Notes: generated by a model not told the origin, from the sequence alone. Shown: positions 1 to 64,000, counted from the stretch's first letter. The stretch is DNA of 64,000 nt from Phycisphaerae bacterium (GCA_029260015.1 JAJDEB010000009.1:1-64000), one strand, 5' to 3'. Numbers and translations are program-made.

Positions 1-25
1 TCTCAACCTCCGCCTGACGAAGTTT

Positions 26-1276
26 GTGAATGATTTGCTCTGTAGTGAATCTCTTCCTGCTCATCAAATGACCTCCTCGAAATCCATGATCCAACCAGAA
101 TACTCTCTCTTTGGTTGGATCGAAATCAGGGGGTCAGGTCAGTTCACAGTCCTTTTGGATCCGTCGGACCAATGGATCGCGTCAGGTTCGGATGATCACA
201 CGGTGCGATTGTGGGCCACTGCCTCAGGACGATCACTCGGTGTACTTCTGGGTCACACCGGTTCCGTGAGGGGATTGGCCGTTACCGCGGATGGCTCACT
301 TATGGCGTCGGCCTCTGACGATCACACCGTTCGACTTTGGAACATGGACGCGATCGGATTTCGAGGCGGGCGACGAATCTATCGCGGTCACGAGGGCTAT
401 GTGTACGATGTCGCTTTTGATTCGAGCGATCCGACGGGACGTCGCGTTGCATCGGTGGCTTGGGACGCGACGCTCCGCCAATGGGATGCGGTCAGCGGAG
501 AAACGTCGCGCGTTGCTGAACTTGGATCAGTACCGGCTTGCTGTCTTGCCTATAGTCCGGATGGGAGTCGGATCGCAGTAGGTTCATCCGACCGTCAGAT
601 ACGACTTTTGGATGGAGCAACCGGGCAGGTCATTCGGAAATTCTCCCTTTCGGCTAAGGGAGCAATCTCCATTGCGTTCAGCCCGGACGGAAAACACTTA
701 GCTGCGACTCAAGGCGTTGACTACCTACGGCCCGACAGCGGAAGCGCCAAGGTCTGGGAAGTAGAAAACGGCCGCGAGGTCGCGGTATACAACGAGACGA
801 AGCGATACCTCGCGGTGATGTCGCCCAACAACCTCTACTTGGCAATCACCGAACCGAATGAACCGCATATCATCGATGCTGTTACCGGTAAGACCGTTGT
901 CACTTTCAAAGGACAAGGCGCACGAATCAATCGAATAAATTACTCGGCGGATGGAACGCGATTCCTTACTGCAAGCGACGACGGCACGGTCGGTGTCTGG
1001 AACTCCAAAAATGGTGCGCTCGTCAAATTGCTCAAAGGCCATTCGAATAAGGTGTATGACGCCAAGTTTTCACCAGACAACAAGAGCATCGTGTCAGGAT
1101 CAAACGATAACACAGTGCGGATCTGGGATGCCGAAACCTTTGAACAATTGATCGAGCTTCGCGGCCATGAGAGATACGTCTACGCCTTGGCGATCAGCTC
1201 AGACTCCTCCATGATCGTCTCTGCTTCGGGCGACCACACAGCCCGAATTTGGGACTCTCTCAAACGAAACCGATAG
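26..1276 (+). CDS. WD40 repeat protein (5' end probably truncated by window edge)
   Basis: Repeated blades such as ASGSDDHTVRLW, ASASDDHTVRLW, SGSNDNTVRIWD and SASGDHTARIWD. The reading frame stays open upstream to base 2, so the true start may lie outside the window. Confidence 0.9.
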   Translation: MNDLLCSESLPAHQMTSSKSMIQPEYSLFGWIEIRGSGQFTVLLDPSDQWIASGSDDHTVRLWATASGRSLGVLLGHTGSVRGLAVTADGSLMASASDDHTVRLWNMDAIGFRGGRRIYRGHEGYVYDVAFDSSDPTGRRVASVAWDATLRQWDAVSGETSRVAELGSVPACCLAYSPDGSRIAVGSSDRQIRLLDGATGQVIRKFSLSAKGAISIAFSPDGKHLAATQGVDYLRPDSGSAKVWEVENGREVAVYNETKRYLAVMSPNNLYLAITEPNEPHIIDAVTGKTVVTFKGQGARINRINYSADGTRFLTASDDGTVGVWNSKNGALVKLLKGHSNKVYDAKFSPDNKSIVSGSNDNTVRIWDAETFEQLIELRGHERYVYALAISSDSSMIVSASGDHTARIWDSLKRNR

Positions 1277-1743
1277 AACGAAGTGCCTGCTCTCCTCGGA
1301 CCTGAATTTTGCGCGACCACAACATTTCACTTTGAAGAACGACATTCCATGGGACGCAAAAGGCGAATTCACGATCAGCATAAATTGTAGAAAACCATCC
1401 AATTTCAATGATACATTCGAATTGGGAAGAGATTCACGAATCGCGATCGCCCCATGCCGTCGATCGACTTGCACCAACCGAAGATCTCTTCCGCTCGCTT
1501 TCGTATTCGCTGACTGATCGCGTAGCCTGTGGTATGTCGTTGCGCGTTGATCAATCGCACCACGCATCAAGAATCCTTCATGAAAAAACAAGATGCAATT
1601 TAGACAACAAAATAATGATTGATGTCGCTAAACGGTGTTCTTTAGCAACCTGCTAGAATCAGAGAACCTGATGAGTCTGTATTATGCCGCGCAGCCAGCT
1701 TTCTCCAACTTGCGTCGCTCATAGTCTTGGCATTGCAATGAGT

Positions 1744-4700
1744 CTAATTTTGGTTGTGGTCGATTGGCTTTACGATCTGCAGTATCGCCGGAACGAATAG
1801 CAGGTTCATTATTGTCGATGTCACCAAACCGCCGACGATGACGACGGCGAGTGGGAACTCGATTTCGTGTCCGGGTTTGTTTCCTGCAATGACTAGGGGA
1901 ATCAAACCGAGGCCCGTTGAAAGGGCTGTCATTAGAATCGGTGACAGGCGTTCTTGCGCCCCTCGAATCAACAAGTCCACGCTCATCGACTCGCCTTCTT
2001 CCCGCAATAAATGTTCGTAGTGGCTGACCATCATGATGCCGTTGCGCCCGGCGATCCCGAGGACCGTTACGAACCCCACCAATGAACCCAGCGAAAGTAC
2101 GCCTCCGCTGATGAACGCCGCAGCCACTCCTCCCACGAGTGAAAACGCCAGCGTCAGTAAGATAAGGGCCGTGAGGCGGATCGATTCAAACTCGACGTAC
2201 AATAGAATGACGACCATCGCCAATGCAGCCAGTGCGAAAATTATTAGTCGGCGCTGGGATGCCTGGCGTGCTTCAAATTCGCCCAGGAATTCCGGGTGAT
2301 AGCCTTGATCGAATGTCAAGGTTTCAACCTTCGCACGAACGTCTCTTGCAACGCTGCCGAGGTCTCGTCCCTTGGCGTTGCAGGTGATGTCAATCCGTCT
2401 TGATGCCGACTCGCGTTTGATTGCGTTCGGGGCTGGCGTGATGCGAACGTCGGCGAGATCACCCAAACGGGCTTGCCCGCCCGACGGCAGATCGATAAGC
2501 AATTCGCCAAGTTGGTGTGGGTTCTGACGCAAACCATCGTCACCGCGAACGGCTACATCGAACACCATTTGAGTTTCATAAATTTCGCCAACCTTCGTGC
2601 CTTGCAATAAGGTTGTAGTGGGCCTTCGAACATCGCCAGCCGTCAAGCCAAAGATCGATGCGGCGTCGGGTTTCAACGTAATCAGGATTTGCGGAACTAA
2701 AGTTTGCTGTTCGATGTGCAGATCCGATACGCCCTCGATTCCATCGATGGCGTCGTGTACGTCTTTGGCTTTGCTGCGAAGCGTTTCAAGGTTTGGTCCA
2801 TAAAGGCGCACGACGATGCTCGCACTGGCACCGGTTAATACTTCTTTAATGCGTTCCTTCAAATAGGTAAGTACGTCGCGATAGATACCTGGGTATTCGT
2901 CGATGACGCCTTGGATACTGGCCATCGTCTTGTCGAAGTCGGCTTCCGGTTCGACGCTGACCCAAAGCTCACAAAACTCTGGCCCCACGACTTCGTCGGC
3001 GACTTCAGCACGGCCCAGATGTGCGCCGAAATTTCGAACACCTGGGATCGCGCGTAGCTTGCGACTTACGTTGACCGTCGAGCGACTCAATGCATCCAAC
3101 GATGTGCCCGGTTTTTCGACCCAATGCATTAGGAAATCGGTTTCCTGAAAGTGTGGCAGAAACTCTTCGCCGAGCATGGGCACACTCAACGCCGAGCCAA
3201 CCAATACACCGACGACCAAGAGAGCGACCATCGCTGGCCGACCGATGAATACCAAGAGAATCCTGCGATATGCAGACTTCAACCAGCAAACAAAGAACGG
3301 GTCTTCCGCGATGTGCTTGGCATTGGGCAAGAGCAAGAGACTCAGAGCCGGCGTCACCGTCAGTGCAACGAGTAGCGACACAAGAATCGCGAGTATGTAC
3401 GACATCGCCAGCGGACGGAAAAATGTCCCGGCAAGCCCTTCAAGAAAGAAGATCGGCAGGAATACGAGGATGACAATCATCGTCGCGAATACCACCGCGC
3501 TGCGGACTTCCAGCGAAGCCTTAAGCACGACTCGAAATGGTGACAATGGCATCGCCAGTTTTGAATTGAGTCGTAGTCGCCGGGCGATATTCTCCACATC
3601 GATAATGGCGTCATCCACGACTTCGCCCACCGCAATGACCAACCCAGCCAACGTCATCACATTGATGGTGCCACCACGCCAGTACAGCACCAGCAGCGCA
3701 CCGAAAATCGAAAGCGGGATCGCCAGCAGACTGATCGCAGCCGTTCGCCAGTTGAACAAGAAGAGCACGAGGATGATCGCAACAAGGAGCGACCCGAGCA
3801 GCATCGCATGAGTCAGATTGTCGATCGATCGTTCCACGAATGATGCGGGGCGAAAAATCGTCGAATCGATTTCGACGTCGGTCAGTCCGGGTTTGAGTAG
3901 TTCGATCGCGGCTTCTACTTGGCGGGTGACTTCCAGCGTGTTGCCCCACGGTTGTTTCTCGACAATCAGCAGCAAGCCCGGGCCATCATTGATGACCGCA
4001 TCGCCGATCGGTGGCGGAAAGCCTTCGACCACATCGGCGACATCACCGAGTCGGATGATCGCACCGTTTTGAAAAGTTACGACTGTTCGCGCAAGATCGT
4101 CGGCAGACTGCACCGCAGAGTCGTGCCGGATCGGGATGCGTTGATTGGGCGTGTCCACGAATCCCCCCGCACCGACGACGGTTGCATCGCCCGCCGCTCG
4201 AATGACCATGTCGAGTGTAACGTTGTGGGCTTGCAATCGCTGCGGCGTGACCCGAACTTGCAACTCGCGATCGCGCTGTCCCCAGATGGCCACGTTGGCG
4301 ACGCCTGAAACGGCCATCAGGTGCGGGCGGATCGTCCATTTCGCCAATGTCGTCAGTTCAACCTGTGAAAGTTTCTTCGACGAAACGCCAATCTTGAGCA
4401 CGCGACTCAGCGACGATAACGGCGACAGAACGACCGGCGGTCGAGCGACGGATGGGAGTCTTGGTGTTTCGATGGCAAGTCGTTCCTGCACGAGTTGCCG
4501 CGCTTCCATCAAATCGGCATCTTCCTGCAAATAGAGTACGATCGATGAGAGTCCCAAGACGGATTTCGAGCGTATCGTTTGCAGGCGCGGCGTGCCGTTC
4601 AACGCACTTTCAAGTGGAACCGTGATCAGGCTTTCAACTTCTTCGGTTGAGAGTCCCGGGGCCTCGGTCTGGATTTCGATGCGCGGTGGTGCGAATTCGG

Positions 4701-4818
4701 GGAAGACATCCAAAGGCACTTGCGAAGTCGATCGCACTCCGGCTACGAGCATCCCGATGGCGATGGCCAACACGAGTACGCGAAGTCGCAGCGATGTCTT
4801 GACGATCCATGCAAGCAT
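1744..4818 (-). CDS. Heavy-metal efflux RND transporter, CusA/CzcA family
   Basis: 1024 aa with the RND layout: N-terminal TM followed by [28 protein letters not shown], central TM block, second porter domain and C-terminal TM block ([17 protein letters not shown]). Confidence 0.95.
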
Positions 4819-4866
4819 GTGTTTGATTCTCGCAAGCAGCCGGTGATTGAATTCAACAACGCTTCG

Positions 4867-6141
4867 TTAGTGGCCGGATGTTCCAAACTCAATACCGAAC
4901 AATTCGGCGGCACCGGTCGTCACAATGAGATCACCTTCAGCAACGCCGCTTACTACTTCAACCATGTCGTCGATGGTTCGAGTAATGGTAATCCGTTTCC
5001 TGACATAAGTGCCCTCGCTCTCCGCGACGTATGCCCACGAGTCACCGTGAATGTCGTAGAGGACAGCCAAGCTTGGTATGATGAGTGCGTCCGACTCGCC
5101 ATTGACGGGAACAGATACAATCAACCGCTCGCCGGCTTGAAACTCGCCCTCGCCATTGTCCAGTTCGTAATAAAGATCAACGGTGGCTGTCGCTGAATTG
5201 GCAGTCGGTGGAGCCTTGACCGGCGCAAGTACGAATTCTGTTGATGAAGAATTCCCAAATCGCCGTGCTTGAGCAGGTTTGTTCATCGACAGAGTTTGAG
5301 TATCTCCAACGTACACACCAACACGCACCCAAAGTGGATCGCCCGCCGTGATTTCGCAAAGGGGCGCACCGGTGGCGATGACCTCGTTCGGCGCGACGAA
5401 TAGACGCTGAACAACACCGCTGAATGGAACCGCGATTTGCAGCGACGCGCTTTCACCCTGCCCACTGAGGGAACTCAGCGTTGTCTCGATAACCTCTCGC
5501 CTGACTGTGGCCGCATCCAGCGCAGCTTGTGCCATGCGATGGTTGGCCGTCGCTTCGTCGAGTGAACGCACCGAACCGGCGTTCTCTTTGACGAGCTTCT
5601 CGGCGCGGGCGAGGGCAACCTTCGTACCACCGAGCCGCGCGTTGGCGGCTTCCACATCGCCGAGTGCCTGAGCCTTTGCGGATTCCAAATCGGCACGGGC
5701 GCGTACCAAGGCGATCCTGTCCGCTGGGTTTAGAACTTCTACCTGACCCTGCAGCGAAGGGATCAAGCGGAATAATGCATCACCCGCAGAGACGGGCGCG
5801 CCAGGTCTTGGGAATGCACCTGACTCGGTGGTCGCGATGGTTCCTGCTAGCGGCGCTGAAATCATGATCGAGCGCCCTTCCGGGATGACAATCACACCAC
5901 CATAGGTCCGATGATTCGGAATATCTTCCCGGCGTGCTGCTGTGGTTTGAATGTCCAGATGCGTGCGGGCTGCATCTGAAAGCGTCACCGTCGTAAGTTT
6001 GGACTCCGGTTGCGGATGACTGACCGTCACGCGTTCTTCGTGCGACTCGCTGCCACCACTTTTGGAAGACGCGCCGTTCTTGCACGCTCCGCTCGAAATG
6101 GCGGTGCAGACGAGAATCAGTATCCAAACGAATTTGCGCAT
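4867..6141 (-). CDS. Efflux RND periplasmic adaptor (membrane fusion protein), CusB/CzcB family
   Basis: Lipoprotein-like N-terminus MRKFVWILILVCTAISSGACK, hairpin region and adaptor C-terminus (IPSLAVLYDIHGDSWAYVAESEGTYVRKRI). Start moved from 6234 to the internal ATG that fits the signal peptide. Confidence 0.92.
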   Translation of the reverse strand: MRKFVWILILVCTAISSGACKNGASSKSGGSESHEERVTVSHPQPESKLTTVTLSDAARTHLDIQTTAARREDIPNHRTYGGVIVIPEGRSIMISAPLAGTIATTESGAFPRPGAPVSAGDALFRLIPSLQGQVEVLNPADRIALVRARADLESAKAQALGDVEAANARLGGTKVALARAEKLVKENAGSVRSLDEATANHRMAQAALDAATVRREVIETTLSSLSGQGESASLQIAVPFSGVVQRLFVAPNEVIATGAPLCEITAGDPLWVRVGVYVGDTQTLSMNKPAQARRFGNSSSTEFVLAPVKAPPTANSATATVDLYYELDNGEGEFQAGERLIVSVPVNGESDALIIPSLAVLYDIHGDSWAYVAESEGTYVRKRITITRTIDDMVEVVSGVAEGDLIVTTGAAELFGIEFGTSGH

Positions 6142-6275
6142 GTCGAAACCCGTGAATCTAAAAAAGGAACGCAGCGAAAATCTGCCGTACGAAATCGAGA
6201 AGGAAACCGAATATCGATTGGAAAAACGTTTCAAATAATTGCGTTGTTGGGGTCATGTTCTTTGCTACCGCCGTT

Positions 6276-7838
6276 TCAGTTTGAATCCAACTGTTTCATT
6301 TCGGCACCCAAGATCATTTTGGCACATGGGGCCGTCGCATTGGGTTGGCTCGTTTCAGGTAATCTTCCACCGCATGCACGCGTCAACTCCGCACGCGTCA
6401 CCAGCATGTTGCGGAGAGCGTCGGCTGACTGTCGCTTTTGTCCGAACATCGCGTCTTGCGCTTCGATGAGAATCAAGACGCTTTCTTCACCATTTTCGTA
6501 GCGACTTTGTGCTGTCTTGATGTTCTCTTGCGCTTGCGGAAGAATCTTGTTTTCAAACAACGCATGTTGATGCTGAGCCGTTCGGGCATTGTTAGACGCT
6601 TGTCGAATGTCGGTGGTCACTGTGTCGAATAGGAATTCACGTTCTTTGAGCAACTGTTGATACGCAAAATTGGCTTTGGCGATTTGCGCTTGATTCTGAT
6701 CCCAAATCGGCAGCGTCAGCTGAATGCTTGTGCCAAAGAGCGCGTCGATGATTTGATCTCGGACGACATCGCGCTGCCCCTTCGATTGAATCTCCGGTGC
6801 GGTCAACCGCCTTGCCGCAATGGAGGCGCGAGCAGTGTCGGCCAGTATCTTGCGATCCGGCAGGGTTCGCTGTTCCGTGCGCTCGCCCTGAAGTCCGACG
6901 ATCAAACTCGGGAGCACTTTCAGGAGTTGCAAATCGACATCTTGGGCGGCGGCTTCTACTAGTGCGTCGGCGATTTGGATATCAAAACGATTCGCCGTCG
7001 CGGTCTCAATCAGATCATCATCCGACGCGACGACGTATTGATCGTCGGAAAATGGGTCAGTCAGTTCCCAGCCATCATCCCATCGCACTACGCCAAGACT
7101 CTGTGCCAACGCAATGCGCGCGTTTTCTAGGTTGCGGGCTGCGAGCAGCGCATCGTTCTCGGCTTGCAAGACTTGCGAGCGCACCAAACCGGCATCCAGT
7201 GGGCTCGTCTCACCAGCGTCAAGTCGCACCTGTGCCAAATGTAATGACCGCTTAACCAATGCCAGATTGTCGCTCGCGATGACATTCAATCGCTCCCGCC
7301 AAAGACAATCGTAATAAAGCGCCTGTGTCGAAGTGGCGATGCGGACGGCTTCGTTGAGGACCGCGAGAATGGTCTGCTCAAGTTGGGCTTCGGCGATTCT
7401 CTTTTTGACCGGAATCTGCCAGAGATCGACAAGTTGTTGAGCCAGTCCAAATGTCAATTCACTTCTGCCACCACCTTCGATGAATCGCGTTCCGATCATG
7501 AGCGACGGATTGGTCCACAGTCCGGATTGCACAACATCCGCGCGCGACGCCCCAATCGTTTGAAACAACGACTGAAAGTACCGGTTATTCAGCAGCGCCA
7601 CGCTAACGGCTTCGCTGGCGGTCAACCCACCGTCGAACAAGGCGAGCACTTTTTGGTCGGTTTCAATTTCAGCCGACGGGTCGAAGACATCATCGACCGC
7701 CAATCGCTGCTTGATTCGATTGGACGCATCTAGAAAATCGGGCTGGGGATTGACCTGAGCGCACCCAACTACCAAGTGCGACGCTGTGCAGCAGAAAATC
7801 ACGATTATGCAAAATTGGTGAATAATAGAAATGGTCAC
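6276..7838 (-). CDS. TolC-family outer membrane efflux protein (CusC/CzcC-like)
   Basis: 520 aa, long helical repeats typical of outer membrane efflux proteins, next to the RND and adaptor genes on the same strand. Confidence 0.92.
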   Translation of the reverse strand: MTISIIHQFCIIVIFCCTASHLVVGCAQVNPQPDFLDASNRIKQRLAVDDVFDPSAEIETDQKVLALFDGGLTASEAVSVALLNNRYFQSLFQTIGASRADVVQSGLWTNPSLMIGTRFIEGGGRSELTFGLAQQLVDLWQIPVKKRIAEAQLEQTILAVLNEAVRIATSTQALYYDCLWRERLNVIASDNLALVKRSLHLAQVRLDAGETSPLDAGLVRSQVLQAENDALLAARNLENARIALAQSLGVVRWDDGWELTDPFSDDQYVVASDDDLIETATANRFDIQIADALVEAAAQDVDLQLLKVLPSLIVGLQGERTEQRTLPDRKILADTARASIAARRLTAPEIQSKGQRDVVRDQIIDALFGTSIQLTLPIWDQNQAQIAKANFAYQQLLKEREFLFDTVTTDIRQASNNARTAQHQHALFENKILPQAQENIKTAQSRYENGEESVLILIEAQDAMFGQKRQSADALRNMLVTRAELTRACGGRLPETSQPNATAPCAKMILGAEMKQLDSN

Positions 7839-7914
7839 TTTCGATCAGCCACGAATTCAGCATGTCTTTAAGCAGATCGTACTGACGAATTGTGGACAGA
7901 GCATGAACGCAACA

Positions 7915-7929
7915 TGACAATCCTGTAAT
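7915..7929. promoter_or_regulatory. Putative CusR/CopR-type copper box
   Basis: TGACAATCCTGTAAT dyad in the divergent intergenic region between the efflux operon and the OmpR-type regulator. Resembles the TGACA-N4/5-TGTAAT half-site arrangement of copper-response boxes. Confidence 0.45.
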
Positions 7930-8044
7930 CTTTGACGTGAAATGAAAACGAATATTGACTACCGATTGCGTTTACCGTTCTTTGCAGGAACAATCTGCCT
8001 TCGGGCGCGGTTGGGTAGGTTGCTAATCACGTTGGATGTGCAGC

Positions 8045-8731
8045 ATGCGAGCATTGGTAATCGAAGACGATCAAGCCGTATCGCAATTCGTCGAACGAGG
8101 GTTGCGTGAAAACGGATTTGCCGTCGAGGTCGCGTTTGATGGCCACGATGGAATGCATACCGCCGAATGCACGGAACACGACGTTATCGTTTTGGACCTG
8201 ATGCTTCCCGGACGAGACGGATTCAGCATCCTCAACCAATTGCGGCAAGCCGGTAACAAAACACCGGTGATCTGCTTGACGGCCCGCGATTCCGTCGATG
8301 ACCGTGTGACCGGTTTGGATTTGGGTGCCGACGACTACCTCGTCAAACCATTCAGCTTTGCAGAATTGCTTGCGCGAATACGTGCCTTGCTTCGACGCGG
8401 GTCGCAGCTTCTTGACAATCCGATCAAGATTCGCGATCTGTCCATCGACGTGACCACGCGGCAGGTCCGAAGAGCGGGCCATCGAATCGATCTGTCTGCG
8501 CGCGAATTCGAGCTACTTGAGTATCTTGCCCGTCATGCCGGTCAAGTGTTGTCACGAACCATGCTGATGGAAAAAGTCTGGGACGTGAACCGCGATCCGC
8601 AAACCAACGTTGTGGATGTTCAAATCAACAGGTTACGCAACAAGATCGATCGCGGGTTTGATGTATCCTTGATCAACACAATTCGTGGTGTGGGCTACGT
8701 CATTCGCGACAGCGGTGCGAAGAGCCAATGA
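8045..8731 (+). CDS. OmpR-family response regulator
   Basis: REC domain (MRALVIEDDQAVSQFVERGLRENG, VLDLMLPGRDGF) plus winged helix (LSAREFELLEYLARHAGQVLSRTMLMEKVW). Confidence 0.95.
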   Translation: MRALVIEDDQAVSQFVERGLRENGFAVEVAFDGHDGMHTAECTEHDVIVLDLMLPGRDGFSILNQLRQAGNKTPVICLTARDSVDDRVTGLDLGADDYLVKPFSFAELLARIRALLRRGSQLLDNPIKIRDLSIDVTTRQVRRAGHRIDLSAREFELLEYLARHAGQVLSRTMLMEKVWDVNRDPQTNVVDVQINRLRNKIDRGFDVSLINTIRGVGYVIRDSGAKSQ

Positions 8732-10143
8732 AAATCGGCACGCGGCTGACGTTGTGGGGAACACTCATCACACTCGCCACCAGTGCTGCGGTTTGCATCA
8801 CGCTGTACATCGGGCTAAGCGTGTCGCTTCACCGCGAAGTTGACAGTTTCCTCGAAGGCGAAGTGCAAGAATTCCTCGCGATACTCATGGAAGAAGGCAG
8901 CGAAGGCTTCGATGCCATCGAAAATGACATTCGTCGCGAGTTGGGAAGCCGGGCGCGCAACGACTTGACGTTTCGATTGTTGAGTACAGACGGTGAGTTG
9001 ATTCTTGCGAGTCACGCAGATCCATCACTGCCCAACCCATGGAAAATTGCACCTTCAGAAAGGCGCGGTCCACGTGTTTGGTTTGAAACCGTACATCCCA
9101 CAGCCGCCCGTCATGAAACTCGGGCATGCTGCATGGTCGCGACTTTGCCTGGACGCGGGGAATACGTCGTCCAAGCCACTTATTCGATGGTCGGTGTCGC
9201 AACTGACCTCGAACAATTCATGCGCCTAGAATTAATCGTGCTTGCCGCAGCGCTGATTCTATCATTCTTGGGTGGCCGTGTCTTTGCGCAGAAGAGTCTA
9301 CAACCCATTCAGAAAATGACGGAGACAGCCGGCGCGATCAATGCCAGCGATTTGTCTGCGCGGCTGAACCAATCTGATGACCGTGACGAAATCGATCAAC
9401 TTGCCCAAGTCCTAAACGGGATGCTCGAACGGTTGGAGCGTCAGGTACAGCAAATTCGACAGTTTACAGCAGATGCCGCTCATGAATTGCGAACACCGCT
9501 TGCTGCATTGCGTGGCAACGCGGAGATGGCGTTGAGCGAAGGCGCCGATTCCGATCGCCGACGCGAAGCCTTGGAAGAAAGCATTGAAGAATATGACCGA
9601 CTGTCGCGACTCACCGAAGACCTACTCTCACTTGCACGGGCGGACGCAGGGCAGTTGCTGGCTGTTCGCCAACCGGTCAACCTTGGTGCGGCCATCGAAG
9701 ATGTGATTGACCTATTCAGCGCCTTAGCCGAAGAGCGCGGAATCGAACTTAGTGATTCAACTGAAAGCGAAGTTTCGATCAATGCTGATCCCGGAAGAAT
9801 CAAACAAGTCTTGAGCAACGTTCTGGATAACGCTCTGAAATTTACGGGCAGCGGAGGGCAGGTGCGGGCTAAACTGATCGCATCAGACAATGAGGCGATA
9901 CTCACGATAGTCGACACTGGAATCGGAATTGCAAAAGAGAACATTCCAAAACTATTCGATCGATTCTATCGAGCCGACAAAGCCCGTTCGCGTGCATCTG
10001 CCAGTCCGGGAAGCAATGCTGGATTTGGCCTGGGGTTGCCGATCTGCCGATCGATCATTACAGCACACGGTGGAACTATCGAGTTGGAATCTTCACATGG
10101 GAAAGGCACCACAGTCGTACTCAGGTTTCCGCTGCAGTCTTAG
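8728..10143 (+). CDS. Sensor histidine kinase (heavy-metal sensor type)
   Basis: Two TMs, HAMP, H-box FTADAAHELRTPLAALRGNAE, N/G boxes (NVLDNALKF, DTGIGI, GFGLGLPICRSI). ATGA overlap with the regulator. Confidence 0.95.
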   Translation: MKIGTRLTLWGTLITLATSAAVCITLYIGLSVSLHREVDSFLEGEVQEFLAILMEEGSEGFDAIENDIRRELGSRARNDLTFRLLSTDGELILASHADPSLPNPWKIAPSERRGPRVWFETVHPTAARHETRACCMVATLPGRGEYVVQATYSMVGVATDLEQFMRLELIVLAAALILSFLGGRVFAQKSLQPIQKMTETAGAINASDLSARLNQSDDRDEIDQLAQVLNGMLERLERQVQQIRQFTADAAHELRTPLAALRGNAEMALSEGADSDRRREALEESIEEYDRLSRLTEDLLSLARADAGQLLAVRQPVNLGAAIEDVIDLFSALAEERGIELSDSTESEVSINADPGRIKQVLSNVLDNALKFTGSGGQVRAKLIASDNEAILTIVDTGIGIAKENIPKLFDRFYRADKARSRASASPGSNAGFGLGLPICRSIITAHGGTIELESSHGKGTTVVLRFPLQS

Positions 10144-10180
10144 CACTAACCAAAAGCGCTACACTTGGGTTTGAGCTGCC

Positions 10181-11938
10181 TTAACGTTGTTGCACTGTCG
10201 CGAATCGCCGAACCCCAGTGATCCCAAGAAAACAAGACGTCAGTACGATCAGGGCTGTCGAGCCTCCGGCACCACATGACGGAAGACCCACGATCTCGAT
10301 CGTGGCAACCGACGACGGGTCATTGTCACTATCGGTATTGTCAGATTCGTTGGTTGGCGTGCCTGAATTGCCCGAGTTATCAGTGCCATCACCAATTTCG
10401 TTATCCTCTGGATCAGTGCCGGAATCGCCTTCGTCACCTGAATCTTCATTGTCGCCATCACCCGCGCCCGTCTGCCCTGAGTCTCCGACACCATTAGATC
10501 CACTATCTAAAATATCAGCCGCATCCGGAGTCACCGCAACATCACATTCGTCACCCTCGCCATCACCATCGCTATCCATCTGATTGAAGTTCGCGGCATT
10601 CGGGCAGTTATCATCCTCATTGAGTACCGCATCACCATCAATATCATCGTCGCACGCGTCACCCAATCCATCCACATCTTGATCGGCTTGTGCGGGGTTT
10701 GACGTGTCGGGACAGTTGTCTTCGGGGAAGAGAATTTCGTCGCCGTCAGCATCAGCAATGCATGTATTGAGGAATGTAGAGACACTGTTGCGGTTTTTGG
10801 CGATGCTGACCAAGTCGGGCAGGTCATCGCCATTTAGATCGCCCACGGCAATACCCGTTGGTGACCATATTCCATCGAAGACTCTCTCGCGTTGGAAAGT
10901 GGAGTTACCGAAACTGAGAAATATCGACGCGGAATTGTAAGATCCAAGGACAAAGTCGGAATTGTTATCACCATCGAAGTCCGCGATCGCCATGGGGCCA
11001 GATCGCGAGTAACTCGGTGTCGCTTCAACAGCCTCTTCAAACGTTCCATCACCCTTTCCAGAGAGAATCCGAATGGTTGATCCGTAGGCGGATGCCAACG
11101 CAATGTCGACGATTGCATCGTTGTTGAAGTCATCGACAACCATGCCTTGCGGCCTACCACCGCCAGCCTCGAACACGCGATCCTGCAGGTACGTTCCATC
11201 GCCATTTCCCAGCAGAACCGAGACTCTCGCCGGGCTTCCGTATGTCGACATCACGACCAAATCCAGGACGTCATCACTGTCCACGTCAACGGCCACTGTG
11301 ATGTGCGGATTGCGACTTGTGCCCACGCGCATTTCTGATTGAAAAGTACCGTCACCATTTCCGAGAAGCACCGATACATCCCAATCGTTCGAGTTTGCTA
11401 CAATCAGGTCGAGAACTTCGTCCCCGTCCAGATCTGCGGTTGTGATGAATCCAGGGCGATCACCAACCGCCAGAATCTGCTCAGGTCCGAATCCACCATT
11501 GCCCGTTCCAAGCAATAGCGTGACGTCATCGCTGTTCCAGTTGGCAGCAACAACGTCGAGTGTTCCATTTGCGTCGAAATCGCCAACCGTAACCGAGTTG
11601 GGACCATCGCCTGCATTAAAGTAGCGGGGAGCCTGAAATGCTCCCTCTCCATTTCCGAACAAGACGGCAAGATTATCGCCGTCATAGTTCGAGGTAACGA
11701 TATCGGCGAAACTGTCCTTATTGATATCACCAATGGCAACAGAGCTGGGCCTTAACCCTGTCGAAAACGTCTGCGCCTCACCGAACATGTTTTCCGGTAG
11801 GCAGTTCTGCGCCTTGCTGATCGGTGAGAATACGGAAGTGATGACACCGGCAATTAATCCAAGACCTATCCCTAAATGTTTCAGTTTAGCCGACTTCACA
11901 GTTGATCCTCCAAGAAAAAACGCCAACGGACAATGCAC
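10181..11938 (-). CDS. Exported FG-GAP/VCBS-repeat protein with thrombospondin type-3 repeats and a Cys-containing C-terminal sorting-like tail
   Basis: Repeated 'GNGDGTFQ...VGDFDANGTLDVV' units, then DADGDEILFPEDNCPDTSNPAQADQDVDGLGDACDDDIDGD, an acidic stretch, and a terminal CGAGG + hydrophobic segment + RR tail. Confidence 0.85.
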   Translation of the reverse strand: MHCPLAFFLGGSTVKSAKLKHLGIGLGLIAGVITSVFSPISKAQNCLPENMFGEAQTFSTGLRPSSVAIGDINKDSFADIVTSNYDGDNLAVLFGNGEGAFQAPRYFNAGDGPNSVTVGDFDANGTLDVVAANWNSDDVTLLLGTGNGGFGPEQILAVGDRPGFITTADLDGDEVLDLIVANSNDWDVSVLLGNGDGTFQSEMRVGTSRNPHITVAVDVDSDDVLDLVVMSTYGSPARVSVLLGNGDGTYLQDRVFEAGGGRPQGMVVDDFNNDAIVDIALASAYGSTIRILSGKGDGTFEEAVEATPSYSRSGPMAIADFDGDNNSDFVLGSYNSASIFLSFGNSTFQRERVFDGIWSPTGIAVGDLNGDDLPDLVSIAKNRNSVSTFLNTCIADADGDEILFPEDNCPDTSNPAQADQDVDGLGDACDDDIDGDAVLNEDDNCPNAANFNQMDSDGDGEGDECDVAVTPDAADILDSGSNGVGDSGQTGAGDGDNEDSGDEGDSGTDPEDNEIGDGTDNSGNSGTPTNESDNTDSDNDPSSVATIEIVGLPSCGAGGSTALIVLTSCFLGITGVRRFATVQQR

Positions 11939-12026
11939 CCAACTAAGCTTGAAGTGAGTAGGTCCCTCTGTCTGAAAGCCTTTCTCTCACGTTGATCCAC
12001 AGAGCCGCAATCGCAGGAGAGAAACC

Positions 12027-13718
12027 TTACGGCTCGATCATGACGGATGCAGCCTCGCCCCAGACAGATCCGCCCGTGGGATTAATAGCCACCACCGCCT
12101 TTGTGAATGCGACTTCCCGAGCGACTTGCTCATCGACGACACATTGGAGGCCCGCGACAAAACCTGCATACGGATCGCCTCCCTGAAACGCTGCCGAGCA
12201 TATCCACGGCGGTTGATTGATGCCGAATTCATTGACAGTTGAACCTATCTCCGATTGCTCACCAATCATCCAAACAGCATTGCTGTCATTGAAAGTAACT
12301 CCCATCCAAACTGTTCCCGGAATTGTGACAGGGGATGGCAACGACACTGTTATGGTTCGGACGAAGCCGTCATTGGGTATGCCGGTGACAAGTGTGTCTG
12401 TTCCCGGAATTGGTGATCCACCATCGCCGGGACAACCAGAATGTAGTTGAATTGCAGCATCAAAAGCCGTCCCACCCAGGCCCGCCACATCCAATTGATA
12501 AAGTATTAAGTCACGAGCATTCCCAGACAGATTCATGTCATCGGCGACTTCTACCCCTGCGCCGGGCTGAAAAAATAGCACGCTGGCGGCAGTGTTCGAA
12601 TACTCCGCCGGGCACGCCCCCCCATCGCAGACTGTTCCATTCCCTTCGAAGAAACCTCCGCCGTTAATGCAATCGGTTTCGGTCGTCGCGGAACAACTCA
12701 ACGTTCCGGGGTCGCAACATGCCCCAATACCTGACCCCGTAAACAGCACCATGAATTCAGTAAAATCGGCCAGGTCGACACTTTCAGAATCGTCAAGATC
12801 AAAACAACCGCATCCTTGTGCGCCAGCAGCCGGACCAAGGTGGCATGTCTGAAATTCGGAGTAGTCGTCGAGGTCAACATCCCCATCCTGATCACAGTCG
12901 GCAGGGCCAAATGAATTGTCGTCTTCAATCATGAAACTGATCGAACAAGTGTTGTTGCCATTGTTCGACTCGTCTACGAACAAGTCGCCCTTATCCAATT
13001 CCATTTCAAGTGTATATGAGCCCGGTGATAGAATACCGATCGGGCGATCCAAGAAACCGGCACCTTCTCCCGCCCCGAGTGGCGCATACGGTTGCGGGAA
13101 TCCTGCCAACACACCACCGTTCAGCCTTAACTCTATGGGGATGCCACCTGGCCCGGGCATTGCGCCGCCTTGATTGATCCACGCAGCATCAATAAAAATT
13201 TGATTCCCCGCAGGGATCACCGGCACTGATACGGTTGTGCCAGAAACGTTTGAAACGACAAGCGGACCACTCCATCCGGTTGGCGTGAAACAAGTCAAAT
13301 CCGGTAAATCAGGCCCTGCGACGGTAACGAACGCGCTTTCTTGATTGCCCACCGGAAAGTTGCCGACGTCGGAAATATTTACCTCAACTTCGTACGCGAT
13401 AAATGTGCCGGGCGGCACGACGGGGACGCTAACGTTGCGGCTAAAACTTATGGTGCCTCCTGTTCCCCCAAAATTCCAAAGTCCCGATTCGCTGTATTCC
13501 TCAACGAAGTTTACGAAAATCTCCATGAAGGTCATCTGACCCTGCCCAGGGCCGAAGTTGCGAACTGTAAAATTCACTGCAACGGTTTGACCACTCTGCG
13601 CTTGCGACGGCTGAACACTTACCGAAGTGATCCGCAAGTCACCCGTCTGTGCCACGGCTGTTCCGCATAGCAGAAATTCAAAAAGCGCAGTAACCGCTAC
13701 CACATGTACCTTAAACAT
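12027..13718 (-). CDS. Exported CARDB-like protein with EF-hand/dockerin-like repeats
   Basis: Signal peptide, domain like CARDB (ITSVSVQPSQAQSGQTVAVNFTVRNFGPG), and ADCDQDGDVDLDDYSEFQTC...FDLDDSESVDLADFTEFMVLF. Confidence 0.75.
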   Translation of the reverse strand: MFKVHVVAVTALFEFLLCGTAVAQTGDLRITSVSVQPSQAQSGQTVAVNFTVRNFGPGQGQMTFMEIFVNFVEEYSESGLWNFGGTGGTISFSRNVSVPVVPPGTFIAYEVEVNISDVGNFPVGNQESAFVTVAGPDLPDLTCFTPTGWSGPLVVSNVSGTTVSVPVIPAGNQIFIDAAWINQGGAMPGPGGIPIELRLNGGVLAGFPQPYAPLGAGEGAGFLDRPIGILSPGSYTLEMELDKGDLFVDESNNGNNTCSISFMIEDDNSFGPADCDQDGDVDLDDYSEFQTCHLGPAAGAQGCGCFDLDDSESVDLADFTEFMVLFTGSGIGACCDPGTLSCSATTETDCINGGGFFEGNGTVCDGGACPAEYSNTAASVLFFQPGAGVEVADDMNLSGNARDLILYQLDVAGLGGTAFDAAIQLHSGCPGDGGSPIPGTDTLVTGIPNDGFVRTITVSLPSPVTIPGTVWMGVTFNDSNAVWMIGEQSEIGSTVNEFGINQPPWICSAAFQGGDPYAGFVAGLQCVVDEQVAREVAFTKAVVAINPTGGSVWGEAASVMIEP

Positions 13719-13770
13719 CTAGATTCTCCATTAGAGGTTTCGCCGACCGATACTAATCAACGTTGCGTGC

Positions 13771-14685
13771 TCACTCTTGTAGTATTCGATCGCGATGATG
13801 CCAGCGTTTCGAGATAACAAACAAACCGCCAATCCCGATGATCGAAAGTGTGCTCGGTTCTGGTATCCCGAGGTGATAAAGGTTGCCATTGGTGCTTGTA
13901 ATCCAGAGCTCTGAACGGTCGGCGTCGATTCCGAGGCCGCTTAACTGACCTACAACGCCCAGGGGACCCAGGTCATAGTCTTTGACAAAGGCTCCAGAAG
14001 GTGTGACCACGCGAATGATCGGCTCTATTCCAATTGCGTAGAGGTTGCCATCCGCCTCGTTGAACTCGATGTCGCCGTAGAAGATGTCGAAAGGTGTACT
14101 GCCCGGCGGGCTCAATGTGAATTCGTTGAGAACGTCTCCTGTGGACGGATCAAACTCCATGACCCCATCACTTCGATAAGACGTAAAGAACAGCGAGTCG
14201 CTGACGCTTGAATGAGCCACGCCAACAATGTTATTCCTTGTCATCGTGCCCAGCAGCGTATCAGGCAAATCGATCGCCGATAGAATGCCGCCCGTCGTCG
14301 GGTCCATGGCGTAAAGATGAGCGTCATTCTCCGGCCCATCGAAATCATCACCAGTGCCAAACAACATCGTGCCCGCAGGAACCACAACGCCATTCACATT
14401 GATCGCTTCGTCGATGATTGTGATGTCACTGTCGTCACTGAGATTGCCCGGTTGCGCAAGGGTGCTCCCTGTGAATACGCCGTCGCGGGAAGCTTCAACA
14501 AAATTCTCACCAAAACTCTCGTGCAACCAGATGGAATCTGCAAAGGGGTCAAAAGCAGCAGCGTGAGGAACTTGCAAGCCGGTGCTAAAAGTATTCAGTA
14601 GCACGATGTCAGATGCTTGCGACGCGCTCATTATCGACGTCACAGTTATTAAGAAACATAACAACATGTATCGGTCGAACCTCAT
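13771..14685 (-). CDS. PEP-CTERM exported protein
   Basis: Signal peptide MRFDRYMLLCFLITVTSIMSASQA and C-terminal GIPEPSTLSIIGIGGLFVISKRWHHR. Start moved to the ATG at the signal peptide. Confidence 0.85.
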   Translation of the reverse strand: MRFDRYMLLCFLITVTSIMSASQASDIVLLNTFSTGLQVPHAAAFDPFADSIWLHESFGENFVEASRDGVFTGSTLAQPGNLSDDSDITIIDEAINVNGVVVPAGTMLFGTGDDFDGPENDAHLYAMDPTTGGILSAIDLPDTLLGTMTRNNIVGVAHSSVSDSLFFTSYRSDGVMEFDPSTGDVLNEFTLSPPGSTPFDIFYGDIEFNEADGNLYAIGIEPIIRVVTPSGAFVKDYDLGPLGVVGQLSGLGIDADRSELWITSTNGNLYHLGIPEPSTLSIIGIGGLFVISKRWHHRDRILQE

Positions 14686-15411
14686 TGGGAAGTCCTCATT
14701 ACTTGTGTATGCTATCTTCATATCACAGAGCCCACGTAATTCGGCGCTCCGACTTTCAAACACAAGGAGCCTCAGCCAAGGTTTAAACTCTGGTTCTCTG
14801 CGACAACATTTCGTTTGCCAACGGATACACGAATTCCGGCAGCAAAGTACTATTGCGTAGCACGATGACCGAACCCCTGGGACTATGGTCCGACCATCTT
14901 AACGCGGTCGGATATTCAATTGCCGCAGATAGACGTCTCTTTGATTAATGGCGCAGTTCACAAACAGGCGGCGCGCGCAAAATTCAAGAGCAAGGGCGAA
15001 CCTCGCACAACTGACGAGGCTTCAATGACTTACGATGGAAAGAAAATTCAGACGCTCGCCGCTGGTGCGCGCGCAATTGCGTGATTGTTCATGAGAGAGC
15101 TGGAAAGGATTGCATCTCGCCGCGCGAGTGTTTTCGTTGCTTCGGTGGTTGCGTACTCCCAATGTAGCCGCAGCGTTCTTCGGGTAAGCTCATTGACCCG
15201 CATGATGAGCAAGCCAAACTCGACTACTTTGTTCTGTACAATGTTGAATCTCGATTTGATTGTGACTACTCTAGAAACAACTGGAAGCACCAACGCTCAT
15301 AATTGAAGTAAACTTGGCAGAGCGTTCGTGTTTTCATTACGCCGGATGCCTCAACTCTGCTGCAAAGTTACGGTCGGTCCAATTATCCAATTTATGAATA
15401 GGTGGTGAATC

Positions 15412-16158
15412 ATGAAACGATCATCGGTCTTGCTTGTGTTGTTGCTTGCGGGTGCCAACGGGTGCTCTTACTTGGGTCGAGGAGGAGTTGTTGGTGGTAT
15501 CATCGAGGGAGCACGATATCTTGATAGCAGGGACGAAGAAGAAGAAGAGCGCGAGGCCCAAGCGAGGCATGCAGAGGAACAACGAGCCAGAGATGCCGAA
15601 CTCGAACAGTTCAGGCGCGATAATCAGAAACAGATTGTGCTGGAACAACAAGCAAATCGTCGCGAGGAAAACCGGGACCGATCGATTTCACCTGAACAAT
15701 TCGACCGTGCTGCCGACGCTATTGCTTCAGATATTTCCAAAAACATTGTCCGTGCAAGATACGTCAAGAAACAAATCGCCGAATCCAAATCGTCCATGGT
15801 GCTCACTGAGACTTCCGCGACGGCTGAAGGTGCCCACGCCAATCAGAATAACGCTCGGTTGCTCATGCGCAAGATTCTGAATCGCCTGAAGAATAATGCA
15901 ACGCTTCCAGACTACTTCCAGGTGGTACAAAGCCACGCGGCTGCACAAGCGGTCATCGACGCCGAGAACCATGAGGAATCCATACTCGAAGACGAAGAAG
16001 AACGGGCTTTTTCCTACAAGGGAACCGTCATGGCCACGCTGAGCATCACACTCCAAGAAATCAACTACCGGGGGAAAACCACTTGGGAAGTTCAATACAA
16101 CGTTCATACGCCTGGGACACGCGAGGCGTTGGTGCGAAACGAACACACCATTAAATAG
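15412..16158 (+). CDS. Predicted lipoprotein of unknown function (distantly LpoB-like?)
   Basis: MKRSSVLLVLLLAGANGC lipobox, Glu/Arg-rich coiled region, alpha/beta C-terminus. RBS-like GGTGG upstream. Confidence 0.75.
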   Translation: MKRSSVLLVLLLAGANGCSYLGRGGVVGGIIEGARYLDSRDEEEEEREAQARHAEEQRARDAELEQFRRDNQKQIVLEQQANRREENRDRSISPEQFDRAADAIASDISKNIVRARYVKKQIAESKSSMVLTETSATAEGAHANQNNARLLMRKILNRLKNNATLPDYFQVVQSHAAAQAVIDAENHEESILEDEEERAFSYKGTVMATLSITLQEINYRGKTTWEVQYNVHTPGTREALVRNEHTIK

Positions 16159-16205
16159 GCAGACGCGTTGTGCGAGGAACATCAACATACAAGGACAAGA
16201 AAACA

Positions 16206-18320
16206 ATGCATTTCAAATCACCGGCTATTGCGCTTTGCTGCGTCTTTATATTGACAACAACAAACGCCCATGCCCAGGATTCTGACCTGCCACCCAAACC
16301 AACGCGAACCCCCTTCGAGGCAGAAAAGGAAGCGAAGGAATTGCAGAAAGCAGAGAAGGCCGAGCTCTTCAACAGACTTGAGGCAATGTGGATTGATGCC
16401 AACGAACCGCGCATGGTGCTGCTTTGCGGCGTGCCAAGATCCTTGTCTAGATGCCAAACCAGATCGCGCAACGCACAGGTGATTATAGATGGCAACATCG
16501 GCAGAACTGACGATGGCGACGACAATGATTCCGATCAACACACTGCACGGTCAGCGGGGAACAAAGGGAGTGCTTATGATGCCGGTCCGCTCACCTCCGG
16601 TGTGTTCACGCCTGCCCAGTATGTCGGCGCAGATATTGTTTTCTACGACCCAACGGGATTTGCGCCGCGAATTGAAAGCACCGTCTCCGGAACCCTCAGC
16701 GATGCTGGAAAGCACGGTATCCAATTGACCAGCATTCAGGCGGCGGCGGAAAAAGATTCGAGTCTGATGACGACACTCCAAAACAACGGTGAGGGCGAAG
16801 CCATACTTGCAGCGATTGCTGAGCAGAATGCGGAGTATGGTCTCAGCATCAGGATTAGCCCGATTCCTATGCAAAATCGCGATGATCCGCCGATGATGAA
16901 TGTCATCGTAAAGATCCACCGCATCGGCAAGGGAACAGCCGTTGCAAGCCATTCGTTCGATTTTAAGGCGGGGATGGCCGGAAAATTCGCGCGCAAGTAT
17001 TCGGATGCCATATCACAGTGGTTCGCCGAAAAACTTATTCGCGAGTTCGAACGACGCAATGAGATAACAAGGACTGAGGTCCGACTCTTGGCCACACAAA
17101 TAGATATGTTTCGGAGGCTTGAACAAAACGCGAGAGCAAAAAAAATCCGTGGCGTTAAAAAACTCAATCTGCGATCCAACGATCAGACAGATGGGGTCTA
17201 TTCATTTCTATTCGATATCAAGCACGAAGACAGTTCATTTAATCTGTACTTTAGCCTTGCTGATTATGCTCGCAAGTACGAGAACGCGAACCTGGACTTT
17301 CTGTCGCAAGCAGATGGAAAACTAACTCTCAGGTTTGAACCGATTCCACCAGAACCAGCAGCCGCCACCACACGCTCAGGAATTCTCGCCGACCCCGAAG
17401 ATCGTAAACGCGACGCGATCGTCGAACGTCTTGCGAAAGCATATGTCAAGCAGGGGAAACCCAAGATCGCAGTGGTTGTCAATCAAGAATTGGCGTTCGA
17501 AGAAATTCAGGGACTCGCTGAAACAGAACTGAAAGACAAGCTTCCTGAGCATTGGAATAGTTACTATTACCTACGAACACTAGGAACGGCGCCAAAACAT
17601 TTGCGCCCCGCCACCGGCCACGGAATGGACACGACGCAGGTGACCGCAGCGATGTACGGGATTCTCAAGACCGATTATGCCGATGTTGGCCTCGATTTGC
17701 GAGACGCCAAACATGCCCGCAGTGCAATCACGAAAGCCGCAAAACGCGAGGGTGCGCTGATGGGTGATGCCGAGTATGATGACGTGCTTCGTAACTCGGA
17801 CGTCTCGAAGATTCTGATTGACGGCACCGTACGTGTCGATCGAGCGAGAAACGGACAGGTTCAACAATATGTGTGTGCGTTTCGCGCAATTGACCTGGCC
17901 AATGCGGCCATTCTCGCGTCAATGACAAGTACCGTGCCAATCGAGAGTGCGCGCAACGAGAACGACTTGAACAGTTTTGTGCGATTGGTTGCCGGTGAAC
18001 TCATGGATCAGATATTGCTATCCTGGGACAGACCAGAGAAAATTGACGTGCAGATCCGAGAAGCGACGGATGCAGGTACATTGGAATTGATCCGCAGCGA
18101 ATTCGAGAATATTCCCGGGGTTCGCGGAACAGGTTTTGAAGACCAGAATGATCGCGTTAGTCGATTCTGGGTTGAGCACGACACCGGTATCGACCCACTT
18201 CGCCAGTGGCTCGAACAGAAACAAGGATCGCTCCCGTTTGAAATCGACGAGGGCGAGGCCACGCGAAATACGATTATGCTTAAAGTACGACCGTCCGTGC
18301 TGGCCTCCTCAAAGAAATAG
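16206..18320 (+). CDS. Exported protein of unknown function
   Basis: Signal peptide MHFKSPAIALCCVFILTTTNAHAQ. Internal KPKIAVVVNQELAFEE...SKILIDGTVRVDR...AIDLANAAILAS resembles the alpha/beta pattern of LpoB/CsgG-like domains (weak). Confidence 0.75.
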   Translation: MHFKSPAIALCCVFILTTTNAHAQDSDLPPKPTRTPFEAEKEAKELQKAEKAELFNRLEAMWIDANEPRMVLLCGVPRSLSRCQTRSRNAQVIIDGNIGRTDDGDDNDSDQHTARSAGNKGSAYDAGPLTSGVFTPAQYVGADIVFYDPTGFAPRIESTVSGTLSDAGKHGIQLTSIQAAAEKDSSLMTTLQNNGEGEAILAAIAEQNAEYGLSIRISPIPMQNRDDPPMMNVIVKIHRIGKGTAVASHSFDFKAGMAGKFARKYSDAISQWFAEKLIREFERRNEITRTEVRLLATQIDMFRRLEQNARAKKIRGVKKLNLRSNDQTDGVYSFLFDIKHEDSSFNLYFSLADYARKYENANLDFLSQADGKLTLRFEPIPPEPAAATTRSGILADPEDRKRDAIVERLAKAYVKQGKPKIAVVVNQELAFEEIQGLAETELKDKLPEHWNSYYYLRTLGTAPKHLRPATGHGMDTTQVTAAMYGILKTDYADVGLDLRDAKHARSAITKAAKREGALMGDAEYDDVLRNSDVSKILIDGTVRVDRARNGQVQQYVCAFRAIDLANAAILASMTSTVPIESARNENDLNSFVRLVAGELMDQILLSWDRPEKIDVQIREATDAGTLELIRSEFENIPGVRGTGFEDQNDRVSRFWVEHDTGIDPLRQWLEQKQGSLPFEIDEGEATRNTIMLKVRPSVLASSKK

Positions 18321-18378
18321 CAGGATTGTTCATCACGATGGAGAATCCGGCCAACGTCTTGTGGAGTTGACTCTTTAA

Positions 18379-20409
18379 ATGAAGGATGAAGCTGCACAAG
18401 ACACGGTGTCCATCGCTCTGCGCTTATCAGAACTGACGTCCACATTGCGCGCCGCCGCTCTGAGCAGACTGGAACCCAAACTTCGACAAAAGGTCGAAAC
18501 ACTCTGGAAAGACCGAGTCAATGAACAGGCCAATGATCCTTGGATTGGAAAAACTGTTGCTGATTTCAAGATCTGCGAGCGGTTGGGCGAAGGGGGAATG
18601 GGGACTGCGTACAAGGGCATCAAGGAATCGCCAGTCAAACTCGTTCGAGCAATCAAACTCGTCCGTTCCGATATTCTGGCCCGTGATTTCGAGACACCGC
18701 TGCGTCAAATTACGCACGAGGCCCAACTCCTGAGTCGATTGAATCACGACGGCATCGTCCGACTTACGGACGTTGTCCAGGCAGAGCAGCAGATCGCGCT
18801 GATCATGGATTATGTTGACCGCGGTATAGCGATCACGGAATACTGTGACCGTGAAACGTTGACCGTAGACCAGCGGCTTGCATTGTTTGACAACATGTGC
18901 TCGGGCATGGCCGCAGCGCATGACCACGAAATCGTGCATCGCGATCTCAAGCCCAGCAATATCCTGATTGACCGCGAGGGGCATCCTAAGATCCTGGATT
19001 TCGGCGTGGCTGAGCATCTCGACCCGTTGAGCGATAACAAAGACGGGAAACTCGACGCCTACACTCCAGAATACGCAAGCCCAGAACAGGTCGAGGGATT
19101 GAATACAGATCACCGATCGGACATTTACTCGTTAGGCGTCGTGTTGTATGAAGTTCTTACTGGTCGGCGCCCGTACCAGATCAACCGCCGAGACCAGGCT
19201 GACATCCGTCGAAAAGTATGTGAAGTGACACCATGCCCACCGAGCAAGGTCGTTCTGGAATCATACCATTTACTCAGCCACATCGGGCAACTCATTTGCG
19301 TTCAGCAGGCTGACATTTTTGTCGAGCCACGACGCTGCCGAGCGCCCGCCGATCTTGCAAAGAGACTCGAACGCGGGCTTGACGATATCGTTGTGCGCGC
19401 CTTGGGAAAGCGCCCCGGAATGCGGTTTCAAAGCATTAAAGAATTCCAAGACGCACTTCGAAAGCAAGCACACCCTACTCCTGCCACGAAACCTAGACCA
19501 AAAAGACACCAACTCCTCAAAATCGTTGGCGTCGGAATCGCAGTTGGCGCAATTGGTATACCAATATGGAAGTACCAAAAGTCACCTGGGCAGACGCCGA
19601 ATCACACCAGCAGGTCGCAGGAACACGTTGACTCGGAATCTACACTTGGCGAAAGATCAATCGATCAATCCGACCCCACGCCCAAACCATCGGCTGCGAT
19701 TCAAGTCTCGATCGAACAACTCTGGACGGCCGTCACAAGTGGAGACGAGTCCACGGTTCGGGCAGGGCTGAATCAGTACAAAGTAAACACTATTCACAAC
19801 ACGGACGGTCAAACGCTATTGCACAAAGCAGCGTTTGAAGGGCAGGTTGGAATTGTCAAGATATTACTCGATGCAGGTGCCGTCGTGGACGCGGTTCAAG
19901 ACGGCAAAATTCGCCCACTCCATATTGCCTGCCAGCGTGGACACACTGCCACCGCACGACTCCTCCTTGAGCAGGGAGCAAACTGTGAACGACCGAGCAA
20001 CGCTGGGTATGCACCAATACATCTCGCCGCAGCGGGAGGCCATGTGGAAACCATCGAACTCCTTGCCAACGAAGAGTATGCGTGCGATCTTCAGCAACCA
20101 AGTGTGAGCAGATTGTTCACACCTTTGCATCGCGCGGCGGTATTCTTTAAGCCGGAGACGGCGAAGGTGCTGCTTGAACTCGGCGCGCAAGTCGATCCTC
20201 GAACACACGACAACCAGACTCCGCTGCTCGCGGCGCTTGAAGCGTATGGGTTGGAGAAAAAGAACAAGGCACAATTCAGATCCCAAATACATCGCCTCGC
20301 AACACTACTGCGCAAGCATGGCGCCGACCTCTCTGCAACCAGTAAGAATGGTGAGACCGCTGAGCAACTCTTGCGCAATTACGGACTCCTGAATCCTGAA
20401 GAAGATTGA
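18379..20409 (+). CDS. Ser/Thr protein kinase with C-terminal ankyrin repeats
   Basis: GEGGMGTAYKG, AIKLVR, IVHRDLKPSNILIDREGHPKILDFGVAE, YASPEQ; single TM (LLKIVGVGIAVGAIGIPIW); then ankyrin units (DGQTLLHKAAFEGQVGIVKILLDAGA, IRPLHIACQRGHTATARLLLEQGA). Confidence 0.95.
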   Translation: MKDEAAQDTVSIALRLSELTSTLRAAALSRLEPKLRQKVETLWKDRVNEQANDPWIGKTVADFKICERLGEGGMGTAYKGIKESPVKLVRAIKLVRSDILARDFETPLRQITHEAQLLSRLNHDGIVRLTDVVQAEQQIALIMDYVDRGIAITEYCDRETLTVDQRLALFDNMCSGMAAAHDHEIVHRDLKPSNILIDREGHPKILDFGVAEHLDPLSDNKDGKLDAYTPEYASPEQVEGLNTDHRSDIYSLGVVLYEVLTGRRPYQINRRDQADIRRKVCEVTPCPPSKVVLESYHLLSHIGQLICVQQADIFVEPRRCRAPADLAKRLERGLDDIVVRALGKRPGMRFQSIKEFQDALRKQAHPTPATKPRPKRHQLLKIVGVGIAVGAIGIPIWKYQKSPGQTPNHTSRSQEHVDSESTLGERSIDQSDPTPKPSAAIQVSIEQLWTAVTSGDESTVRAGLNQYKVNTIHNTDGQTLLHKAAFEGQVGIVKILLDAGAVVDAVQDGKIRPLHIACQRGHTATARLLLEQGANCERPSNAGYAPIHLAAAGGHVETIELLANEEYACDLQQPSVSRLFTPLHRAAVFFKPETAKVLLELGAQVDPRTHDNQTPLLAALEAYGLEKKNKAQFRSQIHRLATLLRKHGADLSATSKNGETAEQLLRNYGLLNPEED

Positions 20410-20606
20410 GCGACGTACGGATTATATCCATTCGCTCTTGAGACATGCGTCCAAGTGGTTCATTCCGTGCATTCCAACAACCGCGCCATTGAAAGAACTG
20501 CTGAAATCCTTTTGATCGTCTAAGTATAAATGGGTTGGGTTGATCGAATTAGTAAGTAGAGCGTATTGGCATTCCGCAGATCACCTTGTTCTCGCACTTT
20601 CTAATT

Positions 20607-21194
20607 CTACTGATGTGAATTTTCGTTTCTCTCGTCACGTGACACCAGTTTTCGCGCAATGCTCCACCACTTGTCGATGGTCGTTTTGCCTACGTTCAAT
20701 GCTACGGCGACTTCTGGAACGGTCATCCCGGCCAGGTAGCGCATCATGACCATCTCCTTGACGCGTGGATCATATCGCCCGAGCCGCTCCAATATCTCCT
20801 CCAATTCGAGCAGGTCCACTTCTGAATTCAAGTCCGCAAGCGAAACAGTCGGGTTGACTTTCTTCCAACCGCGTCCGCGTTTTAGAGCATTGCGATCACG
20901 AGCGTGGTCGATCAGCACGCGGCCCATGGCTTTCGCTGCAACTCCTAAAAACATCCCACGATTGGACGCTGCCAGATTCCCGTCAGCAAGACGAATGTAG
21001 GCTTCGTGGACCAGAGCGGTCGGTTGCAACGTGTGGTCATCGCGTTCATGAGCCATCTTTCGGCTGGAAATACGTTTGAGCTCAGTATAGAGAATCCCGA
21101 ACAGTTGGTCCTTGGCCGCGTCGCGGCTGGTCTCATTTCCTTCTTGTGCTAGCGCGAGAATCTCGGTGACCACGCCAGTGGGTTCATTTGGCAT
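20607..21194 (-). CDS. RNA polymerase sigma factor, ECF subfamily
   Basis: Region 2 (LVHEAYIRLADG...GVAAKAMGRVLIDHARDRNALKRG) and region 4 (MRYLAGMTVPEVAVALNVGKTTIDKWWSIARKLV). Confidence 0.93.
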   Translation of the reverse strand: MPNEPTGVVTEILALAQEGNETSRDAAKDQLFGILYTELKRISSRKMAHERDDHTLQPTALVHEAYIRLADGNLAASNRGMFLGVAAKAMGRVLIDHARDRNALKRGRGWKKVNPTVSLADLNSEVDLLELEEILERLGRYDPRVKEMVMMRYLAGMTVPEVAVALNVGKTTIDKWWSIARKLVSRDERNENSHQ

Positions 21195-21476
21195 AGGGGA
21201 AATCCAATCGGGTCTTCCAGCTCATCAACAACGAATCGCAATTCTAACCTTCGAACTTTTTCCTGTCCAAGCCCCGTCTAATCTGACGCTCTCCATAGCC
21301 TGAAATCAAGCCCACCCCCAAAAAAAACTGAAATTCAGTGGTCGTTTCGGTTCCAGATCGAGCCTTAGTAAATGAACACGGGACTGCCTTTCGTGTTTGT
21401 TCCAAGCGCTTGGGGCCTGTTGCACTTCTGATGTTGGCATCAATTCCTCAACATGGCAAAAGAAAGGAATACAAGA

Positions 21477-21698
21477 ATGTTTCCAATCAAACTCCTAAAA
21501 GCGTTGAATACCGATGGTGTCCGCTCGATTCTACCTTTGTACTTAGACTCCGCCAGAGCACAGCACCTTTTTCGAATTGTTGACGTGTTCAACGGGAGGG
21601 AAATGGTCGGTAACGTCCGCTGGTGGCGTGACGAGTACCCGATTCGACTGCGACTCGCGGCGATTGCCGTTTGTCAGCAGGAATTTGAATGCGAGTAA
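21477..21698 (+). CDS. Possible small protein of unknown function
   Basis: 73 codons with an AAAGGAA ribosome-binding-like sequence upstream of the ATG. No recognised domain. Confidence 0.25.
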   Translation: MFPIKLLKALNTDGVRSILPLYLDSARAQHLFRIVDVFNGREMVGNVRWWRDEYPIRLRLAAIAVCQQEFECE

Positions 21699-21989
21699 GT
21701 TCACGCGCAACATTTTGAATCGATCAACGATACCTCTCAATCAACATCAAACGGCTAAGAGCGTGATTCGCTGTCACTTCCTTGGTGTTGTTTGAAGCAA
21801 CACGAGGAAACCAGTAGCCATATTCCACACTTCGACTCACTCGGGTGCAATCGCACTCATCAAGTCACGCGTTGACTGAAGTTCTGCAGTTACTGATTCC
21901 AAACACATTTCTCTCCACGGGCTAACCAGTTCGACCACGTGGTCGAGCCGTGCGGGGAATGTGCGCGGACTGATTTTGGGAGCATACTC

Positions 21990-22553
21990 ATGAAGAACGT
22001 ATTGTTTTTGGTCACCCTAGTCAGTTGTATGTTGGCAACTCCGGGCCTCGCAGAGATGCCTGACGATTACACGATGACTTTCTCCATTCGAGAGGATCCC
22101 GCGGACGAACAGAGTGACGTCATTTTTCAAGTGTCCCTCGATTTGAAGGCGGACAGTGTTGCGGAAGGTGTCATCAAGTGGGAAGTGGTCGAGGCCCGCT
22201 TCGTTCAATTCGACAATGGGATCGCATGCGGTGCCTGGACGAAGCAGCAACCGACGGTGACGAGTAATGACGGACTTTGGCACGTTGCCCACGACGATCC
22301 GGAAGATCCTGACGCAACGGAATTCAATATCCTGCCAATTCTTCAAGGCACTGCCGACGCCGATGTGAGCGGTGATGACCTCGACTACGAATTGGCGACT
22401 GGGGCGATCACCAAGTCCGAAGCCGCCATGTACGGTGGCTACGTCGCTGGCATGACCTATTCTTTTCAGAGAGAAACTGAGCCGGAACCGGAAGATGAAG
22501 GTGAAGATGAGCCTCAGGAAGCGGAAGGAATCCCTACTCCGCCAGCCGGGTAG
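21990..22553 (+). CDS. Exported protein of unknown function
   Basis: Signal peptide MKNVLFLVTLVSCMLATPGLAE and acidic C-terminus EPEPEDEGEDEPQEAEG. Confidence 0.7.
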   Translation: MKNVLFLVTLVSCMLATPGLAEMPDDYTMTFSIREDPADEQSDVIFQVSLDLKADSVAEGVIKWEVVEARFVQFDNGIACGAWTKQQPTVTSNDGLWHVAHDDPEDPDATEFNILPILQGTADADVSGDDLDYELATGAITKSEAAMYGGYVAGMTYSFQRETEPEPEDEGEDEPQEAEGIPTPPAG

Positions 22554-25290
22554 TCGATGACTTTCGCCCATTCAAGATGCGGAGATTGTCTTCAATGACT
22601 TTCATGTGACTACCGATCGCATCACCACCAATTCCCAACGACCTCAAGCGCTGGTTTGCCGATTCCAGAAGTTGCCGCGCTTGGGTGTCATCTTGGTGTG
22701 TTTCTTGACGAATGTGCCAGACCGCGAGGTTAATCTCAGCTATGCTGAGTTCAATCGACCGGTCTGGCACACTTCGCTGCCTGTCCCATAGTTTCTTGCG
22801 AATCTCCAGCGAGAAATTGAGGGGCTTGAATGCCTCTAAATTCCGTCCGGACTTCTGCAGACATGAGCCTACTGAATCATGGGCCCTCGCAAGCTCCGCA
22901 TTGTATTCTAAGTTTTCTGCCTGCAGTTCGACAAGAGATTCGCGGATCACCAAGGACGCTTCCGCATCTTCAAGTGCCGCAGCGATGATGCCCGCCGCTT
23001 TGTTGCTTCGCGAACGCTCGTCCAATACAAATCCCAACCGCCGCATGGTTTCCGCGTCATTTGCACCATTAGAAGTATACTCATGGATGCTCTCAAGCGT
23101 CTGGGTGGCGGCTTCGATCGCACCACGCGAATCCCCAGATTGACGCAGCGCCCACGCCAGCCGAATTCCGGCGCTAAACCAATCGTGACGATAACCAACG
23201 TTGGACGCATCAATGCTGCAGAGGTATTCCCCTGTCACATAGGACAAATGTGCCCTCGAGATTGCAGATTCATATTCACGCATCGCAGCCAAGACAGTGC
23301 ACGACTTCATGGAAGCAAGCATGTGCTCATGTTTGATGCGCACGTCAAATGGTCGATCGCTCAAATACCGTTCCCGAATCTTCAGCGAATGTTCCAATGA
23401 TGCTCGTGCTCGGTTCAAATCACCAAGTTTGATGCTAATATCACCATCCCATTCCATGGCTTTCGCATGGAGTAGTTCATCATCGATGCCTGCCTCGAAC
23501 ATTGACAATGCTTCATCCAGCGTTGACTGAGCGCCAATGTACTCGCCTTTTAAATAGTCATGTCGTGCGGCATCAACAAGCACACGGACAAGTTCTTCGC
23601 TCGCGTCTGGATCTTCTGATTCGGTGGCGACTCGAATTATGCGAAGTGCGGATTGGAAATGTGCGCCGCCATCCAATGCCGCGTTGCCTGCTTTCCGGTA
23701 GAGGCGTGCGCGGGTGACCTGATCGGAGAGGATGTTCTCCAGCCGCCGGGCTGCTTGCAAGTAGAGGAATTCTGCCGCGTTGGTATCTCCATCGGAGCAG
23801 ACAATGTCGCCCTGTTTTTCCTGCAGCGTCACCGACAATGAATCCAGCGACGGGTCTGCCCCAATTAACTCGATCATCTCAAGCAATCGATCTGAAACGT
23901 CGGCGAGCAAACTCTTGCGCACAACCCTTCCGCCAGCGAGAGATTCGATTTCCTCATCAACTTTGGTCACCAAATGTCCAAGCGTATTTTGAGCCAATGA
24001 TGCGAATTTGTGGGCCGAATCACGTTGTTGTTGCGCAACCAGTTGGTGCTCTCTCGTTCGAAGGTTTGACCAGATCAGCAGCGCAAAGACGACAAACATT
24101 GCGGTAACTTGAACCCGATACTTGCGAACCATCCGCCGAGTCAGATACCAGCGATGATCGATACGCGCATGAACAACACCACCGGATAGGTAACGATCCA
24201 AGTCGTCTGCAAGCGCGTCTGCAGATTGATAGCGTTCGTGCTTGCTCTTGGCGATCGCCATCGACACAATCGCTTGAAGATCGTCGTCGAATTCAGCCAA
24301 CTTCGGCACAGTAACGGAATCACTCAAAGCGATCGCTTCTTTCAGGCTTCTTGGTTTCGCTCGAATGATATTTTCTCTGGCTTTTTCTTTGTCACCGTTA
24401 CAGCCATAGGGGAAAGTCCCTGTCAATAATTCAAATAACACGACACCCAGGGAATACACATCGCTTCGTACATCCAGCGTACCGAATCCGGTTGCCTGCT
24501 CCGGACTCAGGTATGGCAACGTGCCCACCACATGACCGTCCAACGAAATATTCTCCTCCGAGTCGGACTCTCCCATCGCTTTGGCCAGACCGAAATCGAG
24601 TATCTGCGGTTCGTCATTTTCATCTATGATGATATTGGAGGGCTTTAAGTCCCGATGAATGATGCCCAGTTGATGTGCTCGGCTTACTGCTCGCGCGATC
24701 CGCACCATGATGGCGATGCGCGCACGAGCCTTTGGGGCGTTCAAGAATGCGTGCTGATGCACGGGCACGCCGTAGATCATCGGCATGACAAAATAAGGTT
24801 GGCCGTCCACTACACCGCTGTCATAGACGGGGACGATGTTGGGCAACTGGATTCTCGACACCAACCGAATCTCGCGGGCAAATCGCTTCGCTCGCCGTTC
24901 GGTAAAGAATTGACCTCCACCCATAACCTTGATGGCGACATCGCGCTGGGTGGAGCGTTGGAAGCCGCGAAATACGACCCCCTGCCCTCCCTCTTGAATC
25001 ATTTCCAGAACGTCATAGCCAGTCAGCGCCGCATCCAACGCCGCAACTCGCATTGCACTTTTTGATACTTCTTGTCCGCCCTGCTCAAACCCTTCAACGG
25101 CTTTCTCCGCTTTGACGATCAACTCCAAATCGCGAGCCCTGCTCTCCAATTCGGGCATCAGGTTTGGAAAGCGACGTTCAAGATCAATCTCAGAAAGAGA
25201 CATTCCTTCACGAAGGAGACGGTTGATGAGCGCAATCGCAGCTTGATAGTCTTCCTCAGGTGTTGGGTTGCCCGACGGATGGAATGGCAC
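22534..25290 (-). CDS. Ser/Thr protein kinase with C-terminal TPR repeats
   Basis: IQEGGQGVVFRGF, VAIKVMGGG, IIHRDLKPSNIIIDENDEPQILDFGLAKA, TM around RKYRVQVTAMFVVFALLIW, then TPR-like helices. Confidence 0.95.
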   Translation of the reverse strand: MPFHPSGNPTPEEDYQAAIALINRLLREGMSLSEIDLERRFPNLMPELESRARDLELIVKAEKAVEGFEQGGQEVSKSAMRVAALDAALTGYDVLEMIQEGGQGVVFRGFQRSTQRDVAIKVMGGGQFFTERRAKRFAREIRLVSRIQLPNIVPVYDSGVVDGQPYFVMPMIYGVPVHQHAFLNAPKARARIAIMVRIARAVSRAHQLGIIHRDLKPSNIIIDENDEPQILDFGLAKAMGESDSEENISLDGHVVGTLPYLSPEQATGFGTLDVRSDVYSLGVVLFELLTGTFPYGCNGDKEKARENIIRAKPRSLKEAIALSDSVTVPKLAEFDDDLQAIVSMAIAKSKHERYQSADALADDLDRYLSGGVVHARIDHRWYLTRRMVRKYRVQVTAMFVVFALLIWSNLRTREHQLVAQQQRDSAHKFASLAQNTLGHLVTKVDEEIESLAGGRVVRKSLLADVSDRLLEMIELIGADPSLDSLSVTLQEKQGDIVCSDGDTNAAEFLYLQAARRLENILSDQVTRARLYRKAGNAALDGGAHFQSALRIIRVATESEDPDASEELVRVLVDAARHDYLKGEYIGAQSTLDEALSMFEAGIDDELLHAKAMEWDGDISIKLGDLNRARASLEHSLKIRERYLSDRPFDVRIKHEHMLASMKSCTVLAAMREYESAISRAHLSYVTGEYLCSIDASNVGYRHDWFSAGIRLAWALRQSGDSRGAIEAATQTLESIHEYTSNGANDAETMRRLGFVLDERSRSNKAAGIIAAALEDAEASLVIRESLVELQAENLEYNAELARAHDSVGSCLQKSGRNLEAFKPLNFSLEIRKKLWDRQRSVPDRSIELSIAEINLAVWHIRQETHQDDTQARQLLESANQRLRSLGIGGDAIGSHMKVIEDNLRILNGRKSSTTRLAE

Positions 25291-25337
25291 GCATCAATTC
25301 CTCTTGAAACGTCCAAGCATCATACTTCAGCCAAACT

Positions 25338-25934
25338 TCAGACTTCTGACGGTACGTCGCTCAGGTAATGCGATGCGTATTTGAGTTCGGAGCGCAAACT
25401 CGACAACCCCCTGATGACCAGACCGTGGATGGATTGAACGCTGCGCCCCATTTGCTGACCGGCTTGCTTATGCGAAAGCCCCACGATGTAACAGAGATGC
25501 ACGGCCGTCCGTTGATCCTCAGGAATTCTCTCAAGGGCAAAGTGAATATGCTTGGCGTTCTCTTCCGCAGCCGCGCATTTGCTCGGAGTCGGGTCCTTGC
25601 CAGAGACCTTGTCGAACAGATTCAGGTACGACGTGCGATCATTATCATGCAGTACACGCACACTGCTATCACCACCGCCTCGTTTCAAGGACTCGAATCG
25701 ACGAATCTTGTCTACAAGAACCGATGAAGTGGCGGTTCTAAGATACGCGTACATATTGTCGATGCCGGAGTACCCGCGCGAACCGTGTAGCCTGATCACG
25801 GATTGGAGGACATCCTGTAGCACATCGTCAACATCGATTTCCCGACGAAGACGCGCAGGAATCTGCGGTTCCACATGCGCTCGAAGCGCCGGGAGATATT
25901 CCATAAGCCAAGTGTGCGTGTTACCGTTCTGCAT
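25338..25934 (-). CDS. RNA polymerase sigma factor, ECF subfamily
   Basis: DVDDVLQDVLQSV...GYSGIDNMYAYLRTATSSVLVDKIRRFES and RIPEDQRTAVHLCYIVGLSHKQAGQQMGRSVQSIHGLVIRGLSSLR. Confidence 0.9.
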   Translation of the reverse strand: MQNGNTHTWLMEYLPALRAHVEPQIPARLRREIDVDDVLQDVLQSVIRLHGSRGYSGIDNMYAYLRTATSSVLVDKIRRFESLKRGGGDSSVRVLHDNDRTSYLNLFDKVSGKDPTPSKCAAAEENAKHIHFALERIPEDQRTAVHLCYIVGLSHKQAGQQMGRSVQSIHGLVIRGLSSLRSELKYASHYLSDVPSEV

Positions 25935-26488
25935 TCTTTATTCCCAAACACATTCCGAAGCCGTCACAGGATAGCCGACCCACCACATTATACAAAAACC
26001 GCACCCCGTAACCAAGCCACATGCTTGACTGCTTGAACGCTTCACTTTGGCGAGTATCTGGCCCTTATAGGAACGAGCAGCCGCCCATCCGATAGATTCG
26101 GGCAGCGGAATTCGATGATGATTCCAATGATTTTGGCAGAGGCCGAAGTTGCCCAGTTTTGTAGCAGAGCCTGCATTGAGGATTTCATCTTCCTGTGCGG
26201 GGGCGAAGTTACGACTGATCAGAACCGTGATGTACTAGGCGGGCTTGTGCGATAGACCGACTCTTGGCCTATTGAAGGGCAACCGCGTCACATCCACTCG
26301 CGTGAAGCTGTCACGCCGATTGCGAGTCAGCAGGAGCAATCAGTAGTAGCTAGGAAATACCATCGAAAATGGCGATGACGCCGAATCCCGTATACTATGG
26401 ACCACGACGCATACTCAACGGATTCTCGGTTTCCGAACTGCGCGCGGTGACAACAACAAAAGTGCAAAGGAGCGTGGAGCGACTGACG

Positions 26489-29400
26489 ATGGCAAAGGAC
26501 AAGGCATATCAAGAAGCTGAACGCAAAATCGCGAATGCGCTGCGATCCCAAACCCGCAATTTTGATCTGCGTGGAATGGGGCTCACCGAACTGCCGGATT
26601 CGATTGGGCAACTCACGCAGTTGCAAAATCTGCACATTAACGACAACCACTTGACGGCGCTGCCGGAGTCGTTTGGGCAGCTCACGCAGTTGCGAACGCT
26701 GAATCTTGCCGACAATCAATTGACGGCGTTTCCAGAATCGCTTGGGCAGCTCACGCAGTTGCAATCGCTTTACATTTACAACAACAAATTGACGGCGTTA
26801 CCGGAGTCGCTTGGGCAGCTGACGCAGTTGCAAGCGCTGTACATTAACAACAACCAATTGACGACGTTGCCGGAATCGTTTGGGCAGCTCACGCAGTTGC
26901 GGACGCTGTTCATTAACAACAACCAATTGACGGCGCTGCCCAAGCTACTGACAAAAAATCTCTCGGTTTTGGGATTTGGGAAGATCGCATTGGGCGAATT
27001 GCCGGTAAGTCTCCGTAACTTGACACAATTGAAGAAGCTATTTATTTGGGAAACGCAACTTACAACGATACCGGATTGGATTGGGGAATTGCGGACGTTG
27101 CAATTCCTCGACTTCTCAGGAAACGATATTTGTAACATCCCCGAATCATTGGCGAAGTTAAAACAACTTGAGACCCTCGTGATTGGCGACACAAATTCAG
27201 GAGGCAATCCACTTGAACGGATACCGGAGTGGATTGGGCACCTACCAAAGCTTTCAGATCTTCAATTATGCAATTGTCGTCTAACGGACCTGCCAACTTC
27301 GTTGGCCCAGCTTAAACCTCTAAAGGAACTCGAACTCGACGATAACCCCCTCAACCCCGAACTCGCTGCGGCGTACGAGCAAGGACTCGATGCGGTAAAG
27401 GCATACCTACGGGAAAAAGACAAAGGCACGCGGCAGCGGTATGAGGCGAAGCTGCTGATTCTCGGTGATGGGAATGAAGGCAAGACGTGCGTCTCAACGG
27501 CGCTTCGTGGACTGCCATTTGAAGACCAGCACACCACTCGCGGTGTGGAAGTCAATCCCTGGTCCTTCCCCCATCCTGATCACCCCGATGATGCGGACCG
27601 CGAGATCACCCTTAATATCTGGGACTTTGAAGGGCAGGAGATCAACCACCAGACTCACCAGTTCTTCCTGTCAACCGATTCGCTCTATGTGCTTGTATTC
27701 AAATGCCGAGACCAGTTCCTCCTCGATCAGGCCGAGTACTGGCTGGACACCATCCGCTCACGGGCGCCAGGTGCTCAGGTGGCGATTGTCATCACCGAGT
27801 GCGAAGAGCGAACACCCTACATTCCGGAAGATCGTTTGCTGGCTGAATACGGCGATCTGCTTTTAGACGGTCGCTGGTTGTTTGCCGTGGGTTGCCAAGA
27901 CGAATCGGGAATCCCGGAATTGCAGCAGGAGCTACAGCGCCGAGCAGCCGACCTGGAATTCATGGGTCGCGACTGGCCGCTGACATACGACAGCGCCGAA
28001 ACGCAAATCGAAGACAAGGCCAAGGGCAAATCGCACATGACCCGCGGCAGTCTGCATGACATTTTCGAAGACAGCAAGATCGACGCTGAAGGGTACGAGG
28101 AAGCTGCCCGCGGGCTGGCCAGGTTGGGCATCATCACAGAATTCCCTGATTGTCCGGACCTGAGCGACTTCGTCGTCCTTCAACCGCAGTGGCTCACCAA
28201 AGCCATCAGCTTTGTGATGGAGAACAAGCAGCTTGTCGCGGACAAAGGGGAGATCACATTTGAAAGCATGAAGGGCATTTGGAAAGAGCAGAACGTAAAC
28301 CAAATGTTCGGGGTCTTTCACGATTGCATGAAAGAGTTTGAACTATGCTACGACCTGGAAGACTGCAAAGACCGATGCATGGTTCCGCTTCGGTTCGGTT
28401 ACCTCAAACCGAATATCCCATGGACCAAGAATGATCAATTCAAAACGCGGAGGGTGACGTACAAACTCAACCTGCGTCCACCGATGGGCTTGATGAGTCG
28501 CTTTATCGTTAAAACGCACCACATGATCGTGCGTCCCGAACAGGGTGCAGCCGCGACTGACGGACCCCGCGGCGTGTATTGGCACAACGGGGTCTTCCTG
28601 GAATCCGGCGAAGGTCCGCTGCAGAGCCAGGCCTTGTGCGAATTCGACGCCGAATTGCGAACACTCAGCATCGAGGTGCGGGCTGCATTCCCGCAAAAGA
28701 TGCTGGATCAGATCGACGCGTATGTCGGTGCAGTGTTTTCCTTCTTTAAGGGACTTAAGCCGGAGCGGTCTTACGGGTGCATCGAGGTTGACGACAACAC
28801 ACAGACAGAGACACAGTGCCGCGCCGCCCATCCGGAGCGAAAAATTCTATATGCCCTTCAGAAGCAGCGGGAGGTTTCGTGCGATGTTGGCTGGCACGAC
28901 GTCAACCCGATGCAACTGATCATGGGCATTGGCAGTTTCGGTGGCGACATTAAATCGGTTGTGCGCGAAGAAGCCGAGCGCACACGCACCCATGTAGACA
29001 GATCGACCGACTGGGCCAAACCGCTCATCAAGAATATCACAACGCTGCTCGATTGGGCGGAACAGCATCAGCAGACGCTGCGCCAGTTGCAGGTCGATCA
29101 AGCCAAACTTGCTCCGGAGATCCGCCAGGAACTTGAATCGAAACTGCGTGAATACCTCGGTCACATGAGCGACATGCTGGATGAACGGCATCAAAAGTCG
29201 GCGCCCAGTGTGTTCTCGATCGGTACGCAGGAAGGGAGTCCGTGGAATCCGAAAACGTATTTCAAGCAGACGTACGTACTAACACCATGGTGCGAACACG
29301 AAGGCGGGATGCACCGCCACCTTCCGGGCCAAGTCCGGTTTCCCACGAATCAGGAGTGGTGGAACAAGACAGCACCGTGGATTGCTCGTGGGACGAAGGT

Positions 29401-29776
29401 GTTGGCGACCGGCTTGCAGCTCGCGTTCGCAGGCATGCCGTTGGCTGTCGGTGATGACGTCTATGGCGCAGTCAAGAATGAAGTGACATTCATGAAGGAA
29501 CTCACGAAGCACCTTGAACTCGGTGTAGTAGAGGGTTCTGGTAAGACGAGTAAGTTGCTGAAAGCAGATGATTTATGGCCTGGGGAACAAGTGAGGAATC
29601 TGCAAGGCGAGGACGGAGAAACGTCACTGATGCGAGCCGCACTGGCCCATTTTCTGGAGGGAATCGCCCCGACTCAGTATCGAGCGGGCCAATGGGGAGA
29701 ACTGAAACGCGTCAGACTTCCGGACAACACACATCGGTGGTTGTGCGTGCAGCACGCGCGCGAGGGCAGACGATGA
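26489..29776 (+). CDS. Roco-family protein (leucine-rich repeats, ROC GTPase-like domain, COR domain, C-terminal extension)
   Basis: About ten 23-aa LRRs (LTALPESLGQLTQLQALYINNNQ); ROC P-loop LLILGDGNEGKTCV; G3 WDFEGQE; COR-type region (SLHDIFEDSKIDAEGYEEAARGLARLGIITEF...VVLQPQWLTKAISFVM). Start placed at the ATG of MAKDKAYQEAERKIANAL. Confidence 0.93.
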   Translation: MAKDKAYQEAERKIANALRSQTRNFDLRGMGLTELPDSIGQLTQLQNLHINDNHLTALPESFGQLTQLRTLNLADNQLTAFPESLGQLTQLQSLYIYNNKLTALPESLGQLTQLQALYINNNQLTTLPESFGQLTQLRTLFINNNQLTALPKLLTKNLSVLGFGKIALGELPVSLRNLTQLKKLFIWETQLTTIPDWIGELRTLQFLDFSGNDICNIPESLAKLKQLETLVIGDTNSGGNPLERIPEWIGHLPKLSDLQLCNCRLTDLPTSLAQLKPLKELELDDNPLNPELAAAYEQGLDAVKAYLREKDKGTRQRYEAKLLILGDGNEGKTCVSTALRGLPFEDQHTTRGVEVNPWSFPHPDHPDDADREITLNIWDFEGQEINHQTHQFFLSTDSLYVLVFKCRDQFLLDQAEYWLDTIRSRAPGAQVAIVITECEERTPYIPEDRLLAEYGDLLLDGRWLFAVGCQDESGIPELQQELQRRAADLEFMGRDWPLTYDSAETQIEDKAKGKSHMTRGSLHDIFEDSKIDAEGYEEAARGLARLGIITEFPDCPDLSDFVVLQPQWLTKAISFVMENKQLVADKGEITFESMKGIWKEQNVNQMFGVFHDCMKEFELCYDLEDCKDRCMVPLRFGYLKPNIPWTKNDQFKTRRVTYKLNLRPPMGLMSRFIVKTHHMIVRPEQGAAATDGPRGVYWHNGVFLESGEGPLQSQALCEFDAELRTLSIEVRAAFPQKMLDQIDAYVGAVFSFFKGLKPERSYGCIEVDDNTQTETQCRAAHPERKILYALQKQREVSCDVGWHDVNPMQLIMGIGSFGGDIKSVVREEAERTRTHVDRSTDWAKPLIKNITTLLDWAEQHQQTLRQLQVDQAKLAPEIRQELESKLREYLGHMSDMLDERHQKSAPSVFSIGTQEGSPWNPKTYFKQTYVLTPWCEHEGGMHRHLPGQVRFPTNQEWWNKTAPWIARGTKVLATGLQLAFAGMPLAVGDDVYGAVKNEVTFMKELTKHLELGVVEGSGKTSKLLKADDLWPGEQVRNLQGEDGETSLMRAALAHFLEGIAPTQYRAGQWGELKRVRLPDNTHRWLCVQHAREGRR
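26600..26950 (+). repeat. Near-identical 69-bp tandem LRR-encoding DNA repeats
   Basis: Repeated ttgacggcg(c/t)tgccgga(g/a)tcg(t/c)ttgggcagctcacgcagttgc at about 69-bp spacing. Confidence 0.85.
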
Positions 29777-29828
29777 ACGTTTTCGCACGGGGCAATTGCC
29801 AATTGGCGGCGTTGCCGGGTTTCTCAAA

Positions 29829-29871
29829 AGAAAAAAACCCGCAGAGCGCAATGAGTTGCTGCGCTCGCGGG
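29829..29871 (-). terminator. Rho-independent terminator for the minus-strand gene at 29913-30413
   Basis: On the minus strand: CCCGCGAGCGCAG-CAACTCAT-TGCGCTCTGCGGG stem-loop followed by TTTTTTTCTTTT. Confidence 0.8.
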
Positions 29872-29912
29872 CTTGGATCAGCTGTCATCTCCCCCAGATG
29901 CAGCTTTACCTC

Positions 29913-30413
29913 TTATTCATCCGAGCCGTCGGAATCGACTGGCCAATCTGAATCGCTGTTCTCATCGGATTCACCCATTTCGTCCGATTCCTCTTCGGTA
30001 TCCGCTCCGACTGCAGAGTGTGCTTCTTCGATCTCGCGGGCGGTCGTGATGTCCATGTAGCGTAGGCCTTGGCGCTCATAGATCATTCCCCTGACTTCCA
30101 CGTTCTTAAGACCGAACTTTGCAAATGCGCGGCTGGCCCCTTTTGTGCCTTGGCCAAGAATGACCAGACCGTCATCGGTCTCAAGGGCTGCTGGCACGCC
30201 AGCTTTGATGCATTCGCGTGTACACTTCGCTTCGTCGGCGGTCGGAAATCTACCGGTCATGAAACACTGCAGGTCCACGACTCGACCTGTCAGCGAAACC
30301 TCTTTGGGGGCAACGGTTTCGCGTCGTGTTTGATCTGCTTGAATAGCGGACACAAATCCCACCATCAGGCACACTGCGCCCAGCGACAGAATCAAAATGC
30401 TATTCTTACCCAT
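29913..30413 (-). CDS. Exported small protein with conserved-looking Cys residues and an acidic C-terminal tail
   Basis: Signal peptide MGKNSILILSLGAVCLMVGFVSAIQA; VVDLQCFMTGRFPTADEAKCTRECIKAGVPAAL; tail EEESDEMGESDENSDSDWPVDSDGSDE. Confidence 0.75.
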   Translation of the reverse strand: MGKNSILILSLGAVCLMVGFVSAIQADQTRRETVAPKEVSLTGRVVDLQCFMTGRFPTADEAKCTRECIKAGVPAALETDDGLVILGQGTKGASRAFAKFGLKNVEVRGMIYERQGLRYMDITTAREIEEAHSAVGADTEEESDEMGESDENSDSDWPVDSDGSDE

Positions 30414-30544
30414 CTTCGTATTCTCCAACTTGGGACACGCATTGGTCCCTTTTTTTATCGATCCCGTGACCGATGCGGCCACAATGGCCACAAAGCGCGG
30501 TCCACCGAATCATCTTGATCCGCCCTTTTATGTAGCGGATTGAT

Positions 30545-30973
30545 TCAAGTATCTTGATGAACAGTGCTGCAAGGTGAAGTCAGCGGCGCTGCGATTTCCA
30601 GCTTGTACCCATCCGGGTCGAACAGAAACATCTGCAACGAGTCTTCTGCTCGGCGCGGTGATGTACACCGAATCTGCATTGCGACTGCACGTTCGTGGGT
30701 GTCCCGGACATCTTGCTCAGTAAGGACGCGAAAGCTCACATGATCGAGCCCGGCTAGTTCGGCTGCCTGGGGTAGACCTTCCACCAAGACAACACTGAAT
30801 TCCTCACAACCAGACGACGGGACACCTACGCAGGTACAGACGCAACTGTAAGGCACACTCGCGCTACGACGGGCAAAGCCAAACAGTTCACAATAGAACG
30901 CCGCGCTGCGTTCGAGGTTTCTGACACGTAGTTCTACATGCCCGATTCTTGTGAGCTGGGTACTCTGCTGCAC
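30545..30973 (-). CDS. VOC (glyoxalase/dioxygenase) family protein
   Basis: IGHVELRVRNLERSAAFYCELFGF ... GLDHVSFRV ... MFLFDPDGYKLEIAAP. Confidence 0.88.
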   Translation of the reverse strand: MQQSTQLTRIGHVELRVRNLERSAAFYCELFGFARRSASVPYSCVCTCVGVPSSGCEEFSVVLVEGLPQAAELAGLDHVSFRVLTEQDVRDTHERAVAMQIRCTSPRRAEDSLQMFLFDPDGYKLEIAAPLTSPCSTVHQDT

Positions 30974-31061
30974 GTTTTCGTCTTTCGCGATTGACTACCT
31001 CATGATGCAGGAATAATTTTGGACTGGCGAGATGAACCGATCGTGAATACCGTCTGAAAAT

Positions 31062-32522
31062 CTATTCATTTGGGCTCTGGGACATCGCCGTTTTCAGCCT
31101 CACCGTAAACTGGCAGCCACCCTCGGGAAGGTTCGCGACCTTAATCTCGCCACCGTGGAGATCAACAACCCCCTTTACGATCGCAAGCCCAAGGCCGACC
31201 CCCTGAAATGTGGAGTGTTCGTCCGGCACCCGATAGAAACGGTCAAAAACATGTGGCACATGTTCGTCAGGAATCCCGGGGCCACCGTCTCGAACAGAAA
31301 TAACGGCGAACGCATCGGTGACTTCCACGGTCACCCCGACCTGCGTTTGCGGAGGTGCGTAGCGAATGGCGTTGCGAAGCAGGTTGGTGACGGCGAGGGA
31401 GAGCAACGCATGGTCGCCATGTACAAGGAGGGCATCGTGTTCCTCTTCCGGCATCGCCAACGTGGGTACGATGTTGACCTCCACCCGCGATGCGATGTGC
31501 GCAGTGCGTTCAACGGCGGCCATCACGAATTCGTTGACCGGCGCATCAGTCATGGAAACCTGCAAACCACCCTCTGCCCGGGCGAGCATCAACAAACTCT
31601 CGACGACCTGGCTTAGCGCTCGCACTTCGTCCTGGACGGTCGAAAGGAAGCGTTCATATTCAATGGGCGAACGCTCGGACTGCGCCAACACTTGTGCTTC
31701 GCTGAGCAACAATGCAAGCGGTGTTTTTAGTTCATGGGCCACGTCGGCGATGAAGCGTTCATGCGAACGAAACGACGACGTGAATCGGTCGAGCATCCGA
31801 TTCAGACCGGTGAGCATCGCTTTGACGTCATCCGTGGATGCATGCGCATCAAAGCGCATGGACAGGTCTTCAACTTGAAATCGCTCTGCGGTGGCTACGA
31901 TTTGCGAAAGCGGTGCCAGGTTGCGTCGCGCCATCCACCACGCCAAAGTTGCCCCCACAAGCAATCCCAGGCAGGAACCGCCGACAACAAGATTGCGCAA
32001 TCGAGTCCAGGACTTGAGAAGCGGTGCTGTACTCAGCGCCAATTGCAAGATGTGCGGCTGGGGAGTTGAGTCGACGTCCACAGTCAGCATCCGCAGTTCG
32101 CCGGATTCCCCAACAAGCCCGCGCGGAATCGCGCCCTCTAAAGTCTCAAACACGGGTCCACGTTTTAGTAGCGTCACTGCATCGTCAGGCAAGGGTAGCG
32201 TTTGCTCCGCGAGGCTCGCTGACTTTGCAACCACGACGCCCTCGGCATTGCGAAGCTGCAGGTAATAATCCGGAAATCGAAATGACCGCAACTGCGTTGC
32301 AGGCGATTCTGACCCGGCTCCATTCCTCGCGAGCGCGTCGCAGACCACCTCGGCATGAATCCGCAGTCCATCGTCAAACTGCTCGCACATGTCGCGATCG
32401 CGGGCGATCAGCAGACCTCCGCAAACAACAATCAGGACAGCCGCAAACACGCCTATGAAATGCAGCGTGAGCCGCGATTGAATCGATCGTGCTTTTTTCC
32501 ACATGGCGATTTTTCGATACAA
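31062..32522 (-). CDS. Sensor histidine kinase
   Basis: H-box FIADVAHELKTPLALLLSEAQ; NLLRNAIRYAPP; DGGPGIPDEHVPHVFDRFYR; GVGLGLAIVKGV. ATG at 32504 is an alternative start. Confidence 0.94.
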   Translation of the reverse strand: MYRKIAMWKKARSIQSRLTLHFIGVFAAVLIVVCGGLLIARDRDMCEQFDDGLRIHAEVVCDALARNGAGSESPATQLRSFRFPDYYLQLRNAEGVVVAKSASLAEQTLPLPDDAVTLLKRGPVFETLEGAIPRGLVGESGELRMLTVDVDSTPQPHILQLALSTAPLLKSWTRLRNLVVGGSCLGLLVGATLAWWMARRNLAPLSQIVATAERFQVEDLSMRFDAHASTDDVKAMLTGLNRMLDRFTSSFRSHERFIADVAHELKTPLALLLSEAQVLAQSERSPIEYERFLSTVQDEVRALSQVVESLLMLARAEGGLQVSMTDAPVNEFVMAAVERTAHIASRVEVNIVPTLAMPEEEHDALLVHGDHALLSLAVTNLLRNAIRYAPPQTQVGVTVEVTDAFAVISVRDGGPGIPDEHVPHVFDRFYRVPDEHSTFQGVGLGLAIVKGVVDLHGGEIKVANLPEGGCQFTVRLKTAMSQSPNE

Positions 32523-32533
32523 CGGTGGCGGGG

Positions 32534-33211
32534 TCAGACGGGTTCCTCGCTGAGCACATAACCGACGCCGATTTCTGTGTGGATTAACCTTCGTTCAAAA
32601 TCTCGATCGACCTTGCGGCGGAGCATGCTCACATACACGTCGATGACATTGCTGTCGCCCTCAAAATTCATGTCCCACACATGCTCACCGATTGAGGTGC
32701 GCGTCAGAACACGATGCGGATTGCGCAGAAAATACTCCAGGAGTGCAAATTCCTTCGCGGTCAGCTTGATGCGCACCCCGCCTCGCATGACCTTTCGTTC
32801 GACCAGGTCCATCTCCAGATCGGCAAAATTCAGACGGGCGGTGTTGGCCCCTTGGCCGCGGCGCAGCAGCGCTCGAAGCCGGGCGAGTAACTCATCGAAT
32901 TCAAATGGCTTTGCCAGATAGTCATCTGCGCCCGCGTCGAGGCCTTTGACCTTGTCGGCAGTACCCGACAGTGCGGTAAGCATCAGGATCGGGGTTTTGA
33001 TACCGCGTCGCCTGAGGTTGGCACACGCCTGAATCCCGTCTTGATCGGGAAGCATCACGTCGAGAATGATCGCGTCATACGGCTCAGCCGCCGCCAGGTC
33101 TTCACCTTCGTGACCGCCGCCTGCCAAATCGACGGCATAACCGTTTTCAGCAAGGCCCTTGCGAATCACACTGGCCATCCGCGGGTTGTCTTCCACGATC
33201 AGGACACGCAT
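32534..33211 (-). CDS. OmpR-family response regulator
   Basis: MRVLIVEDNPRMASVIRKGLAENGYAVD; AIILDVMLPDQDGI; winged helix LTAKEFALLEYFLRNPHRVLTRTSIGEHVWD. Start trimmed to the canonical REC N-terminus. Confidence 0.94.
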   Translation of the reverse strand: MRVLIVEDNPRMASVIRKGLAENGYAVDLAGGGHEGEDLAAAEPYDAIILDVMLPDQDGIQACANLRRRGIKTPILMLTALSGTADKVKGLDAGADDYLAKPFEFDELLARLRALLRRGQGANTARLNFADLEMDLVERKVMRGGVRIKLTAKEFALLEYFLRNPHRVLTRTSIGEHVWDMNFEGDSNVIDVYVSMLRRKVDRDFERRLIHTEIGVGYVLSEEPV

Positions 33212-33442
33212 CTGAGCGACGCTCCAATCTCTGCGTAAATACGAATAACAGTCTTGCTGGACACAAGCGTATTCGCTCAGTCCAAACCAGGCAATGAACG
33301 CTCCAACGCCCGGAATCGTTACCCCAAGCACACCGAATGAAAAGTTCTTAATCCCGTACTCACGGAGAATTCATGGCGCATCGGGATTCTATCCGAGATT
33401 GTGTCGCCGGTCACAAGATGCGTCCGGCTTCGGAGAATGGGT

Positions 33443-34648
33443 ATGAACTCAGCCAGTCATTGGATTTCAGTCAAGCGGTTGTGGATCATAAGCTTGGTTG
33501 CGCTTGTTGGAATTTGTGCCAATGCGGCGCGAAGTGCGGAACCGATCGGCGTGGTTGTTCCAACCACAGCCTCCTCAGCAATCCTCGCAGATGACAACGG
33601 CGCGATATCAGAAGTATTGCTCCACTTTTCCGAAGACGAGGGCTTCGGAATTCGCGAGGTCTTAAGCGAACTCCTGACAAAATTGAATCCGCACACGAGC
33701 GTCGTCATTGCATGCCCCAATCGCAGCACCGTCGACGTCTTTGAAGCGGAATTGGGAGCCAAGGCACGACACGGTGGGCGTCATGTTCGCGTGTTCAATG
33801 TCGGTATGGACATTTCGATCTGGGCACGAGATCGTTGCATCGCCCGGCAGAATCCTGACGGATCGCAGGGTTGCCTGTTGGTGCCCAGACCGCTACCCAC
33901 GTTTGATCTCTGGCGATTAAACGAACTCTACACACCGTTCGCCCTTGAGTCTGTCGGTGCATTCCCAGATGCACGGGCTGTTTCGGTGATCATTGAAGGC
34001 GGCAACATCGTCAGCAACACCAAGTTCGCCTTTGTTGGCGCAAACGTCTTTGAAGAAAACGAAGATGCGTTTGGCAATCCCAACGGTTCCGCGCGACTGA
34101 TGCGCGACTTGCGAAAGCTGGCCGGCAAGGAAATCATCATCGTGGGCAGTGAACTCGGCGAGGTTCCGTGGAATCATGTCGATATGTATCTGACTCCCGT
34201 TGCGGAAAAGACCGTGTTGCTGGCCGACCCTGCGCTTGCCGCGCAAATCATGGGCGTTGATTCATTCGACTTTTCAGTCGCTGACGAAGAGGAAGAGCAG
34301 TTCACGTCGCCGGTCGATACGAACTTTATTTTCGCGCAGATTGCCCAACGATTGCGACAATCCGGTTTTGTGGTCATAAGCATTCCGGCAGTTTTGAACC
34401 CAGCCGAGCAATGGATGATGACCTACAACAACGTTCTGATCGACGAGCGCGAAGGCAAGCGCACCGTTTATCTGCCAACTTACGGAGTTGACGCGTTGGA
34501 TGCATACGCCCAGGGCGTCTATGAACAAATTGGATTTCACGTCGAGACCGTGAATGTGTCGGGAATCTTTGAATCCGGTGGCGCTCTTCGCTGTGTGACC
34601 AACGTCACCCATCGCGACTACAAGAAAATCAATTCAGCTGTGCATTGA
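33443..34648 (+). CDS. Exported guanidino-group-modifying enzyme (agmatine/peptidylarginine deiminase-like) family protein
   Basis: Signal peptide MNSASHWISVKRLWIISLVALVGICANAARSAE; motifs IWARDR, IIEGGNIV, WNHVDMYLTPV and C-terminal ESGGALRCVTN match the Asp/His/Asp/Cys layout of the GME superfamily. Confidence 0.7.
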   Translation: MNSASHWISVKRLWIISLVALVGICANAARSAEPIGVVVPTTASSAILADDNGAISEVLLHFSEDEGFGIREVLSELLTKLNPHTSVVIACPNRSTVDVFEAELGAKARHGGRHVRVFNVGMDISIWARDRCIARQNPDGSQGCLLVPRPLPTFDLWRLNELYTPFALESVGAFPDARAVSVIIEGGNIVSNTKFAFVGANVFEENEDAFGNPNGSARLMRDLRKLAGKEIIIVGSELGEVPWNHVDMYLTPVAEKTVLLADPALAAQIMGVDSFDFSVADEEEEQFTSPVDTNFIFAQIAQRLRQSGFVVISIPAVLNPAEQWMMTYNNVLIDEREGKRTVYLPTYGVDALDAYAQGVYEQIGFHVETVNVSGIFESGGALRCVTNVTHRDYKKINSAVH

Positions 34649-34728
34649 TCCAGCGCAACAGGCTACTTCTGGGCATTCGCTCATCAACGTGTCGCAGTCA
34701 CAGTATCTCTCAACAGATCGGAGCCCCG

Positions 34729-35811
34729 TTATCGTGGATGAAAACTCGAACCGGGGCGGAGTTTACGACAGAACTCAACAAGCAAATCGGTTGCTCGATC
34801 GACATCTTTGAGGTCCACCGTTTCTACCGCCGTGTGCATATAGCGACAGGGTATGCCCACAATTCCGATCGCAATTCCTGCCCGTGATATCTGCAACGCG
34901 TCTGCATCCGAGGGGCTGCACTCTGGTTGGGCTTCTGGTTGGACGGGAATTTTTTTTGCCCGTGCGGCGCTACGTAGCAATTCGCCGACCCGCGCGTTCG
35001 CATTGGCCCCGACAACGATGCTTGGCCCATGGCCCAATGAGACTTCTCCCGCAGTCCTTCGATCGACATCTGGAACGTCAACAGCATCGGTGACATCGAC
35101 ACAGATCGCGACGTCGGGTTTGATTGCATAAGCCGCGGTCATAGCACCACGCGATCCGATTTCTTCCTGCACCGTGCTGACTGCAAAAATCGCGCAGTTG
35201 GGACGTTGGCGACTCAGCTTGCGCGCCGCTTCCGTGATGACGGCGATGCCGGCTTTGTTGTCCAGACCGGGGCCAGTCAGCAAGCGATCGCCGAGCATTT
35301 CCGCACCCAGCGCAAAGGTAACAGTGTCTCCGATGGCCAGTTTTCGCATGGCGTCACTGCGACTCTTTGCCCCGATGTCGATCGCCAGATCACGAAAGGC
35401 CAGATCACGAAAGGAAGATTTTGAATCCTTTTGGGTTGGCCCGCGTAAACGTTCCGGACAATGTCCGATCACACCTGACGTCGCGCCCTTTCGGGTATGG
35501 ACAGAAACTCTTGACCCAGGCAGTAACGCCGGGTCTAATCCTCCAATGGCCCGCGCAAAAGCGAACCCCTGCTCGTCGACGTGGGTGACCATAAGCCCGA
35601 TCTGATCGACATGTGCAGCGAGCATGACCCGCGGCTTGCCGTCGGGGTTGATGGCGCAAATCAAGTTGCCATGTATGTCCGCATCAATCGTGTCTGCCTT
35701 CTCAGCCATGCGCGTTCGGACAACGCGCTGTGCCGGTTGCTCGAATCCCGACGGAGATGGCGTGTTCAACAGCTTCTCAAGAAATCGCAGATGATCCGGT
35801 CGCATGAACAT
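34729..35811 (-). CDS. M42-family metallopeptidase (aminopeptidase/endoglucanase-like)
   Basis: PSPSGFEQPAQRVV; VMLAAHVDQIGLMVTHVDEQGF; GPGLDNKAGIAVITEAA; VSTVQEEIGSRGAMTAAYAI; GIPCRYMHTAVETVDLKDVD. Confidence 0.93.
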   Translation of the reverse strand: MFMRPDHLRFLEKLLNTPSPSGFEQPAQRVVRTRMAEKADTIDADIHGNLICAINPDGKPRVMLAAHVDQIGLMVTHVDEQGFAFARAIGGLDPALLPGSRVSVHTRKGATSGVIGHCPERLRGPTQKDSKSSFRDLAFRDLAIDIGAKSRSDAMRKLAIGDTVTFALGAEMLGDRLLTGPGLDNKAGIAVITEAARKLSRQRPNCAIFAVSTVQEEIGSRGAMTAAYAIKPDVAICVDVTDAVDVPDVDRRTAGEVSLGHGPSIVVGANANARVGELLRSAARAKKIPVQPEAQPECSPSDADALQISRAGIAIGIVGIPCRYMHTAVETVDLKDVDRATDLLVEFCRKLRPGSSFHPR

Positions 35812-36039
35812 GACTCCTTACCTTGTTCGCACCTTTCAGATAACCCCGTTTGACGCATAGGGCAATAGGGGCGATGGCTATTACCGGCGGGTTGGCTACT
35901 TGAGATTAGGGCTATTTCATGTGGATTTCACGCGGCGCTCAAAACCGGGATATACATTGTTCCCTCCCGTAAGGGTCTCTTGAGAAAGTGCCGACTGACA
36001 GTCACTTTTTAGCCGCACGAGGATTGGAAAACCTAGAAA

Positions 36040-37161
36040 ATGAATACTGAGTTTTCTTCCGAAACAAGCGAAGCGCAACCTCAAAAAAACACGTCAGAGT
36101 CGCTGCTGGATGGTGCGACTTCCGATGAGTTCCAACTGCCCGCTGAGCTTAAAGACCAGCGCCGTGTAGCCGCCGACAAGAATCGCACGATTGACGAGCG
36201 TCTGGAAGCCTTTGAAGACGTCATGGATTCAGAGGTTGGGGATACGTCGTTTGCCCGGGCTCGAAACATTGAACGGGCGGAAGGCATTCGTCAGTTGTAT
36301 TTGAAATTTGAAGGCGGAAATCCCACCGGTACGCAGAAAGACCGAATCGCCTTTGCACAGGCGCACGACGCAATGCGCCGTGGTTTCGATGCGATCACGG
36401 TTGCAACTTGTGGCAATTATGGCGCAGCCCTCTCAATCGCGGCGCGCATCGCCGGGTTGCGCTGCATCATCTACATTCCGGAAAGCTACCAAAGTCGGCG
36501 AATTGAGGAGATGACCCAACAAGGTGCCGAGATTCTACGGGCCCCCGGTGACTATGAAGATGTCGTTGACTTGTCGCGCCAGCGGTCTGTTGATGACGAG
36601 ATCTACGACGCAAATCCTGGCGGTGCCAATACGGCATTGCAGTTGCAGGCCTACGGTGAAATCGCCCACGAGATTTATGACGAATTACGCGACGCACCGG
36701 CAGCCGTCGCCGTTCCAGTGTCCAATGGAACTACACTCGCTGGCATTTACAAAGGCTTTTTAAGTTTGTACCGGCGCGGCAAGACATCGCGCATGCCCCG
36801 ATTTATCGCGGGGTCTACCTATAACAAAAACCCGATCGTGCATGCCTTGATTCGCAATTTGCCGACGTGCGACAACCTGCCACGCGAGCGCGTCCGGGAA
36901 TCGAAAATCAACGAACCGCTGATCAACTGGCATGCGATTGACGGCGAACACGCGGTGCAAGCTGTCCGGGAGTCCAATGGGCACGCTGCTTTTGCCAGTG
37001 ACCGCGCCATGCTATCCAGTGCAAAATCGCTACGCGAAAAAGAGGGCTTGAGTGTGCTGCCCGCCTCGACGGCTGGCCTCATCGCACTGATTGATCTGTG
37101 CCGCCGAGAATCAATGCCGCCCGACCGGTATGTAGCCGTACTGACAGGTAAACGAACATGA
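36040..37161 (+). CDS. Fold-type II PLP-dependent enzyme (threonine synthase-like)
   Basis: LYLKFEGGNPTGTQKDRIA (PLP lysine context), VATCGNYGAALSIAARIAG, VPVSNGTTLAGIYKGF, LPASTAGLIAL. Confidence 0.88.
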   Translation: MNTEFSSETSEAQPQKNTSESLLDGATSDEFQLPAELKDQRRVAADKNRTIDERLEAFEDVMDSEVGDTSFARARNIERAEGIRQLYLKFEGGNPTGTQKDRIAFAQAHDAMRRGFDAITVATCGNYGAALSIAARIAGLRCIIYIPESYQSRRIEEMTQQGAEILRAPGDYEDVVDLSRQRSVDDEIYDANPGGANTALQLQAYGEIAHEIYDELRDAPAAVAVPVSNGTTLAGIYKGFLSLYRRGKTSRMPRFIAGSTYNKNPIVHALIRNLPTCDNLPRERVRESKINEPLINWHAIDGEHAVQAVRESNGHAAFASDRAMLSSAKSLREKEGLSVLPASTAGLIALIDLCRRESMPPDRYVAVLTGKRT

Positions 37162-38267
37162 GTCATTCATTCGACGGAAACGCGATCGTTTACTGCGAGG
37201 GCGCATTTACGACGCCCAACGGGAAAACGGCGCACGGACTGGTTCGACACACGGATCGATACCGCGTCATCAATGTGGTGGATTCGGTGCATGCCGGAAA
37301 TGACGCGGGGCAGCTTCTTGATCGGCGGCCCAACGATATCCCCGTGGTCGATTCGATTGCAACTGCAATCACGGATGCCAAGAAGGCGAACAAACCAGCT
37401 ACGCACCTGGTCATCGGATTGGCTCCTGATGGCGGGCGGTTGTCGTTATTTGCTCGCGACGACGTCAAAGTGGCGATTCGATCCGGACTGCATGTAGACA
37501 GCGGGCTTCACGATCTCTTGAGCGAAGACACCGAGATTGCAGAGCTTGCCCGAGAGTTTGGCGTGCAACTTCGAGATGTGCGCAAACCGCCACCGCTCTC
37601 GCAATTGCACTTCTTCTCAGGAAAAATCGAAGACGTCACCAGCTTCAAGGTGGCGGTGCTTGGTACGGACTCTGCCATCGGAAAACGCACGACAGCCGTC
37701 CTGCTCGTCAAAGCGCTTCGTGAACAAGGGTTGACCGCGGAGTTGATCGGGACCGGGCAAACCTCCTGGATGCAGGGCGTGCGTTACGGAATCGTCCTCG
37801 ATTCGCTCATCAATGACTTTGTCGCGGGTGAAATTGAGCACGCCGTTTGGAGCGCCTGGTCAGAACAGAAACCCGACGTCATCATCCTTGAAGGACAAGG
37901 GAGCTTGCTCAACCCCGCGTATCCAGGTGGGTTCGAGTTGTTAGCCGCCGGTAGACCGGACGCAGTCGTTATGCAGCACGCACCCGCGCGCGACGTTTAT
38001 GATGGTTTTCCGAATCATCCGATGCACCCGCTAGAACGACAGATTCAAGCGATCGAAGTTGTTTCTGATCGCCCGGTTGTCGCAGTCACGTTGAACCACG
38101 AGTTGCTCGATCAGGATGCGATCGAACAGTCGAAGCGCGATGTCGCAGGTGAAACCGGTCTGCCCGTCTTTGATGTACTGCTCGAAGGGGCGGCTGGCTT
38201 GGCTGAAGTCATCGCACAGCGTATTGCAAGTAGAGAGTGTGTCGCGAGAGAAAGTGTGAATCGATGA
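37158..38267 (+). CDS. DUF1611 family P-loop protein (DgcN-like)
   Basis: VAVLGTDSAIGKRTTAVLLVKALREQGLTAELIGTGQTSWMQG and VIILEGQGSLLNPAYPGGFELLAAGRPDAVVMQHAP. ATGA overlap with the previous gene. Confidence 0.88.
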   Translation: MSHSFDGNAIVYCEGAFTTPNGKTAHGLVRHTDRYRVINVVDSVHAGNDAGQLLDRRPNDIPVVDSIATAITDAKKANKPATHLVIGLAPDGGRLSLFARDDVKVAIRSGLHVDSGLHDLLSEDTEIAELAREFGVQLRDVRKPPPLSQLHFFSGKIEDVTSFKVAVLGTDSAIGKRTTAVLLVKALREQGLTAELIGTGQTSWMQGVRYGIVLDSLINDFVAGEIEHAVWSAWSEQKPDVIILEGQGSLLNPAYPGGFELLAAGRPDAVVMQHAPARDVYDGFPNHPMHPLERQIQAIEVVSDRPVVAVTLNHELLDQDAIEQSKRDVAGETGLPVFDVLLEGAAGLAEVIAQRIASRECVARESVNR

Positions 38268-40687
38268 ATCGCCGTGCAAACTCAAGAGCTGGCGATATCC
38301 ATCCAACCGGAAAAACGTCCAAGAAAAACCCGCTCGATTGCCTCTTCGTCATAGATCGACTCACAGTCGGTCCGGCGCGGATTGAATCGCGCCGCATCTG
38401 CGTGCCATACGAAGTGTCACAAGGCGGCACAACCGAGACCTTTGAACTCATCTTTCGTTATACAGCAGATGTGTTCTCGCCAGATGACATCGCTGACCAG
38501 AATCTCGCCGCGATGATCGGCTGCCAGGTAGCGCTGAACTACGGGCTGTTCGCGCGCGAAATCGTTTTTCGCGGCATATTCGACCAGCACGATCAGCGGT
38601 TTATTGCAAGCATGGCCGAAAACACGGCACGCGAAATCTACGTCAACAAGCTTTTGAAACCGAATTCATTTCTCGTTGGCGATGCCACCCACCTACCCGT
38701 CGTCAAACTGTCCCATTATTGCCAGGCTCGACTGGTCTTTGACGCTGCTGATGGCACCGCCGAGAAGGATCTCAAAGCCCGTCAATCCGAATGGACTTAC
38801 AGTGCAAATCGCTTCCTCGTTCTGTCGAGCGGCGGGAAGGACAGCCTGCTCACGTTCGGACTGCTGCGCGAAGCAAAGGCGGAAGTTCATCCGGTCTTCG
38901 TCAACGAATCGGGGCGACATTGGTTCACAGCGCTCAATGCATACCGGTATTTTGATGAGCATATTCCCAATACCGATCGGGTTTGGACCAATGCCGATCG
39001 ACTCTTTGCATGGATGCTGCGCAAGCTTCCCATCGTTCGGCAGGATTTCGCGAACGTCCGATCGGACGCCTACCCGATTCGCTTATGGACGGTGGCGGTG
39101 TTTGTATTCGGAACGTTGCCGATTGCCCGCAAATGCGGCGCTTGCCAGATCATCATCGGTGACGAATACGACACGACTGAGAAAACTACCCACGAAGGGA
39201 TTACGCACTACAACGGATTGTACGATCAAAGTCGCTACTTCGACGACGCCCTCTGTCGGTATTACGCACGAAAGCGCTGGGGGCTCACCCAATTTTCGAT
39301 TCTGCGGCCGATGTCTGAGTTGCTGATTGAGAAGACGTTGGCCCAGCGCTATCCGAATCTATTGGCACTCCAGACTTCGTGTCATGCAACGCACAAAGAA
39401 GGCGAAACGATTCGACCTTGCGGAAAATGCGAAAAGTGCCGCCGCATCATGACCATGTTAGCCGCCATCGATGTTGATCCAAAAGTCTGTGGCTATTCGC
39501 AAGAACAGTTAGTAAAAAGCCTCGCGGAATTTGCCCGCGCAGAACTACATCAGGAACTGGCTGGCGTACAGCAACTCGGGCATTTGCTTCGGTCACGTGG
39601 GTTGATTCAGGCTGACAAAATCGATGGAGCGTCGGTGAAAGAACGCAAGGAGATCATGCAACTACGCTTTGATCGCGAGCGCTCACCGATTGGTGCGATT
39701 CCGGCCAAGCTGCGTGCGAAGATTTACCCATTGATGCTCGCCCATACCGAAGGTGCAGTAGAGAAGCAGGGCCGCATGTGGTCTGCTTTCGACCCACTGG
39801 CCACCAACGCCATGTCCCAACCGTATCCATTTGAACAACCGGAGCGTGAATTGAAATCTGCCAACAAGAAGTCTGCAAACAAGAAATCTGCGGGCAACGC
39901 GACAGACAAATGGCTATGGGGCGAGTTCACTTGGCCCCAGGCGGAAGCACAACTTCGCAGTGTTGATGTCGCGCTTCTTCCGGTTGGGGCGATCGAGCAG
40001 CATGGCCACCACCTTCCCCTCGATACCGATGCGTTTGACGCGGATCACCTGGCGCAAGAAGTCGCTCGTGCGTGCGCAACGCCTCGGCCATTCGTCTTGC
40101 CGTTGATCCCTTATGGCGTGTCGTACCATCACGACGATTTTCGCGGTACAATCAGCGTCACCAACGAAACGCTTTCTCGATTGGTTTACGAAATTGGCAT
40201 GAGCGTGGCGCGCAATGGCATCACCAAACTGGTCATCATCAATGGTCATGGGGGCAATGCCGCGACGCTCCAGTTCGCAGCCCAGATGATCAACCGCGAC
40301 GCCCACATCTTCACATGCGTTGACACCGGAGAAACCAGCGACACCGACATCGACGAGCACACCGAGACACGCAGCGATCTGCATGCAGGTGAGGTCGAGA
40401 CGAGTACTTCGCTCGCGACTCGGCCACACCTGGTTCAGATGAACAAAGCAAAGAAATGCATCTCCAAATTCTCGAGTCGATACCTGGATTTCAGTTCGCA
40501 ACGGAGTGTCGACTGGTACGCCCGGACTGCGAAAATTTCCTCCAGCGGTGTCATGGGCGATCCAACGAAGGCCACCGTTGAAAAGGGCCATCGCATTTGG
40601 GAAATCATGATCAGTAACCTTGTGGGGCTCGTCGAACATCTCAAGCAGATGACGCTCGACGAAATTCATCAACGAAACCGCTTCTAG
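38264..40687 (+). CDS. Two-domain fusion: PP-loop ATPase (MurL-like?) with Cys4-type knuckle, plus C-terminal creatininase-family amidohydrolase
   Basis: N-terminal FLVLSSGGKDSLLTFGLL (PP-loop) and RPCGKCEKCRRIM; Lys/Ala/Asn linker; C-terminal VALLPVGAIEQHGHHLPLDTDAFDADHLAQEVA and VIINGHGGNAATLQFAAQ (creatininase metal-binding motifs). ATGA overlap with the DUF1611 gene. Confidence 0.85.
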   Translation: MNRRANSRAGDIHPTGKTSKKNPLDCLFVIDRLTVGPARIESRRICVPYEVSQGGTTETFELIFRYTADVFSPDDIADQNLAAMIGCQVALNYGLFAREIVFRGIFDQHDQRFIASMAENTAREIYVNKLLKPNSFLVGDATHLPVVKLSHYCQARLVFDAADGTAEKDLKARQSEWTYSANRFLVLSSGGKDSLLTFGLLREAKAEVHPVFVNESGRHWFTALNAYRYFDEHIPNTDRVWTNADRLFAWMLRKLPIVRQDFANVRSDAYPIRLWTVAVFVFGTLPIARKCGACQIIIGDEYDTTEKTTHEGITHYNGLYDQSRYFDDALCRYYARKRWGLTQFSILRPMSELLIEKTLAQRYPNLLALQTSCHATHKEGETIRPCGKCEKCRRIMTMLAAIDVDPKVCGYSQEQLVKSLAEFARAELHQELAGVQQLGHLLRSRGLIQADKIDGASVKERKEIMQLRFDRERSPIGAIPAKLRAKIYPLMLAHTEGAVEKQGRMWSAFDPLATNAMSQPYPFEQPERELKSANKKSANKKSAGNATDKWLWGEFTWPQAEAQLRSVDVALLPVGAIEQHGHHLPLDTDAFDADHLAQEVARACATPRPFVLPLIPYGVSYHHDDFRGTISVTNETLSRLVYEIGMSVARNGITKLVIINGHGGNAATLQFAAQMINRDAHIFTCVDTGETSDTDIDEHTETRSDLHAGEVETSTSLATRPHLVQMNKAKKCISKFSSRYLDFSSQRSVDWYARTAKISSSGVMGDPTKATVEKGHRIWEIMISNLVGLVEHLKQMTLDEIHQRNRF

Positions 40688-40696
40688 GCAACGATC

Positions 40697-41758
40697 ATGA
40701 ATATCACGAAGATTGAATGCTGGTCGGTGAGCATGCGACTGGCAGAAAGTTACGAGATCGCGTACGAGAAAGTCACTTCGACGACCAATGTGTTTCTGCG
40801 AATCGAGACGCATAACGGCATCTGTGGTTTTGGTTGCGCCGCACCGGACGAGCCAATCACCGGAGAAACAGCGGAATCAGTCCGCGGCGATCTGGAAGGC
40901 GTGGTTGAACCGTTGCTAAAGAGTCTTGATGCTTCGCGTTACGCGTGGCTGATGGATCAAGTTGTCGAAGCATTGCCCAATAGCCCCGCAACAAGGGCGG
41001 CCGTTGATATGGCATTGTTTGATGTGCTGGGAAAAGCCACCGGTTTGTCCGTCTACCAACTATTGGGCGGTTATCGCACTTCGATCCCTACAAGCATCAC
41101 AATCGGTCTGATGCCATTTGAAGATGCCGTCGAGCACGCCGTACGCCATGTAAGTCGAGGCTTTCAATGTCTGAAGATCAAGGGCGGTCTCGACGTGAAT
41201 GAAGACATTGAACGCGTGCATGCCGTGCGCGATCGAGTCGGCCCGGCGATCGAACTGCGATTCGACGCGAACCAGGGTTACACCGTTGAACAGGCTCGAC
41301 ATTTTGTTGAACGGACCAAGACAGCGAAGCTCGAACTGCTGGAGCAACCGACACCGCGTGGAGCGCCCGACCTGCTCGGCCGCGTCACTCAATCCGTTGC
41401 CCTGCCTGTGATGGCCGACGAGAGTCTGATGTCCCTGCGCGATGCATTTCGGCTGGCAAGTGAAGGACTCGCCGACATGGTCAACGTCAAACTCATGAAA
41501 GTGGGTGGAATCCTCGAAGCCTTGCAGGTCAATGCCGTCGCCAAGTCTGCAAAGCTGGAGGTGATGGTCGGCTGCATGGATGAAGCCGGGCTCGCCATCG
41601 CCGCCGGACTGCACTATGCCCTCGCGCGGAAAAACGTCGTTTATGCCGACCTCGACGGTCATTTTGATTTGATCGATGATCCGTCACACGCGGCACTGCG
41701 TCTCAAGGATGGCATTCTCTATCCTGCCGAAGGCCCCGGATTCGGTTGGTCGATCTAG
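40697..41758 (+). CDS. Enolase-superfamily enzyme, dipeptide epimerase/DgcA-like (muconate-lactonizing subgroup)
   Basis: GCAAPDEPITGETAESV; CLKIKGG (KxK); ELRFDANQGY; LLEQPTPRG; PVMADESLMS; VNVKLMKVGGI; MVGCMDEAG. Confidence 0.92.
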   Translation: MNITKIECWSVSMRLAESYEIAYEKVTSTTNVFLRIETHNGICGFGCAAPDEPITGETAESVRGDLEGVVEPLLKSLDASRYAWLMDQVVEALPNSPATRAAVDMALFDVLGKATGLSVYQLLGGYRTSIPTSITIGLMPFEDAVEHAVRHVSRGFQCLKIKGGLDVNEDIERVHAVRDRVGPAIELRFDANQGYTVEQARHFVERTKTAKLELLEQPTPRGAPDLLGRVTQSVALPVMADESLMSLRDAFRLASEGLADMVNVKLMKVGGILEALQVNAVAKSAKLEVMVGCMDEAGLAIAAGLHYALARKNVVYADLDGHFDLIDDPSHAALRLKDGILYPAEGPGFGWSI

Positions 41759-41828
41759 ACGTTGGCGACGAGCATCGCCATTGCGGCGAATCGCGTTATC
41801 CGCTGTCTGGTACTCACCCGAAACCGCT

Positions 41829-44612
41829 TCATTCAAACGGGTCGCTCACTTCAACTCGAAGCTCACTGCAATTTTCTAGCGACGCATGTTCAAACGAAAC
41901 TTCGTTGGCATGAATCTCGCGTTGCATCTGCTTTCCAGCTTCGTCTAGCACGCGAATGGTTCTCGTTGGTACGTCGCAGCGCGCAACACTCACACTAAGG
42001 ATCATGCGTCGTAGTTTGCAACGAAACGAGATGCGGTTGAATGGATACGCATTGGCAGGGCAAATCTTCAGGCCCGTAAGTGTCGGCTGGATCCCGACGA
42101 CATGGCGTGCCAGAATCTTCAATAGCACATTGGAACTGCCTGTCTGCCAGTCGTTCATGCTTTGCCCATCGAGACCAAGCTCGACATTCTGGGCGTACGA
42201 ATTTGGCATGACGAAGGGCGAATGTGAAAGATTTTCACTCTTCTGGAGAAACGGCAAGACTTTGGCCAACTGCGCCCAGGCACGATCGGGTTCATTCATG
42301 GCGAACATCGCAGCCACGCCGAACAATGTGGAATGGACATACGTCGCGCCGTTCTCTGCGGTACCAATGGGCAATTTTCGAATGCGCCCGACACCGCGTG
42401 CATCGGATCGAAAACCCGGCTCGAACGTTTTGAGTCCGTAGGGAGAATCCAACCTTGAAAATGCGGCGAGGATATCCTCATCCGAAATTCCGCGTGGCGC
42501 TTCATCTCTCATTCCACTAAGGACCCAAAAAGCGTACGACGTTAAGCCGTCTCGCGCCTCGCCATCAACGTCTTTGAAACTCCCGACGTAATACTCGCGC
42601 CCATCACCCCAGCCGTGAACGATCCTTGAATGTCCGCCCTCTGAAACGAGCGCATGCAATTCGAGCGCTTTGCGAACACTCTCTTTGAGTTTTTGATATT
42701 CGGTGATTTCGTTGGCGAATCGGGATGCGTCAAGCGCCGCGTACACTTCGGCCATCTCTCGGCAGTTTTGGAAGAATTGCAGACTGGCCATCACGGAAAC
42801 ACCAGACCCAAACCCTTCCGCACCGTCGCTTCGCACGCCTAATCCGTCGAGCGCATCGTTCCAGTCGCCATAAAGGGCCCGGACCAAACCGGTTTCCAGG
42901 TCGCGTTGTCGATGGAGATAACCGCAAATGCGCTCCATGTGATTGAGAACCGTATCGGTTTCATCAGATAGCGCAATGGTTCCGGCGATCGGGTCAACGA
43001 TCTCATGGTACCCGACGATTTCGTTGAGAAGTGCAAGGTCGCCTGTCGTCGCCAGGTATGTGTAAATCGTTGAAATCACCCACACGCCCTGATCCACGAA
43101 CTCGCGTAGGTCGGCTTTGGTGATGTCGCCATCGATTGCAAGGGAGTATTGCCGTGGGCAGCGACCGTCACTCAAGACATGGGCCAAGCACTCCAGAATT
43201 CTTGCCCGCGCCATTGCAGGATCTTCGATCAGGATCGCTTCAACTGCTTGCATGACGTCGCGAACACCGATCAGCGAATTGGGCGACGCGTGCATGTAAC
43301 CTTCGGTTGATGCACACACTTCGATCTGCCTACGCAAATACGGAATGAATTGATTGATCGCATCGGTTTTGATGGGCGTCGTCTGATTTGAATCTTCAAA
43401 TGACAGCGAGATGCGTTCGCTCTTTTGTTGGCACGCATTGCGAATGCGAGAAAGTCGATGGTCGACACTCCAGGGAGACAGCGGATCGCAGACGGATTTC
43501 TCGAAGTCGTCAAACAGTTGATGATGACATAGTTCGTAATCGAATCTCGCGACGGCTCGCGGTGCGAGTGAAAATGACTGCAAGTCACCGGTGATTGCCG
43601 TATCGTGAAACACAGTCAGTTCGGGCTGACTTGAAAATAGACCATTCTGCAAGAACGATGCCGTACTCAAATTCCGAACCACTGAACCGTTATACGCACC
43701 GAGTGATGTGGCGACTTGCTGCTGCGGTGATTGAGCAACCTCCGAACCATTTGATTCGCAAACGATCACATGCCGACGTAACAGCCCTTGGTGCGTCACT
43801 GAACCGAATCGATTCTGGTCTTCATTGACCTCGAGCACAAAAGGTCGCAAATGCCCGTGCCGATCGCCGACCGCATCTGCAACGTCCGTACTATTTTGTG
43901 CGAGGTAAGTTTTCTTAAACCATCGGTCTTCATGGGTTTCGTGGAACTGATGTCGAAAGTGGGGATTGAAGAATGATGAAACGTACAACTCGGCTGGTGC
44001 ATCGCTCTTGTTCTCAACGAAGATCGACCACACCATCGCCGTGTTTCCCAGTGAATCGCTGTCCAGGAAGAATCGAACGCCTCCTCGGATCGATGGCGTC
44101 TCCGTGAAATACCAAACGCCATCGTGACCGATGACCGTATAACGTGAAAGTCCGTCGGAGTTTTCGCCCGCAAGCGATGGTACCGGCAGGAGCGAAAACG
44201 GTTCAAACGAATCGGAGTTGGAACTGCGCTGCCCCGCAACAAACGAAACGCATGGATCTTGGCCGGTCACTGGCGGCAGGAAGTAGAAGAACAGGCCCCG
44301 ATTGCCGTAGAATCGACCGGATGCGGTCGCCCAAAGGTGCGTTCCTTTGTCACCATATGGATATCGACTATCACCGTAAGCGCGCGGACCGCAATACACG
44401 CGACCATCGGGAATGAACATCGTATTGCCGGCAAGAATGCGCGGACGATTCTCTTCGGATTCATCAATCTGCGTGCGAACCTGCGAATCGATCTTTGCGA
44501 ACTCGTCGCGCAGCGAACTTGCACTACTACCGGATTGCAGCTTGTGATTTGTAGATTTGGTATCGCCAACTCGGATTGGCGTCTCTACTACTGAGTCGTC
44601 TGAATTCGCCAT
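41829..44612 (-). CDS. GH94-type (cellobiose phosphorylase-like) protein
   Basis: PDGRVYCGPRAYGDSRYPYGDKGTHLWATASGRFYGNRGLFFYFLPPVTGQDPCVSF; catalytic-region YGDWNDALDGLG; GSSNVLLKILARHVVGIQPTLTGLKICP. Confidence 0.85.
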   Translation of the reverse strand: MANSDDSVVETPIRVGDTKSTNHKLQSGSSASSLRDEFAKIDSQVRTQIDESEENRPRILAGNTMFIPDGRVYCGPRAYGDSRYPYGDKGTHLWATASGRFYGNRGLFFYFLPPVTGQDPCVSFVAGQRSSNSDSFEPFSLLPVPSLAGENSDGLSRYTVIGHDGVWYFTETPSIRGGVRFFLDSDSLGNTAMVWSIFVENKSDAPAELYVSSFFNPHFRHQFHETHEDRWFKKTYLAQNSTDVADAVGDRHGHLRPFVLEVNEDQNRFGSVTHQGLLRRHVIVCESNGSEVAQSPQQQVATSLGAYNGSVVRNLSTASFLQNGLFSSQPELTVFHDTAITGDLQSFSLAPRAVARFDYELCHHQLFDDFEKSVCDPLSPWSVDHRLSRIRNACQQKSERISLSFEDSNQTTPIKTDAINQFIPYLRRQIEVCASTEGYMHASPNSLIGVRDVMQAVEAILIEDPAMARARILECLAHVLSDGRCPRQYSLAIDGDITKADLREFVDQGVWVISTIYTYLATTGDLALLNEIVGYHEIVDPIAGTIALSDETDTVLNHMERICGYLHRQRDLETGLVRALYGDWNDALDGLGVRSDGAEGFGSGVSVMASLQFFQNCREMAEVYAALDASRFANEITEYQKLKESVRKALELHALVSEGGHSRIVHGWGDGREYYVGSFKDVDGEARDGLTSYAFWVLSGMRDEAPRGISDEDILAAFSRLDSPYGLKTFEPGFRSDARGVGRIRKLPIGTAENGATYVHSTLFGVAAMFAMNEPDRAWAQLAKVLPFLQKSENLSHSPFVMPNSYAQNVELGLDGQSMNDWQTGSSNVLLKILARHVVGIQPTLTGLKICPANAYPFNRISFRCKLRRMILSVSVARCDVPTRTIRVLDEAGKQMQREIHANEVSFEHASLENCSELRVEVSDPFE

Positions 44613-44753
44613 GCTTCTCTTCGCATCTTGTGATTGAAAAGTAGTCAGCCGCACTCACTCACGCCGCTAACTCCTTGTAGAATAAAACGTTCCCAATCAA
44701 GGTGCCTGTCACATGTGTAGTTTCAAACAGGCATCCCGTCCAAGGAAACGAAT

Positions 44754-44808
44754 TTAATTAACTTTCTTTATAATAACGTTCTTGAAATGTTTAATCCACT
44801 TAATTAAG
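44754..44808. promoter_or_regulatory. AT-rich divergent regulatory region with two TTAATTAA palindromes
   Basis: TTAATTAA at 44754-44761 and CTTAATTAAG at 44799-44808, between the GH94 gene and the ROK regulator; centres about 46 bp apart. Confidence 0.35.
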
Positions 44809-44817
44809 ATTGTTTTT

Positions 44818-45936
44818 ATGAGCATCTCACTGACTGGAAAACCGCAACTTAACCGCGAAGTCAATCGTCGAATCATATTGGCTAGGATCCGGCGCGAAGG
44901 GGAAGTGTCCCGTGCTGACCTTGCCAAAATCACCGAGATTCGCCCCCCCACTATCTCCGCAGTCATGCGCGATCTGGTGGACGAAGGCCTCGTTGAAGAA
45001 CGTGGGGCAGGTGCCACCAACGGTGGTCGGGCGCCTCTTTTGTTTGCGATCCGAGGAAGTATTCCAAGGGCACTCGGTTTCGAGATCAACGAGTCAAGAA
45101 TCCTAGCCGCCCTGTGCGACCTGCATGGCGAGACGTGTCAACAAATCGCTGTTGATTTTAATCCTTGCTCGCCTGAAGAAACGATCGAAACGTTGACCAG
45201 ACTTCGCGACGAACTGCTGTCTGACGCGAAAATATCGTGGGCAACAGTTCTTGGCGTCGGTATCGCGATGCCCGGTTTGATTCGCGGTGAAGAAGGCCTG
45301 GTGCGATTGTCCAAACCCTTCGATTGGCACGAAGTATCTTTTCGAGCGATGTGCGAGAAGGCATGGAATCGCAAAACGTACGTCGTCAACGACTCACTAG
45401 CAGGCGGGATGGCCGCCCATTTCTTGGGTGGAGCGGGCGGCGTCCGTAATCTTGTTTACCTCAATATACGATACCTCAATGCATCGCATGGCGTCCTCGG
45501 ATTGGGATGTGGCATTGTCCTTGAAGGCGAGCCATTTCACGGGGAGTTCGGCGCAGCCGGCGAGATCACCACGCCGATCGCACACCCGATCAAACATTTG
45601 AATTCATCGCAAGCGGTGTCTCACTTCGTCGATCGGGTCGCCAAAGGCGATCGTGAATCCGTGATGGCACTTCAAGCTTCATCCGACGAAATCGCAAAAC
45701 TGGCGGTCCATGTCATCAACTTCCTCGAACCGGGGATGTTGATTTTGGGAATTGATGAGCCTCGACTCGTGCAACCGGTGCTGACGCGCATTCGATCGCG
45801 CGTGCGCGAAGCAGGTTTGGCGGAAACCACCGATCATACGCGGGTCGTCGCCGCAGATCTCGGCGAATTTGGATTGGTGCGCGGTGCAGTGGTTCCGGCA
45901 CTACAAGATGTATTTCGATTACCGCGTTGGTCATAG
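44818..45936 (+). CDS. ROK-family transcriptional regulator
   Basis: N-terminal HTH (NRRIILARIRREGEVSRADLAKITEIRPPTISAVMRDLVDEGLVEE) and ROK domain (GVGIAMPGLIRGEEG, VVNDSLAGGMA, GLGCGIVLEGEPFHGEFGAAGEI). Confidence 0.92.
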   Translation: MSISLTGKPQLNREVNRRIILARIRREGEVSRADLAKITEIRPPTISAVMRDLVDEGLVEERGAGATNGGRAPLLFAIRGSIPRALGFEINESRILAALCDLHGETCQQIAVDFNPCSPEETIETLTRLRDELLSDAKISWATVLGVGIAMPGLIRGEEGLVRLSKPFDWHEVSFRAMCEKAWNRKTYVVNDSLAGGMAAHFLGGAGGVRNLVYLNIRYLNASHGVLGLGCGIVLEGEPFHGEFGAAGEITTPIAHPIKHLNSSQAVSHFVDRVAKGDRESVMALQASSDEIAKLAVHVINFLEPGMLILGIDEPRLVQPVLTRIRSRVREAGLAETTDHTRVVAADLGEFGLVRGAVVPALQDVFRLPRWS

Positions 45937-45970
45937 GCCATGCGCAGCATTTCTATAGGAGGAAAGTGGC

Positions 45971-46999
45971 GTGTACGATTTGCGAACTAGATGCGGGTCA
46001 GTTTTGACATTGTCGGCATGCGTCGTCGCGTTTGGTGCGATGACCGAATCCGCAAATGCCCAAGCCCCCGCCAGAACAGTGTTGCCGGGTGAAGTAATCT
46101 ATACGTTTGATACCAATACGAACGGTTGCAACCCCGACGAATGGAATTTCTTCGGCACCCCCACGACAGACTTCGGCGCTGACAAGACGTCAGAAGATGG
46201 GAATGGGGCATTGCATTCGGGTGACTGGACGCTGCAAGGTGGTCCATTCATGGGGCACGGCGTGGGGATCGGCCCTTTCCCACCCGGACAACCGCTGTGC
46301 CCGCCAACCGGTTCAGGCATTTGCGACGTCAACCTCGACCTTAGCCAGGGAACGGGCATCACCATGCGCGTGCGTCTGGAATTACCGCCTGGTGATTTTC
46401 CACCAGTCACGCAAGGAACGGCTGGCGTTCGCATGCAATTCGAATTGGTCGATTCCAATGGGTTGGGTGAACATGTTTGTCCGGCATTTGGTGAAGCGCC
46501 AGGCGACCCTCCAGGCGATTCGGTCGCGGTGATCCCGTGGAATGTGCAGGATCATCCTTGGGTCGATCGCCGATTTGAACCCGGTGATCAACAGGAATGG
46601 GAAACGGTCACCATCTACTTCGACCAACTCGACGCTGGATTTGACGACGGCGCTGTCGCCGGACTGGACGGCATCCTCGAGTTGGACAAGATCAGCGCTC
46701 TGCGAATTCTCTGGTGGCCAGGCGATGAATCGCAATTCATCAACACGCTTCAATTTGATGACATCCGCCTGATCGACGACTTGCCAGTGCTTTGGGGAGA
46801 CACCGAAGGTGACGGCGACATTGACCTGCTGTCCTATGCAGCTTTTCAAATCTGCGCCGGTGAAACTGAATTGACTGAACCCTGCGTGCCGTTTGATGCA
46901 GACACCGACGGTGACATCGATGCCGACGACTTGAACAATTTGTCCGATTGTTTGCTCGGACCTTTTGCGAATTCTGATTTCTTCCCGTGGTGCTACTAG
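45971..46999 (+). CDS. Exported protein with beta-sandwich-like domain and EF-hand/dockerin-like repeat pair
   Basis: Signal peptide; VIYTFDTNTNGCNPDEWNFFGTPTTDFGADK; C-terminal DTEGDGDIDLLSYAAFQIC...DADTDGDIDADDLNNLSDCLLG. Confidence 0.75.
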   Translation: MYDLRTRCGSVLTLSACVVAFGAMTESANAQAPARTVLPGEVIYTFDTNTNGCNPDEWNFFGTPTTDFGADKTSEDGNGALHSGDWTLQGGPFMGHGVGIGPFPPGQPLCPPTGSGICDVNLDLSQGTGITMRVRLELPPGDFPPVTQGTAGVRMQFELVDSNGLGEHVCPAFGEAPGDPPGDSVAVIPWNVQDHPWVDRRFEPGDQQEWETVTIYFDQLDAGFDDGAVAGLDGILELDKISALRILWWPGDESQFINTLQFDDIRLIDDLPVLWGDTEGDGDIDLLSYAAFQICAGETELTEPCVPFDADTDGDIDADDLNNLSDCLLGPFANSDFFPWCY

Positions 47000-47081
47000 C
47001 GCACATTGGATTAAGTTTGGTCGAAGCTGCGCATGCAGCCTCTCTCTTGCAGAAGCTCTCTCTTTGTGAAGGAGGATTACG

Positions 47082-47816
47082 ATGAAGCGAATGGCAGTGA
47101 TTGCTGCCGCCTTGATGCTGGTTTTCGCAGCGCACAAGGCAGTGGCCGACGACGTGTTGTACAGTTTTGAGTTGGATGTTGGTGGTGGTAATTTTATACC
47201 GACCAATGATGGTTGGTTCTCATTTGGAAACGGAACCACTGATGCGGGCGCGGATGTACCCGGTTCGCAATCAACGCACTCGTCGCGCTTTCACACAGCC
47301 GCTTGGAGTGAAGTGAGCCCGGCGATGACGTTTGGCGTGGGTGACGCATCACCGACCGGTATCGATCTGACGGCGTATCAGGGTTTCAGCATGGACCTGA
47401 AGTTCGACGTGCCCGGCGATTTGCCATCACCGCAGGTAGCCTTCGATGGTGTGGCGGAAGTACGCATGATGATCGCGATCGGATACGCCGAGTGGTCCAC
47501 AACAGTCGTTCCCACTGATACGTTCAACACATTTGCCGTCGATTTCGTCGCGTTGACTCCGAACTATTACGCAAGCATTGCACCGTATAACGGCAATTTG
47601 CCAGCGCTCGACGATGCCGGCCTTAAGTTTCAGTTGATTATGCCTCGCGTGCCTGCAAGCACCGGCGTAGCCAACACCGGTACCGGCAGTCTGATGATTG
47701 ATCAGGTGACGGGAATTGTTCCGGAACCGACGACGTTTGCATTGGTTTCATTGACGTCGCTGGCGATCGTTTCACGACGTCGCCAACGCCGGATTGAACT
47801 GAATAGAATTCACTAA
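47082..47816 (+). CDS. PEP-CTERM exported protein
   Basis: Signal peptide MKRMAVIAAALMLVFAAHKAVA; C-terminal GIVPEPTTFALVSLTSLAIVSRRRQRR; GAAGGAGG RBS upstream. Confidence 0.88.
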   Translation: MKRMAVIAAALMLVFAAHKAVADDVLYSFELDVGGGNFIPTNDGWFSFGNGTTDAGADVPGSQSTHSSRFHTAAWSEVSPAMTFGVGDASPTGIDLTAYQGFSMDLKFDVPGDLPSPQVAFDGVAEVRMMIAIGYAEWSTTVVPTDTFNTFAVDFVALTPNYYASIAPYNGNLPALDDAGLKFQLIMPRVPASTGVANTGTGSLMIDQVTGIVPEPTTFALVSLTSLAIVSRRRQRRIELNRIH

Positions 47817-47825
47817 AAAGAGTAA

Positions 47826-47862
47826 GGGTCGCCACCGATTTCCCGCTCCTCGGTGGCGACCC
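47826..47862. terminator. 13-bp perfect inverted repeat (possible intra-operon terminator/attenuator)
   Basis: GGGTCGCCACCGA-tttcccgctcc-TCGGTGGCGACCC followed by ATTTAATTT, between 47816 and 47873. Confidence 0.65.
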
Positions 47863-47872
47863 ATTTAATTTC

Positions 47873-49375
47873 ATGCACTTCTTGATGCTAACCATAATGA
47901 TCGTCGCAAACGCCCAACCCACCGAGACCATCGCTCAGACGACGCTGAAGTTCGACTTCGCAGCCGACTGGACATCGGGTTCGGCATTTGGCGTTCATCG
48001 CGGAAGTCCCTCGGAAATTCGCGACAGCCTGCATTCATCGGGCGGACAAAACGGTGCGCCAGGCGGTATTGACAACGTCCCCGGTTGGCAGATCGATGTC
48101 TTCGCCAACGCTCCTGACGACGGACTGATCGCACGAATCGCCATCGACGAACTATTTCCAATGTTCACAAGCGGGTATCGCGGAGGTGGCGAGATTATCC
48201 TTAGTGTTCCGGCGATCACGGGCGAACGATCCATACGATTCGGATTGGATCGACGCGGCGACCGGGCGTCGATGCCACCTGAAACCATCGTCGATCTCAG
48301 CACCGATTCGTCCGCGCGGGCATCTTCGCGAATTGTCATGAAAGTTCCCCGGGTACTACCAAATGAGGAACCCTACGAACACCTGACGGTTGAGTTTGCC
48401 GGAACGGGTGCAGCGAGGGTGACGCTGAGAGAGATTCAACTTCGCGGTGTTCAGCTCACCGATGTGTCGGAAACAATCAATCGCAAAGCGAAATCGCCAA
48501 CAACCCATCGCAAGTGCATGTGGGCATGGCACTTCGACAAATACCTTGCTTCCAGTCAGTCGCGGCAGGCGCTTGCCGATTTCTGCGCGAGGCATGGCAT
48601 CACGGACCTGTTCCTCAAAACGCCTTATACTTTTGAAAATGGTTTGGTCGCGCTGACGCATATTGATGAGTTAAGAGAACTGCTCGCCGCACTGTCGGTA
48701 GTTCATGTTCGGACCCACGCACTCGACGGCCATGCTGAGTTCGTATTGAAAGAGAATCACAATCGCGTACTTGGTTTCGTCGATGCGATAGCGAAATTCA
48801 ACGCCGAATCAGCGCCAACCATCCGATTCACCGGGGTCCACCTTGACAACGAACCGTATTTGCTCGAAGCCTGGCGCAACAAATCAACACGCGACGCCGT
48901 TCACCAAAATTACTTTGATCTCAATGTCGCCGCGTCGAAGTCCTGTCGATCGCACAAACTCGAATTCGGATTGGACGTACCGTTCTGGTTTGATTCGACT
49001 GATGAGCGCGGGCGATACCTGTATTGGATCAATCGCGGTGCCGGACGGACGCCTTTGATCGAAGCGATCATTGCGCTGGCAGACAATGTCGCCATCATGT
49101 CATATCGCGAACGTGTCCTGGGCGCGGGATGTGTCATCGACTGCTGCGCCAAAGAGTTTGTACTGGGCGATCAGTATGGCACAGACGTTTTTGCAAGTGT
49201 CGAATTGGGAATGGGAAAGAATGTAGAAGTGGGAACGAGCCTGGGACGTTTCGATCGGGCTTATGTCCGCAGTCAGCTATCCACATTGTGGAGCGCGGTC
49301 CACCGTCAGTCGGGCTGCGCCGGGATGGCCATTCACTACTATGATGTCTTTCGAGAATTGGAGTCGGTCCGATGA
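47873..49375 (+). CDS. Exported protein with predicted TIM-barrel (glycosidase-like) domain, unknown family
   Basis: Short hydrophobic N-terminus; KCMWAWHFDKYL, GITDLFLKTPY, FTGVHLDNEPYLLEAW, EFGLDVPFWFD, NVAIMSYRERV, GCAGMAIHYYD spaced like successive barrel strands. Confidence 0.65.
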   Translation: MHFLMLTIMIVANAQPTETIAQTTLKFDFAADWTSGSAFGVHRGSPSEIRDSLHSSGGQNGAPGGIDNVPGWQIDVFANAPDDGLIARIAIDELFPMFTSGYRGGGEIILSVPAITGERSIRFGLDRRGDRASMPPETIVDLSTDSSARASSRIVMKVPRVLPNEEPYEHLTVEFAGTGAARVTLREIQLRGVQLTDVSETINRKAKSPTTHRKCMWAWHFDKYLASSQSRQALADFCARHGITDLFLKTPYTFENGLVALTHIDELRELLAALSVVHVRTHALDGHAEFVLKENHNRVLGFVDAIAKFNAESAPTIRFTGVHLDNEPYLLEAWRNKSTRDAVHQNYFDLNVAASKSCRSHKLEFGLDVPFWFDSTDERGRYLYWINRGAGRTPLIEAIIALADNVAIMSYRERVLGAGCVIDCCAKEFVLGDQYGTDVFASVELGMGKNVEVGTSLGRFDRAYVRSQLSTLWSAVHRQSGCAGMAIHYYDVFRELESVR

Positions 49376-50265
49376 AGAAACCACCCACGATTCACAAGTC
49401 CAGTCCAATCCAATTGAAAGCGCGCAACGCATTCACATTGGTCGAGTTGCTGGTGGTTGTATCGATCATTGCCTTGCTCGTCGCGATCCTGTTGCCTTCG
49501 CTTAAGAAAGCCCGCGATCAGGCAAAGGCCGTCAAGTGCGGTGCGAATCTTCATCAAGTCGGCATCGCGTTTACCATGTATCAGGAATCGTTCGGTGGCG
49601 TATGGCCACCGGCGATTGATGCGTTGAATTCTCAAAACCGTTGGCCCGTTCCGTTTCATCGCGGGGGCATCATCAAATCCGAACTCGGCGTTTACAATGC
49701 GCAGGGCTCGCTGATCAGCGGAGAGGATGAATCGTTATTCCTTTGTCCGGCGGAACGGGCACCTCGGAATCTACTATGGAACAACGGTACAGAAACCAAG
49801 ACGGTAGATCGCGTGGAAGTGGGCGGGAGCTATGCGATCAACGCTGAGTTCCATCGAGAAGGTGACAGTCTTCGCCTGGGTTTTGCCGGACCTCCTCCGG
49901 TATCACCCTATCTGCGCAAGATCGACAATTGTAGGCGACCCGGTGAAATCATCGCCCTGGTCGATAACGCGAACCCACTCAAGACCACAACTTCACCGGG
50001 TTGGCGCTTCTATCGTGATGGTGGTACGTCGAGTTTTGGCGGCGATGCGTTTTACCAAGGTTGGCGCGATTCAAAAGGCGACGAGCTTACCATTCCTGCA
50101 TTGAAGCTTTTTCGAATCCTTGGTAATCGGCACTCTCGCAAGACCAATGCACTTTTTATTGACACACATGTTGAACCCAGGCTTCCCAACAAAATTGGCT
50201 ATAATAATGTCAGTTGGGATCGGTGGGATGGCGATGAAGCCGATGTTCCCGGCGGGATTTTTTAA
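49372..50265 (+). CDS. Type II secretion/prepilin-like N-terminal methylation protein (DUF1559-like)
   Basis: NAFTLVELLVVVSIIALLVAILLPSLKKARDQAKAVKCGANLHQVGIAFTMYQ; C-terminal RHSRKTNALFIDTHVE. ATGA overlap with the upstream gene. Confidence 0.9.
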   Translation: MKKPPTIHKSSPIQLKARNAFTLVELLVVVSIIALLVAILLPSLKKARDQAKAVKCGANLHQVGIAFTMYQESFGGVWPPAIDALNSQNRWPVPFHRGGIIKSELGVYNAQGSLISGEDESLFLCPAERAPRNLLWNNGTETKTVDRVEVGGSYAINAEFHREGDSLRLGFAGPPPVSPYLRKIDNCRRPGEIIALVDNANPLKTTTSPGWRFYRDGGTSSFGGDAFYQGWRDSKGDELTIPALKLFRILGNRHSRKTNALFIDTHVEPRLPNKIGYNNVSWDRWDGDEADVPGGIF

Positions 50266-50269
50266 GTAA

Positions 50270-52063
50270 TTGCAAAATATTGTGAGATTCAACGTGGCAT
50301 CGTCTAAACAAGTATTCAAACATTCCAACGGCCTAGCCAGCGTCTTCATTGCGTTACTCGTGTGTGTTTTGAGCTGCGCAGGTGGCAGCGCGAGTGCCGC
50401 GGACTTGGTCATCACGGACTTTGATGCAGCTGCCTTGGGTCCTTCCAACCCGCGCGAGAACTGGCTTGCCTTTGGTGCCGGTTTGCTCGATAGCGGCATC
50501 CACGCCGACGGATCTTCCGGACGCGGTGCGTTTCAGGATGTCGATTGGTCGGTCAGTTCATTTGGCGCTGGCGAACTCTTTCTTTCGGGCGTCGATCTGA
50601 CAGGCTCACTTGCCGTTTCGATTGACGCTCGCGCAATCCCGGGCGATGGGCATTTGGGTACGGCGCGATTGCGATTTGCGCTAAACTTACCTGCAAGCAC
50701 CGAATGGACAACACCAGCCGTCAACATCACCGATCAATATGCGACGTATGAATTCGACTTGTCTGACCTGACGCTTGCGTTTGGGGGCCATCCACTCGAT
50801 CTGGCCATCGGTCAACCAAAACTCATCTTTGAACGCAACGGTCAATCCGGCGAGGGTCGTATTGAGTACGATGAAGTGATTGCCATCGAAGGCGTCACTG
50901 GTGGTCCGTTTGAACTTGACCCGGTGACGCTTCGTCCGCCACCGGATGGCGACGATGTTCGAGCGATGTGGTTGTACGCGTTTTCGAACAATTTGCGGGT
51001 GGACGATGCGATAGCTTCGCAGGAGATACTCGATTTCTGTGCTCGCGAAGGTGTCAATCGGATCTTCTTCGGTGCGTTCAATGCGATCCACGGTACGCCG
51101 GAGGTTCAAGATAACCTTCGCACCTTCCTGCAAGCTGCAAACACCAGCGGTATTGAAGTCGATGCGCTTATCTGCGGTGTTGAAGAGTACCAAAACGCCC
51201 CACTTGTTCGAACGCGGATCGACGAAGTGATCGCCTTCAACAACGCCACGTCGGGCAATATCCAGGACGATTTCGCTGGAATCCATTTTGACATGGAATT
51301 TTGGCTGAGCTCTGCATGGGGCAACGCGAACAACGAAGGCGACCGGCAGGATGTCGCTAGAGAATTCCTCGACGACGTATTGATAAATGCCAGCGACCAT
51401 CTTGCAAGCATCGGCGAAGGTCAGATGCCAGTCGGCGTCGATCTGACAGCCCACTTTGATGTTGCGGGTATGTTGCCGTCGCCAATGCTTTACGACGGAT
51501 CGACTCAGCTATTCCTTGCCCATGTACTCGACCTGACCGACAGCGTGGTGCTGATGAGCTACATCGATTCGCCATCCGGCTTGGAGGGGTGGACGGATGT
51601 TGAATTGGGAATCGCTGCCGCCAAGGGTCGCAAGCTGATCTTGGGGGCAGACTTGCAACCCGCACCGCCAGAAGTGCCCATCAACACCTACGCGGACAAC
51701 TTCACACCGACGCCGTTTTCTGCGATGACCAAATCACTCGACGGTTTTCATTCGCTGCTCAACGCGACCCAACGATCGGCGCTTGCGGGATTCAGCGTGT
51801 TTCATTATGACGGATACATCGGGAATGAGCCGAGCGTTCGAAACATTGCCGACTTCGACGCGGACATGGATGTCGACGTGGCGATCGATTACCTGCTGTT
51901 TGGTTTATACTATGACGGTCCCGACGAAAGCGCGACGGGACTGGCCCGCGATGCAGATTTTGATCTCGATGGAAAGGTAACCCTTCGTGACTTCGCCATC
52001 TTCATGCAATGCTTCACCGGTTCCGGTGTCAGCGGTCCCATACCAAATTCTTGCCTGCGTTAA
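50270..52063 (+). CDS. Exported protein: beta-sandwich-like domain, TIM-barrel-like domain and EF-hand/dockerin-like repeats
   Basis: VITDFDAAALGPSNPRENWLAFGAGLLDSG; MWLYAFSNNLRVDD...GVNRIFFGAF; AGIHFDMEFW; VVLMSYIDS; FSVFHYDGY; DFDADMDVDVAIDYLLFGLY...DADFDLDGKVTLRDFAIFMQC. TTG start. Confidence 0.7.
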   Translation: MQNIVRFNVASSKQVFKHSNGLASVFIALLVCVLSCAGGSASAADLVITDFDAAALGPSNPRENWLAFGAGLLDSGIHADGSSGRGAFQDVDWSVSSFGAGELFLSGVDLTGSLAVSIDARAIPGDGHLGTARLRFALNLPASTEWTTPAVNITDQYATYEFDLSDLTLAFGGHPLDLAIGQPKLIFERNGQSGEGRIEYDEVIAIEGVTGGPFELDPVTLRPPPDGDDVRAMWLYAFSNNLRVDDAIASQEILDFCAREGVNRIFFGAFNAIHGTPEVQDNLRTFLQAANTSGIEVDALICGVEEYQNAPLVRTRIDEVIAFNNATSGNIQDDFAGIHFDMEFWLSSAWGNANNEGDRQDVAREFLDDVLINASDHLASIGEGQMPVGVDLTAHFDVAGMLPSPMLYDGSTQLFLAHVLDLTDSVVLMSYIDSPSGLEGWTDVELGIAAAKGRKLILGADLQPAPPEVPINTYADNFTPTPFSAMTKSLDGFHSLLNATQRSALAGFSVFHYDGYIGNEPSVRNIADFDADMDVDVAIDYLLFGLYYDGPDESATGLARDADFDLDGKVTLRDFAIFMQCFTGSGVSGPIPNSCLR

Positions 52064-52066
52064 TCC

Positions 52067-53896
52067 GTGAGCGTCCTCGATTGGTCCATTGTTGGCGGAT
52101 ATATCGTCCTTGTGTCGATCGTCGGCTTGCTGTTCATTCGCCGGGCGAGCGGAAGCGTTGACGATTTTTTCGTCGCCGGTCGCAAGCTTCCTTGGTGGAT
52201 CGCGGGCACGTCGTTGATTGCTACATCATTTGCGGCTGACACGCCTTTGGCGATCAGTGGTCTGGTTTCACGCGGTGGCATCAGCGGAAATTGGATGTGG
52301 TGGAGTCAGGTTATCGCATGGACCCTCGCGGTTGCCTTCTTTGCGAAACTGTGGCGTCGCACTGGACTGCTCACCGACGCCGAATTCATCGAGCTGCGCT
52401 ATGGCGGCCAACCCGGCGCGTTCCTGCGCGGATTCAAAGCCCTCTATGTCTCGCTCATTTTCAGCACCGGAACGCTCGCATGGGTCATGCTGGCGATGCA
52501 GAAGATCGTCGATGTGGCCATCGGAGAACCTGCATGGGTTGCGCCACTTGAGAAATCCGTCGCCACCTATTTGGGCATGCCGACGGAATCCATCGATCTC
52601 TGGAAGTGGATCGTTCTAATCACCCTTTTCCTGGTCGCGACGGTTTACACCGTTCTTTCAGGGTTCTGGGGTATTGTCGTGACCGACCTGATCCAGTTCA
52701 CCATCGCCATCGTCGCGTCGATGATTTTTGCCGGATACGCCGTGCATTCAGTCGGAGGACTTTCAGGTCTGCAGGAAGGATTGGCCGAAAGACTCGGACC
52801 CGATCAAGTTGGCGGATTCATGAGTTTCTTTTCGACGAGCGATTCCGAACTACATACACCTCTTTGGTCTGGCGCAGAAGGAACAGGATACTTTTCGATT
52901 GTCATCTTCTTGACGGTGCTATGGTGGGGTGATTGCAGTGGCGGAATCGGAACCCAGCGAATTTTCAGTACGCGATCTGAACGGGACTCGATACTGGCCG
53001 TCATCTGGTACAACCTAGGCCACTTCGTTCTCCGCATTTGGCCTTGGATTCTCGTCGCGCTGGTCGCGTTGATCCACTTCCCGCAAAGCGAAGACCCGGA
53101 AGCCAATTATCCGAGACTGATGATGACGTTATTGCCATCGGGCTTGCGGGGGCTGATGATCGCTTCACTGCTTGCCGCCTTCATGTCAACAGTGGACACG
53201 CACCTGAACTGGAACTCGTCGTATTTCGTCAACGATATCTATCGCCGTTTCCTTAAGAAGTCGGCGACTCAGAAACAGTGTGTCGCCGCATCGCGTTGGT
53301 CAACGTTGGGCTTTGCGGCGCTGGCGATTACAATCGCCGCGTTCATGGATAGCATCGGAGACGCTTGGCTTTACTTGTTTAATATTCAAGCCGGTTTGGG
53401 AATGGTCTTGATGGTGCGGTGGTTCTGGTGGCGGGTGAACGCATGGTCAGAAATCTCTGCGATGGTTGCGTCGCTGGTTGTGACGACCGCGCTGCCGATC
53501 ATCAGCAAGCTCTTTGAATTCGAGTGGTCGGGACCATTTCGAGTGTTGTTGACGGCGATCATTTGTACACCGGTTTGGATCATTGTCACACTGCAAACTA
53601 GGCCGCCATCGCCTGACACGCTTGATGCGTTCTACAAGAAAGTGCGACCACCGGGCCCGTTTTGGCAACCGTATGCCCGCCGCAACCCCGATGTGATTAC
53701 CGATCGCGATCTGGTCCGGCCTATCGTCGGGTGGTTGACTTCTGCGGTTGGACTCTTCTGCATGATGTTTTTGGTCGGCCAGCTTTTGTTCTTGCAATAT
53801 CAGGCGGCGATGATATCTGGCATCGTGCTGCTGGTGTGTATCGTGATCCTATACTTCTTATATCGGGGCGCGAATAATCCGCTTGCTTCGGATTAG
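52067..53896 (+). CDS. Sodium:solute symporter (SSS) family protein
   Basis: GTG start; FVAGRKLPWWIAGTSLIATSFAADTPLAISGLV; multiple TMs; DLIQFTIAIVASMIFAGYAV; SLLAAFMSTVDTHLNWNSSYFVNDIYRRF. Confidence 0.93.
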   Translation: MSVLDWSIVGGYIVLVSIVGLLFIRRASGSVDDFFVAGRKLPWWIAGTSLIATSFAADTPLAISGLVSRGGISGNWMWWSQVIAWTLAVAFFAKLWRRTGLLTDAEFIELRYGGQPGAFLRGFKALYVSLIFSTGTLAWVMLAMQKIVDVAIGEPAWVAPLEKSVATYLGMPTESIDLWKWIVLITLFLVATVYTVLSGFWGIVVTDLIQFTIAIVASMIFAGYAVHSVGGLSGLQEGLAERLGPDQVGGFMSFFSTSDSELHTPLWSGAEGTGYFSIVIFLTVLWWGDCSGGIGTQRIFSTRSERDSILAVIWYNLGHFVLRIWPWILVALVALIHFPQSEDPEANYPRLMMTLLPSGLRGLMIASLLAAFMSTVDTHLNWNSSYFVNDIYRRFLKKSATQKQCVAASRWSTLGFAALAITIAAFMDSIGDAWLYLFNIQAGLGMVLMVRWFWWRVNAWSEISAMVASLVVTTALPIISKLFEFEWSGPFRVLLTAIICTPVWIIVTLQTRPPSPDTLDAFYKKVRPPGPFWQPYARRNPDVITDRDLVRPIVGWLTSAVGLFCMMFLVGQLLFLQYQAAMISGIVLLVCIVILYFLYRGANNPLASD

Positions 53897-53936
53897 CTGC
53901 GGAATCCAAGCGCAAGGCGTGATCCAATCGGGCACG

Positions 53937-55880
53937 TCAACCGCCAGATTTCACCGACACCTTGGCAAGATCCAACTCTGCACGCGGATGGTTCGGTGCC
54001 AATCGCAGGACTTCTTCAAATCGCTTGCGGGCGGCTTCGTTCTTACCTTGATGCATGAGCGCCGAGCCCAACGCGTGCAGCGCGCTAACATGACGTTGGT
54101 CGATTTCGACCGCACGCAGAAAGCAGCGCTCTGCTTTTGCGAACTGCTGCATGGAACCGGCAGCGACGCCCAAGTTGTACCACGCTTCAAGGTCGTCCGG
54201 CTGCTCGGCCACCGCGACGGTGAGGTGTTCAGCAGCCTCGGGCCAACGGCGCATCTGAACCAGCATTCCGCCATACAATCGGCGAGGGTAGGGATCTTCC
54301 GGATCCTGCTTGATCGCCGCAAGATATTCAGTAACCGCATCCGCCGTTTGGTTCAATTGTTGCAGTGAGTAGGCCAAGTCCGTACGAATACGAACCGCGC
54401 CAGGAACCCGGATTAGAACATCGCGCAGCGCATCTACAGCGAATTGAGGTCGGCGATTCACCATCGCCCAGTGCGCCTCGCTGTATTTGCGAAAGACTTC
54501 GGCATATTCCTTCGGATCGTCGCCATCAGGTTCAAACCGATCCAACTCCTGCGCCGATTGGCCTTCGGAAGTTTCAACACCGCCCACATAGCCAAGCGAT
54601 TGCAGCATTCCAATTTCCGAACGGTCCAAATCAACATCTTCACGTGTGACCATTTCCGGAGACTCGGCGATCAACCCGCGCAATCGTTCACGCATGTCGG
54701 CGACGCGATCGGGTTGATCGGCGGCTAGGTTCTTTAATTCTCCGGGATCTGATTTCAGATCGTAGAGCTCTGGCGTGGGGGCGTGAATGTATTTCCAATG
54801 ATCCAGATGAAGACTTCGCAAGATCGACAAACCAAACTGATCATGGGCCTCAACTGATTCACCATAGGCGGGCAGCGACAACCCCAACGACTCCCGCTTG
54901 CCTCGGAGTACCGATGCCAACGACGCCCCTTGCGCACGCGATGGCGTTTCGACTCCGAGAAAGTCGCACACGGTTGGAAGAATATCGATGGTCCGAACCC
55001 GATCTGCAATCGCTGGCCCGCCCTTGAACGCAGCGGGCATTGAAAAAATCAACGGTACATGCAGCGTGGTATCATAAGTGAAGTAGCCGTGTTGCACTTC
55101 GCCATGTTCCATGAACGCTTCACCATGATCGCCAGCGACGACGACCAACGTTTTGGTCAATTGATTCGACGCTTCGAGTGCTGCAAGCAGTCGGCCAACC
55201 TCGGTATCAACGGATTCCAATTCCTGTTGATATGCGGCACGTGGGTTCTGCCCAGATGCAGCGTCCGTCAGGTACGGGTAGTGTGCGTCGTAGTAATGAA
55301 CCCAAATGAAGAACCGCTCGTCGCCGGCTGATTCCAACATGGCCAAGGCATCGTTGGTGACCAACGCGGCAGATCGCTCGGCATGGATGGCAATAGCGCT
55401 GGCCCCTCGCGATACATCGGCATAGACGTCAAAGCCCTGATCGAGTCCGAACATTGCATTGAGTACAAACGATCCGATACTTGCCCCCGTGAAATACCCC
55501 TTGCTCTGCAGCGTTTCAGCCAGCGTGTCGTTCGCCTGCGAAACCCGCCCCTCCGCATTTCGGCGAACACCATGAACGTATGGAAACGTGCCGGTCATGA
55601 TTGACGCGTGTGCTGGAAGCGTGATCGATGTGCTGGTGGTGCATCGCTTAAACAAGCGCCCGCTCTTGGACAGACCGTCGAGGACAGGCGTCGATGCATC
55701 GGCGTTTCCGTAGCAACCCAACGCGTCGGCCCGCGTTGTGTCCAACGTGATCAGAAGCACATTCGTCTGGCCCGGGTCGACTTGATTGACGGGTCTCGAA
55801 GCGTCCTTCGAGCAACCCCCGATGACGTGGATGAAGCAAGATACGAGAACGACATTCATCACTATGAAGGATTTGGACAC
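53937..55880 (-). CDS. Sulfatase/alkaline-phosphatase-superfamily lipoprotein with C-terminal TPR repeats
   Basis: Lipobox-like FIHVIGGC; NVLLITLDTTRADALGCYGN; TLPAHASIMTGTFPYVHGVR; VVVAGDHGEAFMEHG; C-terminal TPRs. Confidence 0.88.
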   Translation of the reverse strand: MSKSFIVMNVVLVSCFIHVIGGCSKDASRPVNQVDPGQTNVLLITLDTTRADALGCYGNADASTPVLDGLSKSGRLFKRCTTSTSITLPAHASIMTGTFPYVHGVRRNAEGRVSQANDTLAETLQSKGYFTGASIGSFVLNAMFGLDQGFDVYADVSRGASAIAIHAERSAALVTNDALAMLESAGDERFFIWVHYYDAHYPYLTDAASGQNPRAAYQQELESVDTEVGRLLAALEASNQLTKTLVVVAGDHGEAFMEHGEVQHGYFTYDTTLHVPLIFSMPAAFKGGPAIADRVRTIDILPTVCDFLGVETPSRAQGASLASVLRGKRESLGLSLPAYGESVEAHDQFGLSILRSLHLDHWKYIHAPTPELYDLKSDPGELKNLAADQPDRVADMRERLRGLIAESPEMVTREDVDLDRSEIGMLQSLGYVGGVETSEGQSAQELDRFEPDGDDPKEYAEVFRKYSEAHWAMVNRRPQFAVDALRDVLIRVPGAVRIRTDLAYSLQQLNQTADAVTEYLAAIKQDPEDPYPRRLYGGMLVQMRRWPEAAEHLTVAVAEQPDDLEAWYNLGVAAGSMQQFAKAERCFLRAVEIDQRHVSALHALGSALMHQGKNEAARKRFEEVLRLAPNHPRAELDLAKVSVKSGG

Positions 55881-55969
55881 GGTTATCCTCTTTCAACCTC
55901 AGTAACACGGTCGCACTTGGCCTTACAATCTCGAAGGACATCGATCGCGCACAATCGGAATAAGAAATC

Positions 55970-57331
55970 ATGCGAAAAATGGCGACATTGGCAGTATCAT
56001 TTGCATCTATGTTACCATCTAATTCGATCACAACTCAGTGCAAATTCGCATGTGTCGCGCTTTTGTTCGCCATGACTTGTTGCCATGGTTGCAAGAAGTC
56101 TGACGCCCCTTCGACGGCCGCAACGACGACGAATCCCGAACACGTTAAACCTGCTAGTGCGTCCCCATATGCTGTGCCCACTTTGTTGCTGGCCAAGGCG
56201 CAATTCAAAGTACCGCAAGGTACGTCCAATACTCGATATGCGATTCCGGGCCCGGCGTTGGTGACCGTTCTGCAACGCATCGATGGGACGTGGACCGAAT
56301 CAAAATTGACCGACTCCAAATGTATCGTCTTCCATAAGGCGCAGTTCATCGATGTATCGCCCATTGGCGGCAGAGTACTGACCATCGGTGGCACGGAAGC
56401 GCGCTTGTCTGCGTGGGAGTCGGACGGAAAAACTTGGAATAGCGAACTCATCTGGAATCCTACATTCGGCGGGGCGTTCGATCGATTGAGGGACTTTGAA
56501 GTGGGCGACATTGATGGCGATGGCAACAATGACATCGTCATCGGCACGCATGATCAAGGCGTTGTCGCGGTGGTAAGTCATGTTGACGGCGCTTGGAGGG
56601 TCAATGCAATTGACCGTGCCCCCCGCACGATCATTCACGAAATCGAACTCGGCGACACCGACGGAGATGGCCAATATGAAATCTTCGCCACGCCTTCACA
56701 ACCCAACAACGCAACGCTCGTTTCACAACCGGGACGTATTGTCCAGTATCGATTTGACGGTACGAAAATTCAGAAACGGGCGATCGCCGATCTGAAGGAT
56801 ACACACTGCAAAGAAATACTCGCAGTAGACATCAATCAAGACGGCAAAGACGAACTCATCGCAGCCGTCGAAGCCCGCACAGAATTGCTGGGTGGAAAGC
56901 TGGAAATCATTGAACCGGTACAGATCGTTCTGTTTCGCGAATCCGGCGGACAATTCAATACAGAGACGATCGCCCAACTTCCGGATCGAATGTGCCGCGT
57001 TCTTTGTGCTGGCGATATCGATGGCAACGGGCGAACCGACATCATCGCCACAGGAATGCAATCGGGAGTTTGGTGGCTACGCCCCACCGAGAAGGTCGGC
57101 TGGACACTGGAATCCGTTGACCGCAACTCAAGCGGTATTGAGCACGCAGCCACCCTGGCTGACTTCGATAATACGGGCCGCGACAGCATCTTCGTCGCCT
57201 CGGAACGAGAAGGCGAACTACGCGAGTATACCCGAACGGGTTCAGCATTCGCGAGCACTGTGATTGCCGAGTTGAATGACAATCAGCTAACGTTCTCGAT
57301 CACCGCCACCATGATGCCAAAGATCAAGTGA
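55970..57331 (+). CDS. FG-GAP/VCBS repeat lipoprotein-like exported protein
   Basis: GDIDGDGNNDIVIGTHD, GDTDGDGQYEIFATPS, VDINQDGKDELIAAVE, GDIDGNGRTDIIATGM; N-terminal hydrophobic segment ending in MTCCHGC. Confidence 0.85.
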   Translation: MRKMATLAVSFASMLPSNSITTQCKFACVALLFAMTCCHGCKKSDAPSTAATTTNPEHVKPASASPYAVPTLLLAKAQFKVPQGTSNTRYAIPGPALVTVLQRIDGTWTESKLTDSKCIVFHKAQFIDVSPIGGRVLTIGGTEARLSAWESDGKTWNSELIWNPTFGGAFDRLRDFEVGDIDGDGNNDIVIGTHDQGVVAVVSHVDGAWRVNAIDRAPRTIIHEIELGDTDGDGQYEIFATPSQPNNATLVSQPGRIVQYRFDGTKIQKRAIADLKDTHCKEILAVDINQDGKDELIAAVEARTELLGGKLEIIEPVQIVLFRESGGQFNTETIAQLPDRMCRVLCAGDIDGNGRTDIIATGMQSGVWWLRPTEKVGWTLESVDRNSSGIEHAATLADFDNTGRDSIFVASEREGELREYTRTGSAFASTVIAELNDNQLTFSITATMMPKIK

Positions 57332-57374
57332 TATTGTGGAACGCACGAGTCCCATTCCTTTTTTGAATTGCGTG

Positions 57375-58481
57375 ATGATGAAAAAACTTAATGAAAGACA
57401 GTCGATTCAGATTTCACGACGTGGGTTTATCGGTGGTGCGATAACCACTGGCGTGGGAGCTTTCGCGCCGGCTGCCCTCGCTGACGCCATAACAACCGAT
57501 TCACCAAACGATGCCGCCAATCCCGATTTTTCGTTCGTTCACCTGACGGATATGCACGTTACACCGAAGCGCTGGGGCGACAAGGGGTTTCGCCGCTGCC
57601 TGGAATCGTTACGCGACCTAAAACCCAAGCCAGCATTTCTGCTCATGGGCGGCGACCTCGCGTTCGACGGTTTGTACACGCCCAAAGCCGACTTCGAAGA
57701 GCAGATTCGTTTGTATCGCGAGATCACGAACGGATTCGGTATTCCCCACTACCACTGTATGGGCAATCACGACGTGCTGGGTTGGTCGAATCGGAGAAAA
57801 GTCGCGTCGGATGATCCTGATCTTGGCAAGAAGTTGATCATGGAACGACTTGAATGGGAGAAGAGTTATTACAGTTTCGACTTTGGCGGTTGGCATTTCG
57901 TTGTGCTCGACAGCATTCACCCAATCAATGCTGACAACGGACCAACCTACGAACCGCGAATCGGCGACGAGCAACTTGAATGGTTGGCGTACGACCTAGG
58001 AGCTGCTGCCGGAAAACCCACCGTGGCGATGACGCACATTGCCGCGTTCTGCAATCTCGGTCAGCTACATGGCGACCCGAACCGCAAAGCCATGGACGGT
58101 CATATGGTGCTTTGGGACACGCATCGATTACGTGCGATTCTCGAACGACACGGTGTGAAGGCGCTGCTGCAGGGGCACAGTCATGTGATCGAAGAATATC
58201 GCTTCAACGACGTGTGGTACTTGACCAGCGCAGCCGTCAGTGGCGCATGGTGGGCTGGCAGTTGGGCAGGCAAGGTTCCTGGGTATACGGTGTTTCGTTG
58301 TCGTGGTAATGAATTAACCTGGGAGCACATCGCGTTTCCGTGGGAGGCGCACCTCGAACCGGAAGACGACCTTGAGCGGCAAAAAATCGCAGAAGATGAG
58401 GCGGCTAAAAAAGAGCAAAGGCGGCTTCGCGATCTGGAGAGAAAAGGGCAACAATCCGCGCCAGTTCAAGCTCATCCATAA
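57375..58481 (+). CDS. Tat-exported calcineurin-like metallophosphoesterase
   Basis: Twin-arginine signal SRRGFIGGAITTG; FVHLTDMHV, MGGDLAFDG, MGNHDVLG, QGHSHVIEEY. Confidence 0.92.
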   Translation: MMKKLNERQSIQISRRGFIGGAITTGVGAFAPAALADAITTDSPNDAANPDFSFVHLTDMHVTPKRWGDKGFRRCLESLRDLKPKPAFLLMGGDLAFDGLYTPKADFEEQIRLYREITNGFGIPHYHCMGNHDVLGWSNRRKVASDDPDLGKKLIMERLEWEKSYYSFDFGGWHFVVLDSIHPINADNGPTYEPRIGDEQLEWLAYDLGAAAGKPTVAMTHIAAFCNLGQLHGDPNRKAMDGHMVLWDTHRLRAILERHGVKALLQGHSHVIEEYRFNDVWYLTSAAVSGAWWAGSWAGKVPGYTVFRCRGNELTWEHIAFPWEAHLEPEDDLERQKIAEDEAAKKEQRRLRDLERKGQQSAPVQAHP

Positions 58482-58626
58482 TCAAATGCACGAACCGCAT
58501 TTTAATCTTGGCCGTTGAGCGTTTTTTGCTTTTTGCCAGCTTGGTTGTTCGATCTTGAGCGTTGAGCAGAATCCCTGTAAATTCGACAACCGGCGTATGC
58601 AGACTGACACTCAAGGAGGATGGACC

Positions 58627-59226
58627 GTGCGTACTGGAGCAAACCCCCACAGAATTTTTGCTTGCCTCGTGATGACGCTGACTGTGTTGCTGGCCGGCTG
58701 CAGCGGTGGGCTTCATCGCAAAGGCGATATGCAATTCTCGATGACCGGGACGTACGGCCACGCAATCAAGGGCGAGACACCCTGGACCGACGCGAAAGGC
58801 CGGGGCGATAGCGCCAGCGCGTCGCTGGGGTTGAACTATTTCATCGAAGACCGGCTTGCTTTGATGGCCGAGCTGACGCCGATGCGCATCTTCAATCAAT
58901 CTGACGGTGATGCATATACTTATGAATTGTCATTGGGTGCTCGGTATCACTTTCTGGAATTCGATATTGCGGCGATGCCCGTATCGCTATACGGCGAAAT
59001 CATGGGCGGGTTCATGCACGGAAACGACAGCGTTCCCGAGGAGGGTTCGAACTTCAACTTTACTCAGGATACCGGCGTCGGTATCGAAATGAAGTTGGCC
59101 GAGAACGTCAGTTGGGTCACAGGATATCGTTTCCAACACTTGTCAAACGGCAATTTCTTCAACGACGACAATCCGTCGCAGAACGACCATCAAGTATACA
59201 CCGGTGTTGCGATTGAGTTGCGCTGA
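58627..59226 (+). CDS. PagL-like (lipid A 3-O-deacylase/acyloxyacyl hydrolase) lipoprotein
   Basis: AAGGAGG RBS 7 nt before GTG; lipobox VLLAGC; beta-barrel pattern and C-terminal TGYRFQHLSNGNFFNDDNPSQN with a PagL-type H-x-S motif. Confidence 0.75.
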   Translation: MRTGANPHRIFACLVMTLTVLLAGCSGGLHRKGDMQFSMTGTYGHAIKGETPWTDAKGRGDSASASLGLNYFIEDRLALMAELTPMRIFNQSDGDAYTYELSLGARYHFLEFDIAAMPVSLYGEIMGGFMHGNDSVPEEGSNFNFTQDTGVGIEMKLAENVSWVTGYRFQHLSNGNFFNDDNPSQNDHQVYTGVAIELR

Positions 59227-59246
59227 TAGACATCCGTAACGCTGCG

Positions 59247-61247
59247 TCAGACGTTGGCTGCAATTGCGCAGGGCAGATCTTCCATTTTGCTATAGAGCTT
59301 TTGCAATTCATCAGACGTCAGCATCGCCCACGCGTCGTCCGCATCAAACGGCTTCGAGAAGTAGTAACCCTGGGCAAAGTCACAATCGAAAGAAACAATC
59401 TGAGCCAACTGACTCTTGGTTTCGATCCCTTCTGCGACGACTTTCATTTTCAGGTTGCGGGCCATCATCATCACGGCACTGATGACGGCGGCATATTCTC
59501 GATGACGTTCCGACTTATAGACAAATGCTCGGTCGATCTTGACGGCATCGAGTGGGAAGTCATAGAGACTGCTCAAGGACGAATAGCCGGTGCCAAAATC
59601 GTCGAGGTATAATTGAACGCCTTTTTCTTTGAGAGATGCCAGCGTTTTCTCGACGGTCTTGGGCGCATCAATGACAGTGCTCTCCGTAATTTCCAAATGC
59701 AGTAGCTTGGGATCGATGTGCGTTTTGTTGATGACATCCTGCACAATATCAGGGAAATCCGGAACGGCGAGTTGCTGTCGCGCGACGTTGACGGCTGCAA
59801 AAACCTGCCGGTCCTTTGGAAGATTCTGATTCCATTCCTGAACCTGATGGCAGGCTCGCTTCATGATCCAGGTTCCCATCTCCTTGATGAGTCCCAACTC
59901 TTCTGCGATGGGAATAAATACATCCGGATACACCATCGGCTTGGATGTTGGGTGCCAACGGAGGAGGGCTTCAAATCCGGCGATGCGACCCGTACCGAGT
60001 GAGATAATAGGCTGATAGAGAATCCTGAATTCGTCACGATCCAATGCTTTGCGCAGATCGTTTTCCACGGTCAAACGAGCGACAACCTCATCATGCATGT
60101 GCTGGTCGAACATGGCGTGGCATGCTTTTCCGCCTTGTTTGGCTCGATACATCGCTGTGTCGGCGCTTCTCAACAAGTCGCCGGGCTCCTTCACGGCTTC
60201 GTTGTTGACGGCGATTCCGATGCTCGTGCTGATCTCCACCGTATGCCCCTTGATTTCGTATGGCGCAGAAATCTGGGCCTGAATGCGCTCCGCATCGATG
60301 ACTGCATCAGAAAGGTTTTTCAATTCTTCGAGGACGATGACGAATTCATCTCCGCCCAGACGCGCGGTGGCTTCGGTGTCTCGACAGATTCCGTCAAATG
60401 ATCGTACGCACGCGGTCAGCCGCCCTGCGACTTGGGTGAGCAGATCGTCACCCGCGTCATGTCCGAGGCTGTCATTGATGATCTTGAAATTGTCGAGGTC
60501 AAGAAACATCACAGCGAACTGATAACCTTCTCGTCTTCGTGCCCGCGTCAGACAAGCATTCAATTTCTCGAGCAGATTCGCTCGATTCGGCAAGCCGGTC
60601 AGTGCGTCATAATTTGCGGCATACGCCAACCTGTTTTCTGCATCCGATCTTACGGCAATTTCGCACTTCAATGATTCGTTGGCCCGAATCAATTCTTTGG
60701 TTCGCTGCTCAACGAGACCGTCGAGCTCCTCAATCTGGCTACGGGCGCGCCGCGCCAAGCGCCACTTCTCGGAGAGCGACGAAGCCATCTGCAATACTTC
60801 AATGGTTTCAAAGGGTTTCTTGAGGATCAGCAAACGATCGGCAGCTTCCAACTCACTTGTAATATCCTGCCATGAACGATCTGTGAACGCCGTGCAGATC
60901 ACAATCTGAATTTCGTTTTCGACCGCCCAAATATGCTTGATGGTTTCAAGTCCGTCCCATCCAGGCGGCATCCGCATGTCGATGATCGCCAGCGCGTAAG
61001 GGCCTTCGTCATCCAGCGACTTCTGCACAAGAGCGAATCCATCTTCTCCGCAGTTCGCAAAGTCCACATCAAAGGGCTCGAATGACTTCGCCTCAACCGC
61101 GTCATCTCCGAAAAGCGCGCGCTCTGCTTCGTCCAATGACGAAGACTCCTGTTGCGGGCAGAGGATTTTGCGAATGTCTTCGTGGATGCGCTCGTTGTCG
61201 TCAATGACCAGAACGCGCCGATGATTAGATGGATGCAGCATATTCAT
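59247..61247 (-). CDS. Response regulator with GGDEF and EAL domains
   Basis: REC (VLVIDDNERIHEDIRKIL, AIIDMRMPPGWDG), ARLGGDEFVIVLEE, GFEALLRWHP, YLDDFGTGYSSLSSLYDFPLDAVKIDRAFV. Confidence 0.95.
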   Translation of the reverse strand: MNMLHPSNHRRVLVIDDNERIHEDIRKILCPQQESSSLDEAERALFGDDAVEAKSFEPFDVDFANCGEDGFALVQKSLDDEGPYALAIIDMRMPPGWDGLETIKHIWAVENEIQIVICTAFTDRSWQDITSELEAADRLLILKKPFETIEVLQMASSLSEKWRLARRARSQIEELDGLVEQRTKELIRANESLKCEIAVRSDAENRLAYAANYDALTGLPNRANLLEKLNACLTRARRREGYQFAVMFLDLDNFKIINDSLGHDAGDDLLTQVAGRLTACVRSFDGICRDTEATARLGGDEFVIVLEELKNLSDAVIDAERIQAQISAPYEIKGHTVEISTSIGIAVNNEAVKEPGDLLRSADTAMYRAKQGGKACHAMFDQHMHDEVVARLTVENDLRKALDRDEFRILYQPIISLGTGRIAGFEALLRWHPTSKPMVYPDVFIPIAEELGLIKEMGTWIMKRACHQVQEWNQNLPKDRQVFAAVNVARQQLAVPDFPDIVQDVINKTHIDPKLLHLEITESTVIDAPKTVEKTLASLKEKGVQLYLDDFGTGYSSLSSLYDFPLDAVKIDRAFVYKSERHREYAAVISAVMMMARNLKMKVVAEGIETKSQLAQIVSFDCDFAQGYYFSKPFDADDAWAMLTSDELQKLYSKMEDLPCAIAANV

Positions 61248-63169
61248 AAGACGATTGCCTCATTCTGCGCAAGCGGCAAACTTAACGTGAAAGTTGCCCC
61301 TTTACTAATTCCGTCGCTGTGAACGGATAATGATCCGCCGAGTTCTTTTGCTGCTAAGGCACTGTGATGCAACCCGAAACCATGTCCATCTTTTTTCGTT
61401 GTGAACCCGTGCCGAAAAATACTGCCAAGGTTTGCACTATCAATTCCCACTCCATCATCGATCACATGGATCTTCAGGAAATCGTCGCACATCTCTGTCC
61501 GCAGTGTGATCACGCCGCTCGTGTTCTGATTCGCGCTGATGGCCTGTTTCCCATTGCGTATTAAGTTGACGAGAATCTCGATGACGCGTTGCTTGTCCGT
61601 TTCGATGTCTGGGACTTGGGAAAACTCTTCTCTGATTTCAATTTCATGGCGGCGCAATGTCGCCGAACTGAAGCGAAGAGCGTCCTCCAAAAGCATATTG
61701 ACCGATGTGTTTTCCATGACACCACGTTCTGCGGCGAACGACTGCTGCGCACTGACGATCGCCTTGATATGGTTGATGTTTTCGGTCAGGGACTTCAGCT
61801 CGCTTGCGATGCAGTCTTGATCATTGGCGATATGTTTGGCAACTTGCGTCAGGTAGTTCGGGAGCTGTCGCCCCTTGGTGTCCTGTGACAGAAACTGTCC
61901 AACGTTTTCGCCTTGCTCATTAAGCATTTGAACGGCTTTTTCCAACCCGGACACGCGCGACGCATCCAGCCGATCCACCATCAAAGACGCCGACACGTTA
62001 ACGCTGTTGAGCACGTTTCCGACATTGTGAAGCACGCCTGTCGCTACTTCGGCCATCCCGGCACGACGCGACGCATCGCGCAGGTCCTGGTTGATCCGTG
62101 CGATTTCCGTCTGCGTTTCATGGTGCGTGGTAAGGTCGCGGGCGAAACCAGTGAATGTGAGATCACCATCACGATCCGTCACGCTGACACTGACCTCCAC
62201 AGGGAATCTGCTTCCGTCTTGCTTGAGCCCCACGACTTCACGATGGGCGTCGATAACGTTCGTCTCGCTGGTTCTATCATAGGATTCCAGGATTGCGTGT
62301 GATTCAAAGTATGGGCTTGGCATAAGAGTAGAGACGTTTAAGCCGACCACTTCCGTGCGTCCATACCCAAACATCTCCTCCGCGGCATGGTTGAACTCAA
62401 GGATTGCCCCGTTCCGATCAAACGTGATGATTCCGTCCGCCGCGGTTTCAAGCACAACGGCTTTCCACGCAAGGCTTTGATGCAACTGTTCGGTCCGCTG
62501 TTGAACGGTTTGCTCGATTTGTTCGTTGGTGGCTTCGAGTGTGGCTTGTTGATGGGCAAGCTCGTGCATTTCGGCTGTTGACTGGCGGCACGAACGCGTC
62601 AACACAATGACTTCAAAAATCACCCATGCCGCATGTTCCAACGAGCGCAGGGGAGACGCGGTCAACACGCCGTACACGGACTGCGGCCAGAATATACCCC
62701 GCAGCGCGTGGTCGATTGTGATGGTGACAGTCGCAATTGCGAGAAGCCGCCAGTTTCGGTAGATCGCGACAAACGCCAGTGACCCGAAAACATGAAAGTG
62801 TGTCTCGATACGCCCACCGGTCAGGTGAATCGCAAGCGCCGACCAAAGCATCTGAGTCACCGCAATCGTCAGGCGCGTGATGGGTTTCCCGGCTTGGGTC
62901 AACGCCAAGACAATAGCCGGACCGCTGATCAGTCCACCACAGATGATCGCCGACCAAACGTGAATGTGCACGCTCGGAATCGAGCCCGCCCACGTTTTGG
63001 GTGAAACGATCGTCGCCGCTAGAATTCCAGCGAGCCACTGAACGGCCATCAGCAGCGCGAACATGCGATCGGTTGAAATATTCAAGCGATCACGCTGAGC
63101 GCCATAGATTTCATCCGCCCGTACTTGCGTACTCGCATTGAACTTCAGATTTGGCGTTGACGTTTTCAT
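61244..63169 (-). CDS. PAS-domain sensor histidine kinase with multi-TM N-terminal domain
   Basis: N-terminal membrane block with HLTGGRIETHFHVFGSLAF; PAS (GIITFDRNGAILEFNHAAEEMFGYGR); H-box VATGVLHNVGNVLNS; HGFGLHHSALAAKELGGSLSV. Overlaps the downstream regulator by 4 nt. Confidence 0.93.
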   Translation of the reverse strand: MKTSTPNLKFNASTQVRADEIYGAQRDRLNISTDRMFALLMAVQWLAGILAATIVSPKTWAGSIPSVHIHVWSAIICGGLISGPAIVLALTQAGKPITRLTIAVTQMLWSALAIHLTGGRIETHFHVFGSLAFVAIYRNWRLLAIATVTITIDHALRGIFWPQSVYGVLTASPLRSLEHAAWVIFEVIVLTRSCRQSTAEMHELAHQQATLEATNEQIEQTVQQRTEQLHQSLAWKAVVLETAADGIITFDRNGAILEFNHAAEEMFGYGRTEVVGLNVSTLMPSPYFESHAILESYDRTSETNVIDAHREVVGLKQDGSRFPVEVSVSVTDRDGDLTFTGFARDLTTHHETQTEIARINQDLRDASRRAGMAEVATGVLHNVGNVLNSVNVSASLMVDRLDASRVSGLEKAVQMLNEQGENVGQFLSQDTKGRQLPNYLTQVAKHIANDQDCIASELKSLTENINHIKAIVSAQQSFAAERGVMENTSVNMLLEDALRFSSATLRRHEIEIREEFSQVPDIETDKQRVIEILVNLIRNGKQAISANQNTSGVITLRTEMCDDFLKIHVIDDGVGIDSANLGSIFRHGFTTKKDGHGFGLHHSALAAKELGGSLSVHSDGISKGATFTLSLPLAQNEAIVL

Positions 63170-63202
63170 TTATGCAATTCATTCATTTGCGTGGTCGCCC
63201 CG

Positions 63203-63778
63203 TCAAAACAGAGGGCATCCGAATACAAATGTGGTCGCCCTGTCAGTTCTTCCTTCAGTCAGGATCTGTGTGACGGCGTCGCTTCCGACATTGTCGCCTG
63301 AATGGCTCCTTGCAATGGTGATGCCCCCATTGAACACGAGTTTCTTTGAAGGCATGTAAACCTGCACAGCCCCCGATGTCTCCGCACCGAATCGTCGGGC
63401 TAACGCTCCGTCCGCATCAACAATGCGCTCAAGATGCGGCACGATCCCGGCTTTCTCCCAAAGTGCACCATCTTCAAAGCCTTTGGCGACACCGGGCGGA
63501 CAAACGAACACGCAGTAGAATGCCGCCCGTTCTTCACACCTGGCGACGATCTTCGCCAGTTCATCAACGCTCGCGCGGGTACACGGGCACTGAGGATGAA
63601 CGAACATCAGCACCGTTGGCTGCAACGCATCGAGTTCAATGTCTACCGCCGCGGGCCAGTCCATTGGCGCGGCGCTTGCTTCACCGGGTGCGTTGCTGTA
63701 CCAAGCCAAGTACCCAAACCAACTTCCAACCAATACGCCCCAAATCAGAAACGCGATGATTCCGGTCTTGCGCGACAT
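63203..63778 (-). CDS. Membrane-anchored thioredoxin-fold-like protein
   Basis: MSRKTGIIAFLIWGVLVGSWFGYLAWY anchor; LMFVHPQCPCTRASVDELAKIV (CPC motif); alpha/beta pattern. Start trimmed to the ATG before the TM segment. Confidence 0.7.
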   Translation of the reverse strand: MSRKTGIIAFLIWGVLVGSWFGYLAWYSNAPGEASAAPMDWPAAVDIELDALQPTVLMFVHPQCPCTRASVDELAKIVARCEERAAFYCVFVCPPGVAKGFEDGALWEKAGIVPHLERIVDADGALARRFGAETSGAVQVYMPSKKLVFNGGITIARSHSGDNVGSDAVTQILTEGRTDRATTFVFGCPLF

Positions 63779-64000
63779 GGATTCCCATGGGCCTCCGTCA
63801 TGCCTTGATTGACTGTTGTGCAGACTCGCTGCCTGGCAAACGACCTGTAACTCGACCTGCATGCATGCACTTAGCTCCCCGCAATGTCGTGATGCACGGT
63901 AACCATGGGCATTGCGTGCCATTGGCGCTCGCGTTAGCGGATCGGGCTGACGCTCTGTATAAGGTTAAAATCGGCAATGGATTATGAATACTGAACGATC

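Follow-up and report, generated by a model that had tools for sequence, protein, structure and literature searches.

Four closely packed genes within a 64,000-nucleotide stretch of Phycisphaerae DNA (the window) raise the question of whether such an unusual assortment of enzymes forms a single pathway and, if so, what that pathway makes. ORF calling across the 64-kb window placed all four on the + strand, back to back, with positions exact to the base. Gene 1 (36040..37161) encodes a fold-type-II PLP enzyme of the "threonine synthase-like" kind (PALP PF00291, 4.6e-51; NCBIfam PRK06381/NF004996), gene 2 (37158..38267) a DUF1611 protein of the DgcN superfamily (PF07755, 1.3e-63; PF17396, 1.6e-23), gene 3 (38264..40687) an 807-aa PP-loop::creatininase fusion (assigned with Pfam/NCBIfam, an AF2 model and Foldseek), and gene 4 (40697..41758) an enolase-superfamily dipeptide epimerase-like protein (MR_MLE N-terminal domain, 7.5e-15; C-terminal domain, 8.9e-49). 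ATGA overlaps join gene 1 to gene 2 (37158-37161) and gene 2 to gene 3 (38264-38267), and a gap of 9 bases (40688-40696) precedes gene 4. Both this layout and the four protein families had been proposed in a first-pass annotation of the DNA, and the ORFs, the sequence and the Pfam/NCBIfam matches agree with it. Beside the window's copy of the operon lie genes for a peptidase and for a GH94 glycoside phosphorylase. An Rfam scan of the window and seven relatives for RNAs returned one tRNA and no riboswitch or other RNA, and a promoter/terminator scan did no better than with shuffled sequences.

The four-gene set is a real unit, conserved far beyond chance. We scanned 85,488 species genomes using aligned PP-loop domain sequences as the query, found 166 relatives and fetched the best 80 loci. 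In 53 of these 80, the five domains are all present with order and strand unchanged, and contig ends cut a further 12. The genes clearly do stay together in relatives, a point on which the first-pass annotation had staked its reading. The remaining 15 are true variants without one or more parts, which implies that not every step is obligatory everywhere; in four loci (L081, L113, L121 and L125), the PP-loop domain is kept and the creatininase domain is missing. Every one of the 71 loci that have both domains carries them as a fusion. In G027 and G041 the fusion appears to be split, but these are single-sequence MAGs that are ~67% complete, one of them with runs of N near the break, and an assembly artefact is the most likely cause. 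In-frame TGA or TAA codons that seemed to lie inside the PLP genes of some carriers proved, in the three affected loci that we checked, to be normal gene ends. The M42 aminopeptidase gene (34729..35811, - strand; PF05343, 2.5e-73) does lie divergently upstream of the operon, as had been pointed out, but its membership as a fifth component falls away, as none of the 80 loci contains a homologue.

The distribution of the set is broad and patchy. It occurs in at least 10 phyla, with 45-83% identity to the window's proteins across phyla: carriers belong to the Acidobacteriota, Gemmatimonadota, Bacteroidota/Ignavibacteriota, Desulfobacterota/Myxococcota, Zixibacteria, Latescibacteria, Krumholzibacteriota, Aminicenantes, Fibrobacterota and Planctomycetota, and include the cultured Desulfosarcina alkanivorans, D. 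widdelii and Flexithrix dorotheae. When the whole genomes of 60 relatives were searched, the fusion turned up in just a handful of planctomycetes, the genus mates G001-G004 not being among them, and a sample of 297 genomes of the phylum added one clear carrier, from another family, with a complete operon (G132). Phyla are intermixed on a maximum-likelihood tree (22 label changes versus a minimum of 10), a count that on its own is no proof of transfer. Given the intermixed phyla together with the absence from the genus mates, the operon appears to have spread horizontally, moving as one unit.

The most informative protein is the fusion. It comprises a PP-loop domain (residues ~20-530; 38321..39853, +), a disordered linker (531-546) and a creatininase-family domain (551-807; 39914..40684, +). 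No Pfam family matches the N-terminal half, and the NCBIfam MurL model NF041275 matches it weakly (31 bits, E 6.7e-8; cut-off, 700 bits); a true planctomycete MurL scores 478.7 bits with that model. Profile comparison with hhalign related the PP-loop domain to two clear planctomycete MurLs with 97.8% probability (E 8e-13), rising to 99.5% (E 1.7e-22) when a third MurL-like protein was added, and when the domain was compared as a single sequence, MurL gave 95.5% versus 6% for E. coli QueC. The AlphaFold model is of good quality (mean pLDDT 86), and most of the PP-loop domain exceeds 90. The best non-creatininase Foldseek matches to this model were QatC (9y02, E 2.3e-5, probability 1.00), QueC (TMt 0.65-0.70; 0.65 for 2pg3) and Cap9; the QueC Pfam family PF06508 itself has no match in gene 3 at E 0.01. 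Among 63 sequences, the PP-loop motif SSGGKDS (residues 188-194; 38825..38845, +) is conserved, with S189, G190, G191, K192 and S194 invariant and S188 and D193 at least 90% conserved, and a four-Cys motif, SC373H..PC386GxC389EKC392 (39380..39439, +), is invariant and aligns with the C..C..C..C of MurL. As judged from these alignments and the predicted fold, the PP-loop domain is a remote MurL homologue with a QueC/QatC/Cap9-like fold.

What such a domain might do is suggested by its relatives. MurL converts ATP to AMP as it acts on the C-terminal Glu of a peptide (PMC8788868), and QueC and Cap9 form amides via carboxylate activation, the activated carboxylate being attacked by ammonia in QueC and by a protein N-terminal amine in Cap9 (PMC13279940). 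Because of this shared chemistry, carboxylate activation is, by homology, the best-supported activity for the PP-loop domain; the activated group could then be epimerised or enter an amide or a peptide bond. The QatC match, QatC being part of qatABCD, could also be taken to mark an anti-phage defence or protein-modification system. We rejected this idea, which we consider scarcely credible: PADLOC returned 0 matches for the four proteins, neither QatA/B/D nor CD-NTase partners are present, the operon's flanks contain no defence islands, and the genes that do accompany the QueC/QatC-like protein encode amino-acid enzymes.

The creatininase half presents a similar mixture of a well-preserved scaffold and altered details. 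PF02633 covers residues 554-789 (7.6e-69), and Foldseek aligns the domain with 1q3k at TMt 0.78. E578, H580, D589 and H662 align with the creatininase metal ligands Glu34, His36, Asp45 and His120 and are invariant; the position of creatininase Glu122, however, is occupied by Gly664, so creatinine is not expected to be the substrate, and the TIGR04448 creatininase cut-off is missed (101 versus 235 bits). One way to account for the fusion would be as an amidotransferase, in which the creatininase half frees ammonia and the QueC-like half adds it to an activated carboxylate, yielding an amide or nitrile. The fold of the PP-loop half and the invariance of the fusion agree with such an arrangement, and there is precedent in that QueC uses NH3 and GMP synthetase, likewise of the PP-loop kind, carries a fused glutaminase (PMC13329287, PMC13279940). 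We nevertheless regard it as improbable, since the PP-loop sequence is nearer to MurL than to QueC and four loci retain the PP-loop domain without its partner. Moreover, no creatininase-family member is known to act as an ammonia donor.

In gene 4, the catalytic machinery of dipeptide epimerases is intact. The two catalytic lysines and the metal ligands (K162, K268, D190, E216 and D241) are invariant in 53 of 53 loci, DLD (318-320) is kept in 52 of the 53, and GCMDE (292-296) is at least 90% conserved. The DxD of dipeptide epimerases binds the N-terminal amine of the substrate. Residue 24 is Arg in the B. subtilis Ala-Glu epimerase (1TKK), where it binds the substrate's Glu side chain; here it is Glu in 49 of the 53 loci and D or Q in the rest. 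The closest solved structures are 3rit, 3jva and 1jpm, and among the top solved matches only 3rit, which was reportedly co-crystallised with L-Arg-D-Lys, has GCMDE in common with our protein. If Arg24 has that role and 3rit that ligand, Glu is an unlikely substrate for this epimerase and a cationic residue is plausible. The protein also falls short of the NCBIfam cut-offs for Ala-Glu epimerase (NF041118) and DgcA (NF042940, 174.5 versus 400 bits).

These observations bear on whether the operon serves peptidoglycan synthesis by bypassing glutamate racemase, with D-Glu coming, as it does from MurD2/MurL, from the joint action of the PP-loop domain and the epimerase. The homology between the PP-loop domain and MurL makes this worth considering, as does the pattern of the racemase itself: MurI is absent from the window's genome, and in none of the 4 other planctomycete carriers in its order does a protein score above the MurI cut-off. 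However, 26 of the 36 genomes of the window's family are without MurI, carriers and non-carriers of the operon alike, so its absence there is uninformative, and a canonical MurI scores above the cut-off in 21 of 30 carriers from other phyla, for which reason we rejected the bypass. No MurD2 is adjacent to the operon and no MurD recurs in the 80 neighbourhoods, the epimerase lacks Arg24, and the MurL cut-off is far out of reach, leaving this reading very unlikely. The more general link to D-glutamate or Ala-Glu metabolism suggested by the first-pass annotation is likewise undermined by Glu24, by the missed DgcN, DgcA and Ala-Glu cut-offs and by the presence of MurI in most carriers.

The remaining two proteins have familiar folds and less familiar details. 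Gene 1 provides the only case in which an operon protein reaches a specific NCBIfam cut-off (NF004996, or PRK06381; 416 versus 266 bits). The protein has an N-terminal extension of ~60 residues and is 54-67% identical in 61 loci. The phosphate-binding Arg160 of threonine synthase (T. thermophilus numbering) corresponds to Gln201, which is at least 97% conserved, and the window's genome encodes a canonical ThrC elsewhere (215.7 bits); on these grounds, we judged threonine synthase function unlikely for gene 1. The gene 2 protein combines a Rossmann-like N-terminal domain with a P-loop C-terminal domain (GTDSAIGKRTT) and has solved relatives in 2g0t, 2obn and 7xrj. By sequence, it is a distant DgcN relative, reaching 154 bits with NF041892 (cut-off, 480 bits).

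The neighbourhoods offer a hint about the fate of the product. Genes for DUF2179 membrane proteins lie beside the operon in 15 loci from several phyla, mostly within ~130 bases or 1.1 kb. These proteins fall into two different membrane types, some resembling YitT and others belonging with DUF5698/UPF0316. In the 30 carrier genomes, which contain 34 DUF2179 occurrences in 155 Mb, such a gene is next to the operon in 7 genomes (a few of them related) versus 0.022 expected, and an MscS-like channel is found within 1.2 kb in 6 of the 80 loci versus 0.43 expected (p 6e-6), with some of the DUF2179- or MscS-linked loci being close relatives (L050, L052). The DUF2179 adjacency is not due to chance. 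The window's own operon shows neither linkage, and its genome has no DUF2179 gene. YczE, from the sister family of YitT, is a proposed mover of amino-acid-like metabolites (PMC4944035). Taken together, the DUF2179 and MscS linkages suggest that the product of the operon crosses the membrane or leaves the cell on osmotic downshift, and an osmolyte-like solute would be plausible. With TIGR03106, the M42 family of the NAGGN osmolyte system, the window's M42 protein scores 66 bits, short of the 397.75-bit cut-off.

Our preferred reading, to which we give roughly even odds (about 0.5), is that the operon encodes a single cytoplasmic pathway, complete in itself and spread horizontally, for making or tailoring a small peptide or amide with a non-standard, probably D-, residue. 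We infer its chemistry, direction, substrates, order of steps and product as follows. The PLP enzyme would make or modify an amino acid by a reaction of the β- or γ-replacement type, rather than forming threonine from O-phosphohomoserine. The DUF1611 protein might then acylate the amino group of that compound, as its relative DgcN does, or perform some other nucleotide-dependent step. By homology, the MurL/QueC-like half of the fusion would turn a carboxylate into an acyl-AMP, to be either joined to an amine, as in QueC and Cap9, or epimerised, as in MurL. The fused creatininase-type metallo-amidohydrolase may cut an amide of the same intermediate, and an intermediate shared by both halves would explain why they are invariably fused. 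The enolase-superfamily enzyme, given its conserved machinery, would epimerise the C-terminal residue of a dipeptide. To judge from the conserved acidic pocket of the enzyme, the residue concerned is probably something other than Glu, and perhaps cationic. Finally, the product would be exported or freed on osmotic shock, as might suit an osmolyte-like solute. The theme of a (D-)amino acid or dipeptide pathway, already raised in the first-pass annotation, agrees with the presence of an epimerase and of a MurL-like domain, whereas the annotation's D-glutamate specifics do not hold.

The same enzymes could in principle run the other way, with the operon dismantling an exotic D-amino-acid dipeptide or an N-acylated amino acid by DgcN/DgcA-like logic, assisted by an amidase and a PLP lyase. 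DUF1611 and an enolase-superfamily racemase do make up the DgcN/DgcA pair, creatininase-type enzymes hydrolyse their substrates, fold-type-II PLP enzymes include lyases, and the window's copy has the peptidase and the GH94 glycoside phosphorylase as neighbours. An enzyme that activates its substrate by converting ATP to AMP would be unusual for salvage, though, and the 80 neighbourhoods contain no recurrent uptake transporter or substrate-binding protein beside the operon; with both the DgcN and DgcA cut-offs missed as well, we hold a catabolic or salvage route to be possible but doubtful. Returning to the biosynthetic reading, a more specific version can be offered tentatively, as something we would not ourselves bet on: a new class of small-molecule pathway, shared horizontally by at least ten phyla, that builds a D-residue dipeptide or dipeptide amide by means of an ATP-dependent ligase-epimerase of the MurL/QueC type with a creatininase-type amidase fused to it. 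DUF2179 proteins and mechanosensitive channels would then handle the product, which would serve as a compatible solute or as a signal for export.

If borne out, such a pathway would extend the ATP-dependent carboxylate activation of MurL and QueC to a new metabolite and would give the DUF2179/YitT membrane proteins their first functional context. The gene set is a warning, too, since automatic annotation of its members as "threonine synthase", "creatininase" or "Ala-Glu epimerase" is probably incorrect. In keeping with the earlier statement that no described pathway has exactly this set, we found no such gene set in the open-licence literature, although a description in a subscription journal is possible; of 5.39 million papers covered, just 2 mention DUF1611, both on unrelated subjects. 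The set is apparently undescribed yet conserved, and its cultured carriers make tests feasible. The MurL/QueC-like nature of the PP-loop half, the invariant fusion and the DUF2179/MscS linkage were absent from the first-pass annotation.

Comparison with known systems shows how each component resembles, and departs from, a characterised relative. With MurL (XOO_1319, NF041275), gene 3 shares the PP-loop GGKDS, FSxLRPLSEL and the four-Cys motif, with homology over ~250 residues, but it is far under the family cut-off, is fused to a creatininase domain and lacks MurD2, and its carriers usually have MurI. With QueC, QatC and Cap9, the N-terminal half shares its fold and the Cys motif, whereas the Pfam QueC match and any defence or queuosine partners are missing from the operon. 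The creatininase half has the fold and metal-ligand positions of the MftE/creatininase family, but misses the MftE cut-off (153.7 versus 172 bits), has Gly in place of Glu122 and is encoded in an operon without mycofactocin genes. Gene 1 shares the fold-type-II PLP scaffold of threonine synthase and differs at the phosphate-site Arg160, in a genome that has its own ThrC. The adjacency of DUF1611 and an enolase-superfamily racemase recalls the DgcN/DgcA system of D-glutamate catabolism, from which the operon differs in both bit scores and in having three extra activities. Lastly, although Glu24 and the missed NF041118 cut-off set gene 4 apart from the L-Ala-D/L-Glu epimerase, it shares with the dipeptide epimerases as a group (1jpm/1tkk, 3jva and 3rit) the Lys162/Lys268 two-base pair, the metal ligands and the DxD motif.

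Membrane proteins carrying a DUF2179 domain are found next to the operon at loci L049, L050, L052, L053, L054, L056, L058, L060, L066, L069, L071, L073, L096, L105 and L124. These belong to two distinct membrane types, YitT and DUF5698, and the DUF2179 domain common to both may be a sensor of the operon's product. Near the operon in the window lie genes for a histidine kinase and an OmpR-type response regulator (31062-33331, minus strand), and a similar response regulator is found close to it in two further planctomycetes (L027 and L029). Immediately downstream is a GH94-family glycoside phosphorylase gene (41829-44654, minus strand); at seven other loci, alpha-glucan phosphorylase-like genes lie downstream.

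Two related Desulfobacterales loci, L084 and L105, keep the PLP enzyme and the fusion and lack both the DUF1611 protein and the epimerase, a shared absence that hints at joint action of these two. At L026 (genome G031), an IS4-family transposase gene (6017-7375) occupies the expected place of the PLP and DUF1611 genes.

No glutamate racemase (MurI) exceeded the cut-off in 26 of the 36 genomes of the window genome's family (the window genome and 25 others), and the majority of these have neither the operon nor a MurL match. A true MurL, the ATP-dependent peptidyl-Glu epimerase, is encoded in Planctomycetota genomes (at L047:6107-7459 it scores 478.7 bits), and L046:5472-8458 holds a gene for a MurL-like protein that shares an overlap with one for MurD, the latter scoring 305.6 bits; the taxonomic range of MurD/MurL pairs is thus wider than the list in PMC8788868.

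Follow-up and report, generated by a model that had tools for sequence, protein, structure and literature searches.

Organization of the locus

The window analyzed here, a 64,000-nucleotide stretch of DNA from a Phycisphaerae bacterium, carries four plus-strand genes that encode a threonine-synthase-like, fold-type II PLP enzyme (gene 1, 36040..37161), a DUF1611 protein (gene 2, 37158..38267), a fusion protein of 807 aa (gene 3, 38264..40687) and a dipeptide-epimerase-like protein of the enolase superfamily (gene 4, 40697..41758). Genes 1 and 2 overlap by 4 bases, as do genes 2 and 3 (bases 38264-38267 contain both the start of gene 3 and the stop of the DUF1611 gene), an arrangement as in a translationally coupled operon.

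Gene 3 is a single ORF from ATG to stop; its 807 codons join a PP-loop ATPase and a creatininase-family amidohydrolase in one open frame, as proposed in an earlier note on this DNA. Alignment and model place a family-specific N-terminal extension of beta strands and helices at residues 20-175 (38321..38788), followed by a PP-loop ATPase core of the QueC/MurL type (residues about 152/180-402, about 38801..39469; hhalign and Foldseek). The pyrophosphate-binding loop SGGKDS (S189-S194) lies exactly where the note had put it, at 38828..38845; S189, G190, G191, K192 and S194 are invariant in 43 aligned members of what we call the cassette family, and D193 is present in 40 of the 43. E301 (codon 39164..39166) is invariant in the cassette family and in MurL, and not in QueC, while the motif SILRPMSEL (residues 345-353, 39296..39322) corresponds to SLLRPLSEL in MurL and is not found in QueC. 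A zinc-type motif recognized by Cys conservation, S372-C373 ... C386-G-K-C389-E-K-C392-R393, spans 39377..39442. Its CGKCEKC portion (residues 386-392) occupies 39419-39439; the note had identified this motif correctly and extended it one residue too far, to 39442. The fourth invariant cysteine, C373, which the note had not listed, is encoded at 39380-39382, and all four Cys are invariant across 43 cassette members, 5 MurL and 10 QueC sequences.

A linker with a KSANKKSANKKSAGN repeat (39848..39910), which has low pLDDT and varies among relatives, leads to a MftE-like creatininase-family amidohydrolase domain (residues 554-789, 39923..40630; Pfam, motifs and Foldseek). AlphaFold2 gave a confident model of the whole fusion protein (pLDDT 90.5, pTM 0.72), with moderate support for the interdomain arrangement at that pTM; for the N-terminal part alone the values were 91.2 and 0.91. 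Predicted disorder is confined to the first 18 residues and the surroundings of the linker (pLDDT < 50 at 542-545).

The PP-loop half is related to MurL and QueC

No Pfam family exceeds its cut-off in the N-terminal 528 residues (QueC PF06508 gives the window protein 14.7 bits, under the Pfam cut-off of 22), and a sequence search with the PP-loop half gave no significant hit to a solved structure. Nearly all members (40 of 43, best 2.3e-8) match NCBIfam MurL, and this holds for no other family; the window protein scores 32.1 bits against a cut-off of 700 and over residues 292-408 only. When compared with a thin MurL profile of only five sequences (from Xanthomonas sacchari, two planctomycete and two Pseudonocardia homologues), the cassette-family profile aligned over 200 columns (query 179-402) with an hhalign E = 6e-12, and repeats gave 2.6e-12 and 7.8e-13; against ten QueC proteins, the corresponding comparison gave E = 1.4e-4. 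The Xanthomonas sacchari MurL is annotated and is followed by murD; the two planctomycete MurLs score 478-494 bits over their length against the MurL model, and one has a MurD-like neighbour. Nine positions (K192, E301, S345, L347, R348, S351, E352, K391, R393) are common to the cassette family and MurL and not to QueC, while GGxDS and SC...CxxC..C are common to all three.

The N-terminal domain did not match the MurL N-terminus in profile comparison (E = 0.061, probability 0.9%, homology below detection being possible), and the N-terminal helices are thus no evidence for MurL. The link to MurL suggested in the earlier note therefore holds for the PP-loop core (E = 6e-12, 40 of 43 members matching) and falls away for those helices; a strong match to QueC with none to MurL, which the note had named as counter-evidence, is not what the two profile comparisons gave. 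The nearest solved structures found by Foldseek were QatC (7.3e-6), QueC (2.3e-4, TM (target) 0.67-0.71) and Cap9 (2.1e-3); the PDB matches listed include no MurL entry, and the structural comparison therefore does not discriminate between MurL and QueC.

The cassette protein shares with MurL a homologous core that includes GGKDS, E301, SxLRPxSEL and SC...CxxCxKC, but only this core matches: its N-terminal domain is unlike that of MurL, it has a C-terminal creatininase domain, and it has no murD neighbour. With QueC it shares the fold, SGGxDS and SC-x(n)-CxxCxxC, but differs in the spacing of the first and second Cys (12 vs 8 in QueC) and in carrying a large extra N-terminal domain. QatC and Cap9, QueC-like proteins of anti-phage systems, are the best PDB Foldseek matches, and QatC also bears N- and C-terminal extensions (PMC13279940), whereas the cassette loci have metabolic genes in place of QatABD or CBASS neighbours. 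An anti-phage role was rejected on the lack of QatC-type neighbours, an insignificant PADLOC result (E = 0.022) and the lack of phage or plasmid matches. By sequence comparison, the PP-loop half is a QueC-superfamily PP-loop ATPase that is nearer MurL than QueC, and we place the fusion protein in a new, fused subfamily of QueC/MurL-like proteins that belongs to an undescribed pathway.

The creatininase half

Pfam PF02633 (Creatininase) covers residues 554-789 with 232 bits (cut-off 31.3, E = 7.6e-69), in line with the earlier description of this domain as complete, and Foldseek matches it to creatininase (1q3k, 3.4e-14). The motifs EQHG, HLPxDxD, NGHGGN and HAGExETS (HAGEVETS in the window protein) are conserved across 68 creatininase rows, and through them and along the whole domain the protein resembles MftE and other creatininase-family amidohydrolases. 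Judged on sequence likeness, this half is nearer MftE than creatininase proper, but it falls below the cut-off of the MftE model TIGR03964 (153.7 bits vs 172) and is fused to a PP-loop domain. No mycofactocin genes are among the conserved cassette neighbours.

Fused and separate forms in relatives

A scan of genome contigs recovered 74 loci encoding relatives of the PP-loop half (44-60% identity). Where both parts could be followed (71 loci), the PP-loop and creatininase domains are in one frame in 45 and are separate neighbouring genes, a form whose existence the earlier note had left to be checked, in 26. The pair is adjacent wherever both are visible, and fused genes occur widely among phyla. 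A frameshift or assembly error near 39.85 kb, raised in the note as a possible source of the fusion, is ruled out by its recurrence in 45 of 71 loci; with 74 relatives and invariant loop and Cys residues, neither the motifs nor the fusion can be put down to chance. On a tree of the 43 members, the fused state changed at least three times, and fused members flank the midpoint on both sides. The free-standing form has its main group in a branch centred on Bacteroidota, to which Calditrichota, Ignavibacteriota and desulfobacteria contribute one member each. This distribution suggests loss of the fusion in the Bacteroidota-centred branch together with horizontal spread, the rooting of the tree being uncertain.

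A recurrent five-gene cassette

The gene order threonine-synthase-like PLP enzyme, DUF1611 protein, PP-loop protein, creatininase, enolase-superfamily epimerase recurs among the relatives, and all five functions occur together in 41 of the 51 loci with enough flanking sequence; the adjacent epimerase-like gene, pointed out in the earlier note, is thus a conserved part of the locus. Some loci stop at contig edges, and genome completeness limits claims of absence. No further gene family recurs around the cassette loci, and the M42 peptidase and PAD-like genes of the window are not conserved neighbours. The cassette is sporadic across at least eight phyla; Planctomycetota, Bacteroidota, Acidobacteriota and desulfobacteria are among the groups in which it occurs. 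It occurs in 4 of 30 genomes of the window's own family, and a phylum sample of 297 genomes held two clear cassette proteins, that of the window included. Cultured marine strains with the cassette include members of Robiginitalea, Draconibacterium, Lutibacter and Desulfosarcina. Two loci (L027, L045) and probably a third (L051) keep the threonine-synthase-like, PP-loop and creatininase genes without a cassette-type DUF1611 or epimerase gene; of these two, their genomes contain only more distant paralogues, if any. Their joint absence suggests that DUF1611 and the epimerase form a sub-module beside the other three genes; the epimerase is thus not strictly needed. In two further cases (L001, L008), parts absent from the locus are present elsewhere in the genome. 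We found no published account of the cassette or of the PP-loop/creatininase combination in the open-access literature, and a 2026 survey of the QueC family mentions neither MurL nor creatininase (PMC13329287).

The gene 1 product matches NCBIfam NF004996 (‘threonine synthase’) with 416 bits (cut-off 266) and Pfam PALP (4.6e-51), and has the invariant Lys of NP.GtqKDR. Genes of this type are conserved upstream in most loci. Since 11 of 12 cassette genomes have a canonical thrC at another site, housekeeping threonine synthesis is an unlikely role for gene 1, which probably serves the cassette. Selenocysteine was considered for the threonine-synthase-like gene of Desulfosarcina and rejected: the stretch is ATCGNYG or ASCGNYG wherever read, the aligned gene has no internal TGA, and the one TGA reported is taken as its stop codon.

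The gene 2 product (DUF1611_C, 1.3e-63; DUF1611_N, 1.6e-23) is DgcN-like and has the P-loop GTDSA.GKRT, but with 154 bits against the DgcN model NF041892 (cut-off 480) it is not DgcN itself. The gene 4 product is likewise below the cut-offs of the NCBIfam models for L-Ala-D/L-Glu epimerase of the Thermotoga type (223 bits vs 500) and DgcA (174 bits vs 400), and its nearest solved chain is 3rit (‘Dipeptide epimerase’, 5e-64), a dipeptide epimerase acting on cationic dipeptides. Both lysines of K.K and the motifs ADES, DLD and GC.DE are kept across 55 epimerase rows, so that the two lysines and the DxD typical of dipeptide epimerases are retained. In the ‘IAFR/IAYE’ stretch, the cassette epimerases have an invariant Glu where 3rit has an Arg, presumably the Glu-binding Arg of L-Ala-D/L-Glu epimerase; the replacement makes it likely that their substrate differs from L-Ala-Glu. 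The pairing of a DUF1611 gene with an enolase-superfamily racemase/epimerase gene in one locus is reminiscent of DgcN and DgcA, which function as a D-glutamate pathway (PMC12363236 and NCBIfam names), but the cassette scores far below the DgcN and DgcA cut-offs and has three additional enzymes.

Proposed function and alternatives

MurL has been described as a protein without known domains and of unclear mechanism; it consumes one ATP with formation of AMP, and adenylation of the alpha-carboxylate of its substrate has been proposed to precede epimerisation and hydrolysis (PMC8788868, PMC5808125). QueC uses ATP to activate a carboxylate before attack by ammonia, and in Cap9 the N-terminal amine of a protein takes the place of ammonia (PMC13279940). 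Given the shared ancestry and the intact motifs, our best guess for the cassette PP-loop family is carboxylate adenylation. The QueC substrate motifs are not evident in this family, so the substrate of QueC cannot be assumed here. A peptide or N-acyl amino acid is suggested by two of the neighbours, the dipeptide epimerase and the DUF1611 protein.

We propose that the fusion protein is a bifunctional enzyme with a carboxylate-adenylating PP-loop half and an amide-hydrolysing creatininase half acting in one amino-acid or dipeptide pathway, a proposal to which we give equal weight for and against. The PP-loop half would adenylate the carboxylate of an N-acylated amino acid or dipeptide (ATP to AMP and PPi), and the adenylate would then have one of two fates: epimerisation followed by hydrolysis, on the model proposed for MurL, or attack by ammonia or an amine, as happens in QueC and Cap9. 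The creatininase half, metal-dependent, would hydrolyse a C-N bond in this intermediate or in the one after it, and the fusion or adjacency of the two halves may channel the intermediate. The PLP enzyme, DUF1611 protein and dipeptide epimerase would place both activities in one pathway involving stereochemistry. The architecture, the homology, the intactness of the motifs and the conservation of the cassette are observed; adenylation, the class of substrate and the order of these steps are what we infer for this protein. For the outcome at the PP-loop half, amide formation is our first, tentative choice; MurL-like epimerisation comes slightly behind it, and some other outcome is unlikely. It appears plausible that amide hydrolysis is coupled to adenylation or epimerisation within a single polypeptide. 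A more specific version, in which the creatininase half feeds ammonia, an amine or a freed carboxylate to the adenylating domain and the cassette makes or breaks down an amino-acid amide or a D-residue dipeptide not yet described, is speculative and quite improbable.

The two domains may also be independent enzymes of one pathway, fused for convenience without chemical coupling, which we regard as a real possibility that falls somewhat short of even. They are free-standing in 26 of 71 loci and the linker is disordered in the model, which fit this reading, but the constant adjacency of the pair and the occurrence of the fused state across phyla argue against it. It is rather unlikely that the PP-loop half uses ATP to drive the one-way epimerisation of a peptide's C-terminal residue, after which the creatininase half would cut that peptide. 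By sequence, MurL is the nearest family, sharing the nine positions noted above (among them E301 and S345-x-L-R-x-x-S-E), and a second, enolase-type epimerase lies inside the cassette. That enzyme, being reversible, lessens the need for another epimerase, however; the N-terminal domain is unlike that of MurL, and the shared positions are not readable as epimerase residues because the proton-abstraction residues of MurL have no assignment. Less probable again is a synthetase whose creatininase half splits an amide donor and so supplies the ammonia or amine that the PP-loop half joins to the adenylated carboxylate. A PP-loop synthetase paired with an amide-hydrolysing domain is an established design, exemplified by GMP synthetase, whose glutaminase is either fused to it or a neighbour (PMC13329287), and amides are formed by QueC and Cap9 (PMC13279940). 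The relation in the cassette loci is likewise fused or neighbouring. Against this design, the flexible linker and modest pTM speak against a fixed channel, and we know of no creatininase-family enzyme that acts as an ammonia donor.

The MurL-like core also raises the question of whether the cassette supplies cell-wall D-glutamate, as a true MurL would. The window genome lacks MurI, as do a few other cassette genomes, and the cassette core is homologous to MurL. However, MurI scores above the cut-off in 11 of 16 cassette genomes, while many class mates, and a 97% complete genome of the same genus as the window, lack both MurI and the cassette. No murD was found in the cassettes, and one genome (G089) holds both systems, a MurL adjoining a MurD-like gene plus the cassette. 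A search of the window genome revealed no second MurL. The distribution of MurI and the coexistence of both systems in G089 led us to reject this role, which we consider highly improbable; on this comparative evidence, the fusion protein is not the cell-wall MurL.

Implications

Comparison of the families groups MurL and the cassette family as PP-loop, zinc-motif proteins next to QueC, a placement that would explain the formation of AMP by MurL, and it offers K192, E301, S345, R348, S351 and E352 as candidate residues for mutation. The cassette is a conserved, self-contained and sporadically distributed gene set, and the cultured marine strains that carry it make its function testable. If the more specific version of the proposal is true, in which the creatininase half feeds the adenylating domain, this coupled enzyme would be the first of a new class, with its cassette present in many uncultured bacteria.

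PP-loop relatives and cassette neighbours

The window's cassette is directly followed by genes for a GH94-type glycoside phosphorylase (41829-44654, minus strand) and a divergently oriented ROK-family regulator (44782-45936, plus strand), which probably form a carbohydrate unit separate from the cassette. Upstream, it adjoins an M42-family aminopeptidase gene (34729-35811, minus), not kept at other cassette loci, and a PAD/agmatine-deiminase-like gene (33401-34648, plus), kept only as a PAD homologue in locus L008. Locus L080 (G141:C18, 1222-2598, minus) encodes another PP-loop protein, 458 aa long, which carries the motifs SFGKDS and SC...CxxCxxC and shows kinship to the cassette family (E = 1.4e-17); it has no match to the MurL model and scores below the QueC cut-off.

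MurI and MurL homologues

MurI is undetectable in ~40% of the genomes sampled from the window's class (including G000, G330, G347 and G362), and many MurI-less genomes are >95% complete. A 2021 review places MurD2/MurL only in some Gammaproteobacteria, Alphaproteobacteria and actinobacteria. Two Planctomycetota encode full-length MurL homologues scoring 478-494 bits, at G089:C69 13154-14482 (L082, L084) and G125:C1 1459115-1460422 (L081, L085), with a MurD-like gene adjoining the L082 homologue. Mobilizable Pseudonocardia plasmids carry further homologues, annotated as hypothetical (L090, 2468-3862; L091, 2468-3877); no murD adjoins either, and these proteins are possibly not cell-wall MurL.
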